Of a stretch of 62,607 bases of DNA, positions 1-62,607 are shown piece by piece (position 1 is the stretch's first letter; every line of letters begins with the position of its first letter). A program made the translations under genes and the position numbers. The notes below the pieces were generated by a model. That model ran no database searches, had not been told where the DNA came from, and saw only the letters and a program-made list of their open reading frames with translations. The stretch comes from Ruminococcus sp. (GTDB lineage: Bacteria; Bacillota; Clostridia; Oscillospirales; Ruminococcaceae): positions 1-62,607 of the forward strand of contig JAFXDK010000034.1 of NCBI GenBank assembly GCA_017521805.1. Direction: 5' to 3'.

Positions 1-61
1 CGGTGTGTTCGTTATACCCTGTTTTCAACAGTTTTGCACTTTTTCACTTTTTAAATTTTAA

Positions 62-103
62 AAAAGTCCGAGTAGACCATTTACATGGCTCACTCGGACT
101 TTT
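62..103. terminator. Strong bidirectional terminator-like hairpin
   Basis: A perfect 12-bp stem (AAAAGTCCGAGT at 62-73 pairing with ACTCGGACTTTT at 92-103) with A-tract and T-tract on its two sides. It probably ends whatever gene lies left of the window. No coding sequence is visible in 1-387. Confidence 0.75.
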
Positions 104-157
104 GGTTTCACTTTTTTTACAGCGCCTTTTGATTGTCTAAAAAATTGTAGTAATTTT

Positions 158-330
158 TTAGGGGACGCTCTCTCTTGCAGAGCGTCCCCTCTTTCAAAAC
201 AGTCCACAGGACTGTTTTGAAATTCACCCCTTGCAGAGCGCTTGAACGCTATGTGGGACGCTGTCCCACACCCTGCCAGAGACGCTGTCTCTGGACTCTG
301 CTAAAGGGCTTTGCCCTTTAGAATCCCATT
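158..330 (+). repeat. Mosaic hairpin repeat, copy A
   Basis: Five consecutive, separate perfect hairpins are visible: GGGGACGCTCT/AGAGCGTCCCC (161-189), CAAAACAGTCC/GGACTGTTTTG (195-219), GTGGGAC/GTCCCAC (253-269), CCAGAGAC/GTCTCTGG (276-294) and CTAAAGGGC/GCCCTTTAG (301-321). Four have 3-nt loops. A further AT-rich hairpin (137-161) abuts the left end. A shorter inverted copy lies at 52786-52900, sharing the first left arm, the central AGAGCGCTTGAACGCTATG stretch, and the last two hairpins. The region codes for nothing recognisable. Confidence 0.85.
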
Positions 331-349
331 CCATAGTTTTTACATATCG

Positions 350-375
350 AAGCCTCCGAGAATTTTCGGAGGCTT
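350..375 (-). terminator. Terminator-like hairpin after the 83-aa gene
   Basis: Perfect 10-bp stem AAGCCTCCGA (350-359) with TCGGAGGCTT (366-375), 13 bases past the minus-strand stop at 388. The T-run on the minus side is weak, so termination efficiency is uncertain. Confidence 0.55.
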
Positions 376-387
376 TGTTTCATTATA

Positions 388-639
388 TTATCTGCACATT
401 TCTTCAAGCCATTTTATCATGGCTTCGAATCCCGATTCACTGCGTTCAAATTCCATTTCGTTTTCTATTTCAGCCTTTTCAGAACAAAGTCTGCCATGCC
501 ATGTCATTGCTTTCAGATTATCGCCGTTTTTGATCTTATAGGTGAAATCTCCGAGACTTCCTGAATAATCGTTTCCGCTGCTGAAATAGTAGTATCGGGG
601 GATATCCAGTATAGCTGATGCGCTTGTCTGTGATGACAT
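388..639 (-). CDS. Hypothetical protein, 83 aa
   Basis: Not recognised. The start is set by a good ribosome binding site (GGGAGGA, 7 bases before ATG at 639); a longer frame reaching 720 would run into the upstream HAD gene and lacks a site. The product is small, soluble and acidic, with an aromatic-rich N-terminal half (IPRYYYFSSG) and a basic and Trp-containing middle (KAMTWHGRLCSEKAEIE). It has no signal peptide, membrane segment or Cys pair. It starts one base after the stop of the HAD phosphatase gene, so it is probably the last member of the glgA-HAD transcript. It could be a small regulator or a housekeeping protein; nothing in the sequence decides. Confidence 0.7.
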   Translation of the reverse strand: MSSQTSASAILDIPRYYYFSSGNDYSGSLGDFTYKIKNGDNLKAMTWHGRLCSEKAEIENEMEFERSESGFEAMIKWLEEMCR

Positions 640-640
640 A

Positions 641-1312
641 TTATATCCTCCCCTCAAAATAATGAATTGCTTCTTCAAGATTGTTGTAAACTCCGCTGAG
701 CATGGGCATAAGCTCCTCATCAGGCGGTGTCATATCGGGAATCATTATTGCCTGACAGCCTGCGGAATATGCGGATTTTATGCCGTTTGGGGAATCCTCA
801 AAGGCTGTGCACTCCTGAGGTGGAAGTCCAAGCTGTGATGCGGCTGTAAGATATATTTCGGGGTCGGGCTTTCCTGTTGTGACCATATCGCCGCAGACAA
901 TTGTGTCAATATAACTTAAAACATTGATTTTTTTAAGATACATCAGCGTTCTCTCACGGGGTGTTGCAGTTGCTACAGCAATTTTTATGCCGTTATCCCT
1001 GAGATAGCCGTAAAGCTCAAATAGTCCCTTTTTGATGTCAATGCCGTTTTCTGCAATATGAGCGTTTATAAGCTCTGTACGCCTTGCCCGTACATCTTCT
1101 GTGGGGAAATCCTCTCCAAAAAAGCCTTTGAGCATGGGAATTGAAAATTTCCGTGCAAGGCTTCGTATTGCGAAAACGTGCGTATCCTCCATGGTATAGC
1201 CGAAATCAGCCGCCGCCTGTTTCCAGTAGCGGAGATAAAGCTTTTCCGTATCTATCATAAGCCCGTCCATATCGAAAACGGCGCCTTTGACAATTGTTTT
1301 GTTCATTGGCAT
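641..1312 (-). CDS. HAD-family phosphatase, beta-phosphoglucomutase-like
   Basis: A 223-residue HAD hydrolase. Motif I is FDMDGLMIDTE near residue 13, with the nucleophile Asp and the acid/base Asp two residues later; the helical cap follows; motif II is the T of VATATPRE; the Lys of GKPDPEIY and the acidic motif IV in FEDSPNGI complete the site. This is the subfamily of small sugar-phosphate phosphatases and mutases; the substrate cannot be read. The ATG at 1312 overlaps the glgA stop (TGATG), which implies translational coupling and a link to glycogen or hexose-phosphate metabolism, though that link is inference. Alternative starts two codons either side exist. Confidence 0.85.
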   Translation of the reverse strand: MPMNKTIVKGAVFDMDGLMIDTEKLYLRYWKQAAADFGYTMEDTHVFAIRSLARKFSIPMLKGFFGEDFPTEDVRARRTELINAHIAENGIDIKKGLFELYGYLRDNGIKIAVATATPRERTLMYLKKINVLSYIDTIVCGDMVTTGKPDPEIYLTAASQLGLPPQECTAFEDSPNGIKSAYSAGCQAIMIPDMTPPDEELMPMLSGVYNNLEEAIHYFEGRI

Positions 1313-2766
1313 CACCAATTAATCATCCATGAATACATGCCCTCGTACTGACGGGCTGAGCTGTTCCATGAGAAGTCTGTTTCCATACCGCGCTTTACCA
1401 TAGCTTCCCACTCTTTGCGATGGTCAAAGTATATGCTCTTTGAGTAGTTGATAACTCCCAGCATTTCTTCACCGTTATAGTTGGCAAAGGAGAAGCCAGT
1501 ACCTACACCGTCAAACTCGTTATATGGCTGTACTGTATCTTTCAGGCCGCCTGTTTCACGTACAATCGGCACTGTACCATATCTGAGGGCAATAAGCTGT
1601 GTAAGACCGCAGGGCTCAAAGAGTGAGGGCATAAGCATAGTGTCAGCGGCCGCATAAAGCTTGTGTGCCAACTGGTCGGAATAAAGAATATTTGCAGAAA
1701 CTCTCTCGGGATATTTCCACTGATAATGTCTGAACATATTCTCATACTGCGGGTCACCTGTGCCGATAACCACAAACTGAGTATTTTCGTCGCAGATTCG
1801 CTCAATTGCATAATTTACAAGGTCAAGACCTTTCTGGTCTGTGAGACGGGAAATTATGGCAATCATATATTTGTTTTCGTCTACGGGGAGACCAAGTTCA
1901 GCCTGTAATTTCTTTTTATTGATAGCTTTCTGCTTTTTGAAATTCTTTACGGTATACTTTGCGAATATCTGGCTGTCATCGGCTGGATTATATACATCGT
2001 AGTCGATACCGTTGACAATTCCTCTTAAAGATGCAGACCTTGCGCGGAGAAGTCCGTCAAGCTGTTCGCCGTAGAATGGATATTTTATTTCCTCGGCGTA
2101 AGTCTCGGAAACTGTTGTGATATAATCGGCATACACAAGACCGCCCTTAAGCATATTTGCGTCCTTTTTGAATTCAAGCTTATCGGGAGTGAACATATAA
2201 TCGGGAAGTCCTGTATTGAACTGGAATGTTTCGATATCCCATACACCCTGAAATTTCAGGTTGTGAATTGTCATAATTGACTTTGTTCCGCTGTAGAAAG
2301 GATTTGTTGCAAAGGTTGAGTGGAGAAAGACAGGAATGAGGGATGCCTGCCAGTCGTGGCAATGGATGATATCGGGGCGGAAATTTATAACTGGCATAAT
2401 TGCAAGTACTGCTTTGCAGAAGAATGTGAAACGCTCGATATCCCACTTCAAGTCAGAGGAATATGGCGCATCGCACTTAAAATAATATTCGTTATCTACG
2501 AAATAGAACTTGATACCGTTGTATTCGTACTCCATAATTCCTACGTGAACGCTTTCGTTGTGCATGCCGTAGTCCATATAGAAATGTGTGACATATTTGA
2601 AATTATCTCTGAACTTTGCAGGGATACAGGTATAATAGGGGAGGATAACTCTTACATCGAATTCCTCTTTGTTGATATAGCGTGGCAGTGCGCCGCATAC
2701 GTCAGCCAATCCGCCTGTTTTGATGAATGGCACACATTCGGAAGCGGCAAATAAAATATTTTTCAT
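1312..2766 (-). CDS. glgA: Glycogen synthase (ADP-glucose)
   Basis: GT5 glycogen synthase of 484 residues, the usual bacterial length. The N-terminal ADP-glucose binding motif KTGGLADV starts at residue 16; the C-terminal half has the GT-B nucleotide-binding fold with ISRLTDQKGLDLV and the catalytic-site stretch LFEPCGLTQL followed by GTVPIVRETGGL. It transfers glucose from ADP-glucose to the non-reducing end of alpha-1,4-glucan in the cytoplasm. The RBS (AAGGAG) and a promoter at 2815-2843 lie upstream. No glgB, glgC or glgD is in the window, so the enzyme is outside a full glycogen operon. Confidence 0.95.
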   Translation of the reverse strand: MKNILFAASECVPFIKTGGLADVCGALPRYINKEEFDVRVILPYYTCIPAKFRDNFKYVTHFYMDYGMHNESVHVGIMEYEYNGIKFYFVDNEYYFKCDAPYSSDLKWDIERFTFFCKAVLAIMPVINFRPDIIHCHDWQASLIPVFLHSTFATNPFYSGTKSIMTIHNLKFQGVWDIETFQFNTGLPDYMFTPDKLEFKKDANMLKGGLVYADYITTVSETYAEEIKYPFYGEQLDGLLRARSASLRGIVNGIDYDVYNPADDSQIFAKYTVKNFKKQKAINKKKLQAELGLPVDENKYMIAIISRLTDQKGLDLVNYAIERICDENTQFVVIGTGDPQYENMFRHYQWKYPERVSANILYSDQLAHKLYAAADTMLMPSLFEPCGLTQLIALRYGTVPIVRETGGLKDTVQPYNEFDGVGTGFSFANYNGEEMLGVINYSKSIYFDHRKEWEAMVKRGMETDFSWNSSARQYEGMYSWMINW

Positions 2767-2814
2767 AGTGTAAACTCCTTGATACTTTATATATTATATA
2801 TTCTGTATGTTATT

Positions 2815-2843
2815 ATTATACACCAAAAACCGTTGATAGTCAA
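2815..2843 (-). promoter_or_regulatory. Promoter of glgA
   Basis: On the minus strand TTGACT (2843-2838), a 17-base spacer and TATAAT (2820-2815), about 49 bases before the glgA ATG. It is divergent from pcrA. Confidence 0.75.
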
Positions 2844-2891
2844 TAGAAAAATATTAAGTTTATACAAAATTTTCTTTTATTGAAATAGTAC

Positions 2892-2920
2892 TTTTCAAAA
2901 ATAGAAAAGTATGGTATAAT
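2892..2920 (+). promoter_or_regulatory. Probable promoter of pcrA
   Basis: A perfect TATAAT at 2915-2920 with only a weak TTTTCA 17 bases upstream. It lies 53 bases before the pcrA start and is the best candidate in the divergent glgA/pcrA gap. Confidence 0.5.
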
Positions 2921-2972
2921 ATATTGTAGTTACTATATTGTATATAAATATTGTAAAACGGAGTAGAATTTT

Positions 2973-5324
2973 ATGGCGAACAATTCTTTTATTGCTGCTA
3001 AACAGGCGGCTTTGAAACATTATTTCAGCCGTATGAACGATATGCAGCAGCAGGCTGTGTTTACGGTCAACGGCCCTGTGCTTGTCCTTGCAGGTGCGGG
3101 AAGCGGTAAAACTACCGTTATTGTTAATCGTATAGCTAATCTTATTAATTTCGGCAATGCATTCTTTGACGAATCCAGAACAGGTTCTGACAGCGATATT
3201 CAGTTCCTTAATGACTATGCCGCAGGTAAAACAGATGATTTCGATACCCTCCGTGATATCGTTGCTGTGAATCCTGTTAAGCCATGGAATATCCTTGCTA
3301 TTACCTTTACTAACAAGGCGGCAGGGGAGCTGAAAGAACGTCTGGAATCCATGCTTGGCGATGAGGGTGCAGGTATTCATGCCTCAACATTCCATTCCGC
3401 TTGTATGAGAATACTCAGAAGCGAAATTGAAAATCTTGGATTCAGCAAGGATTTCACTATATATGATTCCTCAGACAGTCAGCGACTTATAAAGAATCTC
3501 ATTACGGAGCTTGATTATAGTGAAAAGCAGTTCCTGCCTAAAGCTGTACTTGCAGAAATCAGCATGGCAAAGGATAAAATGGTATCTCCTGAACAGCTTC
3601 TTGATGAAGCAGGTGCGGATTATCGCCGCAAGGTAATTGCGCGAATCTACAAGGCTTATATGGAGCGCCTCAGAACTGCTAATGCGCTTGATTTTGATGA
3701 TATCCTCTGCAAAACTGTCGAGCTGTTTGACCAGTTCCCTGATATACTTGAAAAATACCGCAACCGCTATAAATACATAATGGTTGACGAATATCAGGAT
3801 ACAAACCACGTTCAGTTTAGACTTGTTTCTCAGCTTTCTGAGGGACATAAGAATATCTGCGTTGTGGGTGATGACGACCAGAGTATCTACCGTTTCAGAG
3901 GTGCGAATATCGAAAATATTCTCGGATTTGAAGAACAGTTTGAGGGTGCGGCTGTAATTCGTCTTGAACAGAATTACCGTTCAACTCAGACAGTTCTCAA
4001 TGCTGCGAATTCAGTTATTTCAAATAATTTCGGACGTAAGGCGAAAACTCTCTGGACAAAGGGCGATAAGGGCGATAAAATCCTCTGGTATAAGGCTGCC
4101 GATGAAAACGATGAGGCAAACTTTATCGCAGAAACAATCAAAGCTGATTATGAAGCAAACGGAAAATACAGCAGAAATGCTGTTCTCTATCGTATGAATG
4201 CTCAGTCAAATATTATCGAACGTGCTTTAGTGAGAGCTGATATCCCTTACAGAGTATACGGCGGTATGCGCTTCTATGACCGCAAGGAAATCAAGGACGT
4301 TACTTCTTATCTTGCATTTATAAATAATCCCAACGATATGCTGAGATTCAGACGTATTATCGGTGAGCCAAAGAGAAGTATCGGTGATTCTACTGTTGCT
4401 CTTATTGATGATATCTGCCGCGATTTGAAATTAAATCCCTATGAAGTTATGCGGGATTGTGAGCAGTATGCGCCCCTTTCCAAAAAGGTTTCTGCTCTTA
4501 AAGCGGCGGCTGAAATGTTTGGTGAGCTTATTGATATGGTTGATGAAGTTCCTCTTGATGAGCTTCTGGACGCTGTTCTTACAAAAACAGGTTATCTCAA
4601 TTACCTGAAAAATCAGGAGAACGGTGAAAATAAAATTGAAAACGTAAACGAGCTCCGCACATCTGTGATTAGATATATGGAGCAGGCTGATAATCCTACT
4701 CTCAGCGGATTCCTTGAAGAAACAGCACTCTTTACCGACGCTGATGAGGCGGAGGGCGATAACGACAGAGTTGTTCTCATGACTATCCACTCCGCAAAGG
4801 GACTTGAATTCGATAATGTGTTCCTTATCGGCATGGAGGATGGAATTTTCCCCGGTTCACGTTCTCTTGACAGCGAGGATGATATGGAGGAGGAACGCCG
4901 CCTTGCATATGTGGCAATTACCCGTGCAAAAAAGAAGCTTTACATAACAAGCGCTGGCAGACGAATGATTTTCGGTCAGACACAGCGCAATGTAACTTCC
5001 AGATTTGTTCGCGAAATGGGCAGAGAGCATATCATCAAAAAAGATAATTATACAAAGAATAAGGATGAGCACGACAATGGTGTAACAGAGGTGCAGTCTC
5101 TTAGCCTGCAACAGCAGATTGCCCGAGCAAAGAGGCAAACAGCAGTAAAAACATCTGTTGTAGCATACGAAGCAGGGGAGAGAGTAATGCACAAGATTTT
5201 CGGTGAGGGTACGATAATTTCCGCTACTCCTGCCGCAAATGATTTTATGCTTGAAGTTGCCTTTGATAAAGTTGGTACAAAGAAAATAATGGCTAATTTT
5301 GCAAAGCTTACAAAGCTTAGCTAA
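2973..5324 (+). CDS. pcrA: ATP-dependent DNA helicase PcrA/UvrD
   Basis: SF1A 3'-5' helicase of 783 residues. Motif Q (MNDMQQQAV), Walker A GAGSGKTT near residue 42, motif Ia ITFTNKAAGEL, Walker B VDEYQDTN, motif III GDDDQSIYRFRGA, motif IV, motif V (LMTIHSAKGLEFDNVFLIG) and motif VI (AYVAITRAKKKLY) are all present. The C-terminus carries the Tudor-like tail typical of PcrA (GERVMHKIFGEGTI). It acts in repair, plasmid replication and clearing of RNA polymerase. The start is the ATG with CGGAG upstream. There is a modest insertion between motifs I and Ia (about residues 55-100, rich in Asp) compared with Bacillus PcrA. pyk follows after 12 bases. Confidence 0.95.
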   Translation: MANNSFIAAKQAALKHYFSRMNDMQQQAVFTVNGPVLVLAGAGSGKTTVIVNRIANLINFGNAFFDESRTGSDSDIQFLNDYAAGKTDDFDTLRDIVAVNPVKPWNILAITFTNKAAGELKERLESMLGDEGAGIHASTFHSACMRILRSEIENLGFSKDFTIYDSSDSQRLIKNLITELDYSEKQFLPKAVLAEISMAKDKMVSPEQLLDEAGADYRRKVIARIYKAYMERLRTANALDFDDILCKTVELFDQFPDILEKYRNRYKYIMVDEYQDTNHVQFRLVSQLSEGHKNICVVGDDDQSIYRFRGANIENILGFEEQFEGAAVIRLEQNYRSTQTVLNAANSVISNNFGRKAKTLWTKGDKGDKILWYKAADENDEANFIAETIKADYEANGKYSRNAVLYRMNAQSNIIERALVRADIPYRVYGGMRFYDRKEIKDVTSYLAFINNPNDMLRFRRIIGEPKRSIGDSTVALIDDICRDLKLNPYEVMRDCEQYAPLSKKVSALKAAAEMFGELIDMVDEVPLDELLDAVLTKTGYLNYLKNQENGENKIENVNELRTSVIRYMEQADNPTLSGFLEETALFTDADEAEGDNDRVVLMTIHSAKGLEFDNVFLIGMEDGIFPGSRSLDSEDDMEEERRLAYVAITRAKKKLYITSAGRRMIFGQTQRNVTSRFVREMGREHIIKKDNYTKNKDEHDNGVTEVQSLSLQQQIARAKRQTAVKTSVVAYEAGERVMHKIFGEGTIISATPAANDFMLEVAFDKVGTKKIMANFAKLTKLS

Positions 5325-5336
5325 CAGGAGGACAAT

Positions 5337-6764
5337 ATGAGAAAAACAAAAATTGTATGTACTATAGGTCCAGCGACAGATGACGAAAATATTATGCGCG
5401 AACTTATGCTTGCAGGTATGAATGTTGCGAGATTCAACTTTTCTCACGGTGATTATGAAACTCATGAAAAGCGTTTTCGCCAGATAGAAATGCTCAGAAA
5501 AGAGCTTGACCTGCCTGTTGCAACACTTCTTGACACAAAAGGTCCTGAGGTTCGTCTCGGAAAATTTGTTGATGATAAGCCTGTTGAGATATTCGACGGC
5601 GATACATATACTCTTACAACAGAAGATGTGCCATGTACGGCAGAAATCGGCAGTGTAAGCTTTAAAAAGCTTCCGAGAGATGTAAGCATCGGAACAAAAA
5701 TTCTTATAAACGACGGTGTAATTGAACTTGTGGCAGAAAAGGTTACAAAGACCGATATCATATGCCGCGTGGTTCACGGCGGAACACTTTCCAACAACAA
5801 GGGAATCAACGTTCCCGGAGTTAAGCTTTCAATGCCTTACCTCAATGAGCGTGATATGGACGACCTTGAATTCGGTTCAAAAATGGGCTTTGATTTCATT
5901 GCCGCAAGCTTTGTCCGCACAGCTGCTGATATAAACTATCTCAGAAAGTTTACTCAGAGCCTTGGCTGGTTTGATGTGCGTATTATTGCAAAAATCGAGA
6001 ACAGCGACGGTGTTGAGAATATCGACGAGATTCTTGAGGCAGCCGACGGAATAATGGTTGCTCGCGGGGATATGGGTGTAGAAATTCCCTTTGAGCAGAT
6101 TCCTGCAATTCAGAAAACCCTTATCAAAAAGGGTTACAATGCTGGTAAACAGGTTGTTACAGCTACGCAGATGCTTGAATCCATGATAACAAATCCCCGT
6201 CCTACCCGTGCGGAGATAACAGACGTAGCAAACGCTATTTACGACGGCACAAGTGCAATTATGCTTTCGGGCGAAACTGCCGCAGGTGCATATCCTGTTG
6301 AGGCTGTCAAGACAATGGCTCTTATTGCAGAAAATACGGAAAATCACATTGATTATAAGGGCAGATTTGCTGAGCGCCGTTCAAATCCTGAGGGAAATAT
6401 TGCAGAGGCAATTGCTCATGCTACAGTTACAACAGCCCACGACCTTGACGCAAGTGCGATAATCACTGTATCACTTGGGGGACAGACAGCAAGACTTATT
6501 TCAAAATATCGTCCATGCTGTCCCATTATAAGCTGTACAATGAGTGAGGTTGTATGCCGTCAGATGAATATGAGCTGGGGAGTAATACCCTATATAATCG
6601 ACGAAAAGAACAGTACTGACGAGTTGTTTACCGCCGCTGTTGAAGCTGCTGAGGAGCACCGTCTCGTTGAGGACGGCGACCTTGTGGCAATAACCGCAGG
6701 TGTGCCTCTTGGCGTATCGGGTACAACCAATCTGATGAAGGTTGAGCGTATAGGAAATAATTAA
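5337..6764 (+). CDS. pyk: Pyruvate kinase
   Basis: Last step of glycolysis, phosphoenolpyruvate plus ADP to pyruvate plus ATP. 475 residues is the size without the C-terminal PEP-utiliser extension found in Bacillus. Seen: N-terminal RKTKIVCTIGPATDD, the NFSHGDYETH K+/ATP site, the pyk signature IIAKIENSDGV with the catalytic Lys, MVARGDMGVEIP, and ATQMLESMITNPRPTRAE. An insertion-free B domain follows residue 70. RBS AGGAGG sits 8 bases before ATG; the gene is probably cotranscribed with pcrA (12-base gap) and ends at a strong terminator. Confidence 0.96.
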   Translation: MRKTKIVCTIGPATDDENIMRELMLAGMNVARFNFSHGDYETHEKRFRQIEMLRKELDLPVATLLDTKGPEVRLGKFVDDKPVEIFDGDTYTLTTEDVPCTAEIGSVSFKKLPRDVSIGTKILINDGVIELVAEKVTKTDIICRVVHGGTLSNNKGINVPGVKLSMPYLNERDMDDLEFGSKMGFDFIAASFVRTAADINYLRKFTQSLGWFDVRIIAKIENSDGVENIDEILEAADGIMVARGDMGVEIPFEQIPAIQKTLIKKGYNAGKQVVTATQMLESMITNPRPTRAEITDVANAIYDGTSAIMLSGETAAGAYPVEAVKTMALIAENTENHIDYKGRFAERRSNPEGNIAEAIAHATVTTAHDLDASAIITVSLGGQTARLISKYRPCCPIISCTMSEVVCRQMNMSWGVIPYIIDEKNSTDELFTAAVEAAEEHRLVEDGDLVAITAGVPLGVSGTTNLMKVERIGNN

Positions 6765-6774
6765 CAGTATACAC

Positions 6775-6808
6775 AAAAATGCGGATTCTGGTTTGAATCC
6801 GCATTTTT
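6775..6808. terminator. Bidirectional terminator, pyk / DUF4349 gene
   Basis: Perfect 14-bp stem AAAAATGCGGATTC (6775-6788) and GAATCCGCATTTTT (6795-6808) with a 6-nt loop and T runs on both strands, between convergent genes. Confidence 0.9.
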
Positions 6809-6820
6809 GCATATCGTTTA

Positions 6821-7864
6821 TTATTTATCTGAATTTTCTTGGATGTTTTCATCGTCAGAGGGTGTCTGCGGTGTATTAACAGTCGGAATTTGTTGATTTA
6901 CAGGGGGATTTTGTGGATATCTCGCTATTCTTTTCTTTTTTATAGCCTTTGACAATGCTGTGATTCCAAATATGAATATTCCTATTATTACTAAATGGGG
7001 CAGCAGATAAATCAGAATAAACAGCAGCGTTTCCATTACGGAAAGGAATCCTGAAACTGACTGTGAAACAGTATTCTTGAAACGCTGTCCGAATGTGTCT
7101 GTTTTCTCTATGGTCGGTTCTTCGACGTATTCCCTTACTTCGTTTATAGTGATGTATACATACGAATATGCAACGTCGGTCTGGATTTTGTTCATTCGCG
7201 TAACAAGTCTTGAAATTTCAATCTGTATGTCCGTAAGCTCTTTTTCCAAAGCAATAGCGGTTTGTTCGTCCACTGTCGAGAGAAGTTCAAGATATCGGGC
7301 TTCTTTTGCTTCGTATATCTCAAGGGTGGTGGATAAATCATAATATTCACTTGTAAGATTATCTACAATGGCATCCTTTTTTCTCAAATCTCCGAGATTT
7401 GCCATATTATCGCAGAAATCATTGTAATCCTTGCTCGGAACACGGACGGTAGCGTTATAGGTTTTCCAGCTTTGCTCATTCTCGTAAACCAACCTGTCAG
7501 ATGCGCCGCCGTCATTGTAGTTTTCTTTTTCAACAAATGCGTCGTAGGTATCAAGACTGCTTCTGAAAGAGTCGATAGCTGTATCAAAATCCAGTACATC
7601 TATAACGAGATTGCAGGAATATACAAGCATTTCCTTGCGTATAACCGTATTTGAGGTATTGTTTTCCTTTTCTGCTTCCTGAGATTCATCGACAGATTCT
7701 TCACTGTTTTCAACAGCAGGCGCTTCTTCTGCGTTGTTATCATAGCTTTCGGTATACACGTTGTCATATTTTACGGATTGGTTCATTTCCTCTTTGTTTC
7801 CGCAGCCTGTGAAAAGAAGTGCGCTGAGTATTACAGGTATAAATATTTTGTTACTGTTTTTCAT
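6821..7864 (-). CDS. DUF4349 membrane-anchored lipoprotein
   Basis: 347 residues, start chosen at the ATG preceded by GGAGG seven bases upstream. Order: short basic N-terminus, hydrophobic signal ending in the lipobox FTGC (Cys about residue 21), an acidic Ser/Glu linker (about 30-75), the DUF4349 domain with a coiled coil over its middle (the YLELLSTVDEQTAIALEKEL region), a transmembrane segment near residues 270-305 and a basic, Pro-rich cytoplasmic tail. Proteins of this family sit in the membrane with an extracytoplasmic helical domain; their role is unknown, although some act beside anti-sigma or stress systems. Having both lipobox and C-terminal membrane helix is normal for the family. 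Monocistronic. Confidence 0.85.
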   Translation of the reverse strand: MKNSNKIFIPVILSALLFTGCGNKEEMNQSVKYDNVYTESYDNNAEEAPAVENSEESVDESQEAEKENNTSNTVIRKEMLVYSCNLVIDVLDFDTAIDSFRSSLDTYDAFVEKENYNDGGASDRLVYENEQSWKTYNATVRVPSKDYNDFCDNMANLGDLRKKDAIVDNLTSEYYDLSTTLEIYEAKEARYLELLSTVDEQTAIALEKELTDIQIEISRLVTRMNKIQTDVAYSYVYITINEVREYVEEPTIEKTDTFGQRFKNTVSQSVSGFLSVMETLLFILIYLLPHLVIIGIFIFGITALSKAIKKKRIARYPQNPPVNQQIPTVNTPQTPSDDENIQENSDK

Positions 7865-8022
7865 TGTGTTTTCCTCCATTTATGGAAATAATTGTTTTTC
7901 TGTGTATATATTATCATAAATATTTGCGAAAGTCAATGTAATTTGTGATATATTAATGAAAGTGTAAATTATCTGTAATATGAACTGTTAAAATGTTACA
8001 TTATGAAATTATAGTTACAAAA

Positions 8023-8054
8023 ATACCGCATAAGACAACTGCCTTATGCGGTAT
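8023..8054 (-). terminator. Terminator of the GH9 cellulase gene
   Basis: Perfect 12-bp stem ATACCGCATAAG / CTTATGCGGTAT with an 8-nt loop; read on the minus strand it is followed by TTTTTG. It begins 7 bases past the cellulase stop. Confidence 0.9.
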
Positions 8055-8060
8055 GGTTTT

Positions 8061-10430
8061 TTATTCATTTAATGGAAGTGATGAAATAAGCTTTGCATCG
8101 TATTGCTTGATTGTGATAGCGTCAGCCGCTGTTATACCCTTGTTTCCGTCAACATCGCCGTTTACTGTTCCCTGCTCGGAAAGACCATATTTATCGGGGT
8201 TTCCGATTGACTGGAGAATAGCTGTGGAATCTGCAATTGTAACCTTTCCGTCACAGTTAGCGTCACCGTAAATAATATCAGTATTTCCACCGGGATTTGA
8301 AGGTGTGATATCATCTGTAACGTCTGGAGTTGTTGTAGTTGGCTTTGTAGTTACAGTAGTAGTTGTTGTTACAGGCTTAGGTGCTGTTGTAGTTGTTACA
8401 GCAGGCTTATCGGGCTCTGGTGAAGCGTTTCCGTCAGCAGATGTGCCGTCAGGCTCTTCGCCGTAGTAAAGCTCTCCGTTGATGTATACAGGTACATACT
8501 TTGTTACAATACCCTTTACTGTACCTGCGGCATCGGTTGTACCCTTGGCATTTGCAAGCTCCTTGAATGAGGGGTCATTTGAAGAATCCCAGCCGCTTGC
8601 ATAATCGGGCATTACAAGAGCAAGAAGAATTTCACACTGCTGCATACCCTCAGATACAGGCATAACTGCTCTGCCGTCGGGGAGGTTTACTTCGATGTAG
8701 TAGATATCACCGTCATACTGGACAGGCTTTGAAATTTCAGCAGGTTTAACACCGCTTGAAGCGTACATTGCAGACTGGTCACGGTCACAGCGGATTACAA
8801 GATTTTCGGGATTATGACCTGCTGCTTTTACTTCGCTGAGGTCCATATAGTATCTGAATGAGATGTTGTCCTGAAGTCTTGCAGGCCATGCGGAGTGGTT
8901 TGTAATCTTGAAGCTGATTGTAGCACCTGAGGAATCTCCGCCCTTTGTGAGACATTCAACAAAGAATTCGGGACCATCGCGCTTTTCGGGCTGAGGGAAT
9001 GAGGGGTCTGATTTACCGCCGTATTTGTCAATCATCTTACAGAGAATTGCTGTAAATCCAGCGTTATAGTCGGTAGCAACCTCATTGTTGATGTAGTTGT
9101 TTCTGTCGTCCTCATAGCTGCCGTCCTGATTAGGACCTCCGACAAGTGCGCCGTAGAGGATATGTCTATTCTGTTCGGGCATATAGATATCATTTTTCCA
9201 AGAGCCGTGAGCTGTTCTGTGGTGAGCGTTGTGAGCAGGCTTATCGCCGTATCCTACAACATAGCTCTGACCGTCGGAGTTATCGCCGAGAACGAAGTTA
9301 ATCTGGTCCTCGTAGAACTGAACATAATCTGATGTATCTGTATCTGCAAGAACTGTATCGGAAGCTACAGCAGTCATAAATGCAGCAGCCTGAGCATATC
9401 TTGCACAGCCCCAGCTGTCGATATAAGCCATTTTGCCCTCAACCTTTTTGGAATCATAAGTGAGGTAGTCGATGTGCTTCTTTACATGGTTGATATATGT
9501 ATCTTCCTTTGTGTTGATTGCGTAAAGGAGCATAGCGCCCTGCATTACGTCATCCCAGCACATACACCATGTATATTTCAGAACGTCCTGTCCAAGCTCC
9601 TTGTCAAGATTGGGGATATAGCTTGCAGCCTTGTCAAGATAAGCTTTATCTCCTGTTGCGATATAGAGCCAGTTTGCAGCATAGAAAAGCTCATCGTAGA
9701 AATGACTTGAACGGTAGAAGCCCGAAGCGTTACTGTCGTTGTATGTATCGTTTCCGGGAGAAGTGGAAGCGATTTTGAATATATTTTCAGCGTGCTCAAG
9801 ATAACCTGCAAGCTTGCCGCTGTCTATTCTTCCTTCAAGAGCGCAGTAGCCTGCTGCCAATGCAGCTGCCATTCCGCCGAATACAGCTGAACAGCCTTTA
9901 GATGCCTTGTAAGTCTGACGAGCCTCAGCATATGAAGTGCCTGCGTCCTCCATACCGTACTGGTAAACCTCAACAGGTCCCCACCATGTATGGTCGATAG
10001 TACCGTTGCCTACCTGAAATACAACCTCATCTCCAAGGTCGCAGTCAGCAAAATAATCAAGAACGAATTCAAGGTTGTTGACATAGTTTGTCATTTCACC
10101 GCAGCTTTCAACACCGTCGGGATACTGATAAAGTCCCCATGCAAGAACGGAAGCTGTATAAGCCATAGGCAGATTGAATTTAACGTGGTCTCCGGCATCG
10201 TACCAGCCGCCCTTGATTTCGTCAATCATTGTGGAATCAGCACGCCATTCAACTCTGTTCCATTCGGGAAGCGGACCTGCCTGCTGACACTCGTAGAAAA
10301 ACAGGGATTTCTGCAATGCCTCAGCATAGTTGGGGGTGTCGGCAGCTGTAACTGTGGGAGTTACAGTACTTCCGACGGAGGCAGCCAGCATAACAGCCGA
10401 CATAGCTCCTGAAATAAATTTCTTTAACAT
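8061..10430 (-). CDS. Cellulosomal GH9 endoglucanase (GH9-CBM3c-dockerin)
   Basis: Secreted cellulase of 789 residues. Order: Sec signal peptide (1-30, ending VTAA), GH9 catalytic module (about 33-475), family-3c-like carbohydrate-binding module (about 485-650), a Thr-rich linker with VTTTT repeats (about 675-710) and a C-terminal type I dockerin (about 718-789) with two Ca-binding repeats (GDANCDGKVTIADS and GDVDGNKGITAADA). Catalytic features are visible: DAGDH at 78-82, HHRTAHGSW near 403-411 and the general acid Glu450 in NNEVATDYNAGF. The GH9-CBM3c pair is the processive-endoglucanase layout; the dockerin docks it on a scaffoldin cohesin. Single gene with its own promoter and terminator. 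Confidence 0.96.
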   Translation of the reverse strand: MLKKFISGAMSAVMLAASVGSTVTPTVTAADTPNYAEALQKSLFFYECQQAGPLPEWNRVEWRADSTMIDEIKGGWYDAGDHVKFNLPMAYTASVLAWGLYQYPDGVESCGEMTNYVNNLEFVLDYFADCDLGDEVVFQVGNGTIDHTWWGPVEVYQYGMEDAGTSYAEARQTYKASKGCSAVFGGMAAALAAGYCALEGRIDSGKLAGYLEHAENIFKIASTSPGNDTYNDSNASGFYRSSHFYDELFYAANWLYIATGDKAYLDKAASYIPNLDKELGQDVLKYTWCMCWDDVMQGAMLLYAINTKEDTYINHVKKHIDYLTYDSKKVEGKMAYIDSWGCARYAQAAAFMTAVASDTVLADTDTSDYVQFYEDQINFVLGDNSDGQSYVVGYGDKPAHNAHHRTAHGSWKNDIYMPEQNRHILYGALVGGPNQDGSYEDDRNNYINNEVATDYNAGFTAILCKMIDKYGGKSDPSFPQPEKRDGPEFFVECLTKGGDSSGATISFKITNHSAWPARLQDNISFRYYMDLSEVKAAGHNPENLVIRCDRDQSAMYASSGVKPAEISKPVQYDGDIYYIEVNLPDGRAVMPVSEGMQQCEILLALVMPDYASGWDSSNDPSFKELANAKGTTDAAGTVKGIVTKYVPVYINGELYYGEEPDGTSADGNASPEPDKPAVTTTTAPKPVTTTTTVTTKPTTTTPDVTDDITPSNPGGNTDIIYGDANCDGKVTIADSTAILQSIGNPDKYGLSEQGTVNGDVDGNKGITAADAITIKQYDAKLISSLPLNE

Positions 10431-10484
10431 AGTAAAACTCCTCTCATAAAATTTGGAATAATTCCCTCAGTTTACTATAGCTTT

Positions 10485-10513
10485 ATTTTAACATATTATT
10501 AACAGAACGTCAA
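10485..10513 (-). promoter_or_regulatory. Promoter of the GH9 cellulase gene
   Basis: Minus strand TTGACG (10513-10508), 17-base spacer, TAAAAT (10490-10485), 55 bases before the start codon. RBS GAGAGGAG follows. Confidence 0.75.
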
Positions 10514-10539
10514 GTCAAAATATGCGCTAATACGATTTT

Positions 10540-10974
10540 TTATCGCAGCATTTTTCTCATATTAATGTGTTCACAATATTCATCGTAAAATATATCGCCG
10601 TATTCCACATAGCCAAGTTTTCCGTAAAATCCCGAGGCACGTACCTGTGCGCCGAGGGTTATATATTCTGCCCCTTGTTCTGCGGCAAAATTTTCGAGAA
10701 TTTCCATGAGATATCGTCCTATACCGTATTGGCGGTATTCTTTCAGTACAGCAACACGTCCTATGTGAGGAGTATTATTTTCATCAAAAAAGAATCTGCC
10801 TGTGGCAACAGGGGAATTATCGTTGTATACAACAGCATGGAAAGCGATTTTGTCTGTATCGTCAAGGTCATAGGAAAAAGCCTGCTCATCAAGAAAAACA
10901 GTTTTTCTTATTTGTGCTGCATCGCTGAATTCAGAAACGTCATCGCCTTTAAATATTTTATTATTCAAATTCAT
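10540..10974 (-). CDS. GNAT-family N-acetyltransferase
   Basis: 144 residues, a single GNAT domain. The acetyl-CoA pyrophosphate loop is EYRQYGIGRYLM (the Q/RxxGxG/A pattern), preceded by the beta-4 strand HIGRVAVL and followed by ASGFYGKLGYVEYG. It resembles the ElaA/YjcF type that acetylates small molecules or protein amines; the acceptor cannot be read. The start is the ATG at 10974 with GGTGAG just upstream; a GTG three codons earlier is possible. It is the last gene of the minus-strand cluster headed by queA, 26 bases after the SUFU gene. Confidence 0.85.
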   Translation of the reverse strand: MNLNNKIFKGDDVSEFSDAAQIRKTVFLDEQAFSYDLDDTDKIAFHAVVYNDNSPVATGRFFFDENNTPHIGRVAVLKEYRQYGIGRYLMEILENFAAEQGAEYITLGAQVRASGFYGKLGYVEYGDIFYDEYCEHINMRKMLR

Positions 10975-11000
10975 ATTTCTCACCTGTATAAATGGTCGTC

Positions 11001-12143
11001 TCAGTCGTCTGCTTCAATTTCGAGAAATCCTTTGTAATTTTTATCGATATATCCGCACATAGCCTTGTAATATTCTTCGTTGTACGGCACAAACAGATAG
11101 GCTTCATTCCCGAATTCTTCACAGTTATACTTTTCTTCACCGAAATAATCCATAGCAACATTGTCAACATCACTTGGATAGCATGGTTCATCGTCAGCAT
11201 GATAGAAGTTATAGTAATAATCAGTAAATGCCATTCCCTCGTCGCTGAACATATCCATTGTAAGTTCGCCGCCCAGTGAATTGAGTATAAACTTGCGGAT
11301 ATCAAGCTTACCGCTGCGGATATCGCTGATTTCTTCTGTGAAGAATTCAACAAATTCTTCGTTGAGCATATCGTGTTCAATTATCCAGCGCATATATGCG
11401 GCAATGTGATTTACACCACATATATCGGGAATATCAAGTCCCTTTTCCTCAATTTTGCAGATGTGATTTTCTGCTACATCAACAATATTTCTGAAATCCT
11501 TACTTATAACGGGACGGCGGCTTATATCAACGGGAAGCTTTGAAATATCTCCAAGTTCATGGAGAAGCGCTGAGGCACCGTATGTGTTCTTGAATTCAAG
11601 TTCGCTTTTGAAAAGAGGAATTACACGATAGAAATTCACCTCGTCATCGTCTGAAAGCTTGCATATATCCATTTCTTCTGTTCCTGTAGGAGAAGCGAGC
11701 ATTACAGAGCAGAATTCAGTATTGTCTGCAAATGAGGTGCCGTAGTCTACAGAATGTCCCCAGCCAATCCAGCTATTTTCATTTATGGGAAGCCTTGAAA
11801 GCAGCTTTATGAGATGAAGAGGCCAGTAATCTTCAAGTTCATCGCCCTGTATATTCCAGCCTGCAGGGAGCGTAAGAATAAGCTCACAGCGGTCAAGCTT
11901 CTTGTGTGCAATAGCTTCGGGAACGTTCATTCTGTGAGCTCCCAGACCTGCTGTAATAAGCGTCATATAGCGCTTTTCGAGAGTAGGTGGAATAACGTAT
12001 ATATTAAGGCAGATATCATCTGTATCGTTTTCGTGATAATAGCTGTCAATATCACCGAAATATTTTTCGATATGCTCTTCAACTTTTTTCAGTTCATTTT
12101 CGGTGTATACTGCAGGTGAGCTGTTTTTTTTCTTCTTTGCCAT
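11001..12143 (-). CDS. Suppressor-of-fused (SUFU) domain protein
   Basis: 380 residues. About residues 20-190 match the bacterial SUFU fold: a conserved Y-x-T-L-I-T-A-G-L-G-A-H run, ERCELILTLP-like strand (here DRCELILTLPAGW), the LIKLLSRLPINENSWIGWGHS stretch broken here at 20 residues or fewer, and the F-C-S-V-M-L strand near 140. The remaining 190 residues are acidic, with no recognised domain. In bacteria SUFU domains occur as immunity proteins of polymorphic toxins and as orphan adaptors; no toxin gene is next to this one, so an orphan adaptor role is more likely here, which is inference. An N-terminal Lys run (KKKK) follows Met-Ala. RBS GGAGAC lies upstream. Confidence 0.75.
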   Translation of the reverse strand: MAKKKKNSSPAVYTENELKKVEEHIEKYFGDIDSYYHENDTDDICLNIYVIPPTLEKRYMTLITAGLGAHRMNVPEAIAHKKLDRCELILTLPAGWNIQGDELEDYWPLHLIKLLSRLPINENSWIGWGHSVDYGTSFADNTEFCSVMLASPTGTEEMDICKLSDDDEVNFYRVIPLFKSELEFKNTYGASALLHELGDISKLPVDISRRPVISKDFRNIVDVAENHICKIEEKGLDIPDICGVNHIAAYMRWIIEHDMLNEEFVEFFTEEISDIRSGKLDIRKFILNSLGGELTMDMFSDEGMAFTDYYYNFYHADDEPCYPSDVDNVAMDYFGEEKYNCEEFGNEAYLFVPYNEEYYKAMCGYIDKNYKGFLEIEADD

Positions 12144-12153
12144 TTTGCGTCTC

Positions 12154-12789
12154 CTATTTATTGATTAATCTTGTCAGCAGTTCGTTTGTCTTTCTTGTCT
12201 CAGCAATAAGCTGACGGAGCAGCTCTGGTATATCGTCTGATTGGGTAGTATTGGCAGGTGAGGATGTTGTTTCCTCAATAACAGGCGCACTTGTCTGTTG
12301 AGCTACACCTCCCGAAATATTTTTCAGGAAATTTTCGCGCATGGAGCATATTTCCTTGTAGTCCGAGCCGAAATGGTCAAGAGTGCGTTGAACTCTCGGG
12401 CATGAGGTGTAAAAGATATACATGAAATTGTCATAAGCATTGAGAAATACCATACAATCCTTTTGGTTAAACTCCATTTCGGGAAAATCAGAGGTATATA
12501 CTGTTCTCAGACTTTTCATAGAAGCAAGACAGGTTTCCGCATCTTCGGTAAGCTTTCCTGCTCGGCGGAGTATCATTTCAGCCATTTTACGACATTCCTC
12601 CTCATAGGCAGGCTTTGTGTCCATTGCCCACACCACAAGAGCGTCGTTTACATTATTCCAGAGGGACGGGATAAGGATAATATTCGGATTAAGAGAGTGA
12701 TTGCTGAAATCCGTTGCCTCAATAATTGCTGTGATTCTCTGGGAATGTTCAATAATATTTCTGATAAATGAATCTGAATCGTATACCAT
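12154..12789 (-). CDS. Hypothetical protein, 211 aa
   Basis: Not recognised. Start at ATG 12789 with GAGGTG six bases before it; a GTG three codons upstream overlaps the site. The first 165 residues look all-helical, with Trp- and Cys-containing helices (SLWNNVNDALVVWAMDT and MYIFYTSCPRVQRTL). A low-complexity Ser/Thr/Ala linker (about 165-190) follows, then a short amphipathic C-terminal helix rich in Leu and Arg that could be an oligomerisation or docking helix. There is no signal or membrane segment, so it is cytoplasmic. It sits between a Gph-like phosphatase (5-base gap) and the SUFU gene (10-base gap); it may work with the SUFU protein, but only gene order suggests that. Confidence 0.75.
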   Translation of the reverse strand: MVYDSDSFIRNIIEHSQRITAIIEATDFSNHSLNPNIILIPSLWNNVNDALVVWAMDTKPAYEEECRKMAEMILRRAGKLTEDAETCLASMKSLRTVYTSDFPEMEFNQKDCMVFLNAYDNFMYIFYTSCPRVQRTLDHFGSDYKEICSMRENFLKNISGGVAQQTSAPVIEETTSSPANTTQSDDIPELLRQLIAETRKTNELLTRLINK

Positions 12790-12794
12790 ATGTG

Positions 12795-13439
12795 TCACCT
12801 CAAAATAATTTTTGTAATATCTTCTGACTTTTCGGCTATGAAGTCAGCGCCCTCGGATTCAAGCTCATGTCTGCCGCGGAATCCCCATGTACAGCCGATT
12901 GAGATAAGTCCGCAGTTTTTTGCGGTCTGAATATCAACATTGCTGTCGCCTATCATATATACGCTATTATCTTCGGGAAGTCCGCAGAGAATCTCGTTAA
13001 TTATGGCGGAATCAGGTTTTTTCGGGCGTTCATCACAGCCGCCAAGAACTTTAACAAATTTAACATCAGGTAGCAGTTTTGCAACGATTTTACGTGCCGC
13101 GTCCTGTGGCTTATTTGTAGCAACTGCAAGAATCACACCATTATCTGAAAGTGTGCGGATAACGTCGCTTATGCCGTCGTACAGCCTTGTTTTGTCAAGA
13201 TAATGGATATCGTAATATTCGCGGAAAAGGTCGTGCAGCTTTTCTGTCATATCTTTTTTATCTTCCGGAAGCGCACGGAAGCAAAGTTTCATTGCTCCGT
13301 TTCCCACAAACTGTTTATAACTGTTTATATCATGTTCGGGACAATTCAGCTTGCGCAGTCCGTAATTTACGGCGTCGGCTAAATCCTCGATAGTATCTGC
13401 AATAGTGCCGTCAAGGTCGAAAATTGCTGTAGTCATCAT
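12795..13439 (-). CDS. gph: HAD phosphatase, phosphoglycolate phosphatase-like
   Basis: 214 residues. HAD motif I FDLDGTIADT at about 7-16, helical cap with KQFVGNGAMK, motif II in VATNKPQ, motif III Lys in KKPDSAI, and motif IV MIGDSNVDIQTA. The pattern (cap type C1, YxGD[ST].xD) fits the Gph/PGP group, which removes 2-phosphoglycolate or similar small phosphates. The double ATG at the start follows AAGGTGAT. It begins 7 bases after tgt stops and belongs to the queA-tgt transcript; there is no known mechanistic link to queuosine. Substrate assignment is tentative. Confidence 0.8.
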   Translation of the reverse strand: MMTTAIFDLDGTIADTIEDLADAVNYGLRKLNCPEHDINSYKQFVGNGAMKLCFRALPEDKKDMTEKLHDLFREYYDIHYLDKTRLYDGISDVIRTLSDNGVILAVATNKPQDAARKIVAKLLPDVKFVKVLGGCDERPKKPDSAIINEILCGLPEDNSVYMIGDSNVDIQTAKNCGLISIGCTWGFRGRHELESEGADFIAEKSEDITKIILR

Positions 13440-13445
13440 ATCACC

Positions 13446-14632
<1,187 letters not shown>

Positions 14633-14636
<4 letters not shown>

Positions 14637-15025
14637 GGGGATTGGTGCTTTTTAAGGAAATCATACAAATTTGCTGTTTCGGCATTGCGGTACTCGTGTT
14701 TTTCGTAATATCCGATTAATTCACCGTTTTCATTTCGCAAGGCTATCATATAGACATCTTTGTTTTGCGTAGGGTTGTGATATGTAAAAATCCTGTTATT
14801 CTGTGGATTTTCAGAAAACCAATCAACAACCTTTTTAATTTTCTCAACTGAATGGCTATTATGGCAGCTGAAAATCGACTTTCCAACAAGTACGGCACCG
14901 CCCCATTTTTTATAGTGTTCATCTGCTGTAGGATTCATATATACGATGTTGTGTTCTTTATCGCATATAACTATTGGTGCTGTATCTGAATCCGCAAGGC
15001 TTTTTAAAAAGATTGAAATATCCAT
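14633..15025 (-). CDS. Small stand-alone PAS-domain protein
   Basis: 130 residues that are almost entirely one PAS fold: IVICDKEHNIVYMNPTADEHY (first 20 residues of the core only), a buried Trp-Gly-Gly loop, SIFSCHNSHSVEKI, and the closing strands DVYMIALRNENGELIGYYE. The Cys-His of SCHNS is typical of the DUF438-type PAS group that may bind a ligand or haem, but no cofactor can be read. There is no kinase, GGDEF or DNA-binding partner domain. It starts at ATG with TAAGGAGG upstream and lies 10 bases after queA. Being between queA and tgt suggests, without proving, a link to tRNA modification or redox sensing. Confidence 0.8.
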
Positions 15026-15035
15026 AGATTCCTCC

Positions 15036-16067
15036 TTACAGAATGCACATAGAATCGCCAAAGCTGAAGAAACGATATTTTTCCTCAACGGCTGTCTTGT
15101 ATGCGTTCATTGTGTTTTCATAGCCTGTAAATGCGGAAACAAGCATAATAAGCGTACTTTCAGGCAGGTGGAAATTAGTGATAAGTCCGTCAATGCACTT
15201 GAATTCATAGCCGGGATAAATGAATATATCTGTATAACCCTCACGCTCCGAAATATCACCGTAAAAGCTTGCAACGCTTTCAAGGGTACGGCAGGTAGTA
15301 GTTCCGACAGCAATAACTCGTCCGCCCTCAGCTTTTGTCTGGTTTATCAAATCTGCTGTTTCTTTCGGGAGGTAGTAATGCTCGCTGTGCATTTTATGGT
15401 CGAGGACGTTATCCTCCTTAACGGGACGGAATGTGCCAAGTCCTACATGAAGCGTTACAAATGCCGTTTTTATGCCATTTGCACGAAGCTCTTCAAGCAT
15501 TTCCTCGGTGAAATGAAGTCCGGCTGTAGGAGCTGCCGCAGAGCCTGCCTCGTTGGAATATACTGTCTGATAGCGTTCCTTATCTTCAAGCTTTTCCGTG
15601 ATATAAGGGGGGAGAGGCATATGTCCCACATCTTCAAGGGCGGTAAAGAAATTGCCCTCACATTCAAACTGTACAATTCTGTTTCCGTCCTCCTTGACTT
15701 CCACTACTTCCGCAATAAGTCTGCCGTTGCCGAAAGAAAATTTTGTGCCGACTTTTGCCTTTTTTCCCGGGCGGCATATGATTTCCCACAGCTTATCGCC
15801 TTTCTGTTCAAGGAGCAGGAATTCGATAAATGTATTATTATCGATTTTTTCTCCGTAAAGTCTTGCGGGGATAACTCGGGAATCGTTCATTACAAGCAAG
15901 TCACCTTTTTTCAGGTGAGCGCATAAATTATAGAAGCGGTCGTGGGAGATATTGCCTGTATTTCTGTCAATGCACATCATACGTGAGGCATTTCGGGGCT
16001 CAATGGGGGTCTGAGCGATAAGCTCCTCAGGTAAGTCGTAATAGAAATCAGATTTTAAAAGCTGCAT
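15036..16067 (-). CDS. queA: S-adenosylmethionine:tRNA ribosyltransferase-isomerase
   Basis: 343 residues, usual QueA length. Adds the epoxycyclopentanediol part to preQ1 in tRNA using the ribosyl group of SAM. Characteristic stretches: [53 protein letters not shown], and the C-terminal [29 protein letters not shown] precedes ATG. A weak minus-strand promoter with TATAAT at 16099-16094 is upstream. Together with tgt it covers two consecutive steps of queuosine synthesis. Confidence 0.95.
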
Positions 16068-16163
16068 ATTAAAAGGCTCCTTTATGAATCTGAATTATAC
16101 GGAAATACATCATTTTTCATAGTTTATCCCATATAATTCAAAAATATTTTTTTTAAAAAGATA

Positions 16164-16192
16164 TTGACATATCACCAATAAAGTGATATTAT
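16164..16192 (+). promoter_or_regulatory. Promoter of the asd-dapA-dapB-ddh operon
   Basis: Perfect TTGACA (16164-16169), 17-base spacer, TATTAT (16187-16192). The predicted start of transcription near 16199 coincides with the 5' end of the lysine riboswitch. Confidence 0.85.
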
Positions 16193-16197
16193 AGATA

Positions 16198-16396
16198 TTA
16201 GGTAGAGGCGCGGCTGAGATCAGTATTCTCACGGAGGATTACCGTATCCTGTGAAATGAGATGAAAGGCAATGCCGCCGAGGAGTGATACGTGGTAAATA
16301 TCATTCCGGCTGTAAGTTGAACAGGCTTACGGCTGTCATCATGTTTATGATGGAGTGCTATCGGCATAAAAATTTATCAATGCCAATACTTCTATT
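16198..16396 (+). promoter_or_regulatory. Lysine riboswitch (L box)
   Basis: The untranslated leader carries the conserved lysine-aptamer strings in order: AGGTAGAGGCGCG (16200-16212), GAAAGGCAATGCCGCCGAGG (16263-16282) and GCTATCGGCATAAAA (16358-16372); arms between them form P2-P4 (for instance CATCATGTTTATGATG, 16338-16353). A P1 helix can pair 16192-16203 with about 16383-16394. It senses lysine and lowers asd/dap expression, probably through the hairpin at 16410. This fits the lysine pathway genes that follow. Confidence 0.92.
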
Positions 16397-16409
16397 ATAA
16401 CTCATGATG

Positions 16410-16432
16410 AACCGGTTTGCAACCGGTTTTCT
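16410..16432 (+). terminator. Riboswitch expression-platform terminator
   Basis: Two AACCGGTT units (16410-16417 and 16421-16428) form an 8-bp stem with a TGC loop followed by TTCTT, 36 bases before the asd start. It is placed as the regulated terminator of the lysine riboswitch; the competing antiterminator was not resolved. Confidence 0.7.
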
Positions 16433-16468
16433 TATTATTTCAAAAATTTTTTTAAAAGGAGAATGTTT

Positions 16469-17548
16469 ATGAAGCAGTTTAATGTTGGTATAATCGGAGC
16501 TACAGGTATGGTTGGACAGAGATTTGCAACTCTTCTTGAAAATCATCCTTGGTTCAATGTAAAGGTTCTTGCAGCTTCTCCCAGAAGCGCAGGCAAGACA
16601 TATGAGGAAGTTGCAGGCAGCCGCTGGAAAATGGCTGTTCCCATGCCTGAGACTATGAAGAATATGATTCTCATGGACGCTACTGCCGATATCGAGAAGA
16701 TTGCTTCTATGGTTGACTTCTGTTTCTGCGCTGTTGATATGAAAAAGGACGAAATCAAGGCTCTTGAAGAAGCTTATGCAAAGGCTGAGTGTCCTATCGT
16801 TTCCAACAACTCCGCACACAGATTCACAGCTGACGTTCCTATGGTAGTGCCTGAGATTAACCCTGAGCATATCGAAATCATCAAGTCACAGAGAGAGCGC
16901 CTCGGCACAAAGAGAGGATTTATCGCAGTTAAGTCCAACTGCTCAATTCAGAGCTATGTTCCTGCACTCCACCCTCTCAGAAAGTTCGGCATCAAGAATG
17001 TTCTTGCTTGTACATATCAGGCAATTTCAGGTGCAGGAAAGAATTTCGAGACATGGCCTGAAATGGTTGATAACCTTATTCCTTTCATTGGCGGCGAGGA
17101 AGAAAAGTCCGAGCAGGAGCCTCTTAAGGTATGGGGTACAATTGAGAATGGCGAGATTGTAAAGGCTTCCACACCTTCTATCACAACACAGTGTCTCCGT
17201 GTACCTGTTTCTGACGGTCACACAGCTGCTGTATTCGTAAGCTTTGAGAATAAGCCCTCTAAGGAAGAAATTCTCCAGCTTTGGGCTGATTTCAAGGGTG
17301 CACCTCAGGAACTTGAGCTTCCAAGCGCTCCTAAGCAGTTTATCCACTACTTTGAGGAGGATAATCGTCCTCAGGCTAAGCTTGACAGAAATCTTGAAAA
17401 TGGTATGGCTGTTTCAGCAGGTCGTCTCCGTGAGGATACACAGTATGACTACAAGTTTGTATGTCTCTCACACAATACATTAAGAGGTGCAGCAGGCGGT
17501 GCAGTTCTTCTTGCAGAGCTTCTTGCTGCTAAGGGATACTTTGATTAA
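16469..17548 (+). CDS. asd: Aspartate-semialdehyde dehydrogenase
   Basis: 359 residues. Reduces aspartyl phosphate to aspartate semialdehyde, the shared step of the lysine and threonine/methionine branches. NADP-binding GIIGATGMVGQRF at the N-terminus, catalytic Cys in VKSNCSIQSYVPALHP, and AISGAGKNFETWPEMVDN place it in the longer archaeal/fungal-type group rather than the E. coli type. Start is the second ATG (16469), seven bases after AAGGAG; the ATG at 16463 is too close to that site. First gene of the riboswitch-controlled operon. The stop codon TAA runs directly into the GTAATGCG repeat that starts the inserted cassette. Confidence 0.93.
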   Translation: MKQFNVGIIGATGMVGQRFATLLENHPWFNVKVLAASPRSAGKTYEEVAGSRWKMAVPMPETMKNMILMDATADIEKIASMVDFCFCAVDMKKDEIKALEEAYAKAECPIVSNNSAHRFTADVPMVVPEINPEHIEIIKSQRERLGTKRGFIAVKSNCSIQSYVPALHPLRKFGIKNVLACTYQAISGAGKNFETWPEMVDNLIPFIGGEEEKSEQEPLKVWGTIENGEIVKASTPSITTQCLRVPVSDGHTAAVFVSFENKPSKEEILQLWADFKGAPQELELPSAPKQFIHYFEEDNRPQAKLDRNLENGMAVSAGRLREDTQYDYKFVCLSHNTLRGAAGGAVLLAELLAAKGYFD

Positions 17549-17578
17549 TTCGTAATGCGTAGTGCGTAATGCGTAATT
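17547..17578 (+). repeat. Left GTAATGCG repeat of the four-helix cassette
   Basis: AATTCGTAATGCG followed by AGTGCGTAATGCGTAATTA: three staggered copies of a GTAATGCG/GTAGTGCG unit, directly abutting the asd stop codon (TAA 17546-17548) and ending at the ATG of the next gene. The same unit, mostly inverted, recurs at 17920-17967. Confidence 0.8.
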
Positions 17579-17929
17579 ATGGCAGAACGTAATATCATTG
17601 TAGAAAAAAGCAAGAATTTTGCTTTGAGAATTATCAAGCTTTATAAGTATCTGGTTTCTGAAAAACGTGAATATGTTATTTCAAAGCAATTGTTACGATG
17701 TGGCACAAGTATAGGTGCAAATGTTAAAGAAGCCATAAGAGGACAAAGTAAGGCGGATTTTTATGCTAAAATGAATATTGCTTTAAAAGAAGCAAGTGAA
17801 ACAGAATATTGGCTTGAATTAATCTATGAAAGCGAATATATTGAAAAAAAGCATTTTCAAAGTATTTATTATGATTGTCAGGAAATTTTGAAAATTTTAA
17901 TGGCAATAACAAAAACGCAAAATTCGTAA
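17579..17929 (+). CDS. Four-helix-bundle (S23 / 23S-IVS type) protein
   Basis: 116 residues, all-helical, matching the S23-ribosomal-type four-helix-bundle family: KSKNFALRIIKLYKYL, QLLRCGTSIGANVKEAIRGQ (the family's most conserved stretch) and IALKEASETEYWLELI. Members are encoded inside 23S rRNA intervening sequences or as passengers of palindromic repeats; a related fold is the Avd protein of diversity-generating retroelements. No biochemical function is established. It interrupts a lysine operon, lacks a normal RBS (GTAATGCGTAATT precedes ATG) and is much more AT-rich than asd and dapA. Its stop TAA lies within the right repeat. All this suggests recent insertion as a unit. Confidence 0.88.
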   Translation: MAERNIIVEKSKNFALRIIKLYKYLVSEKREYVISKQLLRCGTSIGANVKEAIRGQSKADFYAKMNIALKEASETEYWLELIYESEYIEKKHFQSIYYDCQEILKILMAITKTQNS

Positions 17930-17967
17930 TGTGTAATTACGCATTACGCATTACGAATTACGCATTA
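17920..17967 (+). repeat. Right GTAATGCG inverted repeat of the four-helix cassette
   Basis: AATTCGTAATGTGTAATTA is followed by CGCATTACGCATTACG and AATTACGCATTA, so the unit faces both directions and can fold into a long hairpin (GTAATG... with ...CATTAC). It supplies the final codons and stop of the four-helix gene and ends 19 bases before dapA's ATG. Confidence 0.8.
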
Positions 17968-17986
17968 AATGAAAGGGGTTGAGTGT

Positions 17987-18877
17987 ATGAAGAACACTAT
18001 TTTTACAGGTGCGGCTATTGCTATAATCACACCTATGAACGAGGATGGCTCTATTAATTTCAGCGTTCTCGGAGAGATGATTGATGACCAGATTGCTAAC
18101 GGTACTGACGCTATCGTTATCTGCGGTACTACAGGCGAGGCTTCCACTATGTCTGACGAGGAGCATCTTGAATGTATCAGATTTGCTGTTGAAAAGACTG
18201 CAAAGAGAGTTCCCGTAATCGCAGGAACAGGAAGCAATGACACATCATATGCTGTTAAGCTTTCAAAGGAGGCTGAGGAAATCGGTGCAGACGGACTTCT
18301 CCTTGTTACTCCTTACTATAACAAGACAACACAAAAGGGACTTATTGCACACTTCACAGCTATTGCAGACGCTGTAAATATTCCGATAGTACTTTACAAT
18401 ATTCCCGGCAGAACAGGTATGAATATGGAGGTTTCCACAATAAAGAAGCTTGCCGAGCACAAGAACATTGTTGCTGTCAAGGAGGCAAGCGGTAATATTA
18501 GCTATGCCGCAAAGCTTATCGCTGAGTGCGGCGATATGATTGATGTTTACAGCGGAAACGATGATATGATTGTTCCTCTTATGTCTCTTGGTGCAAAGGG
18601 CGTTATTTCCGTTCTTTCCCACGTTATTCCAAAGGAAACTCACATGATGACACAGTATTGTCTTGATAATAACTACGCTGAGGCTACAAAGCTCCAGATA
18701 GATTATCTTGACCTTATCAACAATCTTTTCATTGAGGTTAATCCTATTCCTGTAAAGGAAGCTATGAATATGATGGGCGTAAATGTTGGAAAGTGCAGAC
18801 TTCCCCTTGTTGAAATGACAGATGAGCATAAGGCTGCTCTCCGTGCTTCACTTGTAAAGCATGGTCTTGTAAAATAA
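17987..18877 (+). CDS. dapA: 4-hydroxy-tetrahydrodipicolinate synthase
   Basis: 296 residues, family length. Condenses pyruvate and aspartate semialdehyde. Visible: AIITPMNEDGSINF, GTTGEASTMSDEEH, the catalytic Tyr in LLVTPYYNKTTQKGL, YNIPGRTGMNM, and the Schiff-base Lys in IVAVKEASGN. I place the start at 17987, after AAAGGGG; the ATG at 17969 would add six residues and lies at the edge of the inserted repeat. The original spacing to asd is broken by the four-helix cassette. Confidence 0.95.
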   Translation: MKNTIFTGAAIAIITPMNEDGSINFSVLGEMIDDQIANGTDAIVICGTTGEASTMSDEEHLECIRFAVEKTAKRVPVIAGTGSNDTSYAVKLSKEAEEIGADGLLLVTPYYNKTTQKGLIAHFTAIADAVNIPIVLYNIPGRTGMNMEVSTIKKLAEHKNIVAVKEASGNISYAAKLIAECGDMIDVYSGNDDMIVPLMSLGAKGVISVLSHVIPKETHMMTQYCLDNNYAEATKLQIDYLDLINNLFIEVNPIPVKEAMNMMGVNVGKCRLPLVEMTDEHKAALRASLVKHGLVK

Positions 18878-18897
18878 AATCCAAAGGATGTGAAACT

Positions 18898-19647
18898 ATG
18901 ACAAATGTGGCAATATGCGGTGCTAACGGCAAAATGGGTAAGACTATTTATAACTGTATCAAAGACCGCGAGGATTGCAGAGTAGTTGCAGGTATTGACC
19001 TGTACACTGAGGAATATGCGGATTTCCCAATAGTTGACGCTCCCTCTAAGCTCCCTGTAAAACCTGATGTTATAATTGATTTTTCAAATCCTGCATTACT
19101 TGATTCACTTCTTGAATATTGTCTGTCAACGGGAACTCCTATAGTTATAGGCTCAACAGGTTACAGTGATGAACAGATTGCAAAAATAAAGGCTGCAGCA
19201 GAGAATATAGCTGTATTCTTTACATTCAATATGTCATTGGGTATTAATCTTCTTGTGAATCTTGCAAAAAAAGCGGCTGAAGTTCTTGGAGACCGTTTTG
19301 ATGTTGAAATCGTTGAAAAGCATCACAATACAAAGATTGACGCTCCAAGCGGCACGGCTATTATGCTTGCCAATGCCATAAATGAAACCTTTGACAATTC
19401 AAAGCAGTACGTTTATGACCGCCATTCCCGCCGTCAGAAGCGTGAAAAGTCCGAAATCGGTATGCACGCTATCAGAGGCGGCACTATTGTGGGCGAACAT
19501 GATGTAATATTTGCAGGAAATGATGAAGTTATAACATTATCTCACTCTGCATCTTCCAAAACAGTTTTTGCAGAGGGGTCCATAAAGGCGGCTATATTCC
19601 TTAAAGATAAGCCTGCGGGACTTTACGATATGCAGGGACTTATATAA
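18898..19647 (+). CDS. dapB: 4-hydroxy-tetrahydrodipicolinate reductase
   Basis: 249 residues. NAD(P)-binding CGANGKMGKTIYN at the N-terminus; active-site signature EIVEKHHNTKIDAPSGTA with the catalytic His pair and Lys; C-terminal RGGTIVGEHDVIF. Third step of the lysine branch, 20 bases after dapA and ahead of ddh. Confidence 0.95.
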   Translation: MTNVAICGANGKMGKTIYNCIKDREDCRVVAGIDLYTEEYADFPIVDAPSKLPVKPDVIIDFSNPALLDSLLEYCLSTGTPIVIGSTGYSDEQIAKIKAAAENIAVFFTFNMSLGINLLVNLAKKAAEVLGDRFDVEIVEKHHNTKIDAPSGTAIMLANAINETFDNSKQYVYDRHSRRQKREKSEIGMHAIRGGTIVGEHDVIFAGNDEVITLSHSASSKTVFAEGSIKAAIFLKDKPAGLYDMQGLI

Positions 19648-19678
19648 TCGCTAAAAGAGACGAAAGGATTGATTTGAA

Positions 19679-20665
19679 ATGAGCAGAATCAGAATCGGTA
19701 TTGCAGGCTACGGCAATCTCGGCAGAGGCGTTGAGCTTTCTGTTGCGCAGAATGAGGATATGGAGCTTGTGGGAGTTTTCACAAGACGTGACCCCTCAAC
19801 TGTATCTACAATTACAGGTGTAAAGGCTTACAGCATGGAATGTGCAATGAACATGGCTGACGATATAGATGTTATGATTATCTGCGGCGGAAGCGCTACT
19901 GACCTTCCTAAGCAGACACCTGAGCTTGCAAAGGTGTTCAATGTAATCGACAGCTTTGATACTCACGCGCGTATTCCCGAACATTTTGCAAATGTTGACA
20001 AAGCCGCAAAGGAAAGCGGAAAGCTTGCGTTTATCTCACTTGGCTGGGATCCCGGTCTTTTCTCTCTTAACAGACTTTATGCGGAATCCATACTTCCCAA
20101 GGGCAAGACATATACATTCTGGGGCAAGGGCGTAAGTCAGGGACATTCCGACGCTATTCGTCGCGTAGAGGGCGTTAAGCGCGGTATCCAGTATACCGTG
20201 CCCATTGAGGCTGCTATGGACGCTGTAAGAAGCGGCAGTCAGCCTGAGCTTACAACTCGTCAGAAGCACCTCCGTGAGTGCTGGGTAGTTGCCGAGGAGG
20301 GCGCTGACCTTGCTAAGATTGAGGAATCAATCAAGACAATGAAGAACTACTTTGATGAGTATGATACAACAGTAAATTTCATCACAGAGGAAGAATTTGA
20401 CGCTGTTCACAACAAGATGCCTCACGGCGGCTTCGTAATGAGAAGCGGTATGACAGGCGAGGGTGAGAAAACACATCAGATGATAGAGTATTCCCTCAAG
20501 CTTGAATCAAATCCTGAATTTACTGCAAGCGTGCTTGTATGCTATGCAAGAGCGTTGGCTCGTCTCAGCGCAGAGGGTGCAACAGGCTGCAAGACTGCAT
20601 TTGATATTGCTCCTGCTTACCTTTCACCTCTCAGTGCGGAGGAATTGAGAGCGTCTCTGCTTTAA
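19679..20665 (+). CDS. ddh: meso-Diaminopimelate D-dehydrogenase
   Basis: 328 residues. Converts L-tetrahydrodipicolinate directly to meso-diaminopimelate with NADPH and ammonia, bypassing succinylase/acetylase routes. Seen: IGIAGYGNLGRGVE (dinucleotide loop), CGGSATDLPKQTP, VIDSFDTHARIPEHF, and the substrate loop GWDPGLFSLNRLY plus KGVSQGHSDAIRRVEGVK. Together with dapA and dapB it shows that this organism uses the single-step dehydrogenase route for lysine and peptidoglycan precursor. Last gene of the riboswitch operon. Confidence 0.95.
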   Translation: MSRIRIGIAGYGNLGRGVELSVAQNEDMELVGVFTRRDPSTVSTITGVKAYSMECAMNMADDIDVMIICGGSATDLPKQTPELAKVFNVIDSFDTHARIPEHFANVDKAAKESGKLAFISLGWDPGLFSLNRLYAESILPKGKTYTFWGKGVSQGHSDAIRRVEGVKRGIQYTVPIEAAMDAVRSGSQPELTTRQKHLRECWVVAEEGADLAKIEESIKTMKNYFDEYDTTVNFITEEEFDAVHNKMPHGGFVMRSGMTGEGEKTHQMIEYSLKLESNPEFTASVLVCYARALARLSAEGATGCKTAFDIAPAYLSPLSAEELRASLL

Positions 20666-20684
20666 TTAGAAAATAAAAATGAAT

Positions 20685-20731
20685 AAACACATCCTTTTTG
20701 CTGATAATAAAACCGAAAGGATGTGTTTTTT
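20685..20731 (+). terminator. Operon terminator whose 3' arm carries the next RBS
   Basis: 13-bp perfect stem AAACACATCCTTT (20685-20697) with AAAGGATGTGTTT (20716-20728), T-run to 20731. The AAAGGA of the right arm is also the only Shine-Dalgarno candidate for the ATG at 20732. Confidence 0.8.
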
Positions 20732-21166
20732 ATGGTTGAACAGGATACTATAAAGCTGCTTCGTGAGTGCGACGCAGGAATTAAAATGGGTATTTCCGCT
20801 CTTGATGAGGTTGCTGAGTACGCTCACAGCACAGATATGCGGAAATATCTCCGTGAAAGCACAGAGGAAAATGAGGCTCTGAAAAATGATTTGCAGAAAG
20901 TGCTTGCAGATTACAACGACAACGGAAAAGAGCCCAATCCCATTGCTTCGGGAATGTCATGGATTAAGACAAATGTAAAGCTTAAAATGAACGAATCTGA
21001 CAGCACTATTGCAGAGCTTATGACAGACGGGTGCAATATGGGTATCAAGTCGCTGAGCCGTTATATGAATCAGTACAAGGCGGCAGATGAACGTTCAAAG
21101 GATTTGGCGAAACGACTTATCAAGGCGGAAGAAAAGCTTTCTCAGAATATGAGACAATTTTTGTAA
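20732..21166 (+). CDS. DUF2383-like ferritin-fold helical protein
   Basis: 144 residues, all-helical with hydrophobic heptads: TIKLLRECDAGIKMGISALD, then a second helix pair with EENEALKNDLQKVLADY, and ESDSTIAELMTDGCNMGIKS. This pattern resembles DUF2383, a ferritin-like four-helix family found in spore formers and other bacteria; the metal-ligand Glu/His set is not clearly present, so iron binding is doubtful. The start is the ATG directly after the terminator T-run, with AAAGGA ten bases upstream. Own terminator follows. Confidence 0.7.
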   Translation: MVEQDTIKLLRECDAGIKMGISALDEVAEYAHSTDMRKYLRESTEENEALKNDLQKVLADYNDNGKEPNPIASGMSWIKTNVKLKMNESDSTIAELMTDGCNMGIKSLSRYMNQYKAADERSKDLAKRLIKAEEKLSQNMRQFL

Positions 21167-21179
21167 TTATAATCTCAGA

Positions 21180-21222
21180 AAATCGGTCAGAAGTCTGAAA
21201 GGATAACTGACCGATTTCTCTT
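21180..21222 (+). terminator. Terminator after the DUF2383-like gene
   Basis: 11-bp perfect stem AAATCGGTCAG (21180-21190) with CTGACCGATTT (21207-21217) followed by CTCTT. Confidence 0.75.
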
Positions 21223-21329
21223 ATACGCTAATCTTTTTCTAAAAGATTTTTTACATCGCCATTTCTTCTTGCTTTTTTATGGAATATATGTTATAATTTA
21301 TTTACATGAAAAGAACGGAGGACAGAAAA

Positions 21330-21995
21330 ATGATTTACGTTACAGGCGATACTCACGGAGATATAACACGGTTTAAAGACCCACAGCTGAAAAAGCTCAA
21401 AGCGGGGGATACTCTTATAATATGCGGTGATTTTGGTTTTATCTGGAACGGCTCAAAAAAAGAAAAAGCCGATATGAAAAAGCTTTTGACTGCAGAATAT
21501 ACCATATGTTTTATTGACGGCTGTCATGAAAATTTCGATATGCTTGAAAAATATCCAGAAAGCACATGGAACGGTGGAATGGCAAGAGTTATTGCTCCGA
21601 ATCTTATACATCTTATGAGAGGACAGGTTTACACTATTGAGGGCAAGAAAATATTCACATTTGGTGGCGGTCACAGTCAGGATATAGAATTCCGCCATGA
21701 CAGTGATTGGTGGGAACGTGAGCAGCCTACCCATGAGGAGATAATGGAGGCTGTAAGAAATCTTGAAGCAAATAAGCATTCGGTGGATTATGTTATAACT
21801 CATGAGCCTCCAGCTTCTGTCAAGGATTGCCTTGGCGTTGACGTTTTTCAGCGTATTGAGGTGCATGCGCTGTTTGAGGAGATAATAAAAACCTGTCACT
21901 ATGAAAAGTGGTTTTTTGGAAAGTGCCACATTGATAAGAATATTCCTGTAAAATTTTATGCTGTATTTAATAATATAACGCCGTTGATTAAGTAA
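21330..21995 (+). CDS. Calcineurin-like metallophosphoesterase
   Basis: 221 residues. Metal-site blocks appear in order: GDTHGD (residues 6-11), CGDFGFIW, a GNHE-equivalent that reads GCHENF here, FGGGHS, THEPP, and a GHxH-equivalent that reads GKCHID. The two departures are Cys for Asn in the GNHE block and Lys-Cys for His-Thr in the last, so activity may differ from a standard phosphodiesterase. Start at ATG 21330 preceded by GGAGG; the Met eight codons upstream lacks a site. Substrate unknown. Monocistronic between two hairpins. Confidence 0.85.
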   Translation: MIYVTGDTHGDITRFKDPQLKKLKAGDTLIICGDFGFIWNGSKKEKADMKKLLTAEYTICFIDGCHENFDMLEKYPESTWNGGMARVIAPNLIHLMRGQVYTIEGKKIFTFGGGHSQDIEFRHDSDWWEREQPTHEEIMEAVRNLEANKHSVDYVITHEPPASVKDCLGVDVFQRIEVHALFEEIIKTCHYEKWFFGKCHIDKNIPVKFYAVFNNITPLIK

Positions 21996-22049
21996 TTTTT
22001 TTGTATATTCTCTCATAAAATGTATCATTAATGAAACGAGGTGCATTTT

Positions 22050-22517
22050 ATGAAAAAATTCAGTTTAACTGAGCTTATTATTTCCGTTGTTTTTGCGGAG
22101 CTTGTGGGCGCAGTTTCGGCTTTGCTTGCTGGTGATTTCCACGGCTTGTACACAGAGCTCATACAGCCGCCGTTATCACCGCCTGCATGGCTTTTTCCTG
22201 TGGTGTGGGCGATTTTGTACGCTTTTATGGGAATATCATCATATATGATATACAGAAGTGATAACTACAGAAGCAAATCTGCATTGACAGTTTATCTGAT
22301 ACAGCTTGCAGTGAATTTTTCATGGAGCATTATATTTTTCAGATTCCAGCTTCTCACTTTAGCGGCGGTTGTTGCTGTGATTCTTACGGTTCTCGTCGGA
22401 ATTATGATTTGTATGTTCCTTTCCATAAGAAAAAAGGCAGGGTATCTCAATATTCCCTACCTTTTATGGATGATTTTTGCTTCATATCTTGCGATTGGAA
22501 CGATGTTGCTTAATTGA
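22050..22517 (+). CDS. TspO/MBR family membrane protein
   Basis: 155 residues with five hydrophobic segments, the TspO fold. Family signatures: YTELIQPPLSPPAWLFPVVW (the Pro-rich loop that precedes helix 2), YAFMGISSYMIY, and the Asn-Phe-Ser-Trp-Ser block in helix 3 (LAVNFSWSIIFFRFQ). Bacterial TspO binds porphyrins and affects their degradation or export. Start is the ATG at 22050 with ACGAGGTG ahead. No tetrapyrrole genes are adjacent. Confidence 0.9.
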   Translation: MKKFSLTELIISVVFAELVGAVSALLAGDFHGLYTELIQPPLSPPAWLFPVVWAILYAFMGISSYMIYRSDNYRSKSALTVYLIQLAVNFSWSIIFFRFQLLTLAAVVAVILTVLVGIMICMFLSIRKKAGYLNIPYLLWMIFASYLAIGTMLLN

Positions 22518-22518
22518 A

Positions 22519-22557
22519 AAAACTCCCTGATTCAAATTGAATGAATCGGGGAGTTTT
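22519..22557. terminator. Bidirectional terminator, tspO / U32 gene
   Basis: 15-bp stem (AAAACTCCCTGATTC with GAATCGGGGAGTTTT, one T-G pair) between convergent genes. Confidence 0.85.
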
Positions 22558-22561
22558 GTAT

Positions 22562-23788
22562 TTATTCAGTTTCAAGACTACCTTTTCTGATAACCGTACC
22601 CGCAGGGAAAACAGTATCGCACTTAAAAGAAAATTTCATCATAGCGTGATTTGCAACCTCAACGGATTCGCCCTTTTCGTTGAAAATGGTGTCAAGCGTC
22701 ATAACAACAGGCTTAGCAGAAGGGGATAGCAGCTCCACTTCATCACCTGCAAAGAATCGGTTACGCTGTGTGCAGTATACTGTGTTGTTTTCGCAGCGGT
22801 CAACAACTGCAACAATATCATAATTTCTGATATATCCGCTGTTTTCGTAATACTGGGATTCCTCAGGAGTTCCAAAGAAAAAGCCGTTGCAGTACTGTCT
22901 GTGACTTACCTTGTAAACCTCATCCCTTATCCAGTCAGGAAGCTTGAAGTTGTATGGGTCACGCATATACTCATCGACAGCCATACGGTAAGCATTTGTC
23001 ACAACAGTTACATAATACGCGGATTTTGCACGCCCCTCAATTTTAAGGCTTGTAACGCCTGCCTCTGCAAGCTTGTCGATATGCTCAATCATGCACATAT
23101 CTTTTGCGTTAAGGATATAAGTTCCTTTTTCGTCTTCATAAATCGGGAAATATTGTCCCGGACGTTTTTCCTCCATGAGATGATATCCCCAGCGGCATGG
23201 CTGAGCACATTCTCCGCGGTTAGCGTCACGGTTTACAAGGTACTGTGAAAGGAGACATCTGCCCGAAAATGATACGCACATAGCGCCATGAACAAAACAC
23301 TCAATATCAAGGTCGGGACTTGTTTTAGCTCTTATTTCAGCTATTTCATCGAAACAAAGTTCACGGGCAAGAACTACTCTCTTTGCACCGAGATTATAAA
23401 GCTCACGGGCTGTGGCATAGTTAACAATACCTGTCTGAGTTGAAATATGTATCTCCATATCGGGAGCATATTCCTTAATCAGCATAAGCAGACCGATATC
23501 TGCCACAATGAGAGCGTCAACCTTTGCATCAACAGCCTCTTTAACGAACTGCTCAAAAAAGGGCAGTTCGTTGTTTCTTGGCAGGGTGTTGCAGGTAAGA
23601 TATACCTTAACGCCCTTTTTGTGAGCATCATCAACAGCCTTTACAAGCTGTTCAAAATCAAAATTCATGGGTGACGCACGCATACCAAACTGCTTTCGTC
23701 CGAGGTATACAGCATCTGCACCGTAATTCAGTGCGGCAGTGAGACGTTCCTCATCGCCTGCAGGAGCGAGAACTTCAAGTATACTCAT
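22562..23788 (-). CDS. trhP: U32-family tRNA hydroxylation protein
   Basis: 408 residues. LAPAGDEERLTAALNYGADAVY-type start, here quoted to APAGDEERLTAALNYGADA, and the U32 signature ECFVHGAMCVSFSGRC followed by CLLSQY, NRGECAQPCRW; the Cys residues bind an Fe-S cluster. TrhP/YegQ proteins make 5-hydroxyuridine at tRNA position 34 from prephenate. The gene lies directly after mltG (1-base gap), the same neighbourhood as yrrL-yrrN-yrrO in Bacillus, which supports this assignment over a collagenase label. Start chosen at MSILEV with GGAGGA upstream; the in-frame extension has no site. Confidence 0.9.
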   Translation of the reverse strand: MSILEVLAPAGDEERLTAALNYGADAVYLGRKQFGMRASPMNFDFEQLVKAVDDAHKKGVKVYLTCNTLPRNNELPFFEQFVKEAVDAKVDALIVADIGLLMLIKEYAPDMEIHISTQTGIVNYATARELYNLGAKRVVLARELCFDEIAEIRAKTSPDLDIECFVHGAMCVSFSGRCLLSQYLVNRDANRGECAQPCRWGYHLMEEKRPGQYFPIYEDEKGTYILNAKDMCMIEHIDKLAEAGVTSLKIEGRAKSAYYVTVVTNAYRMAVDEYMRDPYNFKLPDWIRDEVYKVSHRQYCNGFFFGTPEESQYYENSGYIRNYDIVAVVDRCENNTVYCTQRNRFFAGDEVELLSPSAKPVVMTLDTIFNEKGESVEVANHAMMKFSFKCDTVFPAGTVIRKGSLETE

Positions 23789-23789
23789 A

Positions 23790-25187
23790 TTATTCCTCCA
23801 CAGGATTGTCGATGTAGTACTGCTCAATTTCTGCCTGTTTTGCTTCGTGCTGTTCAAGAGTTTCGGAGAAGAATGTCTCGTTTGTTCTGATATTTGCAAT
23901 GAAGTAGAAATTTTTTGTCTTTTTGTTTGTCAGAACAGCGTCAATAGCCTCAATACCGGGGTTGCAGATTGCTCCAGGGGGGAGACCTGCACTCTTGTAG
24001 GTATCGTATGCATCAATAATTGTCTGGTTGTAATACTCAATATTCGGACGGATTACGTCATTTGAATAGTTTGAAGTAGGGTCAGATTCAAGCTTGGGGA
24101 ATGTATCCTTATTTTCAATACGATTTCTGAATACAGCGGCAACATCGTTCATATCCTTTACATTTGCCGCCTCTTTCTGAACAATAGAAGCAAGTGTAAT
24201 AAGTTCATCAAGGTTCATTTCAAGTTCTTCCATACGCTCATAACGTGTAGCGTATGTCTTTTTGCTTGTTGAGAATTCGCCATTCATTTTTGTATCGAAA
24301 TTGTAGTAAATCTTCTGGCATACTTCCTCAGGCTCACTGTTTTCATAGAAGAAATAGGTATCGGGGAAAAGATATCCCTCCATTTTCTGGAATTTAAGTG
24401 AGGAATCAAGAGGCAGTCTGTCCTCAAAGCCGACACCGAATCCGCCTGAGTTGAAGTAGAAAATGAACTCCTCAGCATCGCAGATATGATTCTTTTCAAG
24501 TATATTTGCAGCGTCAATAAGAGTTGTACCCTCGGGGAAAGTAACCTGAATTGATTCGCCCATTTCCTCTGTAGGAACTTTTGTCAGCTCATCAAGAATA
24601 GTTTCGTAGGGCATATTTGGACGTACAAAATGCTCGCCCACTACATAATTATTTTCTCTTCCGCCAAGACCTGCGAAAAGCTCGAATGCTTTGGAGGATT
24701 TTATTATATCGTCATCAAAAAGCATCTGTGCCACCTGCATATTTGTAGCACCCTCGGGGATAACGATAACATGTGTGTCTTCGCTTTTACCGATACCAAG
24801 CATATCCTTACCATAGCCTATGATAACAAGAGAAAGAATGGTAGAGATGCCGAATATAAGAGTTACAAGAATGAGAACTCCGGGAAGTCTGCTCATCTGC
24901 TTCTTTTTCTTCTTTTTCTTTTTCTTGCGTCGGGGCGGCGGAGCCTGATTCATTGAACGCATTGGTCTTTCAGACTGTGGATACTGTTCCTGTTGATAGT
25001 ATTGCTGTGGAGGAAGTTCCTCCTCTGCCTGAGTCTCCTGTACAGCCTCGCGGTAAACTTGTGTAAAATTCTGCTCGTCGATTTCATCAAGGGCATCTGC
25101 TGTTTCAAGAGCTTCTTCAAGCTCCTCGGCTTCGTTTTCAGCGGTATCTTTGAGAATATCGTTGAGAATATCTTTATTGTCACTCAT
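23790..25187 (-). CDS. mltG: Endolytic murein transglycosylase MltG
   Basis: 465 residues. A long acidic cytoplasmic tail (1-90), a run of nine lysines, one transmembrane helix (about 100-125), a LysM-like/YceG cap domain, then the catalytic part with Glu in ASIVQKEA, LESDPTSNYSND and YKSAGLPPGAICNPG. It cleaves nascent glycan strands to end peptidoglycan polymerisation. The cytoplasmic part is longer and more acidic than in most relatives. Its start overlaps the cyclo-ligase gene by 8 bases, so the two are translationally linked. Confidence 0.95.
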   Translation of the reverse strand: MSDNKDILNDILKDTAENEAEELEEALETADALDEIDEQNFTQVYREAVQETQAEEELPPQQYYQQEQYPQSERPMRSMNQAPPPRRKKKKKKKKKQMSRLPGVLILVTLIFGISTILSLVIIGYGKDMLGIGKSEDTHVIVIPEGATNMQVAQMLFDDDIIKSSKAFELFAGLGGRENNYVVGEHFVRPNMPYETILDELTKVPTEEMGESIQVTFPEGTTLIDAANILEKNHICDAEEFIFYFNSGGFGVGFEDRLPLDSSLKFQKMEGYLFPDTYFFYENSEPEEVCQKIYYNFDTKMNGEFSTSKKTYATRYERMEELEMNLDELITLASIVQKEAANVKDMNDVAAVFRNRIENKDTFPKLESDPTSNYSNDVIRPNIEYYNQTIIDAYDTYKSAGLPPGAICNPGIEAIDAVLTNKKTKNFYFIANIRTNETFFSETLEQHEAKQAEIEQYYIDNPVEE

Positions 25188-25743
25188 TGCAAAGCACCAA
25201 CCTTTCTTCTGTTACAATAGCTTTGATTTTGATATCATGTTCCATAGACGGTAAATCATCGGTAATGCACTTTTCATAGGCAATGCCGATAGTATAAAGC
25301 TTCGGATATTTTGAAAGAAATCTATCGTAATATCCGCCGCCGTATCCAAGTCTTTTTCCGTCGGCAGTAAAAGCAAGACCAGGGACAATACAAACGGTTT
25401 TATCTGTAATTTTCGGGATATCCATAATATTTCCATCAGGTTCTGCAATTCCGTACTTTCCGATATGGAGCTTATCGGGGGATTTGACAATATAAAAAGT
25501 CATTTCGCCGTCTTTTCCGCATTTTGGATATGCAGTATTTATTTCTTTTTTATGAAGAATGTCGGCAAATGTCCATGTAGACGGCTCAGATCCGAATGAA
25601 GCGAACATCAGAACTGTATCTGCATTATCTATAACAGATAGTTCAGCAAGTCGTTCTGTAATAAGCCTGTCAGCTTCTTTGTTGGAGGCATCTTTACGAA
25701 TCTGCGTAAAATGCCTGCGCAGTTCTGTTTTATTCATAGGCAT
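25180..25743 (-). CDS. 5-Formyltetrahydrofolate cyclo-ligase
   Basis: 187 residues. ATP-dependent conversion of 5-formyl-THF to 5,10-methenyl-THF. The family signature is the C-terminal block VPGLAFTADGKRLGYGGGYYDRF, of which GKRLGYGGGYYDR is diagnostic; an N-terminal Lys-rich helix with RKDASNKEADR binds phosphate. The product feeds one-carbon metabolism, including thymidylate synthesis by ThyX encoded upstream. The RBS is weak. It starts 7 bases after the DJ-1 gene stops. Confidence 0.93.
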   Translation of the reverse strand: MPMNKTELRRHFTQIRKDASNKEADRLITERLAELSVIDNADTVLMFASFGSEPSTWTFADILHKKEINTAYPKCGKDGEMTFYIVKSPDKLHIGKYGIAEPDGNIMDIPKITDKTVCIVPGLAFTADGKRLGYGGGYYDRFLSKYPKLYTIGIAYEKCITDDLPSMEHDIKIKAIVTEERLVLCNE

Positions 25744-25749
25744 ATCTTT

Positions 25750-26292
25750 TCAACCGCAGAGTATGGCGTTATACTGTCTCTTACGCTCAGCCTCGGAAAC
25801 TGCCTTTTCAACAAGAGTGAGTGCAAATTCCATAGCTGTACCTGCGCCTCTTGAAGTTACGATATTTCCGTCAACAGCAACGGCATCATCACTCGTAATT
25901 GCACCCTCAAGCTGAGTTTCAAAGCCTGTGTAACAAACAGCCTTTTTGCCATTGAGGATTCCCTTATGACCAAGGATAGACGGAGCAGCACAGATTGCGC
26001 CGATTGTGATATTCTTCTCCATGCAGAAATCGATAGCAGCCTGAACGTATTCGGATTTTTCGAGATTGAGAGTTCCCGGCATACCTCCCGGGAGAATAAT
26101 CATTTCAAGCTCGTCCGTAAGAGGCGCTTCCTGAGCGATAGTATCTGTAACAACAGGGATTCCGTGGGAGCTTACGATAATATTATCGCCTACGCCGACA
26201 GTAATAACTTTTTTCTCAGCGCGTCTGAGCAGGTCAATGGGAGTAATGGCTTCGACTTCTTCAAAGCCGTTAGCAAGATAAACGTATATCAT
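25750..26292 (-). CDS. DJ-1/PfpI family protein (YajL/ThiJ type)
   Basis: 180 residues, full DJ-1 fold. N-terminal VYLANGFEEVEAITPIDLLR with the conserved Glu, ILPGGMPGTLNL, and the reactive Cys in the nucleophile elbow GAICAAPSIL. This is the DJ-1 subgroup of de-glycase/chaperone-type proteins; the cellular substrate is uncertain. Part of the thyX-to-U32 minus-strand cluster. Confidence 0.92.
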   Translation of the reverse strand: MIYVYLANGFEEVEAITPIDLLRRAEKKVITVGVGDNIIVSSHGIPVVTDTIAQEAPLTDELEMIILPGGMPGTLNLEKSEYVQAAIDFCMEKNITIGAICAAPSILGHKGILNGKKAVCYTGFETQLEGAITSDDAVAVDGNIVTSRGAGTAMEFALTLVEKAVSEAERKRQYNAILCG

Positions 26293-26305
26293 AATAACAG
26301 TCCTT

Positions 26306-27199
26306 TCATTTGAAATTTACAATGTATTTATTAAGCAGGAAAACGGGATTATATGAAAGCTTTGACTTTCTCAGTCCCTCAATTCCTAAATCTTCTTCGC
26401 GGTTGATATATGTGTAATTTTCTGTACAGGCTTTTACAAAGCTGTTGCATATGCCTGTATAGATACCGTCATAGCTTCTGTCAGCCTTTTCAATATGAAC
26501 GCAGAATGTGTTGGAATTCAGCCTTTCACCGATAGTGACAGCGGCAATTTTTCCGCCGATACGTATAATACCACCCTGTAATCCTAATTCTGTAAAGTTG
26601 TTGAAATAGGTATTTACAGCATACTGTTCGGCTATTGCGGAATGAGTTGTATTATCGTCGTATTTGTTATTGTAATCGGAAACGATAAAGCTTATACAGT
26701 CGTCAAAATCCTTTTCGGTAATCAGCGAAAACTCACTTTCAATACGGTTGAACTTAGCAAGGTGATTCCGTTTCTGGTGAAATTTTTTTCCTTTCATTTC
26801 CGCAAGGTCTGAACGAAGGTAGATATAATCCGAGCTGTCGCGGTCAAGTTCAGCGGTGAAGCTGTCGGGATAAAGCTGATTCAGCATCGCAATGGAGTGT
26901 TCCGTAACTCCGCATATCCGCAGGGGATGTCCCATACTGTTGCTGAAACCTTCCATTTCGGTTATAACATCTTTGTAATCGCCCTTGCCTGAGGAAAGTA
27001 TAAAAGTCGGTATACCGTCTTCACTTCCGAAAGAGCAGACAATGTAAAAATCCTTGTAAAAACAGATTCTTGAATCTGCAAGTCTGCACCATGCAAGATT
27101 ATTTGCAAAGGAATATTCACATCCCATAAAATTCGATTCCGCAAGAGCTTTATTGGCTTTTTCCTTGTCAGCAAGAGTAATCGGACGAAATTCAAGCAT
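26306..27199 (-). CDS. DUF2156 protein (GNAT-like, LPG-synthase C-terminal type)
   Basis: 297 residues. Starts MLEFRPITLADKEKANKAL and ends in the DUF2156 hallmark KKFHQKRNHLAKFNR plus INREEDLGIEGLRKSKLSY and PVFLLNKYIV. This is the soluble form of the double-GNAT domain that, fused to a flippase, makes lysyl-phosphatidylglycerol; stand-alone forms are of unknown acceptor. No membrane part. It overlaps the thyX stop by 8 bases, so it is cotranslated with thyX. Confidence 0.85.
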   Translation of the reverse strand: MLEFRPITLADKEKANKALAESNFMGCEYSFANNLAWCRLADSRICFYKDFYIVCSFGSEDGIPTFILSSGKGDYKDVITEMEGFSNSMGHPLRICGVTEHSIAMLNQLYPDSFTAELDRDSSDYIYLRSDLAEMKGKKFHQKRNHLAKFNRIESEFSLITEKDFDDCISFIVSDYNNKYDDNTTHSAIAEQYAVNTYFNNFTELGLQGGIIRIGGKIAAVTIGERLNSNTFCVHIEKADRSYDGIYTGICNSFVKACTENYTYINREEDLGIEGLRKSKLSYNPVFLLNKYIVNFK

Positions 27200-27974
27200 C
27201 TGCGGAATCCTTTATAAACTGCGCAAAATATGCCTTAACCTCAGTCGCCTTGCCGCAGGTCATTTTTCCCTCTGGGCACTTTCCGCTTGCTACGCAGGAG
27301 GGACCTGCATATTTAAAGATATTCGGAGCAGTCTGCAGGCATAATTTCAGCATTTCGTTGGCTACAGCGCGGATTTCCCACTGTGCACGATTACAGCAGC
27401 GGTGGTGGAAAAAGTTGAAAAGTGAGCGCACGTTCATAGTAACCACGATTTTTGTTTCACAGGCATTGGGGAGAATAAAACGCGCATCCTCGTTGGCAAG
27501 CTTTCTCGCCTTGGATTCAGCGGATTTTTCATCAAGTCCCTCTGCCATAAAACGATTTTTATGGGATTCAGTAAGCATATCGGCAATTTTGTCATAGCTG
27601 TCTGAAATCAGGCTTATAGTACGGTCAAATTCGGCTTTAGCCTCGGGATTGTTTTCAATCTCAGGGGGAGTAACAAACTCAAATCTGTTTTCATTGACGT
27701 ATCGCTGACTTTTCTGGGAATATGAGGCGATACGGTGACGTACAAGCTGGTGTGAGCAGGCACGGGATATACCCTCGATGCCAAAAGTAAAGCTTACGTG
27801 TTCCAGAACGCTTTCATGACCGATAGAAACAAGCATATCTATGAAATTTGCTGTTTTTTCATCAGTAAGTCCGTCGCGGAGAGAGCCGATATCGCTGCTT
27901 GAATAGCACAGCTTTGCGGCAGTTGCCACAATTTTTTCAGCGTCGGGAGTATATGCAAGAAGTGAAACATTCAT
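27192..27974 (-). CDS. thyX: Flavin-dependent thymidylate synthase
   Basis: 260 residues. The ThyX signature RHRIASYSQKSQRY (RHRxxSxxxxSxRY) is intact, preceded by SVLEHVSFTFGIEGISRACS (His of the flavin site) and followed by ANEDARFILPNACET. FAD-dependent methylation of dUMP from methylene-THF. Start at MNVSLL with AGAGGATT upstream; a frame extending 40 codons further upstream lacks a site. First gene of a six-gene minus-strand cluster that includes 5-FTHF cyclo-ligase. A 5' palindrome lies in its leader. Confidence 0.95.
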   Translation of the reverse strand: MNVSLLAYTPDAEKIVATAAKLCYSSSDIGSLRDGLTDEKTANFIDMLVSIGHESVLEHVSFTFGIEGISRACSHQLVRHRIASYSQKSQRYVNENRFEFVTPPEIENNPEAKAEFDRTISLISDSYDKIADMLTESHKNRFMAEGLDEKSAESKARKLANEDARFILPNACETKIVVTMNVRSLFNFFHHRCCNRAQWEIRAVANEMLKLCLQTAPNIFKYAGPSCVASGKCPEGKMTCGKATEVKAYFAQFIKDSADA

Positions 27975-28000
27975 AATAAATCCTCTGATGTTATAATTTA

Positions 28001-28013
28001 CAGGGAATCCCTG
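28001..28013 (-). promoter_or_regulatory. Palindrome CAGGGAATCCCTG in the thyX leader
   Basis: Perfect 5-bp arms with a 3-base centre, between the thyX promoter and its RBS. It could be an operator or a short RNA hairpin; nothing shows which. Confidence 0.4.
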
Positions 28014-28032
28014 TCTTTGAACATATATTATT

Positions 28033-28061
28033 ATTTTATCATTTTTTGGCTTTATAGTCAA
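28033..28061 (-). promoter_or_regulatory. Promoter of the thyX cluster
   Basis: Minus strand TTGACT (28061-28056), 17 bases, TAAAAT (28038-28033), 59 bases before the thyX ATG. Confidence 0.75.
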
Positions 28062-28163
28062 GAGAAAATCCTTAAAAAATCCGTATAAGGACAAGTTCCG
28101 TTAAAATGCACAGGAATTAAGCCGATTAACTAAAAAAAGTCGGGAGGCAAATTGCAAAAAATG

Positions 28164-28219
28164 TTGTAAAATACTGGGAAATATGATATAATAACTATGT
28201 ATGTTTATTGTACAGTAAT
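28164..28219 (+). promoter_or_regulatory. Promoter and near-palindrome ahead of the large helicase gene
   Basis: TTGTAA (28164-28169), 17 bases, TATAAT (28187-28192). Just past the predicted start of transcription is TTATTGTACAGTAA (28206-28219), a 14-base palindrome with one mismatched pair, suitable for a repressor site. Confidence 0.6.
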
Positions 28220-28231
28220 GTGAGGTGTTAT

Positions 28232-31200
28232 ATGAACAATCTGATTACAATAAGCTGTGAATCGGTAAAACAGATTAATTTTGCAATGCAGCAGAACTAC
28301 ATACCGATTTTCCGCAGCGTAACAATAAAGAATAACAGTTCTGAGGAACTGAAAAATATAAAAATCAAAATCAGATTTGAACCTGATTTTGCCATTGAAT
28401 ACGAATCTGCCCCCGTTGATATCCAAGGGAACGAAGCTGTTGAAATATCGCCTTTGAATATTATTCTCCGTCCCGAATATCTTTTCGGGTTGACAGAAAA
28501 ACTGATAGGTTGTATGATGATTGAAGCTGTATGCGAAAATGAAATCATCGCCAGTATTACGGATAACATTGAGCTTCTCGCCTATGACCAGTGGACAGGA
28601 CTTAATATACTTCCTGAGATGATAAGTGCCTTTGTAACGCCAAATCATCCTAAAATTGCTGAAATTATTTCCAAGGCATCGGAGTATCTGAAAAAATGGT
28701 GCGGAGATCCCTCATTTACAGGTTATCAGAGCCGCAGTTCAAACGTTGTGAAAATGCAGATGTGCGCCGTATATGCCGCATTGCAGACTGAAAATATAGC
28801 TTATGCAATGCCCCCTGCAAGCTATGAATCGGCACAGAGAGTACGTCTGCCAGATGCTGTACTTACAGGAAAAAGTGGCACTTGTCTTGACCTTGCAGTT
28901 CTGTATTGCGCCTGTCTTGAATATATCGGGCTGAATCCACTTCTTGTGCTAATGGACACCCACGCATTTGCAGGCTGTTGGCTTGAAGAAGAAAGCTTCC
29001 CCGATTGTCTGTGTTATGATAATACAGCTCTCACAAAGCGTGCTGCAAAAGGTATTGACACAATTTCAGTTGTGGAATGTACGGATTTTGTTGCTGGAAA
29101 ATCTGTTGATTTTGATAATGCAGAAGCTCACGGTATTTCAAAGCTTGGAGATACTGAAAAATTCGTATGTGCTGTTGATATAAAGCGTACAAGAATAAGC
29201 GGTATACGTCCTATTCCTGCCAGAGTTGCAGATTCGGGAACATTTAAAGCCGTTGACTACGGTACGCGGAAAAAATCCGAAATAACCTCAGCTCCAAATG
29301 AAATCTTACATAACGGGGGAATAATCACCGACAGCGGAAAGCATGAAAAACTCACAAAGCAGAAAATGTGGGAAAGAAATCTTCTTGACCTCAGCCTGAG
29401 AAACAGTCTGCTGAATTTCCGTATGAAATCCACAAGCGTAAGAATTATTACAACGGATTTAAGCCGTCTTGAAGATGAACTTTCGGGAGGGGAGGAATAC
29501 AGGCTTTATCCCGCTCCTGAGGATATGTTCAGCAATGTTGCTGACAGCCGACTTTTTGAGCTTGAAAATAACAGGGAACAGATTGCCGTAATTGCTGACG
29601 AGGAACTGAAAAATCGTCGTTTGCGTACATATCTTACAGCGGCAGAACTTGAAAAGAATATGTCAAAGCTGCGCAGACTTGCTAAAGTAAGCCTTGAAGA
29701 AAATGGAGCGAATACCATATATCTTGCGTTGGGATTCCTTGAATGGTACGAGACAGACAGAAGCGAAAAGCCGCGATATGCGCCGCTTATACTGCTTCCT
29801 GTGAATATTACGCGAAAGATTCAGGATAAGTCATACAGCATAAAGCTCCGTGACGAAGCTGTACAGATAAATATAACCCTCCTTGAAATGCTCCGACAGA
29901 ATTTCGGCATAGATATTCAGGGGTTGGGACAGCTTCCGGAAGATGAAAAGGGAGTAGATATTCCGCAGATTTTCAGTGTTGTACGGCATGCGGTTATGGC
30001 TAATTCCCGTTGGGATGTCAAGGAACTTGTGTTTATAGGGCAATTTTCATTCAGTCGATTTATCATGTGGAATGACATATGCAACCGTTCCGATGACCTT
30101 ATAAAAAACAAGGTTGTGGCAAGTCTTGTATCGGGCAAAAAGGAGTGGAGCGACAGCGATATATCAATAACTCCCAAAGAGCTTGATGAAAACGTCATGC
30201 CCTCGGAGCTTGCAGTGCCTTTATCTGCGGATTCCTCACAGCTTGGGGCGATTTATGCCGCAAATCAGGGGAAAAGCTTTGTGCTTCACGGACCTCCCGG
30301 AACTGGAAAATCCCAGACAATTACGAATATAATTGCAAATGCGCTGTATCACGACAAATCCGTGCTTTTTGTTGCGGAGAAAATGGCGGCTCTTGAAGTT
30401 GTACAGAAACGTCTTGAAAAACTTGGGCTTTCGCCATTTTGTCTTGAACTCCATTCAAATAAATCACGTAAAAGAGATGTGCTGAATCAGCTTGACAATG
30501 TGCTGAATATCGGGAAAAAAGCATCTCCCAATGAATACAGTGCAGAGGCTGAAAGAGTTGCGGCTCTCCGCCGTGAGCTCAATGAATCTGCAAAGGAAAT
30601 TCACAGTAAAAGAAGCTTCGGAATGTCGGTATATGAGGCAATTGTAAAATATGAAAAATATTCTGAATATGGCGGAAAGCTGAGCTTTACAAATGAATTT
30701 CTCAATTCCGTAAATGCGGAAATATATCAGAACTGTATTGAGGAACTTGAAAAGCTTGGGGCATCGGGAAAAGCTTTCGGAGATATTAGCGGAACCCCGT
30801 TGAAATGCTGTAGTCTCACAGAATATACTCCTGTTATGCGTGAGCAGCTTTCGGAAACGCTTTCACAGTTTATAACAGCAATTGAAAAAGTGGAGGGTGA
30901 AAAAACATATTTCAGCGATATTTCGGGAAAGGATAATATAAGCAGTGCTCAGCTGAAAGCCATTTCCGATATATCATCAGCTTCTCTTTCAGAGGGAGAT
31001 ATTATTGCTGATATCATCTGCGGTGAGGGCTGGGACAGAATCAAAGATACAGTAAAATTCCTTTTAAACGACGGACATGAGCAGAAAAAGCTGAAATCTG
31101 AAATTATGTCAGAGTTTGAGCCGACGGTGTTCAGCTATGACAGCGGAAATGCCATTGCTGAGTGGAAAACAGCGCAGAACAGCTGGGTAATTCCAAAGCT

Positions 31201-33391
31201 TATGAAAAGCGGCAAGCTTGTAAAATCACTGTGCGCTCATGCAAAATCAGCTGATACCATTACAAAGGAAAATTTTGCTGATTACTGTGAAAAACTGAAT
31301 AAATGCAAAACGCTTACAGAGACGGTAAATAATATTCCTGCGGCTGTTACTGAAATTTTCAGCAGTCATACAGGTTTGCTTATGGGTGAAAATACCGATT
31401 GGAACTCAGTTGAAAAAGCTGTGGAGATATCTGAAAATCTGAGAGCAATTATCAGCGGAAGCCTCTTTAATTCTGCTGAAAAACAGCGCATTTCACAGCG
31501 CATAACAGCAATGTTCGGCACATCTCAGCGTAAGTCTGAAAACAGAGCTAATGCTGAATCCTTTACGGAAAAATATTCCTTGTGCGAAAAAATTCTCAGT
31601 GAGCTGAAAGATAAATACTGTCTCGTTCCCGATAAGCTTATGGGTGAAAATCCTATTTCCGACACAATTGAACAGGTGCATAGTATCATATCTGCACTTC
31701 CTATGCTAAGGGAATGGACCGGTATTATGGCTATATGCCGCCGCCTTGAAGAATTAGGCACAAGCAATTCAGTAAAAGCTTATATGGAGGGAAGAATCGA
31801 ATCCGATAATCTTGCAAAAGCCTTTGAATGTGATATATGCCGCGGATTTGCAGTTAAAACTATATCTGAAAATCCTGTTCTTGCAGGATTTCAAGGAGCT
31901 GTATTTGAGGAGACAATCAGAAAATTCGGACAGATTCTTGATAATTTCCGCAGACTTACCGTTGAAGAACTTGTTGCAAAGCTTTCTGCAAAAATTCCCG
32001 ATTCTCAATCGGCAGATTCAGAACTTCTGCTGCTGAAAAAAGCCATAAAGAACGGCGGTAGAGGAATGTCAGTTCGCAGACTTTTCGACAACATACCCAC
32101 GCTTCTGCGGAAAATATGCCCCGTTATGCTTATGAGCCCCATATCTGTGGCGCAGTACATAGACCCCTCATATCCCAAGTTTGATTATGTAATATTTGAC
32201 GAGGCTTCACAGCTTCCCACCTGCGAGGCTGTAGGTGCGGTATCACGAGGGGAAAATGTTATTATATCCGGAGATCCGAAACAGCTTCCTCCCACCAGCT
32301 TTTTTTCCGCGTCCCATAGCGACGAGGAAAACATGGAAAACGAAGATCTGGAAAGTCTCCTTGATGACTGCCTTGCTTTGTCCATACCAAGTGAGCATCT
32401 GCTGTGGCATTACCGTTCACGGCATGAAAGCCTTATAGCGTACAGCAATGCGAAATATTACGGAAATAAACTATATACATTCCCGTCCGCAGATAATATG
32501 GTATCAAAAGTTACACGCATAGCTGTTGACGGATATTACGACAGAAGCAAGACGAGAACTAATAAAGCAGAGGCGCAGGCTGTTGTGGCTGAAATCGTTC
32601 GCCGCCTTAGAGATGAGGAACTCCGCAAGGAAAGTATCGGAGTTGTAACATTCAGTATGCCTCAGCAGAATCTCATAGATGATTTGCTTGCAGAGGCATA
32701 CAGAAACGAACCGCAGCTTGAAAAAATTGCGGACGAGCTTTATGAGCCGATAATCATAAAAAATCTTGAAAATGTTCAAGGTGACGAGCGAGACGTTATC
32801 ATGTTTTCTGTTGGGTATGGTCCCGACAAGGACGGAAAGCTTTCAATGAATTTTGGACCTCTTAACAGGGACGGCGGTTGGAGACGACTTAACGTAGCCA
32901 TTACCCGAGCAAGAAAACGTATGCTTGTATTTTCTGTCATTACTTCGGATATGATAAATCTGTCGGTTACTCGCTCCGAGGGTGTCGAGGGACTTAAAGG
33001 CTTCCTCAAATTTGCGGAGCAGGGCGGCGATATCGCCGTAAAGGCTGAAAATTCGAGAACAGCATCGGAGGGATTTGAAAAAATTGTAGCCGACGAGCTG
33101 AAAAAACGCGGATATATCGTTGATTGCTCTGTAGGACGTTCAGATTTCAAGGTTGATATCGCCATAGCGCATCCCACCGACAGCGGAAAATATATTCTTG
33201 GAATCTTCTGCGGTACAAAATCGGGATATGAACATACAACAGCCGAGGACAGATATATTTCACAGAAAAATGTTTTACAGGGACTTGGCTGGGAGACTAT
33301 GAATCTCCATATCCTTGACTGGCTTGACAACAAGGAAAAGGCTCTTGAACGCATAGAAAGCAGGATTTCGGAAATCCTTAATAAAACGTGA
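28232..33391 (+). CDS. Giant DUF4011 / SF1 helicase / Vsr-like nuclease-fold protein (Hhe-like)
   Basis: 1719 residues, start at ATG 28232 with GAGGTG. Order: beta-rich N-terminal domain (1-120); transglutaminase/protease-like domain with Cys218 (KSGTCLDLAVLYC), His244 (DTHAFAGCW) and Asp263; DUF4011 region (about 380-560; LLDLSLRNSLLNF); SF1 helicase with Walker A GPPGTGKS (about 687), a long helical insertion (about 780-1260), Walker B FDEASQLPT, GDPKQLPPT, and motifs V/VI (NVQGDERDVIMFS, LNVAITRARKRM); C-terminal restriction-endonuclease-like domain (1613-1719; GRSDFKVDIAI, VLQGLGWE). The layout resembles the single-gene Hhe defence candidate (DUF4011-helicase-Vsr). The nuclease core seems altered: the family's usual I-E-C-D-G block reads IFCGT. 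murT follows 13 bases downstream. Confidence 0.88.
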   Translation: MNNLITISCESVKQINFAMQQNYIPIFRSVTIKNNSSEELKNIKIKIRFEPDFAIEYESAPVDIQGNEAVEISPLNIILRPEYLFGLTEKLIGCMMIEAVCENEIIASITDNIELLAYDQWTGLNILPEMISAFVTPNHPKIAEIISKASEYLKKWCGDPSFTGYQSRSSNVVKMQMCAVYAALQTENIAYAMPPASYESAQRVRLPDAVLTGKSGTCLDLAVLYCACLEYIGLNPLLVLMDTHAFAGCWLEEESFPDCLCYDNTALTKRAAKGIDTISVVECTDFVAGKSVDFDNAEAHGISKLGDTEKFVCAVDIKRTRISGIRPIPARVADSGTFKAVDYGTRKKSEITSAPNEILHNGGIITDSGKHEKLTKQKMWERNLLDLSLRNSLLNFRMKSTSVRIITTDLSRLEDELSGGEEYRLYPAPEDMFSNVADSRLFELENNREQIAVIADEELKNRRLRTYLTAAELEKNMSKLRRLAKVSLEENGANTIYLALGFLEWYETDRSEKPRYAPLILLPVNITRKIQDKSYSIKLRDEAVQINITLLEMLRQNFGIDIQGLGQLPEDEKGVDIPQIFSVVRHAVMANSRWDVKELVFIGQFSFSRFIMWNDICNRSDDLIKNKVVASLVSGKKEWSDSDISITPKELDENVMPSELAVPLSADSSQLGAIYAANQGKSFVLHGPPGTGKSQTITNIIANALYHDKSVLFVAEKMAALEVVQKRLEKLGLSPFCLELHSNKSRKRDVLNQLDNVLNIGKKASPNEYSAEAERVAALRRELNESAKEIHSKRSFGMSVYEAIVKYEKYSEYGGKLSFTNEFLNSVNAEIYQNCIEELEKLGASGKAFGDISGTPLKCCSLTEYTPVMREQLSETLSQFITAIEKVEGEKTYFSDISGKDNISSAQLKAISDISSASLSEGDIIADIICGEGWDRIKDTVKFLLNDGHEQKKLKSEIMSEFEPTVFSYDSGNAIAEWKTAQNSWVIPKLMKSGKLVKSLCAHAKSADTITKENFADYCEKLNKCKTLTETVNNIPAAVTEIFSSHTGLLMGENTDWNSVEKAVEISENLRAIISGSLFNSAEKQRISQRITAMFGTSQRKSENRANAESFTEKYSLCEKILSELKDKYCLVPDKLMGENPISDTIEQVHSIISALPMLREWTGIMAICRRLEELGTSNSVKAYMEGRIESDNLAKAFECDICRGFAVKTISENPVLAGFQGAVFEETIRKFGQILDNFRRLTVEELVAKLSAKIPDSQSADSELLLLKKAIKNGGRGMSVRRLFDNIPTLLRKICPVMLMSPISVAQYIDPSYPKFDYVIFDEASQLPTCEAVGAVSRGENVIISGDPKQLPPTSFFSASHSDEENMENEDLESLLDDCLALSIPSEHLLWHYRSRHESLIAYSNAKYYGNKLYTFPSADNMVSKVTRIAVDGYYDRSKTRTNKAEAQAVVAEIVRRLRDEELRKESIGVVTFSMPQQNLIDDLLAEAYRNEPQLEKIADELYEPIIIKNLENVQGDERDVIMFSVGYGPDKDGKLSMNFGPLNRDGGWRRLNVAITRARKRMLVFSVITSDMINLSVTRSEGVEGLKGFLKFAEQGGDIAVKAENSRTASEGFEKIVADELKKRGYIVDCSVGRSDFKVDIAIAHPTDSGKYILGIFCGTKSGYEHTTAEDRYISQKNVLQGLGWETMNLHILDWLDNKEKALERIESRISEILNKT

Positions 33392-33404
33392 TAAGGAGAG
33401 AAAA

Positions 33405-34745
33405 TTGAACAGTATATTAATAATCATAGGAAAAATTATAGTAGCTGTACTGCGGCTTTTCAAACGCAATGCAGGTAATCTTCCCGGAATCGTGCTCTGG
33501 CATCTGACAAAGGGAAAATGCTGTAAGATGTTTAAAGTTGACTGTCCGATTATTGCAGTTACGGGAACAAACGGCAAGACATCTGTAACAAACTGTATTG
33601 CACAGCTTTTTGAGCAGAACGGCAAGAAGATAATCATAAACAAAGAGGGCAACAATCTTGATACAGGCATCTGCTCCCTTCTTCTCCGCCATTGCAATAT
33701 AAGCGGAAAGGTAGACGCCGATTATCTTATATTTGAAACAGATGAAAGTCATGTTCCCGTTGTGTATTCACAGCTGAAACTTGAAACTCTTGTGGTACTG
33801 AATTTCTTCCGCGACCAGCTTGACCGCAACGGCGAAATGGAAACGCTTATCCAGAAGATAAACGGCTTCTGCAAGACCTTTGAGGGAAATCTCGTACTCA
33901 ACGGTGATGACCCAAATACTGCCCGTCTTGGCAGAGCAAACGAGAAGAATAAGAATGTAAAATACTTCCACGCAAAACCCTATGCTTTTGCAACGGAGAG
34001 TATATTTGAGGCATCCGAGGGACGTTTCTGTCCATTCTGCGGTGAGTCTCTGGAATATGAGTATTACCAGTATTCCCACATTGGCAAATTCAGCTGTAAG
34101 AAATGCGGATTCGGCAATTACGAGCCATATATCACAGCAGAGAATATCGACCTTGAAAAATCCGTATTCACAGCCGACGGTCACAAGTATTCACCACAGC
34201 TGAACAGCATATACAATATCTACAACATGACCGCTGTTGCAGCGGCGGCAAAGCTTTATGATATCCCCGAAAATGTAACAGATAACGTAATCTCAAAATA
34301 CACTATAAACAACGGACGTATGGAAACCTTTATGCTTGGTGACAGAAAAGCAACGCTGAATCTTGCAAAAAATCCTGTGGGAGCAAATATGACGCTGCGA
34401 GTTATGAACGAAATGCAGACAGAAAAGGAATTGCTTTTTGTTCTCAATGATAATATTGCTGACGGTCTTGACGTATCGTGGATATGGGATATAAATTTCA
34501 GTGTATTTGACCGTGTTACAAGAGTTGTAACATCCGGCACAAGAGCTCATGATATAGCCGTAAGAATCAAATGTTCAGGATATCCTGCCGAGAATATAAC
34601 AGTTCGTCCTGACCTTGACGAAGCCGTTGCAGAGCTTGCAAAAACTGAGGGCAGAAAATTCGTAATAGCAAATTATACAGCAGTTCAGCCCACACGTTCA
34701 GCATTGAAGCGATACGCTGAGAAGCACGGAGGTAAAAATGAGTAA
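33405..34745 (+). CDS. murT: Lipid II isoglutaminyl synthase subunit MurT
   Basis: 446 residues, partner of GatD. Together they amidate the alpha-carboxyl of D-Glu in lipid II. Mur-ligase ATP loop VTGTNGKTS at 52-60, an inserted Cys4 zinc ribbon (Cys209, Cys212, Cys231, Cys234), Mur-ligase central domain (NGDDPNTARLG) and the C-terminal DUF1727 domain from about 310 (FVLNDNIADGLDVSWIWD). The start is a TTG at 33405, the only start codon at the right distance (6 bases) from AAGGAGA. It overlaps gatD by 8 bases. Confidence 0.94.
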   Translation: MNSILIIIGKIIVAVLRLFKRNAGNLPGIVLWHLTKGKCCKMFKVDCPIIAVTGTNGKTSVTNCIAQLFEQNGKKIIINKEGNNLDTGICSLLLRHCNISGKVDADYLIFETDESHVPVVYSQLKLETLVVLNFFRDQLDRNGEMETLIQKINGFCKTFEGNLVLNGDDPNTARLGRANEKNKNVKYFHAKPYAFATESIFEASEGRFCPFCGESLEYEYYQYSHIGKFSCKKCGFGNYEPYITAENIDLEKSVFTADGHKYSPQLNSIYNIYNMTAVAAAAKLYDIPENVTDNVISKYTINNGRMETFMLGDRKATLNLAKNPVGANMTLRVMNEMQTEKELLFVLNDNIADGLDVSWIWDINFSVFDRVTRVVTSGTRAHDIAVRIKCSGYPAENITVRPDLDEAVAELAKTEGRKFVIANYTAVQPTRSALKRYAEKHGGKNE

Positions 34746-35481
34746 GATAAAAATACTTCATATGTATGCAGATATGCTTGACCTTTACGGCGACAGCGGA
34801 AATATGGAAATAATTGCTTACCGCTGTAAAATGCGCGGAATCGAATGTGAAATTGACAAATATTCCATAGATTCCCCAATGCCTGATTTTTCTGCCTATG
34901 ATTTGATATATATTGGCGGCGGTGCTGACCTTGAACAACAGCACATTTCCGAGGATTTAGTAAAATGCAGAAACGGCATAGAGGCGGCATACAAAAACGG
35001 AACGTTTCTTTTTCTGATATGCGGCGGATATCAGCTTATGGGCAAGCATTACCGTGATGCAGACGGTGTGGATATTCCCGGACTTGCCCTGTTTGATTAC
35101 TACACAATAGCCGAGCCGAACCGCCGAAAGAGATGTATAGGCAACGTTGTAATACGTACTGAATTTACAGGAAAAACTGTGGATATTGTTGGATTTGAAA
35201 ATCATGGCGGACAAACCCATGATGTAAAAACTCCCCTTGGAGAAGTGTTGTACGGACACGGAAACCGCACAAAAAGCAGACACGAGGGATATTTTGAAAA
35301 AAACGTAATAGCTACGTATATGCATGGTCCATGCCTTGCAAAAAATCCGGAAATATCCGATTATATTATCGGATATTGCATAAACAGAAACAGCGATACA
35401 GTTGCACAACTCACCCCCCTTGACGACAAGCTTGAAAATGATTGCCGTCAGGTTATGATTGACAGACTTTTGAATAAATAA
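34738..35481 (+). CDS. gatD: Lipid II isoglutaminyl synthase, glutaminase subunit GatD
   Basis: 247 residues, class I (triad) glutamine amidotransferase of the CobB/CobQ-like type. Nucleophile Cys95 in LICGGYQLMG, the GGG oxyanion region YIGGGADLEQQ, HGGQTHD, and the catalytic His196 in YMHGPCLAKNPE. Supplies ammonia to MurT. The ATG overlaps the end of murT, as in most Gram-positive murT-gatD operons. 22 bases before the GH25 gene. Confidence 0.95.
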   Translation: MSKIKILHMYADMLDLYGDSGNMEIIAYRCKMRGIECEIDKYSIDSPMPDFSAYDLIYIGGGADLEQQHISEDLVKCRNGIEAAYKNGTFLFLICGGYQLMGKHYRDADGVDIPGLALFDYYTIAEPNRRKRCIGNVVIRTEFTGKTVDIVGFENHGGQTHDVKTPLGEVLYGHGNRTKSRHEGYFEKNVIATYMHGPCLAKNPEISDYIIGYCINRNSDTVAQLTPLDDKLENDCRQVMIDRLLNK

Positions 35482-35503
35482 GCATTTACAATTAAGGAGA
35501 ATT

Positions 35504-36838
35504 ATGAAAAGATTATTTTTTGCATTTATATTGACAGCAGTATGCACATTGACAGCATGCGGAAAGACGGTAAGTACAGATTCAGATATAGTTCCGAAAG
35601 CGGAAACGACGGAGTTTGTAGTTACAACAGCTTCAACGGAAACAACAAGCAGCGGAACTGCAGCTGTAAATAAAACAACAGCAACCGCGGTATCGACTAC
35701 GGCTACAACAATTGCAATTGCTGATAAGAAAATTCCCGATGAAGTATACTTTGAGAATATTGACACAGTTGAAGTGTATGATGAAATACCGTTGTCAGAG
35801 TTTATAACCGATACAAACGTTACCCTCCTTGAACCCGACAAAAAAATCGGTACAAAGAAAATCGGTCACAAGGGAGTAAAGGTAAAATTTGAATATAACG
35901 GCGAAGAGTACGAGGGAAAACTGGGATATGACGTAGTTGATACCACAAATCCCGTGATACTGAATATGGGCTGGAATCCCTATGTAAAGCTTGACCAGCC
36001 ATTTAATCTCAGCTCTATTGTGGGATATGTTGATAACTACGACCGCGCACCTGTGCTTACTTACACAGGAGAGGTTGATACATCAAATATCGGAACATAT
36101 GATATTACCGCAACCGTAACAGATCAGTCGGGAAACAGTACAAGCTGGGATATGACAGTTCTTGTACTCAGTGAAATACCTGCCCCGGAGGACAATAACC
36201 CAAGAGTAAATTTTCAGGATTTCATGGATTATTACTGCTATGAAAATGTAAGCTATGGTATAGATGTTTCAGCATGGCAGACAAATGTAGATTACGAAAA
36301 AGTCAGGGAGCAGGGCTGCGATTTTGTAATTATGCGTATGGGTTACTATTACGGCGAAATCGTAATGGACGACTACTATCAGCAGAATATGGAAAATGCA
36401 ACAGCAGCAGGACTTGATGTGGGAGTATATTTCTACACCACAGCCAACACCGAGGACGAAGCAAGGGAGCAGGCACGCTGGATAGTTGAACAGCTTGACG
36501 GCAGAGAGCTTGATTATCCCGTAGCATTTGACTGGGAGGAATGGGGACAGTTTCAGCAGTATGGCATGAATGTGTATGACCTGAACCAGATATTTGAGGC
36601 ATTCTGCGATGAGCTTGAAAAGAACGGATACACGGGTATGCTTTACAGCAGTAAGAATTTTCTCAATAACTTCTGGACAAACAAGAATAACCGACCTGTA
36701 TGGCTTGCACACTACGTTGATGTAACAGATTACGAGGGACAATTTGCAATATGGCAGGCAAGTGCATATGGCAGAATGGACGGAATTGAGGGCGATGTTG
36801 ATATGAATATCAGACTCAATGAAGTGCCATTATATTAA
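35504..36838 (+). CDS. GH25 lysozyme-type lipoprotein
   Basis: 444 residues. Signal peptide with lipobox LTAC (Cys19), a Thr/Ser-rich linker (about 25-70), two immunoglobulin-like domains (about 75-235; including DTTNPVILN and the bacterial-Ig pattern TATVTDQSGNSTSWD), then a GH25 muramidase domain (about 248-444) beginning YGIDVSAWQ. The catalytic acids are in FDWEEWG near residue 344. It hydrolyses the MurNAc-GlcNAc bond while anchored on the outer face of the membrane. Downstream of murT-gatD, so the operon handles cell-wall synthesis and remodelling. RBS AAGGAG. Confidence 0.93.
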   Translation: MKRLFFAFILTAVCTLTACGKTVSTDSDIVPKAETTEFVVTTASTETTSSGTAAVNKTTATAVSTTATTIAIADKKIPDEVYFENIDTVEVYDEIPLSEFITDTNVTLLEPDKKIGTKKIGHKGVKVKFEYNGEEYEGKLGYDVVDTTNPVILNMGWNPYVKLDQPFNLSSIVGYVDNYDRAPVLTYTGEVDTSNIGTYDITATVTDQSGNSTSWDMTVLVLSEIPAPEDNNPRVNFQDFMDYYCYENVSYGIDVSAWQTNVDYEKVREQGCDFVIMRMGYYYGEIVMDDYYQQNMENATAAGLDVGVYFYTTANTEDEAREQARWIVEQLDGRELDYPVAFDWEEWGQFQQYGMNVYDLNQIFEAFCDELEKNGYTGMLYSSKNFLNNFWTNKNNRPVWLAHYVDVTDYEGQFAIWQASAYGRMDGIEGDVDMNIRLNEVPLY

Positions 36839-36847
36839 AAAAGGATT

Positions 36848-36951
36848 CTATATACCGTAATTCTGTGTAGGGGCGGATATTATCCGCCCGCAATTTCAGA
36901 ACAAAATTTGGTTTTTTGACAATCTTTGGCGGAGGATAAGTCCTCCGCCAT
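36848..36951 (+). repeat. REP/BIME-like element, copy 1
   Basis: Contains CGTAATTCTGTGTAG, with GTAG at 36867-36870 touching the hairpin GGGCGGATATTATCCGCCC (36871-36889), a spacer GCAATTTCAGAACAAAATTT with GACAATCT, then hairpin GGCGGAGGA/TCCTCCGCC (36928-36949). Spacers and first hairpin recur, in reverse orientation, at 42470 and 44444. It fills the gap between the GH25 and flippase genes and may also end transcription. Confidence 0.85.
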
Positions 36952-37021
36952 TTGTTATATTCCCTGTTTTTTCATCATAATATTAAAAGAATCCCTTATG
37001 CAAAAACGGAGGAATATACAT

Positions 37022-38551
37022 ATGATTAAAAACAGGATTGTAAGAGATACAATAATGCTGACGATTATGCAGCTTATACTTGATTCAGCCGCGCTGTTAC
37101 TAAACGGATTCATTACCCGCCGGCTTGGAGCATCTGCAATAGGAATGTTTTCACTTATGGGCTCATTTCTGGGACTTGCGGGAATTATTTCCAACGGAAA
37201 CGCATTTTTATGCACAAGCCGTCTTATCTCGGAGGAAATGGGGAAAAAGAACGGCAATCCCAACCGTGTGCTTTTTCACGGAATAAGGTTATGTATGGCT
37301 CTCAGTCTTACGGTATCAGCAATAATTATAATCTTTGCCCGCCCATTAGGAATGAAATTTTTCGGAGACGGAGAGGTTGTATCGGTTCTGAGATTCATGC
37401 CCATAGCCCTTGTGACAGGTGCAGTGTCCTGTTGCTTCAAGGGATATTTCAATGCCTGCCGAAAAGCCTCATCTGCGGCGGCGGCAGATATTGCGGAATT
37501 TATTGTGAAATCTGCGGCAATAGTGATTATGACGGCTCTTTCTGCCGATAATAGTGAAGGTGCAGTATGCAGAATAATGATATTTTCCATTATAGCAGGA
37601 AATATAACATCATTTCTTTTTCTGCTTGTACTGTTTGCAAAAAAACGTGTTAAAGGTACGGGAAAAGGAACGCTTTCATTCCGACAGTATGCCGCATTTG
37701 CATTTCCAATTATGGGCGGAGGCGTACTGACAGCGATTCTCAGCAGTACAAACGACGCACTTGTCCCCATATGCCTCAGACAGTACGGCGATTCACTTGA
37801 TGAAGCTCTTGCACTGTTCGGCATATTTGAGGCAATAGTAATACCTACTCTTTTCTTCCCAAGCGTTGTATTGTGCTCAATGTCGGGGATTATTGTTACA
37901 GAATCTGCAAGAGCCTCCGCGTCTGACAATAGTGAAAGGCTGAAAAGTATAACTTCACGGCTTATCAGATATACCATGATATACGGAGTATTTGCCTCAG
38001 CAGTCCTGATACGCTTCGGCAGACCTATAGGGGAACTTTTAGGTGGCGGAGAAATGGGAGGAAACATGATATCGGCAATTGCTCCCGTAGTACCATTTAT
38101 ATATCTGGAAATTGTACTTGAAGCCATGATAAAAGGAATGGGCTTGCAGGGATTTTCCTCAATAAATTATTTTGCGGAATATGTTATAAGAATATCAATT
38201 GTACTTGTGGCAGTTTCACATATCGGCTTCTGGGGAATTGCACTTTCGTATTATGCAAGCAACATATTCGGTAATATATCGCGAATTGTCAGACTTTTAA
38301 AGCACACAGGAGTACGATTCAGACTTTTTTCAATGGCAATTTCTCCCATTCTGTATGCATTTCTTACGATGTCAGCGGCTGATTTGATTTTTCGTTTGTT
38401 CAGTGTAAAAGCTGAAAGTATTTTCACAATGTCAGTGTATGTTATTATTTGGCTGGGATTATATGGCGGAGTGTATATTTTATCGCATATATTAACTCCT
38501 GTAGATTTTAGAAATAAATTATTTGTGCATAATAGACAAACAAGTGCGTAA
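37022..38551 (+). CDS. Polysaccharide/lipid flippase, SpoVB-like (MOP superfamily)
   Basis: 509 residues with about 14 hydrophobic segments. N-terminal NRIVRDTIMLTIMQLIL, ITRRLGASAIGMFSLM, and a central GGGVLTAILSSTNDALVPICL fit the multidrug/oligosaccharidyl-lipid/polysaccharide exporter superfamily; the pattern is nearer to SpoVB and MurJ-like flippases than to drug efflux MATE. It likely flips a lipid-linked cell-wall or polysaccharide precursor. Start at ATG 37022 with CGGAGG; a longer frame upstream is in the repeat. Stands alone. Confidence 0.85.
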   Translation: MIKNRIVRDTIMLTIMQLILDSAALLLNGFITRRLGASAIGMFSLMGSFLGLAGIISNGNAFLCTSRLISEEMGKKNGNPNRVLFHGIRLCMALSLTVSAIIIIFARPLGMKFFGDGEVVSVLRFMPIALVTGAVSCCFKGYFNACRKASSAAAADIAEFIVKSAAIVIMTALSADNSEGAVCRIMIFSIIAGNITSFLFLLVLFAKKRVKGTGKGTLSFRQYAAFAFPIMGGGVLTAILSSTNDALVPICLRQYGDSLDEALALFGIFEAIVIPTLFFPSVVLCSMSGIIVTESARASASDNSERLKSITSRLIRYTMIYGVFASAVLIRFGRPIGELLGGGEMGGNMISAIAPVVPFIYLEIVLEAMIKGMGLQGFSSINYFAEYVIRISIVLVAVSHIGFWGIALSYYASNIFGNISRIVRLLKHTGVRFRLFSMAISPILYAFLTMSAADLIFRLFSVKAESIFTMSVYVIIWLGLYGGVYILSHILTPVDFRNKLFVHNRQTSA

Positions 38552-38586
38552 AAAGTAATGAGAAATGTAGAAAAAACAAAATAGTA

Positions 38587-38640
38587 TTGCAATTTGTCTA
38601 TTTTTGTTATATAATTATAAATGTGCTATAAAAAAAGCAC
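38587..38640 (+). promoter_or_regulatory. Promoter of the EF-G-like gene
   Basis: TTGCAA (38587-38592), 17 bases, TATAAT (38610-38615). A short hairpin GTGCT/AGCAC (38623-38640) marks the start of the transcript. Confidence 0.7.
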
Positions 38641-38685
38641 AAAATCACAAAAAAATATGCAAATTCCATAATGGAGGAAAAACGA

Positions 38686-40767
38686 ATGACTAATTATGAT
38701 GTAACACAGATAAGAAATATAGCTTTTGCAGGACACAATGGTTCAGGTAAGACATCACTGGCAGAAGCACTGTTATACAAGGCAGGAGCTTCAGACCGTC
38801 TGGGCAAGATAGCAGACGGTACAACTGTATGCGATTACGATCCCGAGGAAATCAAGAGAGCCATATCAATCGGCACATCTCTTGCCTCTTTCAATTATAA
38901 TAACAACAGAATTAATCTTCTTGATACCCCCGGTTTGTTTGACTTTGCCGCTGAAATGGTTGAGGGAGTCCGCGCCGCTGATACTGTAATGATTACAGTT
39001 TCCGCTAAATCAGGTGTAAGGGTAGGAACAAGAAAGGCATATGACGAAGCTGTAAAGCAGGGCAAGTCTAAGATGTTTGTGGTAACAAAAATCGACGACA
39101 AGGATGCAAACTTCTTTAACGTCCTCACAGAGCTTAAAACAGTATTCGGACCTACTGTATGCCCTGTAGTTGTTCCCGTTATCAGCGACGGCAAGATTGT
39201 TTCATACGTAAATCTCATTGAGATGAAAGCTTATAAATACGATAACAAGGGTAACGCTATTGAAACAGATATGCCTACAGCTGAGATTTCAGAGAAGTTT
39301 GAGTACCGTATCGAAGGACTTGTTGCGGCAGTTTCAGAGGCTGTTGCAGAGACTTCCGATGAACTTATGGAGAAGTTCTTCGAGGGTGAGCCTTTCACAC
39401 AGAAGGAGCTTATCGACGGTATTCACGACGGTATGAACAGAGGTATCATTACTCCTGTTGTGTGCACATCTGCAACAGAACTTACAGGTATTGATATGCT
39501 CTTCAAGGAAATCGAGCTTCTTCTCCCGAATCCTACAGAGGTCTATGCTGCTGAGGCATACACTCCCGCAAAGGATGTTGTTGAGATTGCTTGTTCCGAA
39601 AGCGATCCTCTTTCTGCATACGTATTCAAGACAATTGCCGATCCCTTTGTTGGCAAGATGTCATTCATAAAGGTTATTTCAGGTAAGCTAACAGCTAACA
39701 GTGAGGCTGTAAATTCCGCTACAGGAAATACAGAGAAGATAGGCAAGCTTGTAAATCTCTGCGGTAAGAAGCAGTCTGAGACTTCATCTGCTTCTGCCGG
39801 TGATATCGTTGTTGCGGTTAAGATTACAGCAAATACAGGGGATACTCTTTCCGCTGTTTCACGAATTGTTGAATTTCCTGCTATGGAATTCCCAAATACC
39901 TGTTATTCAATGGCTGTAAAGGCTAAGGCACAGGGCGATGAGGCTAAAATCTCCACAAGTATGCAGCGACTTACAGAGGAAGATCCTACTCTCACATATA
40001 TTCAGGACGAAACAACAAAGGAGCAGATTCTCAGCGGACTTGGCGAACAGCATCTTGAAGTTGCAGCAGCAAAGGCAAAGGCTAAATTCGGCGCAGATAT
40101 CAAGCTTTCAGTTCCAAAGATTGCGTATAAGGAGACTATCCGCAAGAAAGTAAAGGTAGAGGGTAAGCATAAGAAGCAGTCAGGCGGTCACGGTCAGTAC
40201 GGTCACGTATGGATTGAATTTGAGCCCTGCGTAAGCGATACACTTGTATTTGAGGAAAAAGTATTTGGCGGTGCAGTACCGAAGAATTACTTCCCCGCAG
40301 TACAGAAAGGGCTTGAGGATTCCGTAAAGAAAGGCGTACTTGCAGGCTGTCCCGTTGTAGGCTTAAAGGCTATATTGGTTGACGGTTCGTATCACCCCGT
40401 TGATTCATCGGAAATGGCATTCAAGACAGCCGCTTCACTTGCATACAAGGAGGGACTCCGTCAGGCTGACCCCGTTATGCTTGAACCTATCGGCGAGCTT
40501 AAAGTAAATGCTCCCGACGAAAATACAGGCGATATTATGGGCGAACTCAACAAGCGCCGCGGCAGAGTTCTCGGCATGGAGCCTGTTTCTCACGGAATTA
40601 CACAGATTGTTGCAGAAGTGCCAATCAGAGAAATGCATGATTTTGCAATGTATCTCCGTCAGGTAACAAGAGGCATGGGCAGCTTCACATTTGAATTTGT
40701 AAGATATGAACAGCTTCCTGCAAATCTTCTTGCAGAGGTAATTTCGGCAGTAAACGTTGAAGAATAA
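38686..40767 (+). CDS. EF-G-like translational GTPase (EF-G2 paralogue type)
   Basis: 693 residues with full EF-G domain order. G1 is GHNGSGKT (16-23) in place of AHIDAGKT, G3 is DTPGLFDF, so the GTPase-activating His of canonical EF-G (DTPGHVDF) is Leu, and G4 is TKIDD instead of NKMD. Domain IV has QSGGHGQYGHVWIEFEP, and the C-terminus ends with RRGRVLGMEPVSHGITQIVA. This marks the second, non-essential EF-G paralogue of clostridia; its role in translocation, recycling or stress is not settled. Start at ATG 38686 with TGGAGG. The reading frame overlaps the downstream dockerin gene by 11 bases. Confidence 0.88.
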   Translation: MTNYDVTQIRNIAFAGHNGSGKTSLAEALLYKAGASDRLGKIADGTTVCDYDPEEIKRAISIGTSLASFNYNNNRINLLDTPGLFDFAAEMVEGVRAADTVMITVSAKSGVRVGTRKAYDEAVKQGKSKMFVVTKIDDKDANFFNVLTELKTVFGPTVCPVVVPVISDGKIVSYVNLIEMKAYKYDNKGNAIETDMPTAEISEKFEYRIEGLVAAVSEAVAETSDELMEKFFEGEPFTQKELIDGIHDGMNRGIITPVVCTSATELTGIDMLFKEIELLLPNPTEVYAAEAYTPAKDVVEIACSESDPLSAYVFKTIADPFVGKMSFIKVISGKLTANSEAVNSATGNTEKIGKLVNLCGKKQSETSSASAGDIVVAVKITANTGDTLSAVSRIVEFPAMEFPNTCYSMAVKAKAQGDEAKISTSMQRLTEEDPTLTYIQDETTKEQILSGLGEQHLEVAAAKAKAKFGADIKLSVPKIAYKETIRKKVKVEGKHKKQSGGHGQYGHVWIEFEPCVSDTLVFEEKVFGGAVPKNYFPAVQKGLEDSVKKGVLAGCPVVGLKAILVDGSYHPVDSSEMAFKTAASLAYKEGLRQADPVMLEPIGELKVNAPDENTGDIMGELNKRRGRVLGMEPVSHGITQIVAEVPIREMHDFAMYLRQVTRGMGSFTFEFVRYEQLPANLLAEVISAVNVEE

Positions 40768-42022
40768 AGTGATACTAGGACAAACAGCGGCACTCATTAC
40801 CGCTGTTTGTCTTTTTCCGATGAATGCGTCAGCCGCCTTTAGAGGCGATGTAAACGGCGACGGAACATTTTCCGCAGCCGATCTTGTATCATTTTCACGG
40901 TATATTCTGGGCTCGGGAGAAATGCCGAAATCTCTCAGTTCAGGGGATATGTACCCCGATAATGTACTTGATATCTATGATGTTATTATAATGCGAAAGG
41001 AGCTTGTACAAGCTCCTGAAACAAATATAGTCCGTGTAACAAATACGGAGGAACTGAAAACAGCTCTTGCCAATGCCAAGCCGGGAGACGAAATAGTTCT
41101 TGCGGAGGGCGAGTATATCTACAGCGGTTCAACTCCACAGGGACGTACGTTTACAGGAGAGGCAGACGGAACAGAAACAGCTCCGATAATACTTCGTTCA
41201 GAAAATCCCGATAATCCGTCAATTATATCGGGTACAACCCTTGAACATCACTATGCCCTTACTATTTTAGGCGATTGGTGGGAGCTCCGTGATTTAAAAA
41301 TCACCAATGCTTCAAAGGGTATAATTGTTGACAACAGCAATTATACAAAGATAATCAACTGCGAGGTGTACAATATAGGTACGGAGGGTATACATCTCCG
41401 CGACAACAGTTCATATTGTCTTGTTGAAAGCTGTAATATTCATGATACAGGAGTAATTACACCAAAGTATGGCGAGGGTGTGTATGTGGGTAGTTCCAAA
41501 TCTACTACTGGCTATGGCTTCAAATGCGATTACAACACAATCCGCAACTGTCAGATTGGACCGAATGTAGCGGCGGAGCATGTTGACGTAAAGGAATACA
41601 CAACGGGAACGCTTATTGAGTACTGCACATTTGACGGCAAGGGTATGAAAGGCGAAAACTACGCCGACAGTTTTGTTGACCTCAAAGGTAACGACTGTAT
41701 ACTGCGGTATTGTACAGGCTACAGAAACGGCGAGAACAATATAAACCGTGCATTTGAAATGAACAAGCTTGACGAGGGCTGGGGACAGAATGCGTATATC
41801 TACAGCAATAAGGTGTATATGGATACTGCGGTTAATTCTCAGGGCAAGGAAATGGTATTCCTTAATTCGTGGAATTGCACGGAAACCGTATGGGATAACT
41901 GGATGGCATATGAGGACGGAGAGCTTTTCTATTGCGACGACGAAAAGGATAAGTGGACATACTATAACTGTAATGGTCTGACTTACGGAGATTCATCTAT
42001 GGAGGAGGATTTGCCAAGATGA
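40757..42022 (+). CDS. Secreted dockerin protein with right-handed beta-helix
   Basis: 421 residues. Sec signal peptide (MKNKVILGQTAALI... ending NASA), a type I dockerin directly after it (about 28-83; GDVNGDGTFSAADLVSFSRY and a looser second repeat DNVLDIYDVIIMRK), then a parallel beta-helix (about 92-400) of the pectate-lyase fold (TEELKTALANAKPGDEIVLA; DLKGNDCILRYCTGYRNGEN). It is probably a cellulosomal polysaccharide lyase such as a pectate lyase; catalytic residues cannot be assigned with confidence. The dockerin is N-terminal, less usual. I start it at a TTG because this gives the basic n-region; a GTG four codons later is possible. It overlaps the EF-G-like gene and is followed by a YunG-like gene. 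Confidence 0.82.
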   Translation: MKNKVILGQTAALITAVCLFPMNASAAFRGDVNGDGTFSAADLVSFSRYILGSGEMPKSLSSGDMYPDNVLDIYDVIIMRKELVQAPETNIVRVTNTEELKTALANAKPGDEIVLAEGEYIYSGSTPQGRTFTGEADGTETAPIILRSENPDNPSIISGTTLEHHYALTILGDWWELRDLKITNASKGIIVDNSNYTKIINCEVYNIGTEGIHLRDNSSYCLVESCNIHDTGVITPKYGEGVYVGSSKSTTGYGFKCDYNTIRNCQIGPNVAAEHVDVKEYTTGTLIEYCTFDGKGMKGENYADSFVDLKGNDCILRYCTGYRNGENNINRAFEMNKLDEGWGQNAYIYSNKVYMDTAVNSQGKEMVFLNSWNCTETVWDNWMAYEDGELFYCDDEKDKWTYYNCNGLTYGDSSMEEDLPR

Positions 42023-42468
42023 AAAAATATAATTTTTACGGCTGGGAAAATGGCGGTATAAAGCCTATGACAGAGGATATTCCCTGTATTTCAAATCTGT
42101 GGGATATGTACGATGCATTATGTGAAATATGGTCTGCGGAGACTTGTGCTCCCCGTATGCGCCATAAGTGGACGAAAGAAAATAAAACTCTCGGACAGTG
42201 TTCGATAACAGCATTTCTTGTGCAGGATTATTTCGGCGGTGAGGTTTACGGAATTTTACGAAGCGACGGAAATTATCATTGCTATAATGTAATTGACGGA
42301 TTTGTATTCGACCTTACAAGCGAGCAATTCGGAGATGAAAAACTGAATTACAGCGTAAATCCACTGCAAAGCAGGGATGAGCATTTTCAGAAAGAAGAAA
42401 AAATGAACAGATATAAACATCTTAAAAGTCAATTTGAGAGTGTCCGACAAGATTGTTGGATGACATAA
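42019..42468 (+). CDS. YunG-like protein
   Basis: 149 residues. The conserved core GQCSITAFLVQDYFGGEVYG, NYHCYN and GFVFDLTSEQF is that of the YunG family, with a Cys-His-Asp arrangement suggesting a papain/transglutaminase-like fold; function unknown. The ATG overlaps the stop of the beta-helix gene (ATGA). The last ten residues run toward a REP-like element 2 bases past the stop, so the C-terminus may have been modified by its insertion. Confidence 0.8.
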   Translation: MKKYNFYGWENGGIKPMTEDIPCISNLWDMYDALCEIWSAETCAPRMRHKWTKENKTLGQCSITAFLVQDYFGGEVYGILRSDGNYHCYNVIDGFVFDLTSEQFGDEKLNYSVNPLQSRDEHFQKEEKMNRYKHLKSQFESVRQDCWMT

Positions 42469-42469
42469 A

Positions 42470-42565
42470 TAATTTCGTTCCGAAATTGCGGGCGGATAAT
42501 ATCCGCCCCTACACCAAACAACGATATATAGCCAATTTGTAGGGGCGAGCATTGCTCGCCCTTTA
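42470..42565 (+). repeat. REP/BIME-like element, copy 2
   Basis: Reverse to copy 1. Spacer TTTCGTTCCGAAATTGC, hairpin GGGCGGATAATATCCGCCC (42490-42508) then CTAC, spacer AACAACGATATATAGCCAAT, then GTAG (42539-42542) and hairpin GGGCGAGC/GCTCGCCC (42543-42561). Two REP units face outward with their GTAG ends inside: a BIME arrangement. Confidence 0.85.
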
Positions 42566-42678
42566 ATTATGCCTTTTTCTATGTAATTTTGGGAAGTAAA
42601 AAAGCGTTTCGTTTGGTTTACAATAATATTATGAATGAGGCGATAAAAAGAAAAAATTATAATTATAACAATTTCCCC

Positions 42679-42731
42679 TTGACAAGTACGTCAAAAAGTG
42701 GTATAGTTATTATACAGCGTACAATTGTACG
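42679..42731 (+). promoter_or_regulatory. Promoter and palindromic operator of ACT-hom
   Basis: Perfect TTGACA (42679-42684), 17 bases, TATAGT (42702-42707). Immediately after the predicted start of transcription lies CGTACAATTGTACG (42718-42731), a perfect 14-base palindrome placed to block RNA polymerase. Confidence 0.75.
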
Positions 42732-42764
42732 TCTGTCACGGACGATTTTGAAAAGGTGATGAGC

Positions 42765-43208
42765 ATGGAACAGATATCCCAGCTTATTGTTGTGGATGCA
42801 CAGATACTTCCCGACGTTTTTACAAAGGTGCTTGAAGTAAAAAAGCTTATGGCAAGAAAGGACGAAAAAAGCTTCGCCTCAGCCTGTAAGAGAATAGGCA
42901 TATCAAGAAGCGCTTATTATAAGTATAAGGACAGCGTATTTTCCTACGATGAGCTTTTTAACAGAAAAATAGTAAATCTTTATCTGCTCCTTAATGACGA
43001 ACCGGGAGTGCTTTCAAGCGTGCTTATATTTTTGAACAGTATCAATGCCAACATTTTGACGGTAAATCAGAGTATTCCCGTTGACGGCGCTGCTGCTGTA
43101 AATATATCAATAAGGCTTACTTCGGAAATCCACGAGGAGCTTAAATCACTTAATTCAATATCAGACCTTGAAGGCGTTCTTGAGGTAAAGGTCCTGTCAG
43201 CCGAATAA
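42765..43208 (+). CDS. ACT-domain regulatory protein (UPF0735 / PheB type)
   Basis: 147 residues. N-terminal segment with a helix-turn-helix-like part (SFASACKRIGISRSAYYKYK) followed by a C-terminal ACT domain (IVNLYLLLNDEPGVLSSVL through GVLEVKVLS). This family sits directly upstream of homoserine dehydrogenase in many clostridia and probably senses threonine or another amino acid. Here the downstream Hom lacks its own C-terminal ACT domain, so this protein may supply feedback control. Start at the second ATG (42765), seven bases after AAGGTG. Confidence 0.87.
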   Translation: MEQISQLIVVDAQILPDVFTKVLEVKKLMARKDEKSFASACKRIGISRSAYYKYKDSVFSYDELFNRKIVNLYLLLNDEPGVLSSVLIFLNSINANILTVNQSIPVDGAAAVNISIRLTSEIHEELKSLNSISDLEGVLEVKVLSAE

Positions 43209-43240
43209 AACAGGCTTAATTCAATAAAAGGAGTTTTTTT

Positions 43241-44434
43241 ATGTCAGTTAAAGTTGCGGTATTAGGTTATGGAGTTGTAGGCTCAGGTGTTGTGGAGCTT
43301 TTCTATAAGAATAAGAAAAGCATCGAGCAGCACGCAGGCTGTGAAATGGATATAAAGTATATTGTAGATATCCGCGATTTCCCCGATTCACCGTACAAAG
43401 ATAAATTTACAAAGGATTTCAACGATATCCTCAACGACCCTGAGGTTACAATAGTAGCCGAGTGTATGGGCGGAGTTGAGCCGGCATTTACATTTCTGAA
43501 ATCTTCACTTGAAAAGGGAAAAAGTGTTTGCACATCAAATAAGGAGCTTGTAGCGGCAAAGGGAGATATTCTTCTTGCAGCAGCAAAGGCAAACAATTGC
43601 AATTTCTTCTTTGAGGCAAGCGTAGGCGGAGCAATTCCGATTATCAGACCTCTCCACCGCTGTCTTGCGGCAAATGATATTGACGCTGCCTGCGGTATTC
43701 TCAACGGTACAACAAACTTTATCCTCACAAAAATGTATGAAGACGGCATGACATTTGAGGATGCATTAAAGCTTGCGCAGGAGCTTGGATACGCAGAAAA
43801 AGATCCCACAGCTGACGTTGAAGGACACGATGCATGCCGTAAGATTTGTATTATTTCTTCACTTATATTCGGCAAGCACGTATATCCCGACAGTGTATAC
43901 ACTAAGGGCATTTCCGACGTAAAGCTCTGCGATGTAGCCGCTGCTGATGTTCTTGGATACGCAGTAAAGCTTATCGCATCTGTAAAGCGCCTTGAAAACG
44001 GCAAGATTCTGCCTACAGTAATGCCTATGCTTGTACCTCACGAGAGCATTATGGCAGGCGTAAACGACGTATTTAATGCAGTTATGGTATATGCCGATGG
44101 TATTGACAAGGCAATGTTCTACGGCAGAGGTGCAGGAAAGCTGCCTACAGCAAGCGCAGTTCTGGGCGATGTTATTGAAGCCGCAAAGCACAAGGTGACT
44201 GTATTCTCACAGAGCTGGGAGAGCAGTGCAGATACAGAGTTTATCGCTTCTGTTGATGATATGAAAGCAAAGTGGTATTTCAGCGTACCTGCTGACACAG
44301 CGGAGCTTCCTGAGGGAACATATACAGATTATGACAAATCCTCATTTGTAACAGAGGAAGAGCTCACATTCAAGGAAGCAGAAGCAAAGGCAAAGGAACT
44401 CAGCGCAATGGCATGGATTCCTGTGCTTGATTAA
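43241..44434 (+). CDS. hom: Homoserine dehydrogenase
   Basis: 397 residues. NAD(P) loop VAVLGYGVVGSGVVELF, CTSNKELVAA, the signature GILNGTTNFILTKMYEDG, and catalytic Lys/Glu-Asp region AEKDPTADVEGHDACRK. Reduces aspartate semialdehyde to homoserine, the entry to threonine and methionine, drawing on the asd product encoded at 16.5 kb. The C-terminal ACT domain typical of Hom is short or absent; the upstream ACT protein may replace it. The gene ends at hairpin-rich REP copy 3. Confidence 0.94.
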   Translation: MSVKVAVLGYGVVGSGVVELFYKNKKSIEQHAGCEMDIKYIVDIRDFPDSPYKDKFTKDFNDILNDPEVTIVAECMGGVEPAFTFLKSSLEKGKSVCTSNKELVAAKGDILLAAAKANNCNFFFEASVGGAIPIIRPLHRCLAANDIDAACGILNGTTNFILTKMYEDGMTFEDALKLAQELGYAEKDPTADVEGHDACRKICIISSLIFGKHVYPDSVYTKGISDVKLCDVAAADVLGYAVKLIASVKRLENGKILPTVMPMLVPHESIMAGVNDVFNAVMVYADGIDKAMFYGRGAGKLPTASAVLGDVIEAAKHKVTVFSQSWESSADTEFIASVDDMKAKWYFSVPADTAELPEGTYTDYDKSSFVTEEELTFKEAEAKAKELSAMAWIPVLD

Positions 44435-44443
44435 TAGAATTTC

Positions 44444-44620
44444 ACGGCGGAGGATTTCTCCGCCGTTTGCGTAAACAAAAAAGAGCGGACATTATCCGCT
44501 CTGAGATTGTCGAAAAAACTGAATTTCGTACCAAAATTGCGGGCGGATAATATCCGTCTCTACACAGAATTACGATATATAGCCAATTCGTAGGGACACG
44601 GCGAGCCGTGTCCGTTCTGG
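44444..44620 (+). repeat. REP/BIME-like element, copy 3 (longest)
   Basis: Hairpins in order: ACGGCGGAG/CTCCGCCGT (44444-44466, which may terminate hom), AGAGCGGA/TCCGCTCT (44472-44492), GGGCGGATAATATCCGTCT with CTAC at 44560-44563, spacer ACGATATATAGCCAATTC, GTAG (44590-44593) and GGACACGGC/GCCGTGTCC (44594-44613). Relative to copy 1 it carries one extra hairpin between the spacer and the GGCGGAG hairpin. Confidence 0.85.
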
Positions 44621-44647
44621 TTATAATATTACGAAAGGAGAATCATA

Positions 44648-44920
44648 ATGCCAACACTGATATCATTAGCGGCATATGCCGTAATAAGCCTTATAGCATT
44701 TGTGATGTATTTCGCCGACAAGAAAAAGGCGCAGAAAAACAAATGGCGCATAAAAGAGGCAACCTTGCTCGGCTTCGGATTTTTCGGCGGAGCCATAGGT
44801 GCACTTCTTGCAATGAAAATATTCCGACACAAGACAAAGCACTGGTATTTCTGGGCAGTCAACATAATCGGCTTGATTTGGCAAATTGCCCTTGCAGTAT
44901 TCCTCTTTATAAAGTTTTAA
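44648..44920 (+). CDS. DUF1294 small membrane protein
   Basis: 90 residues with three hydrophobic helices. Family signatures: YFADKKKAQKNKWRIKEATL, FGFFGGAIGALLAMKIFRHK and TKHWYF. DUF1294 proteins are inner-membrane proteins of unknown function. RBS AAAGGAG precedes ATG. Its stop overlaps the pflA stop region on the other strand by 14 bases. Confidence 0.9.
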   Translation: MPTLISLAAYAVISLIAFVMYFADKKKAQKNKWRIKEATLLGFGFFGGAIGALLAMKIFRHKTKHWYFWAVNIIGLIWQIALAVFLFIKF

Positions 44921-45647
44921 GTCCCGATTTTATACCCGACATTATAATATCCCTTGCCTTTATTGCGCCCTCTTTTGACATGGGCGGAGTATGGGGCAGG
45001 GGATATTCTATACCCAATTCCTCATATTTTTTCCGCGCCATATCGTGATATGGTAGTACATCAAGGGCTTTAAAATTTGAAAGAGTTGAAAGGAATTCAC
45101 CAAGTCGGAACAATTCGTCCTCATCGTCAGTGAGATTAGGCACAACCACACGGCGAATCCATACAGGGATTTTTAAATCTCGTAAATGCTCCGCAAACCG
45201 CAGGATATTTTCATTTCCGATACCCGTCAGGGATTTATGATTTTCCGAATCCATATGCTTTATATCCAGCATAACAAGGTCGGTATATTTCAGAATTTCG
45301 TCTATTTTCTCAGTATTATCGGGATTGAATACTGCTCCCGAGGTATCAAGACAGGTGTGGATATTTTCTTTTTTTGCATCGCGAAAAAGTTCAAGGAGAA
45401 AATCAGGCTGAGCGAGAGGCTCACCGCCTGTAGCAGTTATACCGCCCGATTTCAGAAATTCCCTGCACTTGTCGTATTCAGTAAGAATATCTTTTACAGA
45501 CACTTCATTGCCTTTTTTAAATTCCCACGTATCAGGGTTGTGGCAGTACTGACAGCGAATAGGACATCCCTGAAAGAACACAACAAATCTCACGCCGGGG
45601 CCGTCAACAGTGCCGAAGCTTTCAGTGGAGTGAATATATCCTGTCAT
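44907..45647 (-). CDS. pflA: Pyruvate formate-lyase activating enzyme
   Basis: 246 residues, radical SAM. The cluster motif is CPIRCQYCHNPDTW (CxxxCxxC), with TATGGEPLAQPDF and DIKHMDSENHKSLTG further on. It installs the glycyl radical on pyruvate formate-lyase; pflB is not in the window. The ATG overlaps the cca stop (ATGA). Confidence 0.94.
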   Translation of the reverse strand: MTGYIHSTESFGTVDGPGVRFVVFFQGCPIRCQYCHNPDTWEFKKGNEVSVKDILTEYDKCREFLKSGGITATGGEPLAQPDFLLELFRDAKKENIHTCLDTSGAVFNPDNTEKIDEILKYTDLVMLDIKHMDSENHKSLTGIGNENILRFAEHLRDLKIPVWIRRVVVPNLTDDEDELFRLGEFLSTLSNFKALDVLPYHDMARKKYEELGIEYPLPHTPPMSKEGAIKARDIIMSGIKSGLKTL

Positions 45648-46975
45648 GGTTTCATCTCCTGTGCATATTTAAGAAGTGTATCACGGTCATTTGCCAGCAT
45701 TTCGTCCATAACAGCGTCAAGAAGATTGTTAAGGCATATACCGATATTTTTGCCGCTGTAGCCAAGATAGATGAGGTCATTTCCGTTAATTGCAAGCTGT
45801 GAAATGCTCATGCAGCTTTCCTCAGCAACAAGACGGCGAGCGATATCAGCAAAGCGGTTGAATTCGTCATTTTCCGCAAGAACAAAGCTGTGTTTTGCGC
45901 TGTTATCGGCTTTTTTCGCCTCTATGAGCATAAGGAATCCGTCAAGACCAATTTGATTTATAATGCGCTTTATCTGTTTTTCAGTTTCTATTTCGTCGCT
46001 GTGACGGTAAATGATTTCGTGGACAGTGTCAATGGTTTTATTGTCAAATTTAAGTCTTTGCAGGATGTTTTTTGCCATTTCCGCGCCGATTTGCGCATGA
46101 CCTTTGAAATGACCACGGCCATTTTCATCAAGTCTGTAAGCGGCAGGCTTTCCCACATCATGAAGAAGCATAGTAAGGCGGAGAATATTTTCGCCGTCAA
46201 TTCCCATTGGAACAGCATTAACAGCTCTTGCGGTATGTTCATATACATCGTATTTGTGGTATGGTGAGTGTTGGTCATGGTCAAAAGCAGGGATAAGTTC
46301 AGGGATAATCTGCCCGATGATATCGCGGTATTCCATAAGTACAGAAAGAGCATTTATGCCGCCTAAAAGCTTAACAAGCTCAACAGAAATACGCTCAACA
46401 GAAATATTATCAAGGCGATTTTTAAGAGCATGAATGGCATTTGATGTATTTTCCTCTATGGTAAATCCAAGTACAGAGGAGAAGCGTACAGCTCGGAGAA
46501 TCCGCAGAGCGTCCTCTGTAAAGCGTTCTTCGGGATTTCCAACACATCGGATAATTTTATTTTTAATATCATTTTCGCCGCCGAAATAATCGTATATATT
46601 ACCGTTTAAATCCATAGCAATAGCATTTATAGTGAAATCACGGCGCGCCAAATCCTCACGGAGACTGTCAGTAAAAACAACGCTGTCAGGGCGACGGGAA
46701 TCGGTATATTCACCGTCAATACGGAATGTGGTAATTTCAAAAGGCTCATTGTTTAGAAGAACGGTTACAGTTCCATGCTTTATACCTGTAGGAATAACTT
46801 TCTGTTGTGAAAAGACCTCAATTATCTGTTCAGGCAGAGCGTCGGTAGTTATGTCGTAATCGTGCATGGGGATACCCATAAGCATATCGCGCACACAGCC
46901 GCCTACGATATAAGCCGAAAAACCTGCATTTTCAAGAGCCGACAGAATGAATCGGCAGTTGTTTTCAATTATCAT
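45644..46975 (-). CDS. cca: CCA tRNA nucleotidyltransferase with HD domain
   Basis: 443 residues. Class II head: AYIVGGCVRDMLMGIPMHDYDITTDAL (quoted pieces GGCVRDMLMG and DYDITTDA hold the catalytic Asp pair), RRPDSVVFTDSLREDLARRDF, and the neck RILRAVRFSS. A C-terminal HD domain with MLLHDVGKPAAYR follows, as in E. coli-type enzymes with phosphatase-like activity. Completes or repairs tRNA 3' CCA ends. RBS AAGGAG and a promoter are upstream. Confidence 0.93.
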   Translation of the reverse strand: MIIENNCRFILSALENAGFSAYIVGGCVRDMLMGIPMHDYDITTDALPEQIIEVFSQQKVIPTGIKHGTVTVLLNNEPFEITTFRIDGEYTDSRRPDSVVFTDSLREDLARRDFTINAIAMDLNGNIYDYFGGENDIKNKIIRCVGNPEERFTEDALRILRAVRFSSVLGFTIEENTSNAIHALKNRLDNISVERISVELVKLLGGINALSVLMEYRDIIGQIIPELIPAFDHDQHSPYHKYDVYEHTARAVNAVPMGIDGENILRLTMLLHDVGKPAAYRLDENGRGHFKGHAQIGAEMAKNILQRLKFDNKTIDTVHEIIYRHSDEIETEKQIKRIINQIGLDGFLMLIEAKKADNSAKHSFVLAENDEFNRFADIARRLVAEESCMSISQLAINGNDLIYLGYSGKNIGICLNNLLDAVMDEMLANDRDTLLKYAQEMKP

Positions 46976-47003
46976 ATTAACTCCTTATAAGGTTATTATC
47001 TCT

Positions 47004-47032
47004 ATTATACACCATTTTCCGCAGAATTGCAA
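47004..47032 (-). promoter_or_regulatory. Promoter of cca-pflA
   Basis: Minus strand TTGCAA (47032-47027), 17 bases, TATAAT (47009-47004), 29 bases before the cca start. Confidence 0.75.
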
Positions 47033-47069
47033 CTATTGATGAAAAATAGGGAATATTGACGAAAAACAG

Positions 47070-47154
47070 TTGACCGAATCGAGAATATATGATATAATAT
47101 AGAAAATATTATTGCTCCACCAACTAATGCTTGAAGAATTAGCAGGTAGAGCAA
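47070..47154 (+). promoter_or_regulatory. Promoter and 5' leader hairpin of the dCMP deaminase gene
   Basis: TTGACC (47070-47075), 17 bases, TATAAT (47093-47098). Near the start of the transcript TTGCTC (47112-47117) pairs with GAGCAA (47149-47154), and inside it ACC with GGT and TAAT with ATTA, giving one long leader hairpin ahead of the RBS. Confidence 0.65.
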
Positions 47155-47175
47155 TTAGATATCGAGGTGTTACCG

Positions 47176-47658
47176 ATGAAAAGAACGGATTATATAGGCT
47201 GGGACGAATATTTTATGGGAATCGCCATATTTTCGGCTCAGAGAAGCAAGGATAACAATACACAGGTAGGAGCTTGTATTGTCAACGATGAAAAAAAGAT
47301 TGTTGCAGTGGGATATAATGGTATGCCTACAGGCTGTAACGATGACGAAATGCCGTGGGAGCGAGAGGGTGAAACATCACTTGACACGAAATATCCCTTT
47401 GTATGTCACGCGGAGCTCAATGCAATACTCAACAGGAATTCCGCAAATTTAAAGGGCTGTACGTTATATGTCACACTGTTTCCCTGTAATGAGTGTGCAA
47501 AAGCAATAATACAATCGGGGATAAAAAAAGTTATATACAAGAGCAATAAGTATGCCGATAGTGAAAGCACCAAAGCCGCCGCGCTGCTTTTCAGAAAATG
47601 CGGAGTAAAGTGTGTGGAATATACGTCGTCATTAAAAACAATTACACTTGAATTATAA
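47176..47658 (+). CDS. Deoxycytidylate (dCMP) deaminase
   Basis: 160 residues. Zn-site motifs are CHAELNAI (His-Ala-Glu) and [12 protein letters not shown] (PCxxC), with [16 protein letters not shown] as substrate loop. Converts dCMP to dUMP, the substrate of the ThyX encoded at 27 kb. Start ATG 47176, six bases after GAGGTG. Also annotated ComEB-like in clostridia. Confidence 0.92.
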
Positions 47659-47813
47659 TACCAACTCCCGAAACAACAGTAGACAAATCTGACAGCATGA
47701 ATGGAATCAACATCCGTAATATCGGAATTGACAGAGCATGGTTAAATATCGGACTAATGAATCTGGTTTATAATCTGCAAAGATATGAATTTTTAAAACG
47801 GGATTCCGTATAG
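47658..47813 (+). pseudogene. C-terminal remnant of a transposase
   Basis: An open frame with no start of its own encodes about 51 residues ending GIDRAWLNIGLMNLVYNLQR YEFLKRDSV and a stop. The helix R-A-x-x-x-I-G-x-x-N-L-x-Y-N is typical of the C-terminus of DDE transposases of the IS1182/IS5 type. The rest of the element is gone; the dCMP deaminase stop lies just upstream. Family identity is by eye only. Confidence 0.55.
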
Positions 47814-47878
47814 TACGTGATAGCTATATCCTTTTGCCTATAATACGGCAAAAATACAACAAATTAACCTACATATTA

Positions 47879-47920
47879 GCCGCTTTTTCAGGTGTTCAAC
47901 TGAATAAGCGGCATTTATTT
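47879..47920 (+). terminator. Terminator-like hairpin
   Basis: GCCGCTTTTTCAG (47879-47891) with CTGAATAAGCGGC (47900-47912), one mismatch, followed by a T-rich tail. Probably ends transcription from the dCMP deaminase gene. Confidence 0.6.
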
Positions 47921-48055
47921 TGATTGAGTACGTTTTTCTTTGATTTTTATGGGGTTATTAGAGTTGTCCTAAAGCTAATGGTTTACAAAATATGTTGAAT
48001 TACTACAAAATAAATACATATCATTTATGCACAATGCTAAATTTTTCCATTTCTA

Positions 48056-48130
48056 TTGACAAATAGATGCAACTGTTATATACTGTATATATAACAGTTA
48101 AATAGTTATAAACACTGTATAACAGTTATT
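48056..48130 (+). promoter_or_regulatory. Promoter and operator of the GntR-ABC operon
   Basis: TTGACA (48056-48061), 17 bases, TATACT (48079-48084). Over and after it are AACTGTTATA (48071-48080) inverted to TATAACAGTT (48090-48099) and a third TATAACAGTTA copy at about 48119. An operator overlapping -10 and start suggests repression by the GntR protein encoded next. Confidence 0.75.
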
Positions 48131-48162
48131 CGTAAATTTAAGGGGAAAGTTGGAGGTGTACA

Positions 48163-48534
48163 ATGAAAATTTATCAGAATTCAAACGAGCCTATCTACAA
48201 ACAGATAGCGGCACAGCTTCGGGAGCAGATACTCTCAGGGCAGTTAAAAGCTGGAGAGCCTCTGCCGTCAATTCGCGTATTGGCGCAGAATCTTAAAATC
48301 AGCGTTATTACTACTATGAAAGCCTACGAGGAATTAACCGCTGAGGGACTTGTAACAGCTACAAAGGGCAAGGGCTATTTCGTAAACTCACAGGACGAAA
48401 AAATGCTCACGGAACAGCAAATGCGTAATCTTGAAGACGGTCTGACAGATGCTATAAATGCTGCAAAAATAATGGGTTATGATGTAGAGCAGGTCTGCGA
48501 GTTTTTGCGGACGCTCTGGTATATGGAATATTGA
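48163..48534 (+). CDS. GntR-family regulator, YtrA subfamily
   Basis: 123 residues. Winged helix (about 1-75) with PIYKQIAAQLREQILSGQL, PSIRVLAQNLKISVITTMKAYEEL (longest piece shortened), and GLVTATKGKGYFV; then a short helical C-terminus (about 45 residues), the hallmark of YtrA-type repressors that control the ABC exporter operon they head. The operator repeats upstream fit autoregulation. RBS GGAGGTG. Confidence 0.92.
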   Translation: MKIYQNSNEPIYKQIAAQLREQILSGQLKAGEPLPSIRVLAQNLKISVITTMKAYEELTAEGLVTATKGKGYFVNSQDEKMLTEQQMRNLEDGLTDAINAAKIMGYDVEQVCEFLRTLWYMEY

Positions 48535-48549
48535 AAGGAAGTTTAAATT

Positions 48550-49437
48550 ATGGAAAATGTATTAAAAATAAACGAAATCACAAAGAAATACAAAGGATTT
48601 TCTCTCGGACCTGTTGACATTGAAATTCCCTGCGGATTTTCAACAGCTCTTATCGGTGCAAATGGTGCAGGTAAAACTACTTTAATTGACGTAGTATGCG
48701 GAGTTACAGGCAAAAGCGGCGGCGAGTGCGTATACTTCGGGGATAAAACGGATATCGACGACAGCGAGTTGAGAAATCGTATCGGCTACTGTTCATCAAT
48801 GAATTTTTTCCCTCTCTCTTGGGATTTGAAAACCATTGCAGAGGCTATGGAAATCGGCTTTGACAACTTTGACAGAAACAGATTCAAGGATATGTGCAAG
48901 CGTTTCAAGCTTGAAGACCCCACTGCAAAAAAGACAAAGAAGCTTATGAAGCTTTCCGACGGCAACAAGATGAGAACATACCTTGCGGCTGTCCTTGCAA
49001 GAAATACGGAGCTTCTGGTACTTGATGAGCCTGCATCCTCCCTTGACCCTCTTGCCCGTGATGTGCTCTGCGAAATTTTCAGAGAATATCTTGCAGAGGG
49101 TGACGGTAATCGTTCAATTATTTTCTCAACCCACAATATTGCCGATATGGAATATGCTACGGACTATGCTGTATTTATGGCAGGGGGAAAGGTCATAGAA
49201 CAGGGATTCGTTGAGGATTTAAAGGAGAAATACATTCTCGTTCACGGCGAGGCAGACAAGTGCGAAAAGGCAAAGCCATATATGCTTTCCTGCACATCTA
49301 ACAGCATGAATTTCGAGGGAATTGCTCTTGCAGAAAATCTTGTGAAGCTCACACAGCTTGACACAGCCGTTGAAAAGCCGAATCTCCAGCAGTTAAGCGT
49401 TGGTATTCTCAGAAAGGCGGAGGCAGATGAAAAATAA
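48550..49437 (+). CDS. ABC transporter ATP-binding protein
   Basis: 295 residues. Walker A GANGAGKTT, a signature motif that reads LSDGNKMR instead of LSGGQ (common in ABC-2 exporters), Walker B LLVLDEPASSLDP, His-loop STHNIADME. The C-terminal 65 residues form an accessory domain. Works with the two membrane genes that follow, probably exporting a peptide, antibiotic or lipid, as in YtrA-controlled bacitracin/cell-wall-stress systems. Confidence 0.92.
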   Translation: MENVLKINEITKKYKGFSLGPVDIEIPCGFSTALIGANGAGKTTLIDVVCGVTGKSGGECVYFGDKTDIDDSELRNRIGYCSSMNFFPLSWDLKTIAEAMEIGFDNFDRNRFKDMCKRFKLEDPTAKKTKKLMKLSDGNKMRTYLAAVLARNTELLVLDEPASSLDPLARDVLCEIFREYLAEGDGNRSIIFSTHNIADMEYATDYAVFMAGGKVIEQGFVEDLKEKYILVHGEADKCEKAKPYMLSCTSNSMNFEGIALAENLVKLTQLDTAVEKPNLQQLSVGILRKAEADEK

Positions 49438-50065
49438 CAGTACAAGTCTTTCACAGGCTTTTAAGCTTTATACGGGAACAAATGTTGTAAAGTTTACTCT
49501 GAAATGGGTAATATACGATATTATTTTCATCCTTTTCTTCAGCTTGGTTTGTGGAAGTGTCGATGCAAAAAGGGTTATGCATTGTTATTTTAGTATTATA
49601 TCGTTTTTGTCATCAGGTTTGACAATATTCCGTACATACAATTCTAAAATAAGCGGAGCAGTTTTCAGGACAGTAAAGGATAGTATCAGAATGTATCAGA
49701 AATATCATCTGACTTCAACATTATCGGGAATAACCATAATAGTATTGACGAATTTGTTTTTGGCTGTATTCTTTTCATCTGTAACAGCAGCCATTACTAT
49801 TTGTCTTTTTATCCTGTTTATAAGAGCGTTGGCAAACATATTCTGCATAATTAAGCGTGACGTAGTAAGAACCACAGTACTTTTAATCACAGTACTTCCT
49901 GCAATGATTAGCTTATTGATTTTTGCTTCGCTTATAGAAGATGAACATATTAAACTTGAATTAGGAACTATACGTATTATACTCGCAGTTTCTGCGACAG
50001 TAATATTTGTTGTATCAGAAATAATCGTGCTGAAACATTTCAGAAAAAACTGGTATAGGGATTGA
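49427..50065 (+). CDS. ABC-type membrane subunit (hypothetical)
   Basis: 212 residues with about six hydrophobic helices (for example WVIYDIIFILFFSLVCG, ITICLFILFIRALANIFC). No motif beyond position in the operon. Start ATG 49427 with GCGGAGGC; it overlaps the ATPase gene by 11 bases, so the two are coupled. Likely permease partner of the ATPase. Confidence 0.78.
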   Translation: MKNNSTSLSQAFKLYTGTNVVKFTLKWVIYDIIFILFFSLVCGSVDAKRVMHCYFSIISFLSSGLTIFRTYNSKISGAVFRTVKDSIRMYQKYHLTSTLSGITIIVLTNLFLAVFFSSVTAAITICLFILFIRALANIFCIIKRDVVRTTVLLITVLPAMISLLIFASLIEDEHIKLELGTIRIILAVSATVIFVVSEIIVLKHFRKNWYRD

Positions 50066-50075
50066 GGTAGATTTT

Positions 50076-50756
50076 ATGAAAGACTTTTTTAGGGCATATA
50101 AGCTTTATTTTAAAGCATCATTCAGCCCGATACTTGTAGGCTTTGGCATGTTTTTTCTTGCAATTATCGGCTTAGCATTGATATTTGCAGGTGCAAAATT
50201 AACAGATGATGATTATATGAGTATGATTGGCTTGATAGGAATGGTAAATGTATTTCAGGTTTTATGGTTAATCTGGGGTAAAACTACAATAACCACTAAT
50301 AAATTCTTTTTCTCTGCCAATTGCAATAAAGCTTTATTTACAACAGCACCAATTGCGGCGGTATTGACAGTAGAAATGATTTGCAGTATTATATTGATGA
50401 TAATTTCGTATTTTGCTCTTGAAAGCTCTGCAATGCCTGATGTTATACTTATTCTTGCGTTTAATATGGTATTTTCATGCTTTACTATATCAATGGCAAG
50501 AATGCCGAAAATGGCTATTCCATTCATAATATGTTATATGGCACTGTTTTCTCAGCCTGTTATATTCAATCATGATTGTTTTAAGGGGATAAAGGGCTTC
50601 GGCTTTGAACTTCCACAAGCTGTTTTAATATCAGCAGTTATGCTTATAGCAGGAATCAGCCTGAATATTTTTATTCTGAATATATGGTGGAAGAAATCGG
50701 GCAGAAACTTTAAATTTGTACCACAAAACAATGCACTTGTATTTGGGAATAAATAA
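50076..50756 (+). CDS. ABC-type membrane subunit 2 (hypothetical)
   Basis: 226 residues, six predicted helices, Lys-rich ends, ten bases after the previous gene. The pattern of helices resembles the ABC-2 type permeases that pair with GntR/YtrA operons. It probably forms a heterodimeric membrane part with the preceding protein. Substrate unknown. Confidence 0.75.
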   Translation: MKDFFRAYKLYFKASFSPILVGFGMFFLAIIGLALIFAGAKLTDDDYMSMIGLIGMVNVFQVLWLIWGKTTITTNKFFFSANCNKALFTTAPIAAVLTVEMICSIILMIISYFALESSAMPDVILILAFNMVFSCFTISMARMPKMAIPFIICYMALFSQPVIFNHDCFKGIKGFGFELPQAVLISAVMLIAGISLNIFILNIWWKKSGRNFKFVPQNNALVFGNK

Positions 50757-50773
50757 TACTAAAACATTCTTCC

Positions 50774-50802
50774 TTGACTGAAATTCCGTTTTATGTTATA
50801 CT
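50774..50802 (+). promoter_or_regulatory. Promoter of the YitT gene
   Basis: TTGACT (50774-50779), 17 bases, TATACT (50797-50802), 46 bases before the start codon. Confidence 0.75.
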
Positions 50803-50847
50803 TATATAAGAAAGTTATATACTAAAACGGATTTCAAGGAGGACGCA

Positions 50848-51729
50848 ATGACAAACAAAATCAAAGATATACTCAATCAGCTTGACTGGAAAAATTTTAT
50901 CATACTTCTTGTTGCAGGCTGTATCAACGCATTCGGTGTAACAGTATTTTTAGCTCCCGTAAAGCTCTACGACAGCGGCATTTCGGGTACTTCAATGCTC
51001 TTTTCACAGCTTACATCGGGGAAAGTATCGCTGTCAATATTCCTCATTCTACTCAATATACCACTGTTTCTGTTCGGACTTAAAAAGCAGGGCAGGGCAT
51101 TTACAATATACTCCCTCTTTGCCGTTGCGGTGTATTCAATCGCGGCATGGCTTATAACGGACGTACTCCCCATAGACGTAGCAACAGCCTCGCCTCTTGC
51201 GGAACAGGATTTGCTTTTGTGTGCGCTGTTCGGCGGTATAATCTCAGGTGTGGGAAGCGGTCTGACAATACGTTTCGGTGGAGCAATCGACGGAATTGAA
51301 GTAATGTCGGTTATCTTTGCGAAAAAGCTGGGAATCACCGTAGGTACATTTGTTATGATATATAACGTAATATTGTATATTTTATGCGGATTTGTCATGG
51401 GAAGCTGGATTCTTCCCCTTTACTCCATTGTTACATATATGGCGGCGCTTAAAACCGTTGACTTCATTGTCGAGGGTATTGACCGTTCAAAAGGAGTTAT
51501 GATTATCACCGAAAATCCCACAGAGGTTGCGGAAATCCTTATGACTACCTTTGAGACAGGCGCGACGATTATGCCGGCTATGGGCGGATACTCCAAGGCT
51601 GAAAAGCATGTTGTATATTTCATCGTGAACCGTTTTCAGATTTCGAGAATGAGAACACTTGTTCATGCCGTTGACCCTAAGGCATATATGACAATTACAG
51701 AAGTTGCTGACGTTTTTACAAGTGTGTAA
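50848..51729 (+). CDS. YitT family membrane protein (DUF2179)
   Basis: 293 residues: five to six hydrophobic helices, with GCINAFGVTVFLAPVKLYDSG and RFGGAIDGIEVMSVIFAKK, followed by a soluble C-terminal DUF2179 domain (about 220-290; ITENPTEVAEILM, GATIMPAMGGYSKAEK). Members are broadly conserved in Firmicutes; a transport or sensing role is suspected but unproven. Followed by a tyrosine recombinase gene after 14 bases, so both may be cotranscribed. Confidence 0.9.
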   Translation: MTNKIKDILNQLDWKNFIILLVAGCINAFGVTVFLAPVKLYDSGISGTSMLFSQLTSGKVSLSIFLILLNIPLFLFGLKKQGRAFTIYSLFAVAVYSIAAWLITDVLPIDVATASPLAEQDLLLCALFGGIISGVGSGLTIRFGGAIDGIEVMSVIFAKKLGITVGTFVMIYNVILYILCGFVMGSWILPLYSIVTYMAALKTVDFIVEGIDRSKGVMIITENPTEVAEILMTTFETGATIMPAMGGYSKAEKHVVYFIVNRFQISRMRTLVHAVDPKAYMTITEVADVFTSV

Positions 51730-51743
51730 TTCAGGTGATGCAA

Positions 51744-52733
51744 ATGAACAAATACAACAACGACAAAAATCCCGAATTCCTAAACGATTATCTTGTACAT
51801 ATGAAAGTTGTAAAAATGCTTTCGGAGCGTACAATTGAGGAATATTATATTGATATACGGCTTTTTCTCAAATTCTATAAAAGCAGTTCGGGCATTTCAG
51901 ATATGGCGGTGGAGGATATAGATATTTCCTCCATGACTGTGGAGGATTTGCGGAAAATTACGGTATCGGATATATACAGCTTTATTTTCTATGCCGCTGA
52001 TGAGCGGAATAATGCGGACAAGGCGCGATACAGGAAAATATCGGCTTTACGAAGTTTTTTTAAGTATCTGACCAAAACAACTCATTTGCTTAAAGAAGAT
52101 CCCACAAAGGATATTGAAGTCCCCGTGCCGAAAAAATCCCTGCCGAAGTTTTTATCCCTTGATGAAAGTTTGCGGCTGCTGAGCAGTTCAGACGACGGGG
52201 AATCCGTAAGGGATTACTGCATACTTACTCTTTTCCTCAACTGCGGCATGCGACTGAGCGAGCTTATAGGCATAAATATATCCCATATTGACTTCACAGA
52301 GGCGCGAATGAAAGTTCTGGGAAAGGGAAATAAGGAACGCATGGTGTATCTGAATACCGCCTGTATGGACGCAATAAACCGCTATCTTGCCATAAGAGGA
52401 CAGAACGAAAAGGCAGCCGATGAGCCTGCACTTTTCATCAGCAACAGAAACAAGCGCATTTCAAAGCGCCGTGTACAGCAGATAGTAGAGGATGCAATTG
52501 AAGCGGCTGGGCTTGGCGGTAAGGGTATAACCACCCATAAACTGAGGCACACAGCGGCAACATTGATGTATCAATACGGCGATGCAGATGTGCTGACATT
52601 AAAGGAGCTTCTGGGCCACGCAAATATAGCAACAACGGAGATATACACCCATTTGTCCAATGAAAGCGTAAGAAATGCCATTGACAGCAATCCTCTTGCA
52701 AAAGTAAAACAAACGAAAAAAAGCTCCGAGTAA
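51744..52733 (+). CDS. Tyrosine recombinase, XerC/XerD type
   Basis: 329 residues. N-terminal SAM-like domain and catalytic domain with Arg in CGMRLSEL, Lys in GKGNKERM, the HKLRHTAATLMY block (His-x-x-Arg), LGHANIATTEIYTH with the second His and the nucleophile Tyr. It is the length of chromosome-dimer-resolving XerC/D; integrase activity for a mobile element is an alternative, but no element borders are evident. Start at ATG 51744, four bases after CAGGTGAT. Confidence 0.85.
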   Translation: MNKYNNDKNPEFLNDYLVHMKVVKMLSERTIEEYYIDIRLFLKFYKSSSGISDMAVEDIDISSMTVEDLRKITVSDIYSFIFYAADERNNADKARYRKISALRSFFKYLTKTTHLLKEDPTKDIEVPVPKKSLPKFLSLDESLRLLSSSDDGESVRDYCILTLFLNCGMRLSELIGINISHIDFTEARMKVLGKGNKERMVYLNTACMDAINRYLAIRGQNEKAADEPALFISNRNKRISKRRVQQIVEDAIEAAGLGGKGITTHKLRHTAATLMYQYGDADVLTLKELLGHANIATTEIYTHLSNESVRNAIDSNPLAKVKQTKKSSE

Positions 52734-52750
52734 AAATCGGAGCTTTTATT
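52721..52750 (+). terminator. Terminator spanning the recombinase stop codon
   Basis: 9-bp perfect stem AAGCTCCGA (52721-52729) with TCGGAGCTT (52737-52745), T-rich tail; the stop codon TAA lies in the loop. Confidence 0.8.
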
Positions 52751-52785
52751 TATCTGTTGAGAAACTACGAAAGACCACAAATGAT

Positions 52786-52900
52786 GGGATGCTAAAGGGC
52801 GAAGCCCTTTAGCAGAGTCCAGAGACAGCGTCTCTGGTGGGTGAAGGGCAAAGCCCTGCATAGCGTTCAAGCGCTCTGCAAGAGAGAGCGTCCCCTAAAT
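52786..52900 (-). repeat. Mosaic hairpin repeat, copy B (inverted to copy A)
   Basis: Perfect hairpins CTAAAGGGC/GCCCTTTAG (52792-52812) and CCAGAGAC/GTCTCTGG (52819-52837), then AGGGCAAAGCCCT, then the same AGCGTTCAAGCGCTCT stretch and GGGGACGCTCT arm seen at 158-330. Two modules present in copy A are missing here. Confidence 0.85.
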
Positions 52901-52940
52901 TAATGCATTCAGTTGATTTTTTTCGTATCAGGAATTCCTA

Positions 52941-53243
52941 TTATATTGAAATCATAAGATAATTCAGAGCGTGGTTGTAAAGTCGGAAAGGCGGTGTTCT
53001 GCCAACAATAAGCATTTCTGCAAAATCCACAGCGTCTTCGATGTTTCGGGAAAAATCGGGGATAACTTCTCTTTGTCCCGTCCGTGAATTCTCAACCTCT
53101 ACACCATATGTAATGATTTCTGCATCTTCACAGGTTATTTTCCCTGATGTAACCCTGTATGATACCTTGTTGTCGCCGAAAACCTCCATATAGATTGTTC
53201 TGTCCCTGACTTCCTGTTTTTTCTTTTTTATAAGTCCGAACAT
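52941..53243 (-). CDS. DUF6514-like protein
   Basis: 100 residues. Layout YGVEVENSRTG, REVIPDFSRNIEDAVDFAEML and PPFRLYNHALNYLM resembles the clostridial DUF6514 family (function unknown). Soluble, no signal. RBS AAAGGAG. Sits alone between the repeat and relQ on the same strand. Confidence 0.7.
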   Translation of the reverse strand: MFGLIKKKKQEVRDRTIYMEVFGDNKVSYRVTSGKITCEDAEIITYGVEVENSRTGQREVIPDFSRNIEDAVDFAEMLIVGRTPPFRLYNHALNYLMISI

Positions 53244-53354
53244 AAGTTTCTGCTCCTTTCTTGTAGTGTATACATTATATCATAGTGGAGCAGTATGTTA
53301 AAGAGTGAAAAAGAAAAATTTATCAGAAATTATGGCGATAGAAGTCGGGGAAGA

Positions 53355-54038
53355 TTACTCCATTATTTCCGTGTATAATTTCTGCATCTGTATATCTGTC
53401 TCCGCAATTCTCTCAGCACATTGGCGCAGTTCCTCCGAAATTTCGGGAGTAATATTACCCATAGATTTATATTTCAGCTGATGTTCCAGACTTGCCCAGA
53501 AATCCATAGCAATAGTGCGTATCTGAATTTCAACGGGAACAGTAGTCTTTGATGATGCAAGATGAACAGGCACATTGAGCACAAGATGAAAGCTTCTGTA
53601 GCCGCTGGGCTTGGGATTTTTGATATAATCCTTTTGTTTTAGCACAACGAAATCATCACGGTGGGAAAGCATTTCCGCAAGTACATAGATATCGTTGATA
53701 TAGCAGCAGGTAACGCGGATACCTGCAATATCAAGAAGATTTTTTTTAGCATTTTCTATGGTGAAAGGAATTCCCTTTTTTACAAGCTTATTCATAATTG
53801 AATCAGCGGATTTTAGTCGGCTTTCTATGTTGTGGATAGGGTTGCGCTGGAATTTGATATTGAATTCGTTATCTAGAATATTAAGATGAGTTTTTACAAC
53901 CTCCATTGCTGATTCGTAAACGTGTCCAAGCTGCATGAATTCCATAAAAGCCTGTGCAACCCGTTCCTGTGCGTTATTGTTTTCGACTATGGCAGGGAGC
54001 TGTTGAATTCCCTCCACGAAAAAATCTATCTGGCTCAT
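53355..54038 (-). CDS. relQ: Small alarmone synthetase, RelQ type
   Basis: 227 residues, a stand-alone (p)ppGpp synthetase without the hydrolase or TGS parts of RelA. Synthetase-domain blocks: IESRLKSADSIMNKL, IAGIRVTCCYINDIY, KDYIKNPKPSGYRSFHLVL, VPVEIQIRTIAMDFWASLEHQLKYK (pieces of the GTP/ATP-binding site). Makes ppGpp/pppGpp independently of the ribosome, likely under cell-wall stress. RBS AAAGGAG. Confidence 0.93.
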   Translation of the reverse strand: MSQIDFFVEGIQQLPAIVENNNAQERVAQAFMEFMQLGHVYESAMEVVKTHLNILDNEFNIKFQRNPIHNIESRLKSADSIMNKLVKKGIPFTIENAKKNLLDIAGIRVTCCYINDIYVLAEMLSHRDDFVVLKQKDYIKNPKPSGYRSFHLVLNVPVHLASSKTTVPVEIQIRTIAMDFWASLEHQLKYKSMGNITPEISEELRQCAERIAETDIQMQKLYTEIME

Positions 54039-54143
54039 AACTGCTCCTTTCTAAAGGCAATGCCCTTGCAATTTTCTTATAAATTTAGTATAATATAATA
54101 GGATAGAAAATAATTGACTGTAATCTGAAAATGAGGTGAAATT

Positions 54144-54953
54144 ATGGATTATTCTGTAAAAAACAATGACATAATTCTGAATGAAAAAGATTTTGACCTT
54201 GACGAAACTCTCGACTGCGGACAGGCTTTCCGCTGGAAAAAGCTTGAGAGCGATTATTTATGTACATACGAGGGTAGCTTTTTCAACGACAATCTGAGGA
54301 TTTCCGAAATTTCAAAGGGAACTTTTGTATTCCACGATGTTTCAGAAGCGGATTTTCTCGGAAAATGGGTTGATTATTTTGATTTGAATACAGATTACAC
54401 CGAACTGAAAAAGCTTTTTTCCGAAGATGAAACCCTGTCAAAAGCCTGTGAATTTGCAGGGGGAATACGGCTTCTCAGACAAAACAGCTGGGAATGTCTT
54501 ATTTCCTTTATTATTTCCCAGAATAACAATATACCGCGAATCAAGGGCATAATAGACCGTCTTTGCGAAAACTACGGCGGATTCCCCACAGCCCAGCAAA
54601 TGAGGGGAGTAACCGCTGATGATTTAAGCTATCTCCGAAGCGGATTCCGCGGAAAATATCTCAGCGACGCGGCAGAATGTGTAAATTCGGGAGTGATAAA
54701 TCTTGCCGATATTGCCACAGCTCCCATAGATGAAGCAAGGGAAGCCTTGAAAAAAATCAAGGGAGTAGGCCCTAAAGTTGCGGAATGTGTGCTGCTCTTC
54801 GGAATGCACCGCACGGAAGCTTTCCCTGTAGATGTGTGGATAAAGCGCGTACTTGCGGAGTATTATCCCAATGGCTTTCCTGATTTTGCAAAGGAAAACG
54901 CAGGAATTGCCCAGCAGTATCTTTTCCATTATATCAGGAACAAAAGTGAATAA
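54144..54953 (+). CDS. ogg: 8-oxoguanine DNA glycosylase/lyase
   Basis: 269 residues. N-terminal OGG domain with FDLDETLDCGQAFRW, then HhH-GPD: SQNNNIPRIKGII and the hairpin GVGPKVAECVLLFGMHRTEAFPVDVW, in which the Lys and Asp (V-D-V-W) form the catalytic pair. It removes 8-oxo-guanine from DNA and cleaves the backbone. Start ATG with GAGGTGA upstream. Divergent from relQ. Confidence 0.93.
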   Translation: MDYSVKNNDIILNEKDFDLDETLDCGQAFRWKKLESDYLCTYEGSFFNDNLRISEISKGTFVFHDVSEADFLGKWVDYFDLNTDYTELKKLFSEDETLSKACEFAGGIRLLRQNSWECLISFIISQNNNIPRIKGIIDRLCENYGGFPTAQQMRGVTADDLSYLRSGFRGKYLSDAAECVNSGVINLADIATAPIDEAREALKKIKGVGPKVAECVLLFGMHRTEAFPVDVWIKRVLAEYYPNGFPDFAKENAGIAQQYLFHYIRNKSE

Positions 54954-55001
54954 TCTGCAAAATTCTGCCAATGATAGCTATAAAAGTTATCGGAGGATAT
55001 T

Positions 55002-55256
55002 ATGGTTAAAGGCGTAAACAAGCAGATTATCGAAGTAAACAATCCCGAAAGCATATATTTTGAAAGGGCTGTATTTTATCTCAAACCTGGAGTGCGTATA
55101 CTCCCCACAGAGCTTTCAGAACGCGAAATAAATAAGATTATTGCGCCGTATATAGACAGACGAAAAAGTGCGGCATCCCTGCGGAAAGGCAGAATATTGC
55201 TGTATTCCGTGATTCTGATTTTGTCCGTATTGCTGATTATATCAATAACAATGTGA
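55002..55256 (+). CDS. Hypothetical protein with C-terminal membrane anchor, 84 aa
   Basis: Not recognised. Residues 1-60 are soluble (VNNPESIYFERAVFYLKPGV, LSEREINKIIAPYI), then a basic stretch (RRKSAASLRKGR) and a membrane helix at 64-83. Tail-anchored or single-pass, basic on the inside. RBS CGGAGG precedes ATG. It follows ogg after 48 bases. Confidence 0.75.
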   Translation: MVKGVNKQIIEVNNPESIYFERAVFYLKPGVRILPTELSEREINKIIAPYIDRRKSAASLRKGRILLYSVILILSVLLIISITM

Positions 55257-55282
55257 ATTTTCGCAATATTTTTCAAAAAATA

Positions 55283-55311
55283 TAGACAAATTGTGAATTG
55301 TGTGATATAAT
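55283..55311 (+). promoter_or_regulatory. Promoter of the AraC-family gene
   Basis: TAGACA (55283-55288), 17 bases, TATAAT (55306-55311) with extended -10 TG. Confidence 0.7.
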
Positions 55312-55345
55312 ATAAGCAGATATTTCGTAAAGGAGTTTACTGCTT

Positions 55346-56197
55346 ATGAATATGTATTCGGAGGGGAAAATCAGCGGAAGAATTATCTGTACACCCAGTC
55401 CTGCGGCGAAAAATGCTTTTTTTTACGCAATTGAAATGGGAATTGTAAAAAAAGAGGAAGTCCGCGGCGAATATCATCATGCTCCTGATTCATGGCTGTT
55501 TGTCTCCGTCAGTGACGGAAAAGGGGAACTTTCCTATGGCGACGAAGAATATAAGCTTGGAAAAGGGGACTGTTTTCTCATTGACTGCCGTATTCCCCAT
55601 AGTTATAAAAGCTCAGAGGATTTTCCCTGTGAATTTATGTGGGTACATTTTGGCGGAGCAACATCTATGCAGTACTACGAAAATTTTATTGCCCAGTCGG
55701 GAAATGTATTTCATCCAGTAGCTTTTGAAAAGGTAACTATGGCAATGCGTGAAATGTTAAGATATCACGCGGAAAAGGACGTTAATGCTGAGGTTATTAC
55801 ATCGGGATTAATTGTTCAGTTGCTGACAATTGCCTTGACATCTACAGGAAAAGCAGAAATGATAGATTCAGCCCTCAGACATAAATTGCAGGCAATAAAC
55901 ATCTATATTGAGGAAAATTTCACAGAGGATATTTCTCTTGAAAAGCTTTCCTCGGAGTTTTACATAAGCAAATTTTATCTTTCCAGAGAGTACAAGAAGA
56001 TATACGGAAAGACAATTTTTCAGCATATCATAACCTGCCGTATCAATTACGGAAAGCAGTTGCTGCGTTTTTCAGATAAGTCTGTTGAAGAAATCGCCCA
56101 CCAGTGCGGATTTAACGATCAGAGCTATTTTGTCCGACAGTTCAAGAAATCGGAAAATGTAACCTGCTTTGCATACCGCAAAATGTGGCGCGAATAG
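55346..56197 (+). CDS. AraC-family transcriptional regulator
   Basis: 283 residues. N-terminal cupin ligand domain (about 20-130; HHAPDSWLFVSVSDGKG, LGKGDCFLIDCRIPHSY), C-terminal double helix-turn-helix (about 185-283; LEKLSSEFYISKFYLSREYKK and EIAHQCGFNDQSYFVRQFKK). Cupins of this type bind sugars or other effectors; no sugar-uptake genes are adjacent, so the target is unknown. Ends base-to-base with the convergent membrane gene. Confidence 0.92.
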   Translation: MNMYSEGKISGRIICTPSPAAKNAFFYAIEMGIVKKEEVRGEYHHAPDSWLFVSVSDGKGELSYGDEEYKLGKGDCFLIDCRIPHSYKSSEDFPCEFMWVHFGGATSMQYYENFIAQSGNVFHPVAFEKVTMAMREMLRYHAEKDVNAEVITSGLIVQLLTIALTSTGKAEMIDSALRHKLQAINIYIEENFTEDISLEKLSSEFYISKFYLSREYKKIYGKTIFQHIITCRINYGKQLLRFSDKSVEEIAHQCGFNDQSYFVRQFKKSENVTCFAYRKMWRE

Positions 56198-56965
56198 TTA
56201 TTTATTTTTGCTCAAAAGGCTGTTTCGTACAGCCTTTTTTATCTGGCACGTCTTATCGTGGCAGTTTTTACAGCTAAGTGTCTGATTTGAGCCGCGCCAG
56301 AAGCGCTCGGGGTGACGTTTCCACTTGATTTCCCAGCGGATAATTACAGCAGTACTCATAAAGAAAAGGGAGATGCTGTAAAACGTGCCGAGGAAAAGCA
56401 TAGGTGTGAACATCATAAAATGCCCCCAGTCGTATATGTGGCAGTTTACACAGCATTGATTTTTCATTCCAAAGGTCTGAAAGGGACAGAATATGATTAT
56501 GCATATATAATCGCAGATAAAATAGAATCCTGTAAGCAGAAGAAGCTCAGGTTTTCCGATAATTTCACAGAAATAAAGTAAAGCAACGATAGAGTTTCCG
56601 CCAAGCCATACAAGCATACAGCGCCACGACTTTTTATTTTCGTTGTGTACAAATTTCAGCAGTTCGGATTCAGAATAATCTGGAACGGGTATAAAATTTT
56701 CCTTACAGCTTTTACCTGCGCCCATTGAGAGAATTTTCGTTGGGAACAGGTGAAGCGCCATAAGTCCCATAAAGACGAACCACATAAAATGCATAAAATT
56801 GAAGCTGTCTTTCAGTGGAGTTACGGTATATTGATAAAAAGCGTCTTTGTCGCGGAGGTAGAGCCATACCATAATGCCAAAGGCTGAAAGTCTCAGGGCG
56901 AATTTTACGAGATACCCGATTAATTTTGGTGTGGGAATAAATTTATTTTTTTGCATTTTACACAT
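56198..56965 (-). CDS. Cys-rich multi-pass membrane protein, unrecognised
   Basis: 255 residues, not recognised. Five or so hydrophobic helices; two Cys motifs: QCCVNCHIYDWGHFMMF in a loop with CxxCH next to a helix, and CKNCHDKTCQIKKA near the C-terminus. CxxCH is the haem-c motif, and paired Cys can hold a metal or Fe-S centre, but the location relative to the membrane is not clear. The start may be the Met three codons later. Reads against the AraC gene, the two stops abutting. Confidence 0.72.
   Translation of the reverse strand: MCKMQKNKFIPTPKLIGYLVKFALRLSAFGIMVWLYLRDKDAFYQYTVTPLKDSFNFMHFMWFVFMGLMALHLFPTKILSMGAGKSCKENFIPVPDYSESELLKFVHNENKKSWRCMLVWLGGNSIVALLYFCEIIGKPELLLLTGFYFICDYICIIIFCPFQTFGMKNQCCVNCHIYDWGHFMMFTPMLFLGTFYSISLFFMSTAVIIRWEIKWKRHPERFWRGSNQTLSCKNCHDKTCQIKKAVRNSLLSKNK
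56214..56240 (+). terminator. Terminator of the AraC gene inside the opposing gene
   Basis: 10-bp perfect stem AAAAGGCTGT (56214-56223) with ACAGCCTTTT (56229-56238), T run to 56240. It lies within the 3' coding part of the membrane gene on the other strand. Confidence 0.8.
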
Positions 56966-57044
56966 CCAATCATTTCAAATCGCCTAAAGCTTACTAGTAT
57001 ATTATAACATTTTTTGTTGGTAATGTCAAATATTTATTTTGCAG

Positions 57045-57073
57045 TAGACAAAAAAGAAAATATGTGATAAAAT
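57045..57073 (+). promoter_or_regulatory. Promoter of the YdbC gene
   Basis: TAGACA (57045-57050), 17 bases, TAAAAT (57068-57073). Confidence 0.65.
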
Positions 57074-57114
57074 TGATAAGGTAAATTAAACCAAAAAAGA
57101 TAAGGAGAATTATT

Positions 57115-57348
57115 ATGGCAGAGTTGAAATTTGAAATTACAGAATCACTGGGAGTTCTTGCAGAAAATGCAAAGGGCTGGACAAAGGAACTTAATCTCGT
57201 AAGTTGGAACGAGCACGAGCCAAAGTACGATATCCGTGACTGGTCACCTGATCACTCCAGAATGGGCAAGGGTGTAACTCTTACAGCAGACGAGCTTGCT
57301 GCTTTAAAGGAGATTCTTGCAGATATCGACCTTGATTCTTTTGAATAA
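57115..57348 (+). CDS. YdbC/PC4-like ssDNA-binding protein
   Basis: 77 residues. The YdbC pattern LGVLAENAKGWTKELNLVSW with PKYDIRDWSPDHSRMGKG and a C-terminal acidic helix (LTADELAALKEILADI) is the PC4-like fold that binds single-stranded DNA. Bacterial members are general-purpose ssDNA binders and weak transcription cofactors. RBS AAGGAG. Followed by a strong terminator. Confidence 0.9.
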   Translation: MAELKFEITESLGVLAENAKGWTKELNLVSWNEHEPKYDIRDWSPDHSRMGKGVTLTADELAALKEILADIDLDSFE

Positions 57349-57387
57349 CTTAATTAGTTGAATTTTGTAAAAGTTTAACAATTCATT

Positions 57388-57421
57388 ACACGCATCTGTT
57401 ACCAGATGCGTGTGTTTTTTT
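57388..57421 (+). terminator. Terminator after the YdbC gene
   Basis: 11-bp perfect stem ACACGCATCTG (57388-57398) with CAGATGCGTGT (57403-57413), then GTTTTTTT. Confidence 0.9.
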
Positions 57422-57460
57422 AGGGCAACATCGCACAAGCTCTGTGCGGTGTTGCCTTAA
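57421..57460 (+). repeat. TTAGGGCAACA hairpin, candidate dispersed repeat
   Basis: GGCAACATCGCACA with TGTGCGGTGTTGCC around AGCTC, one G-T pair, flanked by TTA/TTAA. Placed directly after the terminator; no coding role seen. Confidence 0.6.
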
Positions 57461-57771
57461 AGTGTTAGAGAACCATTTATAAGCAGATAGACATAATAGA
57501 CAATACTCTATTGTGTGAATTGTTGTTAATGACAAAATACGGTTTTTTTGTGAGATGTTAATAGAATATTCATTAAATTTATGAATCTTGTATGATATAA
57601 TCATAATATGTCGTTGAATAATAGACATATTCAAAAAATATTAATACATCTGAAAAAGTTCCAAAAATTCTTTTCAGAGTGACAAATGATGTCATTCTGA
57701 TGTGATATAATAAGATTAACAAAGAAAAGTAATTCTAAATTCAGTAATTTTTTTGAAGTGCAGGTGATATA
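57461..57771 (+). promoter_or_regulatory. AT-rich promoter region of the type I-E cas operon
   Basis: No coding sequence seen. TATAAT boxes at 57596-57601 and 57706-57711, both with weak -35. Three inverted repeats: AATATGTC/GACATATT (57605-57631), CTGAAAA/TTTTCAG (57650-57677) and TGACA/TGTCA (57680-57694). They are good candidates for binding by the WYL regulator encoded next. Confidence 0.6.
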
Positions 57772-58785
57772 GTGTATCGATTAACAAAGTATAATCGCAT
57801 ACTTGATATTTATATAAGATTATGCGAGGGCAAAGTAATAAGCAAATCGGAGGAGGCAGAACGTTTTGGAGTGAATGAACGTTCTATTCAAAGAGATATT
57901 GATGAAATAAGGGCAATTCTTGATGAAAGAGCTGTAAATGGCAAGGAAAACAGAACTGTAATTTATGACCGAAGCAAAAAAGGATTTGTAATAAGTGAAA
58001 GTGAAGGAAGTATGCTTGATAATAACGAAATTCTTGCTGTCAGTAAAATACTTCTTGCAAGCAGAGCATTCACAAAAAAAGAAATAACAACAATACTTGA
58101 TAAGATTGTTCTTGGCTGTGTTCCGTTGAAAAATACTAAACTTGTATCAGAACTTATAGCAAATGAGAAATATCATTATGTTCAGCCGCGGCATAGCACA
58201 AAAGTGACGAAAAAGCTATGGCAAATAGGCGAGCATATCAGAGACAGGGATTATATAGAAATAGTATATTTCAGACAGGGCGGAAACAGCAAGAATACAA
58301 CAGCTCGCATTGTTGAGCCGTTGGCAGTTATATTTTCGGAATATTATTTCTATTTATTGTCATACACAATAAAAGTTGATGAATGTGGCAAATATAAACG
58401 AACACATGATTATCCTACAATATTCAGACTTGACCGAATTACAGATTTCAAAGCTGTTGGTGATAGATTCAGTATCAGCTATGCCAATCGTTTTGAGGAG
58501 GGTTTATTCCGAAAACGAATACAGTTTATGTATGCAGGTGACTTGCTGAGCCTTAAATTGCGGTATACAGGTGCAAGTGTAGAAGCAATACTTGATAAAC
58601 TTCCTACAGCTGAAATAATCAGTGAATGTAACAATGAATGGCTGATTAAAGCTGAAGTATATGGCAGAGGTATATTTATGTGGCTGCTTAGTCAGGGCGA
58701 TATGATAGAAGTACTTGAGCCTGTGGAACTAAGGCAGCAAATGAGAGAGAAAATATTAAAAATGAGCAGTTTATATTCGGAATAA
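57772..58785 (+). CDS. WYL-domain transcriptional regulator of the cas operon
   Basis: 337 residues. N-terminal HTH (1-60; EEAERFGVNERSIQRDIDEI), a linker, the WYL domain at about 155-235 (EIVYFRQGG, YFYLLSYT, FRLDRI), and a WCX-like C-terminal part (LLSLKLRY onward). WYL proteins bind ligands or nucleic acids and often regulate CRISPR operons. Here it heads a cas3-casA operon and probably controls it by binding the inverted repeats upstream. Start is GTG at 57772 after AGGTGAT. 11 bases before cas3. Confidence 0.9.
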   Translation: MYRLTKYNRILDIYIRLCEGKVISKSEEAERFGVNERSIQRDIDEIRAILDERAVNGKENRTVIYDRSKKGFVISESEGSMLDNNEILAVSKILLASRAFTKKEITTILDKIVLGCVPLKNTKLVSELIANEKYHYVQPRHSTKVTKKLWQIGEHIRDRDYIEIVYFRQGGNSKNTTARIVEPLAVIFSEYYFYLLSYTIKVDECGKYKRTHDYPTIFRLDRITDFKAVGDRFSISYANRFEEGLFRKRIQFMYAGDLLSLKLRYTGASVEAILDKLPTAEIISECNNEWLIKAEVYGRGIFMWLLSQGDMIEVLEPVELRQQMREKILKMSSLYSE

Positions 58786-58796
58786 TGAGGTGAAGT

Positions 58797-61430
58797 ATGA
58801 TAACGAAATTATTTATAGCAAAAACAGGAAATATTTCAACAGAATGGCTTCCTTTGTATATGCATCTGAAAGATACAGCAGGGATAATGAAGAAGCTTAC
58901 AGAGGAATTTCTGTCTGAATCTTTTTGTAAATCCTGTGATTTATGCAGGGAGGAGTTTGAAAAAGTTACTACATTCCTTGCGTATGCTCATGATATTGGC
59001 AAAGCTACAATTGGATTTCAATATAAGATAGGTCAGCATCTTCCTGACAGAGTAAAAGTTCTGGAGCATGAAAAACTATTAATACCGTCTTATATGAGCA
59101 GTGACAGCGTGCAAAAGACTCCTCATGCACTTGCAGGTGAAGCGATTTTGCGATATTTTAATTGTCCTGAGGGAATTGCCGCAGTAGTTGGAGCACATCA
59201 CGGAATACCTGCTGAATGTGGAACATTAAGAGATAATGAACTTGACGATAAACCACAGGAAATAGTTGGCTATGAAAACTATTACGGAGATAATAATAAG
59301 GAATTTCTTGAAGAAATATGGTTGTCATTCATTCAGGACGCACTTGATTATTCCGGATATGAAAGCTTAAGGGAACTTCCGCAGCTGAATTCAGCCGCAC
59401 AGATGATTTTAAGCGGACTTATTATAGCTGCTGACTGGATTGCAAGTAATATTGAATATTTTCCGCTTATTGATATTGAAGATGAGGGAGACGGTATTTG
59501 CTATAATAAACGTATTGAAAATGCTTGGGAAAAGATTGACTTCCCTGAAATGTGGAAGTCAATAAGAAAAGAATATTCAAATGAAGATTTTAATGATGTA
59601 TTCAGCTTTGAACCGAGAAATACACAAAGGGAACTTCTTGATATTGTTGAGAAATCTGAAAATGCAGGATTGTATATACTTGAAGCTCCAATGGGATGCG
59701 GCAAAACCGAAGCGTCATTAGCGTCAGCAGAGCTTATGGCAGCGAAATTCGGGAAAAATGGAATGTTTTTTGGTATGCCAACACAAGCAACAGCAAATGG
59801 TATATTTCCAAGAATAATGAATTGGGCAGAAAAACAATCACAGGAATATTTCCACTCCATTCAGCTGAAGCACGGTAGTTCAGCACTTAATAAAGCCTTT
59901 ATGGAGATACAGAAAGGTATTCCAGATAAAGAAAATGACAGCGGAATAATTATTCACAAGTGGTTTTGCGATAACAAAAAGGCATGTCTTGCAGATTTTG
60001 TTGTTGCAACTGTTGACCAGATGCTTATGATGGCGTTAAAACGTCGTCATGTTATGCTGCTGCATCTTGGTCTATCTGAAAAAGTAGTTATAATAGATGA
60101 GGTGCACGCTTATGATGCTTATATGAATCAGTATCTCGAAAGGGCATTACAATGGCTTGGTACATATCACACACCTGTAATACTTCTTTCGGCAACGCTG
60201 CCTGCTAATCGTCGAATGTCGCTTATTCGTGCGTATCTTGGTATAAAAAAATCTGATATAAAATTTGAAGAAAACAAAGCATATCCGCTTCTGACATGGA
60301 CAGATGGAGTAAACATTTATCAGAAATCCTTATCGTATATCGGAACTCATAAAAGTGTAAAAATAAATCAGTGTCATAATGATGAAATAATCGATATAGT
60401 TAAAACTGTTATTGATTCTGGCGGCTGTGTTGGTATAATACTCAATACCGTAAACAGAGCTCAGACAACAGCTGAAATGGTAAGAAATGAAATAACTGAT
60501 AATGTGTTGCTTTATCATGCTCAATATATAATGACTGACAGAGCTGAAAAAGAGAGTGAACTCCTTGAAAGAATAGGAAAAAGCAGTACCACGGAAACAA
60601 GAAATGGATTTGTCGTTGTTGGTACACAGGTGTTGGAACAATCTCTTGATATTGATTTTGATTTGCTTATTACTGATGTATGTCCAATGGATCTGCTGTT
60701 ACAACGATTAGGCAGACTGCATCGTCATGACCGTGATTATCGTCCTATTGAAGCAAAAGAACCTGTTTGCTACGTTATTACTGATGAATATGAGGATGAA
60801 AAAAGTGGTTCAAGAACGATATATGGTGGCTGGCTGCTGAAAGAAACTCTCGAATTTCTTCCCGGTACTATAACGCTTCCCGATGATATTTCTCCTCTTG
60901 TACAGAAAGTCTATAATGCTGCTGATGACAGCGAGGAGTACAGAAATTACATTGGGGACATAAAAATTCTGCAAAGCAGGGCATGTTCATTTTTAATTGA
61001 TAGTTCTGATGATTCAATTGATGATACGATTCATAATCTTCTTGATAGAACTTTTTATGATAATAATGCAGAAGCTTCTGTTCGTGACGGTGTATCATCA
61101 ATTGAAGTGCTTGCAATGCAGAAGAAAAATGATGATACAATATGTTTTATGGACGGTACGCCTTTATCTGTACAGCTTACAGATGAAGAATGTCAGCGTA
61201 TAGCAGAACAGAAATTAAGACTTCCAAGTAGATTTTCAAATCGCCGATTTATTGATGACTATATTAAGGAAATAGAAAATAAATGTAAAAAGTATGTTGA
61301 AGCTTGGCAGAAATTTTACTTACTTAATGGGCAGCTTGTGCTTTTCTTCGATGAAAGTTATGAAGCAGAACTTGGAGGATATAAATTAAAATACAGCTAT
61401 GAAAATGGCTTGATATGTGAAAAGGAGTGA
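58797..61430 (+). CDS. cas3: CRISPR-associated helicase/nuclease Cas3 (type I-E)
   Basis: 877 residues. N-terminal HD nuclease with His65-Asp66 in AYAHDIGKATIGFQ and later GAHHG; SF2 helicase with Walker A PMGCGKTEAS (about 298), motif Ia GMPTQATANGIFPR, DEVH box IIDEVHAYDAYMN, motif III LLSATLP, and motif VI QRLGRLHRHDRD. It degrades the displaced target strand after Cascade recruitment. Unlike many I-E loci, cas3 is fused to nothing. Overlaps or abuts casA (TGATG). Confidence 0.95.
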   Translation: MITKLFIAKTGNISTEWLPLYMHLKDTAGIMKKLTEEFLSESFCKSCDLCREEFEKVTTFLAYAHDIGKATIGFQYKIGQHLPDRVKVLEHEKLLIPSYMSSDSVQKTPHALAGEAILRYFNCPEGIAAVVGAHHGIPAECGTLRDNELDDKPQEIVGYENYYGDNNKEFLEEIWLSFIQDALDYSGYESLRELPQLNSAAQMILSGLIIAADWIASNIEYFPLIDIEDEGDGICYNKRIENAWEKIDFPEMWKSIRKEYSNEDFNDVFSFEPRNTQRELLDIVEKSENAGLYILEAPMGCGKTEASLASAELMAAKFGKNGMFFGMPTQATANGIFPRIMNWAEKQSQEYFHSIQLKHGSSALNKAFMEIQKGIPDKENDSGIIIHKWFCDNKKACLADFVVATVDQMLMMALKRRHVMLLHLGLSEKVVIIDEVHAYDAYMNQYLERALQWLGTYHTPVILLSATLPANRRMSLIRAYLGIKKSDIKFEENKAYPLLTWTDGVNIYQKSLSYIGTHKSVKINQCHNDEIIDIVKTVIDSGGCVGIILNTVNRAQTTAEMVRNEITDNVLLYHAQYIMTDRAEKESELLERIGKSSTTETRNGFVVVGTQVLEQSLDIDFDLLITDVCPMDLLLQRLGRLHRHDRDYRPIEAKEPVCYVITDEYEDEKSGSRTIYGGWLLKETLEFLPGTITLPDDISPLVQKVYNAADDSEEYRNYIGDIKILQSRACSFLIDSSDDSIDDTIHNLLDRTFYDNNAEASVRDGVSSIEVLAMQKKNDDTICFMDGTPLSVQLTDEECQRIAEQKLRLPSRFSNRRFIDDYIKEIENKCKKYVEAWQKFYLLNGQLVLFFDESYEAELGGYKLKYSYENGLICEKE

Positions 61431-62607
61431 TGAAATTGAATGAAAAAGAATTTAATCTTATTGATGAGCCTTGGATAAGAGTAATGGACGGAAGCTGTAA
61501 AGTTGTAGAAGTTTCGCTTCTGGACGCTATTGTCAATGCTCAGAAATATAAGAGACTAAGCGGCGAATTGCCTACACAGGATGTTGCTGTAATGCGTTTA
61601 ATTCTTGCTGTTCTTCATACAGTTGTATCAAGGTATGATTGCAATGGGGAATATGAGGTGTTAGAAAATAAGAAAAAAGAAGCATTGAAACGTTGGAAAG
61701 GCTTATGGGAGCAGGGATATTTCCCTGAAAATGCTGTAAGAGAGTATCTGGAACAATGGCACGAGAGATTCTGGCTGTTTCATTCTGATAGACCATTTTA
61801 TCAGATTTCACAAACTGCAATGGATAGTATAATTACAAATCAAAAAAGAATTCTTTTATCTAAATTTAATGGTGAAATTTCAGAGAGTGCGAATAAAATT
61901 AATTTTTTCTCTATTGCTTCGGGTAAAGAAAAGGAAAGTTTAAATTATTCTGAAGCAACAAGATGGCTAATTTCAATGAATTCATTTGATGATACATTCA
62001 TAAAACCACAAGGAAAAGATTTAGAATCAGCAAGCGTTGGTTGGGTAGGTTCTCTTGGAGTAACTTATTTATTAGGAAACAATTTGTTTGAAACATTAAT
62101 GCTTAATCTTGTTCTTATTAATAAGGATGATGTTGAATGTGAGCAGAATCCTCTCTGGGAGAAAGATGAAATTTGTGAAAAAGAAAGAGTTAAAATTGGA
62201 ATGCCAAATAATTTGGCTGAACTATACACAATTCAATCACGAAGGGTACATCTATACAGAGAAAATGGTGAGATAAAATTTTTCCATAATATTGCAGGTG
62301 ATTTGTTATCTGTTGATAATGCATTTAGAGAGCCAATGACAATATGGCATATAGCTAATAAAGAGGGAACTGTAAGTAAACCAATGAAGCATAACGCTCC
62401 AACTCAGATGTGGCGTGAATTTTCAGTTTTATATCAGAAAGAAAAGAATCAGAGAGCTGGTGTTGTAGAGTGGTATAAAAACTATTTATATGGAAAAGGA
62501 TTGATAAAAAAATCAGATTTTTTAAAAACAGCAATTGTAGCTGTTGAATATGATACTTCAAGCGCCCATAAAATTATTAATTATTTTTCTGATTCTTTAT
62601 CAATGCA
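61430..62607 (+). CDS. casA: Cascade large subunit CasA/Cse1 (Cas8e), 3' end beyond the window
   Basis: Open to the end of the window: 392 codons and no stop. Pattern matches Cse1 throughout: NLIDEPWIRVMDG, RLSGELPTQDVAVMRLILAV, HERFWLFHSDRPFYQ, the K-F-N-G-E-I-S-E-S-A-N-K-I-N-F-F block near residue 145, GWVGSLGVTYLLGNN and NNLAELYTIQSRR. CasA reads the PAM and recruits Cas3, fixing this locus as type I-E. Start either ATG 61430, overlapping the cas3 stop but only 2 bases from GGAG, or TTG 61436 with better spacing. Later cas genes and the array should follow outside the window. Confidence 0.93.
   Translation, partial: MKLNEKEFNLIDEPWIRVMDGSCKVVEVSLLDAIVNAQKYKRLSGELPTQDVAVMRLILAVLHTVVSRYDCNGEYEVLENKKKEALKRWKGLWEQGYFPENAVREYLEQWHERFWLFHSDRPFYQISQTAMDSIITNQKRILLSKFNGEISESANKINFFSIASGKEKESLNYSEATRWLISMNSFDDTFIKPQGKDLESASVGWVGSLGVTYLLGNNLFETLMLNLVLINKDDVECEQNPLWEKDEICEKERVKIGMPNNLAELYTIQSRRVHLYRENGEIKFFHNIAGDLLSVDNAFREPMTIWHIANKEGTVSKPMKHNAPTQMWREFSVLYQKEKNQRAGVVEWYKNYLYGKGLIKKSDFLKTAIVAVEYDTSSAHKIINYFSDSLSM

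Follow-up and report, generated by a model that had tools for sequence, protein, structure and literature searches.

Within the window, as we call the whole stretch of 62,607 nucleotides of Ruminococcus sp. DNA that was analyzed, one gene encodes a member of the ProA family in which the nuclease-like C-terminal end appears to be without an active site and the protease-like front end has one. This arrangement, as read from sequence comparisons, suggests an attack on proteins and not on DNA. The anatomical finding is real and well supported, and the family has already been named. The parts of the protein, their conservation and the order of events were established by computation. The features are listed in Table 1.

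Table 1. Features of the ProA-family gene and of the two genes that follow it; positions are those of the window.
Feature	Positions	Strand	Residues	Basis or remark
ProA-family protein	28232..33391	+	1719 aa + stop	ORF translation; NF058533 match
N-terminal Ig-like beta-sandwich	28235..28585	+	2-118	
Transglutaminase/PNGase-like domain (predicted)	28589..29221	+	120-330	Transglut_core across the family; fold matches of the structure model to TG2, yeast PNGase and 3kd4
Cys218 (KSGTCLDLA)	28883..28885	+	218	Starts predicted helix 218-231 (DSSP of the model); kept in 93/98
His244 (MDTHAFAG)	28961..28963	+	244	Starts predicted strand 244-250; kept in 93/98
Asp263 (CYDNT)	29018..29020	+	263	Just past predicted two-residue strand 260-261; kept in 97/98
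DUF4011	29378..29893	+	383-554	Pfam, 162 bits
Walker A GPPGTGKS	30290..30313	+	687-694	
Poorly conserved helicase insert	30629..32071	+	~800-1280	Low majority-residue fraction
Helicase core from motif II on, UPF1/Sen1/Aquarius-like	32099..32956	+	~1290-1575	
MTES_1575 REase-like domain, read as a pseudonuclease	33074..33367	+	1615-1712	Pfam; element order; lost site positions
IFCGT in place of I/V-E-C-D-G	33203..33217	+	1658-1662	
murT	33405..34745	+		13 bp past the ProA stop; MurT_C 114 bits; NCBIfam MurT models below cut-offs
gatD	34738..35481	+		Overlaps the murT end; GATase_3 125 bits; NCBIfam GatD models below cut-offs

The window protein (residues 16-1718) scored 1928.7 bits against the NCBIfam model NF058533, 'anti-phage protein ProA', for which the cut-off is 1500, and the same model gave 1932.4 bits in the genome search. 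The match covers profile positions 1-1709 of 1903, and the C-terminal tail is absent. In contrast, the score against the Hhe model NF042953 was 757.4 bits, below the cut-off of 2000, whereas the annotated Hhe L239 reaches 2730.9 bits on this model. The one annotated Hhe that was scored with NCBIfam gave 1131.4 bits on NF058533, under the ProA cut-off. Thus, judged by profile scores, the window protein is a member of the ProA family, and Hhe is a cousin. An earlier note on this DNA had taken the protein for a variant of Hhe, and the cut-offs missed in both directions speak against that reading. With PADLOC, PDC-S37 (1103 bits, residues 378-1716) ranked above Hhe (533 bits). Plasmid proteins from Raoultella (2222.5 bits), P. 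aeruginosa (2372 bits), Mesorhizobium (2183.5 bits) and Acinetobacter (1782.5 bits) all passed the NF058533 cut-off. The anti-phage label of ProA comes from the name of the NCBI model. Among open-licence PMC papers, a scope that supports an absence in print weakly, we found none that presents ProA as an anti-phage protein, none that joins DUF4011 with a transglutaminase-like domain, and none that describes clade-wide nuclease loss beside a conserved Cys-His-Asp enzyme. In PMC9122589, 'ProA' is a strain genotype.

The residues named in the earlier note (C218, H244, D263 and IFCGT) and the length of the protein were confirmed. The SF1 helicase described there is also present, since DEASQ (1323-1327) and GDPKQL (1347-1352) were found in addition to Walker A. 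Walker A, DEAxQ, the later motifs and the UPF1-like fold of the second half mark it as a UPF1-like SF1 helicase. Besides DUF4011 and MTES_1575, Pfam detected AAA_11/AAA_12. The distance from Walker A to motif II is 636 residues. Thus, the long helicase insert claimed earlier exists, yet it is ordinary for the family, the median distance being 629.5 residues in the ProA clade (58 proteins) and 634 in the sister set (14 proteins). The mean majority-residue fraction is 0.41 in the insert, compared with 0.79-0.80 in the helicase core. The proposal of a variant architecture did not hold, because the architecture is the normal one of ProA and the dead nuclease is common to the Bacillota/Bacteroidota clade. 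The closest named relative of the window protein, with 76% identity, comes from Ruminococcus sp. (L059).

Conservation was read from three sets of relatives. The main set of 98 rows contains single ORFs that span query residue 20 or lower to residue 1700 or higher with more than 550 bits; fragments and unmended frameshifted loci (L119 and L131, for example) are not part of it. Thinning at 80% identity gave 58 rows. L007 was moved to the sister set and L137 was added, so that the ProA set again holds 58. The sister set has 14 rows, or 12 without the Glu-less L139 and L249, and its 12/12 for Glu is therefore by choice. The third set consists of 16 triad-less rows, from which the partial L153, L154 and L250 were left out.

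Among the 98 aligned full-length proteins, the window protein included, 92 have the whole Cys-His-Asp triad, as do 14/14 rows of the sister set. Such conservation, beside a nuclease Glu position that carries Glu in one of the 98, exceeds what chance would give. Of 45 family members, 39 have a Pfam Transglut_core match, the best with E 1.6e-5. The window protein itself scored 14.4 bits against PF01841 Transglut_core over its whole length (E 0.048) and 17 bits as a fragment (E 0.0073), below the cut-off of 23. Since this match would not carry the claim, the fold assignment is based on the family and on the structure model. The model has the expected core layout, in which Cys begins a helix and the strands after it carry His and Asp or lie close to them, and residues 120-330 are predicted to adopt a transglutaminase/PNGase-like fold. 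The claim concerns a predicted fold of this kind, neither membership of PF01841 nor transglutaminase activity. The sole PDB matches of the N-terminal profile were cytidine deaminases (E 0.49 and above), which were dismissed as chance. When nine Proteobacterial N-termini were scanned, two gave a weak Transglut_core match, two others a weak DUF553 match and five neither. All these matches are below the cut-offs, and the assignment of the Proteobacterial domain is based on its alignment with the ProA clade. The triad is broken in six of the 98 proteins, namely L049 (TTD), L054 (VHN), L055 (ARD), L057 (LRD), L058 (CKD) and L081 (ARD). These have lost the nuclease Glu too, and they keep a full-length frame.

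At the C-terminal end, MTES_1575 matched the window protein with 67.6 bits (Pfam cut-off 38.2). The domain model shows the alpha-beta-beta-beta-alpha-beta order of the PD-(D/E)XK type; since much of the model covering residues 1295-1719 is of low quality (mean pLDDT 65.1), its nuclease part was used for element order only. At the position of the catalytic Glu, the window protein has F1659, with G1661 beside it. Glu occurs at this position in one of the 98 proteins (L007), and the others have N, L, M, S, I, F or Q. In the thinned sets, the Glu is lost in 58/58 ProA-clade rows, compared with 0/12 sister rows and 0/16 triad-less rows. Seven of eight further near-invariant site positions are eroded in the ProA clade, where E1616 is kept in 24 of the 58 rows, D1661 in 36, basic 1672 in 28, D1675 in 1, basic 1676 in 0, basic 1678 in 1, basic 1691 in 30 and R1674 in 53. 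In the comparison sets, all eight are kept in at least 11/12 and at least 14/16 rows, except 1676 (12/16). Specifically, E1616, D1675, basic 1676 and basic 1678 are kept in 12, 12, 12 and 11 of the 12 sister rows and in 14, 16, 12 and 16 of the 16 triad-less rows. The mean of the nine-position site score is 2.98 in the ProA clade (58 rows), 8.36 in the sister set (14 rows) and 8.63 in the triad-less set (16 rows). On these comparisons, we take the REase-like domain to be a pseudonuclease. It is under purifying selection, looser than that on the helicase (dN/dS ~0.14-0.21 and 0.03-0.04, respectively, with synonymous sites near saturation). A motif of the ProA clade was observed at columns 1699-1703 (WLDNKEK), in which 1703 is basic in 83% of rows, compared with 17% and 19% in the comparison sets; this is perhaps a new contact surface.

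Relatives outside the clade mostly keep the site. The DUF4011 helicases of the same phylum that have no aligned triad, and have DUF4011 and the nuclease in one frame (L149-L152 and L155-L161), keep D and E in 11/11 cases. In ten of them, DUF4011 is preceded by at most 35 residues, and in L161 by 286. The partial L153 keeps D and E, and L154 is without a nuclease in the frame used. Both residues are also kept in the annotated Hhe proteins L239 and L240, in the plasmid proteins L243-L245, in the partial L250 and in six of the seven more distant helicases (L162-L168). Among triad bearers, L007, which belongs to the same phylum as the window, has both the triad and the nuclease Glu. Proteobacterial bearers keep both sites in 11 of 13 cases (L138-L144, L147, L148, L242, L246, L248 and L249), the two exceptions being Acinetobacter L139 and L249, in which the triad is present and the Glu is gone. 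For L145, L247 and the cyanobacterial L241, a single full frame that includes the N-terminal domain was not obtained. The conservation of the two domains is reversed between the sets: the majority-residue fraction is 0.66 for the transglutaminase-like domain and 0.56 for the nuclease in the ProA clade, compared with 0.60 and 0.67 in the sister set.

Two trees were calculated, and both carry long-branch warnings. The quick tree has 95 rows and uses helicase and DUF4011 columns only, without L145, L153, L154, L241, L247 and L250. The careful mixture-model tree has 39 chosen rows, without the distant helicases, L168 among them. In both trees, the Cys-His-Asp domain splits the proteins by one branch (100/99 in the 39-row tree), and the domain bearers show two changes of the nuclease state, one in the Bacillota/Bacteroidota clade and the other in Acinetobacter. 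We read both changes as losses. The 95-row tree has one further nuclease change among the distant helicases (L168) and four changes of the triad among the bearers. As a statistic, the association of the domain with nuclease loss has one independent pair and no power. The earlier note had proposed a transglutaminase-like fold, an altered nuclease core and a Cys-His site that was kept while the nuclease was lost. The fold is backed by the family matches and by the predicted model with its fold matches, and that model contains the fold. The altered core is seen in the Glu position and in seven of its eight neighbors, and the contrast between the two sites is borne out by the comparison with relatives and by the tree.

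The window protein, L059 and L106 extend 7 or 8 residues beyond position 1712, and the fragment L119 stops within about 5 residues of 1717; 53 of the 58 ProA-clade rows continue for at least 195 residues. DUF3320 was found in the tail of L115, the one relative scanned (31.2 bits, cut-off 25). The tail is also absent in L007, L058 and Acinetobacter L139 and L249, at several separate places of the tree. Thus, the C-terminal tail is dispensable.

The ProA cut-off was passed in 8 of the 398 genomes sampled in the phylum and in 26 of 297 in the family. Within the genus, 35 of 60 genomes gave a strong match, that of the window included, and 4 more gave weak or partial ones. Forty-four plasmid records contain relatives that match across 80% or more of the length. 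Of L137 and L146, the Bacteroides 'plasmid 29' record has rpsA and glutamine synthetase beside the gene and may be a chromosomal piece; the unverified 'Bacteriophage sp.' contig MT836269, which carries a protein with the same motifs, may be bacterial DNA. In Mesorhizobium, Paraburkholderia and Sinorhizobium (L140, L246 and L248), an annotated 'DNA repair exonuclease' adjoins the ProA relative, and in L140 and L246 an annotated DNA-binding protein or AAA ATPase adjoins too. This is possibly a multi-gene version.

On the 3' side, a murT on the same strand was found in 45 of the 78 loci of relatives, and it starts no more than 55 positions past the stop in 39 of these 45; the other 33 loci pool contig ends and loci with other neighbors. 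The tendency of proA and murT to remain adjacent speaks for their co-expression. The upstream flank varies, and thyX was found there in L059 and L106 only, many loci having little flank. Among the murT loci of the genus, ProA sequence is present within 1.5 kb upstream in 21 of 30 and absent in 9; weak ProA-like pieces lie upstream in one of these 9 (G705). PADLOC scans of 19 other window ORFs (9 flanking and 10 more) showed no defence island at the gene. The match of a PcrA/UvrD-type helicase was rejected as housekeeping, and that of elongation factor G to LeoA (E 1.8e-6) and two weak ones on murT (E 0.005 and 0.049) do not make an island. The idea that other defence systems are exchanged at the murT locus was likewise rejected, with 0 PADLOC matches among 10 ORFs near murT in 5 of the 10 ProA-less loci fetched. 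A type I Cas3, for which Cas3e was the best PADLOC model, is encoded at 58797-61430, close to the right end of the window. Cellulosome-type genes are present at 8061-10430 (GH9 cellulase with CBM3) and 40757-42022 (dockerin protein with beta-helix).

The explanation that we favor, whose chances we put close to even and slightly on the lower side, is a single-protein ProA anti-phage system, in which a UPF1-like sensor helicase would drive the Cys-His-Asp enzyme against protein and the pseudonuclease would be retained. The helicase and DUF4011 would detect or travel along invader nucleic acid, and the pseudonuclease domain may be kept as a non-catalytic, perhaps DNA-binding, element. An ATP-driven rearrangement would enable the Cys-His-Asp site to act on an amide bond of a protein from the phage or the host; this putative attack would be a cleavage, a deamidation or a cross-linking, and infection would be stopped. 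We infer sensing, activation, the protein substrate and phage protection, together with the role of the Cys-His domain as the effector. Transglutaminase-like thiol peptidases have been reported, rarely, as effectors in other NTP-dependent conflict systems (PMC7159879). In most Proteobacterial relatives, the Cys-His-Asp enzyme probably works alongside an active nuclease, and in the Bacillota/Bacteroidota clade it probably stands alone. We tentatively extend this to ProA as a helicase-driven defence class with a protein-attacking effector, which we hold to be possible rather than probable. A nuclease-bearing DUF4011 helicase would have gained the Cys-His-Asp enzyme once, the nuclease would then have become dispensable and died at least twice, and the Bacillota/Bacteroidota clade would form a natural separation-of-function set.

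Some of the results count against the favored explanation. The nuclease losses among domain bearers are two, too few for a statistical association, and the Transglut_core match of the window protein is below the cut-off. The Cys-His-Asp domain may not be the effector; it would then regulate or process ProA or bind a partner, and the helicase would displace or stall phage replication complexes. The six proteins without triad and nuclease Glu, which keep a full-length frame, fit this alternative, and under the favored explanation they would work, if at all, with neither site. The helicase is also the most constrained part of the protein (dN/dS ~0.03-0.04). However, a triad complete in 92/98 proteins and throughout the sister set exceeds the needs of a scaffold, and we consider a non-effector role unlikely, though it carries some weight. 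Instead of serving in defence, the Ruminococcus gene could be a resident housekeeping gene, with a role in nucleic-acid repair or one linked to the MurT-GatD amidation of lipid II. Its stable position ahead of murT does not resemble that of a mobile defence island, and both the close spacing in 39 of the 45 murT loci and the strong matches in 35/60 genus genomes fit a resident gene. In one study of P. aeruginosa (PMC10250203), a gene assigned at the DUF4011 level belonged to the core of all isolates. The relatives on 44 plasmid records and the nine genus murT loci whose flank is without a ProA match (G705 with weak pieces) do not fit this alternative. Since 8/398 phylum genomes pass the cut-off, the gene is dispensable, and a housekeeping role seems quite improbable.

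The C-terminal domain might also still be a nuclease that cuts phage DNA, with an unusual site made of D1642 and D1673, D1661 or an acidic residue at 1638. In the 'dead' nuclease, D1642 is kept in 97/98 proteins, and D1673 (55/58) and R1674 are conserved as well; position 1661 is acidic in 39/58 rows, but it is Gly in the window protein. The acidic columns of 1600-1719 were compared for a migrated nuclease Glu, and no column near the site was gained as firmly as the Glu was lost. The sole firm gain, at 1699 (51/58, compared with 0/12 and 1/16), is past the last strand of the model. Partial gains in the 58 rows were found at 1638 (38), 1652 (35) and 1622 (31). The first of these, acidic in 0/12 and 1/16 rows of the comparison sets, is Asp in the window protein, four residues before D1642, and leaves a doubt about the pseudonuclease reading that cannot be ignored. 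The earlier note had named acidic residues intact at other positions as the result that would go against it; a firm gain of this kind was not found near the site, whereas a partial one exists at 1638. With the Glu lost throughout the clade, and with E1616, D1675, basic 1676 and basic 1678 eroded there and mostly kept in the comparison sets, we regard an active nuclease as very unlikely.

A REase-like end naturally invites the reading that a DUF4011 helicase cuts DNA. In a large natural clade, the cutting part is lost and an enzyme with a protein-acting fold is retained, so that the identity of the effector becomes a one-mutant question. If the favored explanation is true, a single chain would couple the sensing of nucleic acids to a Cys-His-Asp effector that targets protein. 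The label 'helicase-nuclease' may be wrong for the whole clade, which is a warning to annotators.

Compared with known systems, the window protein is like ProA (NF058533) in domain order, as seen in four Proteobacterial members (1782-2372 bits). However, its nuclease site is lost, whereas 11 of the 13 Proteobacterial members read keep theirs, and a C-terminal tail of ~220 aa is missing. With Hhe (NF042953; PADLOC Hhe), it shares DUF4011, the SF1 helicase and the REase-like domain; unlike the window protein, the annotated L239 and L240 are without an aligned transglutaminase-like domain and keep the nuclease D/E. PDC-S37 of PADLOC is a candidate defence gene whose match to the window protein starts after the Cys-His-Asp domain, and its model offers nothing on mechanism. 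The predicted fold of about residues 116-330 is like that of yeast peptide:N-glycanase and other transglutaminase-fold enzymes, in which the order of Cys, His and Asp is the same, but no PDB sequence of this fold was matched by the N-terminal profile, up to E 10. Hachiman HamAB consists of two proteins with a nuclease effector, unlike the one-chain ProA. By analogy, it may serve as a functional parallel in which a sensor helicase unleashes an effector, a comparison that concerns the way of working.
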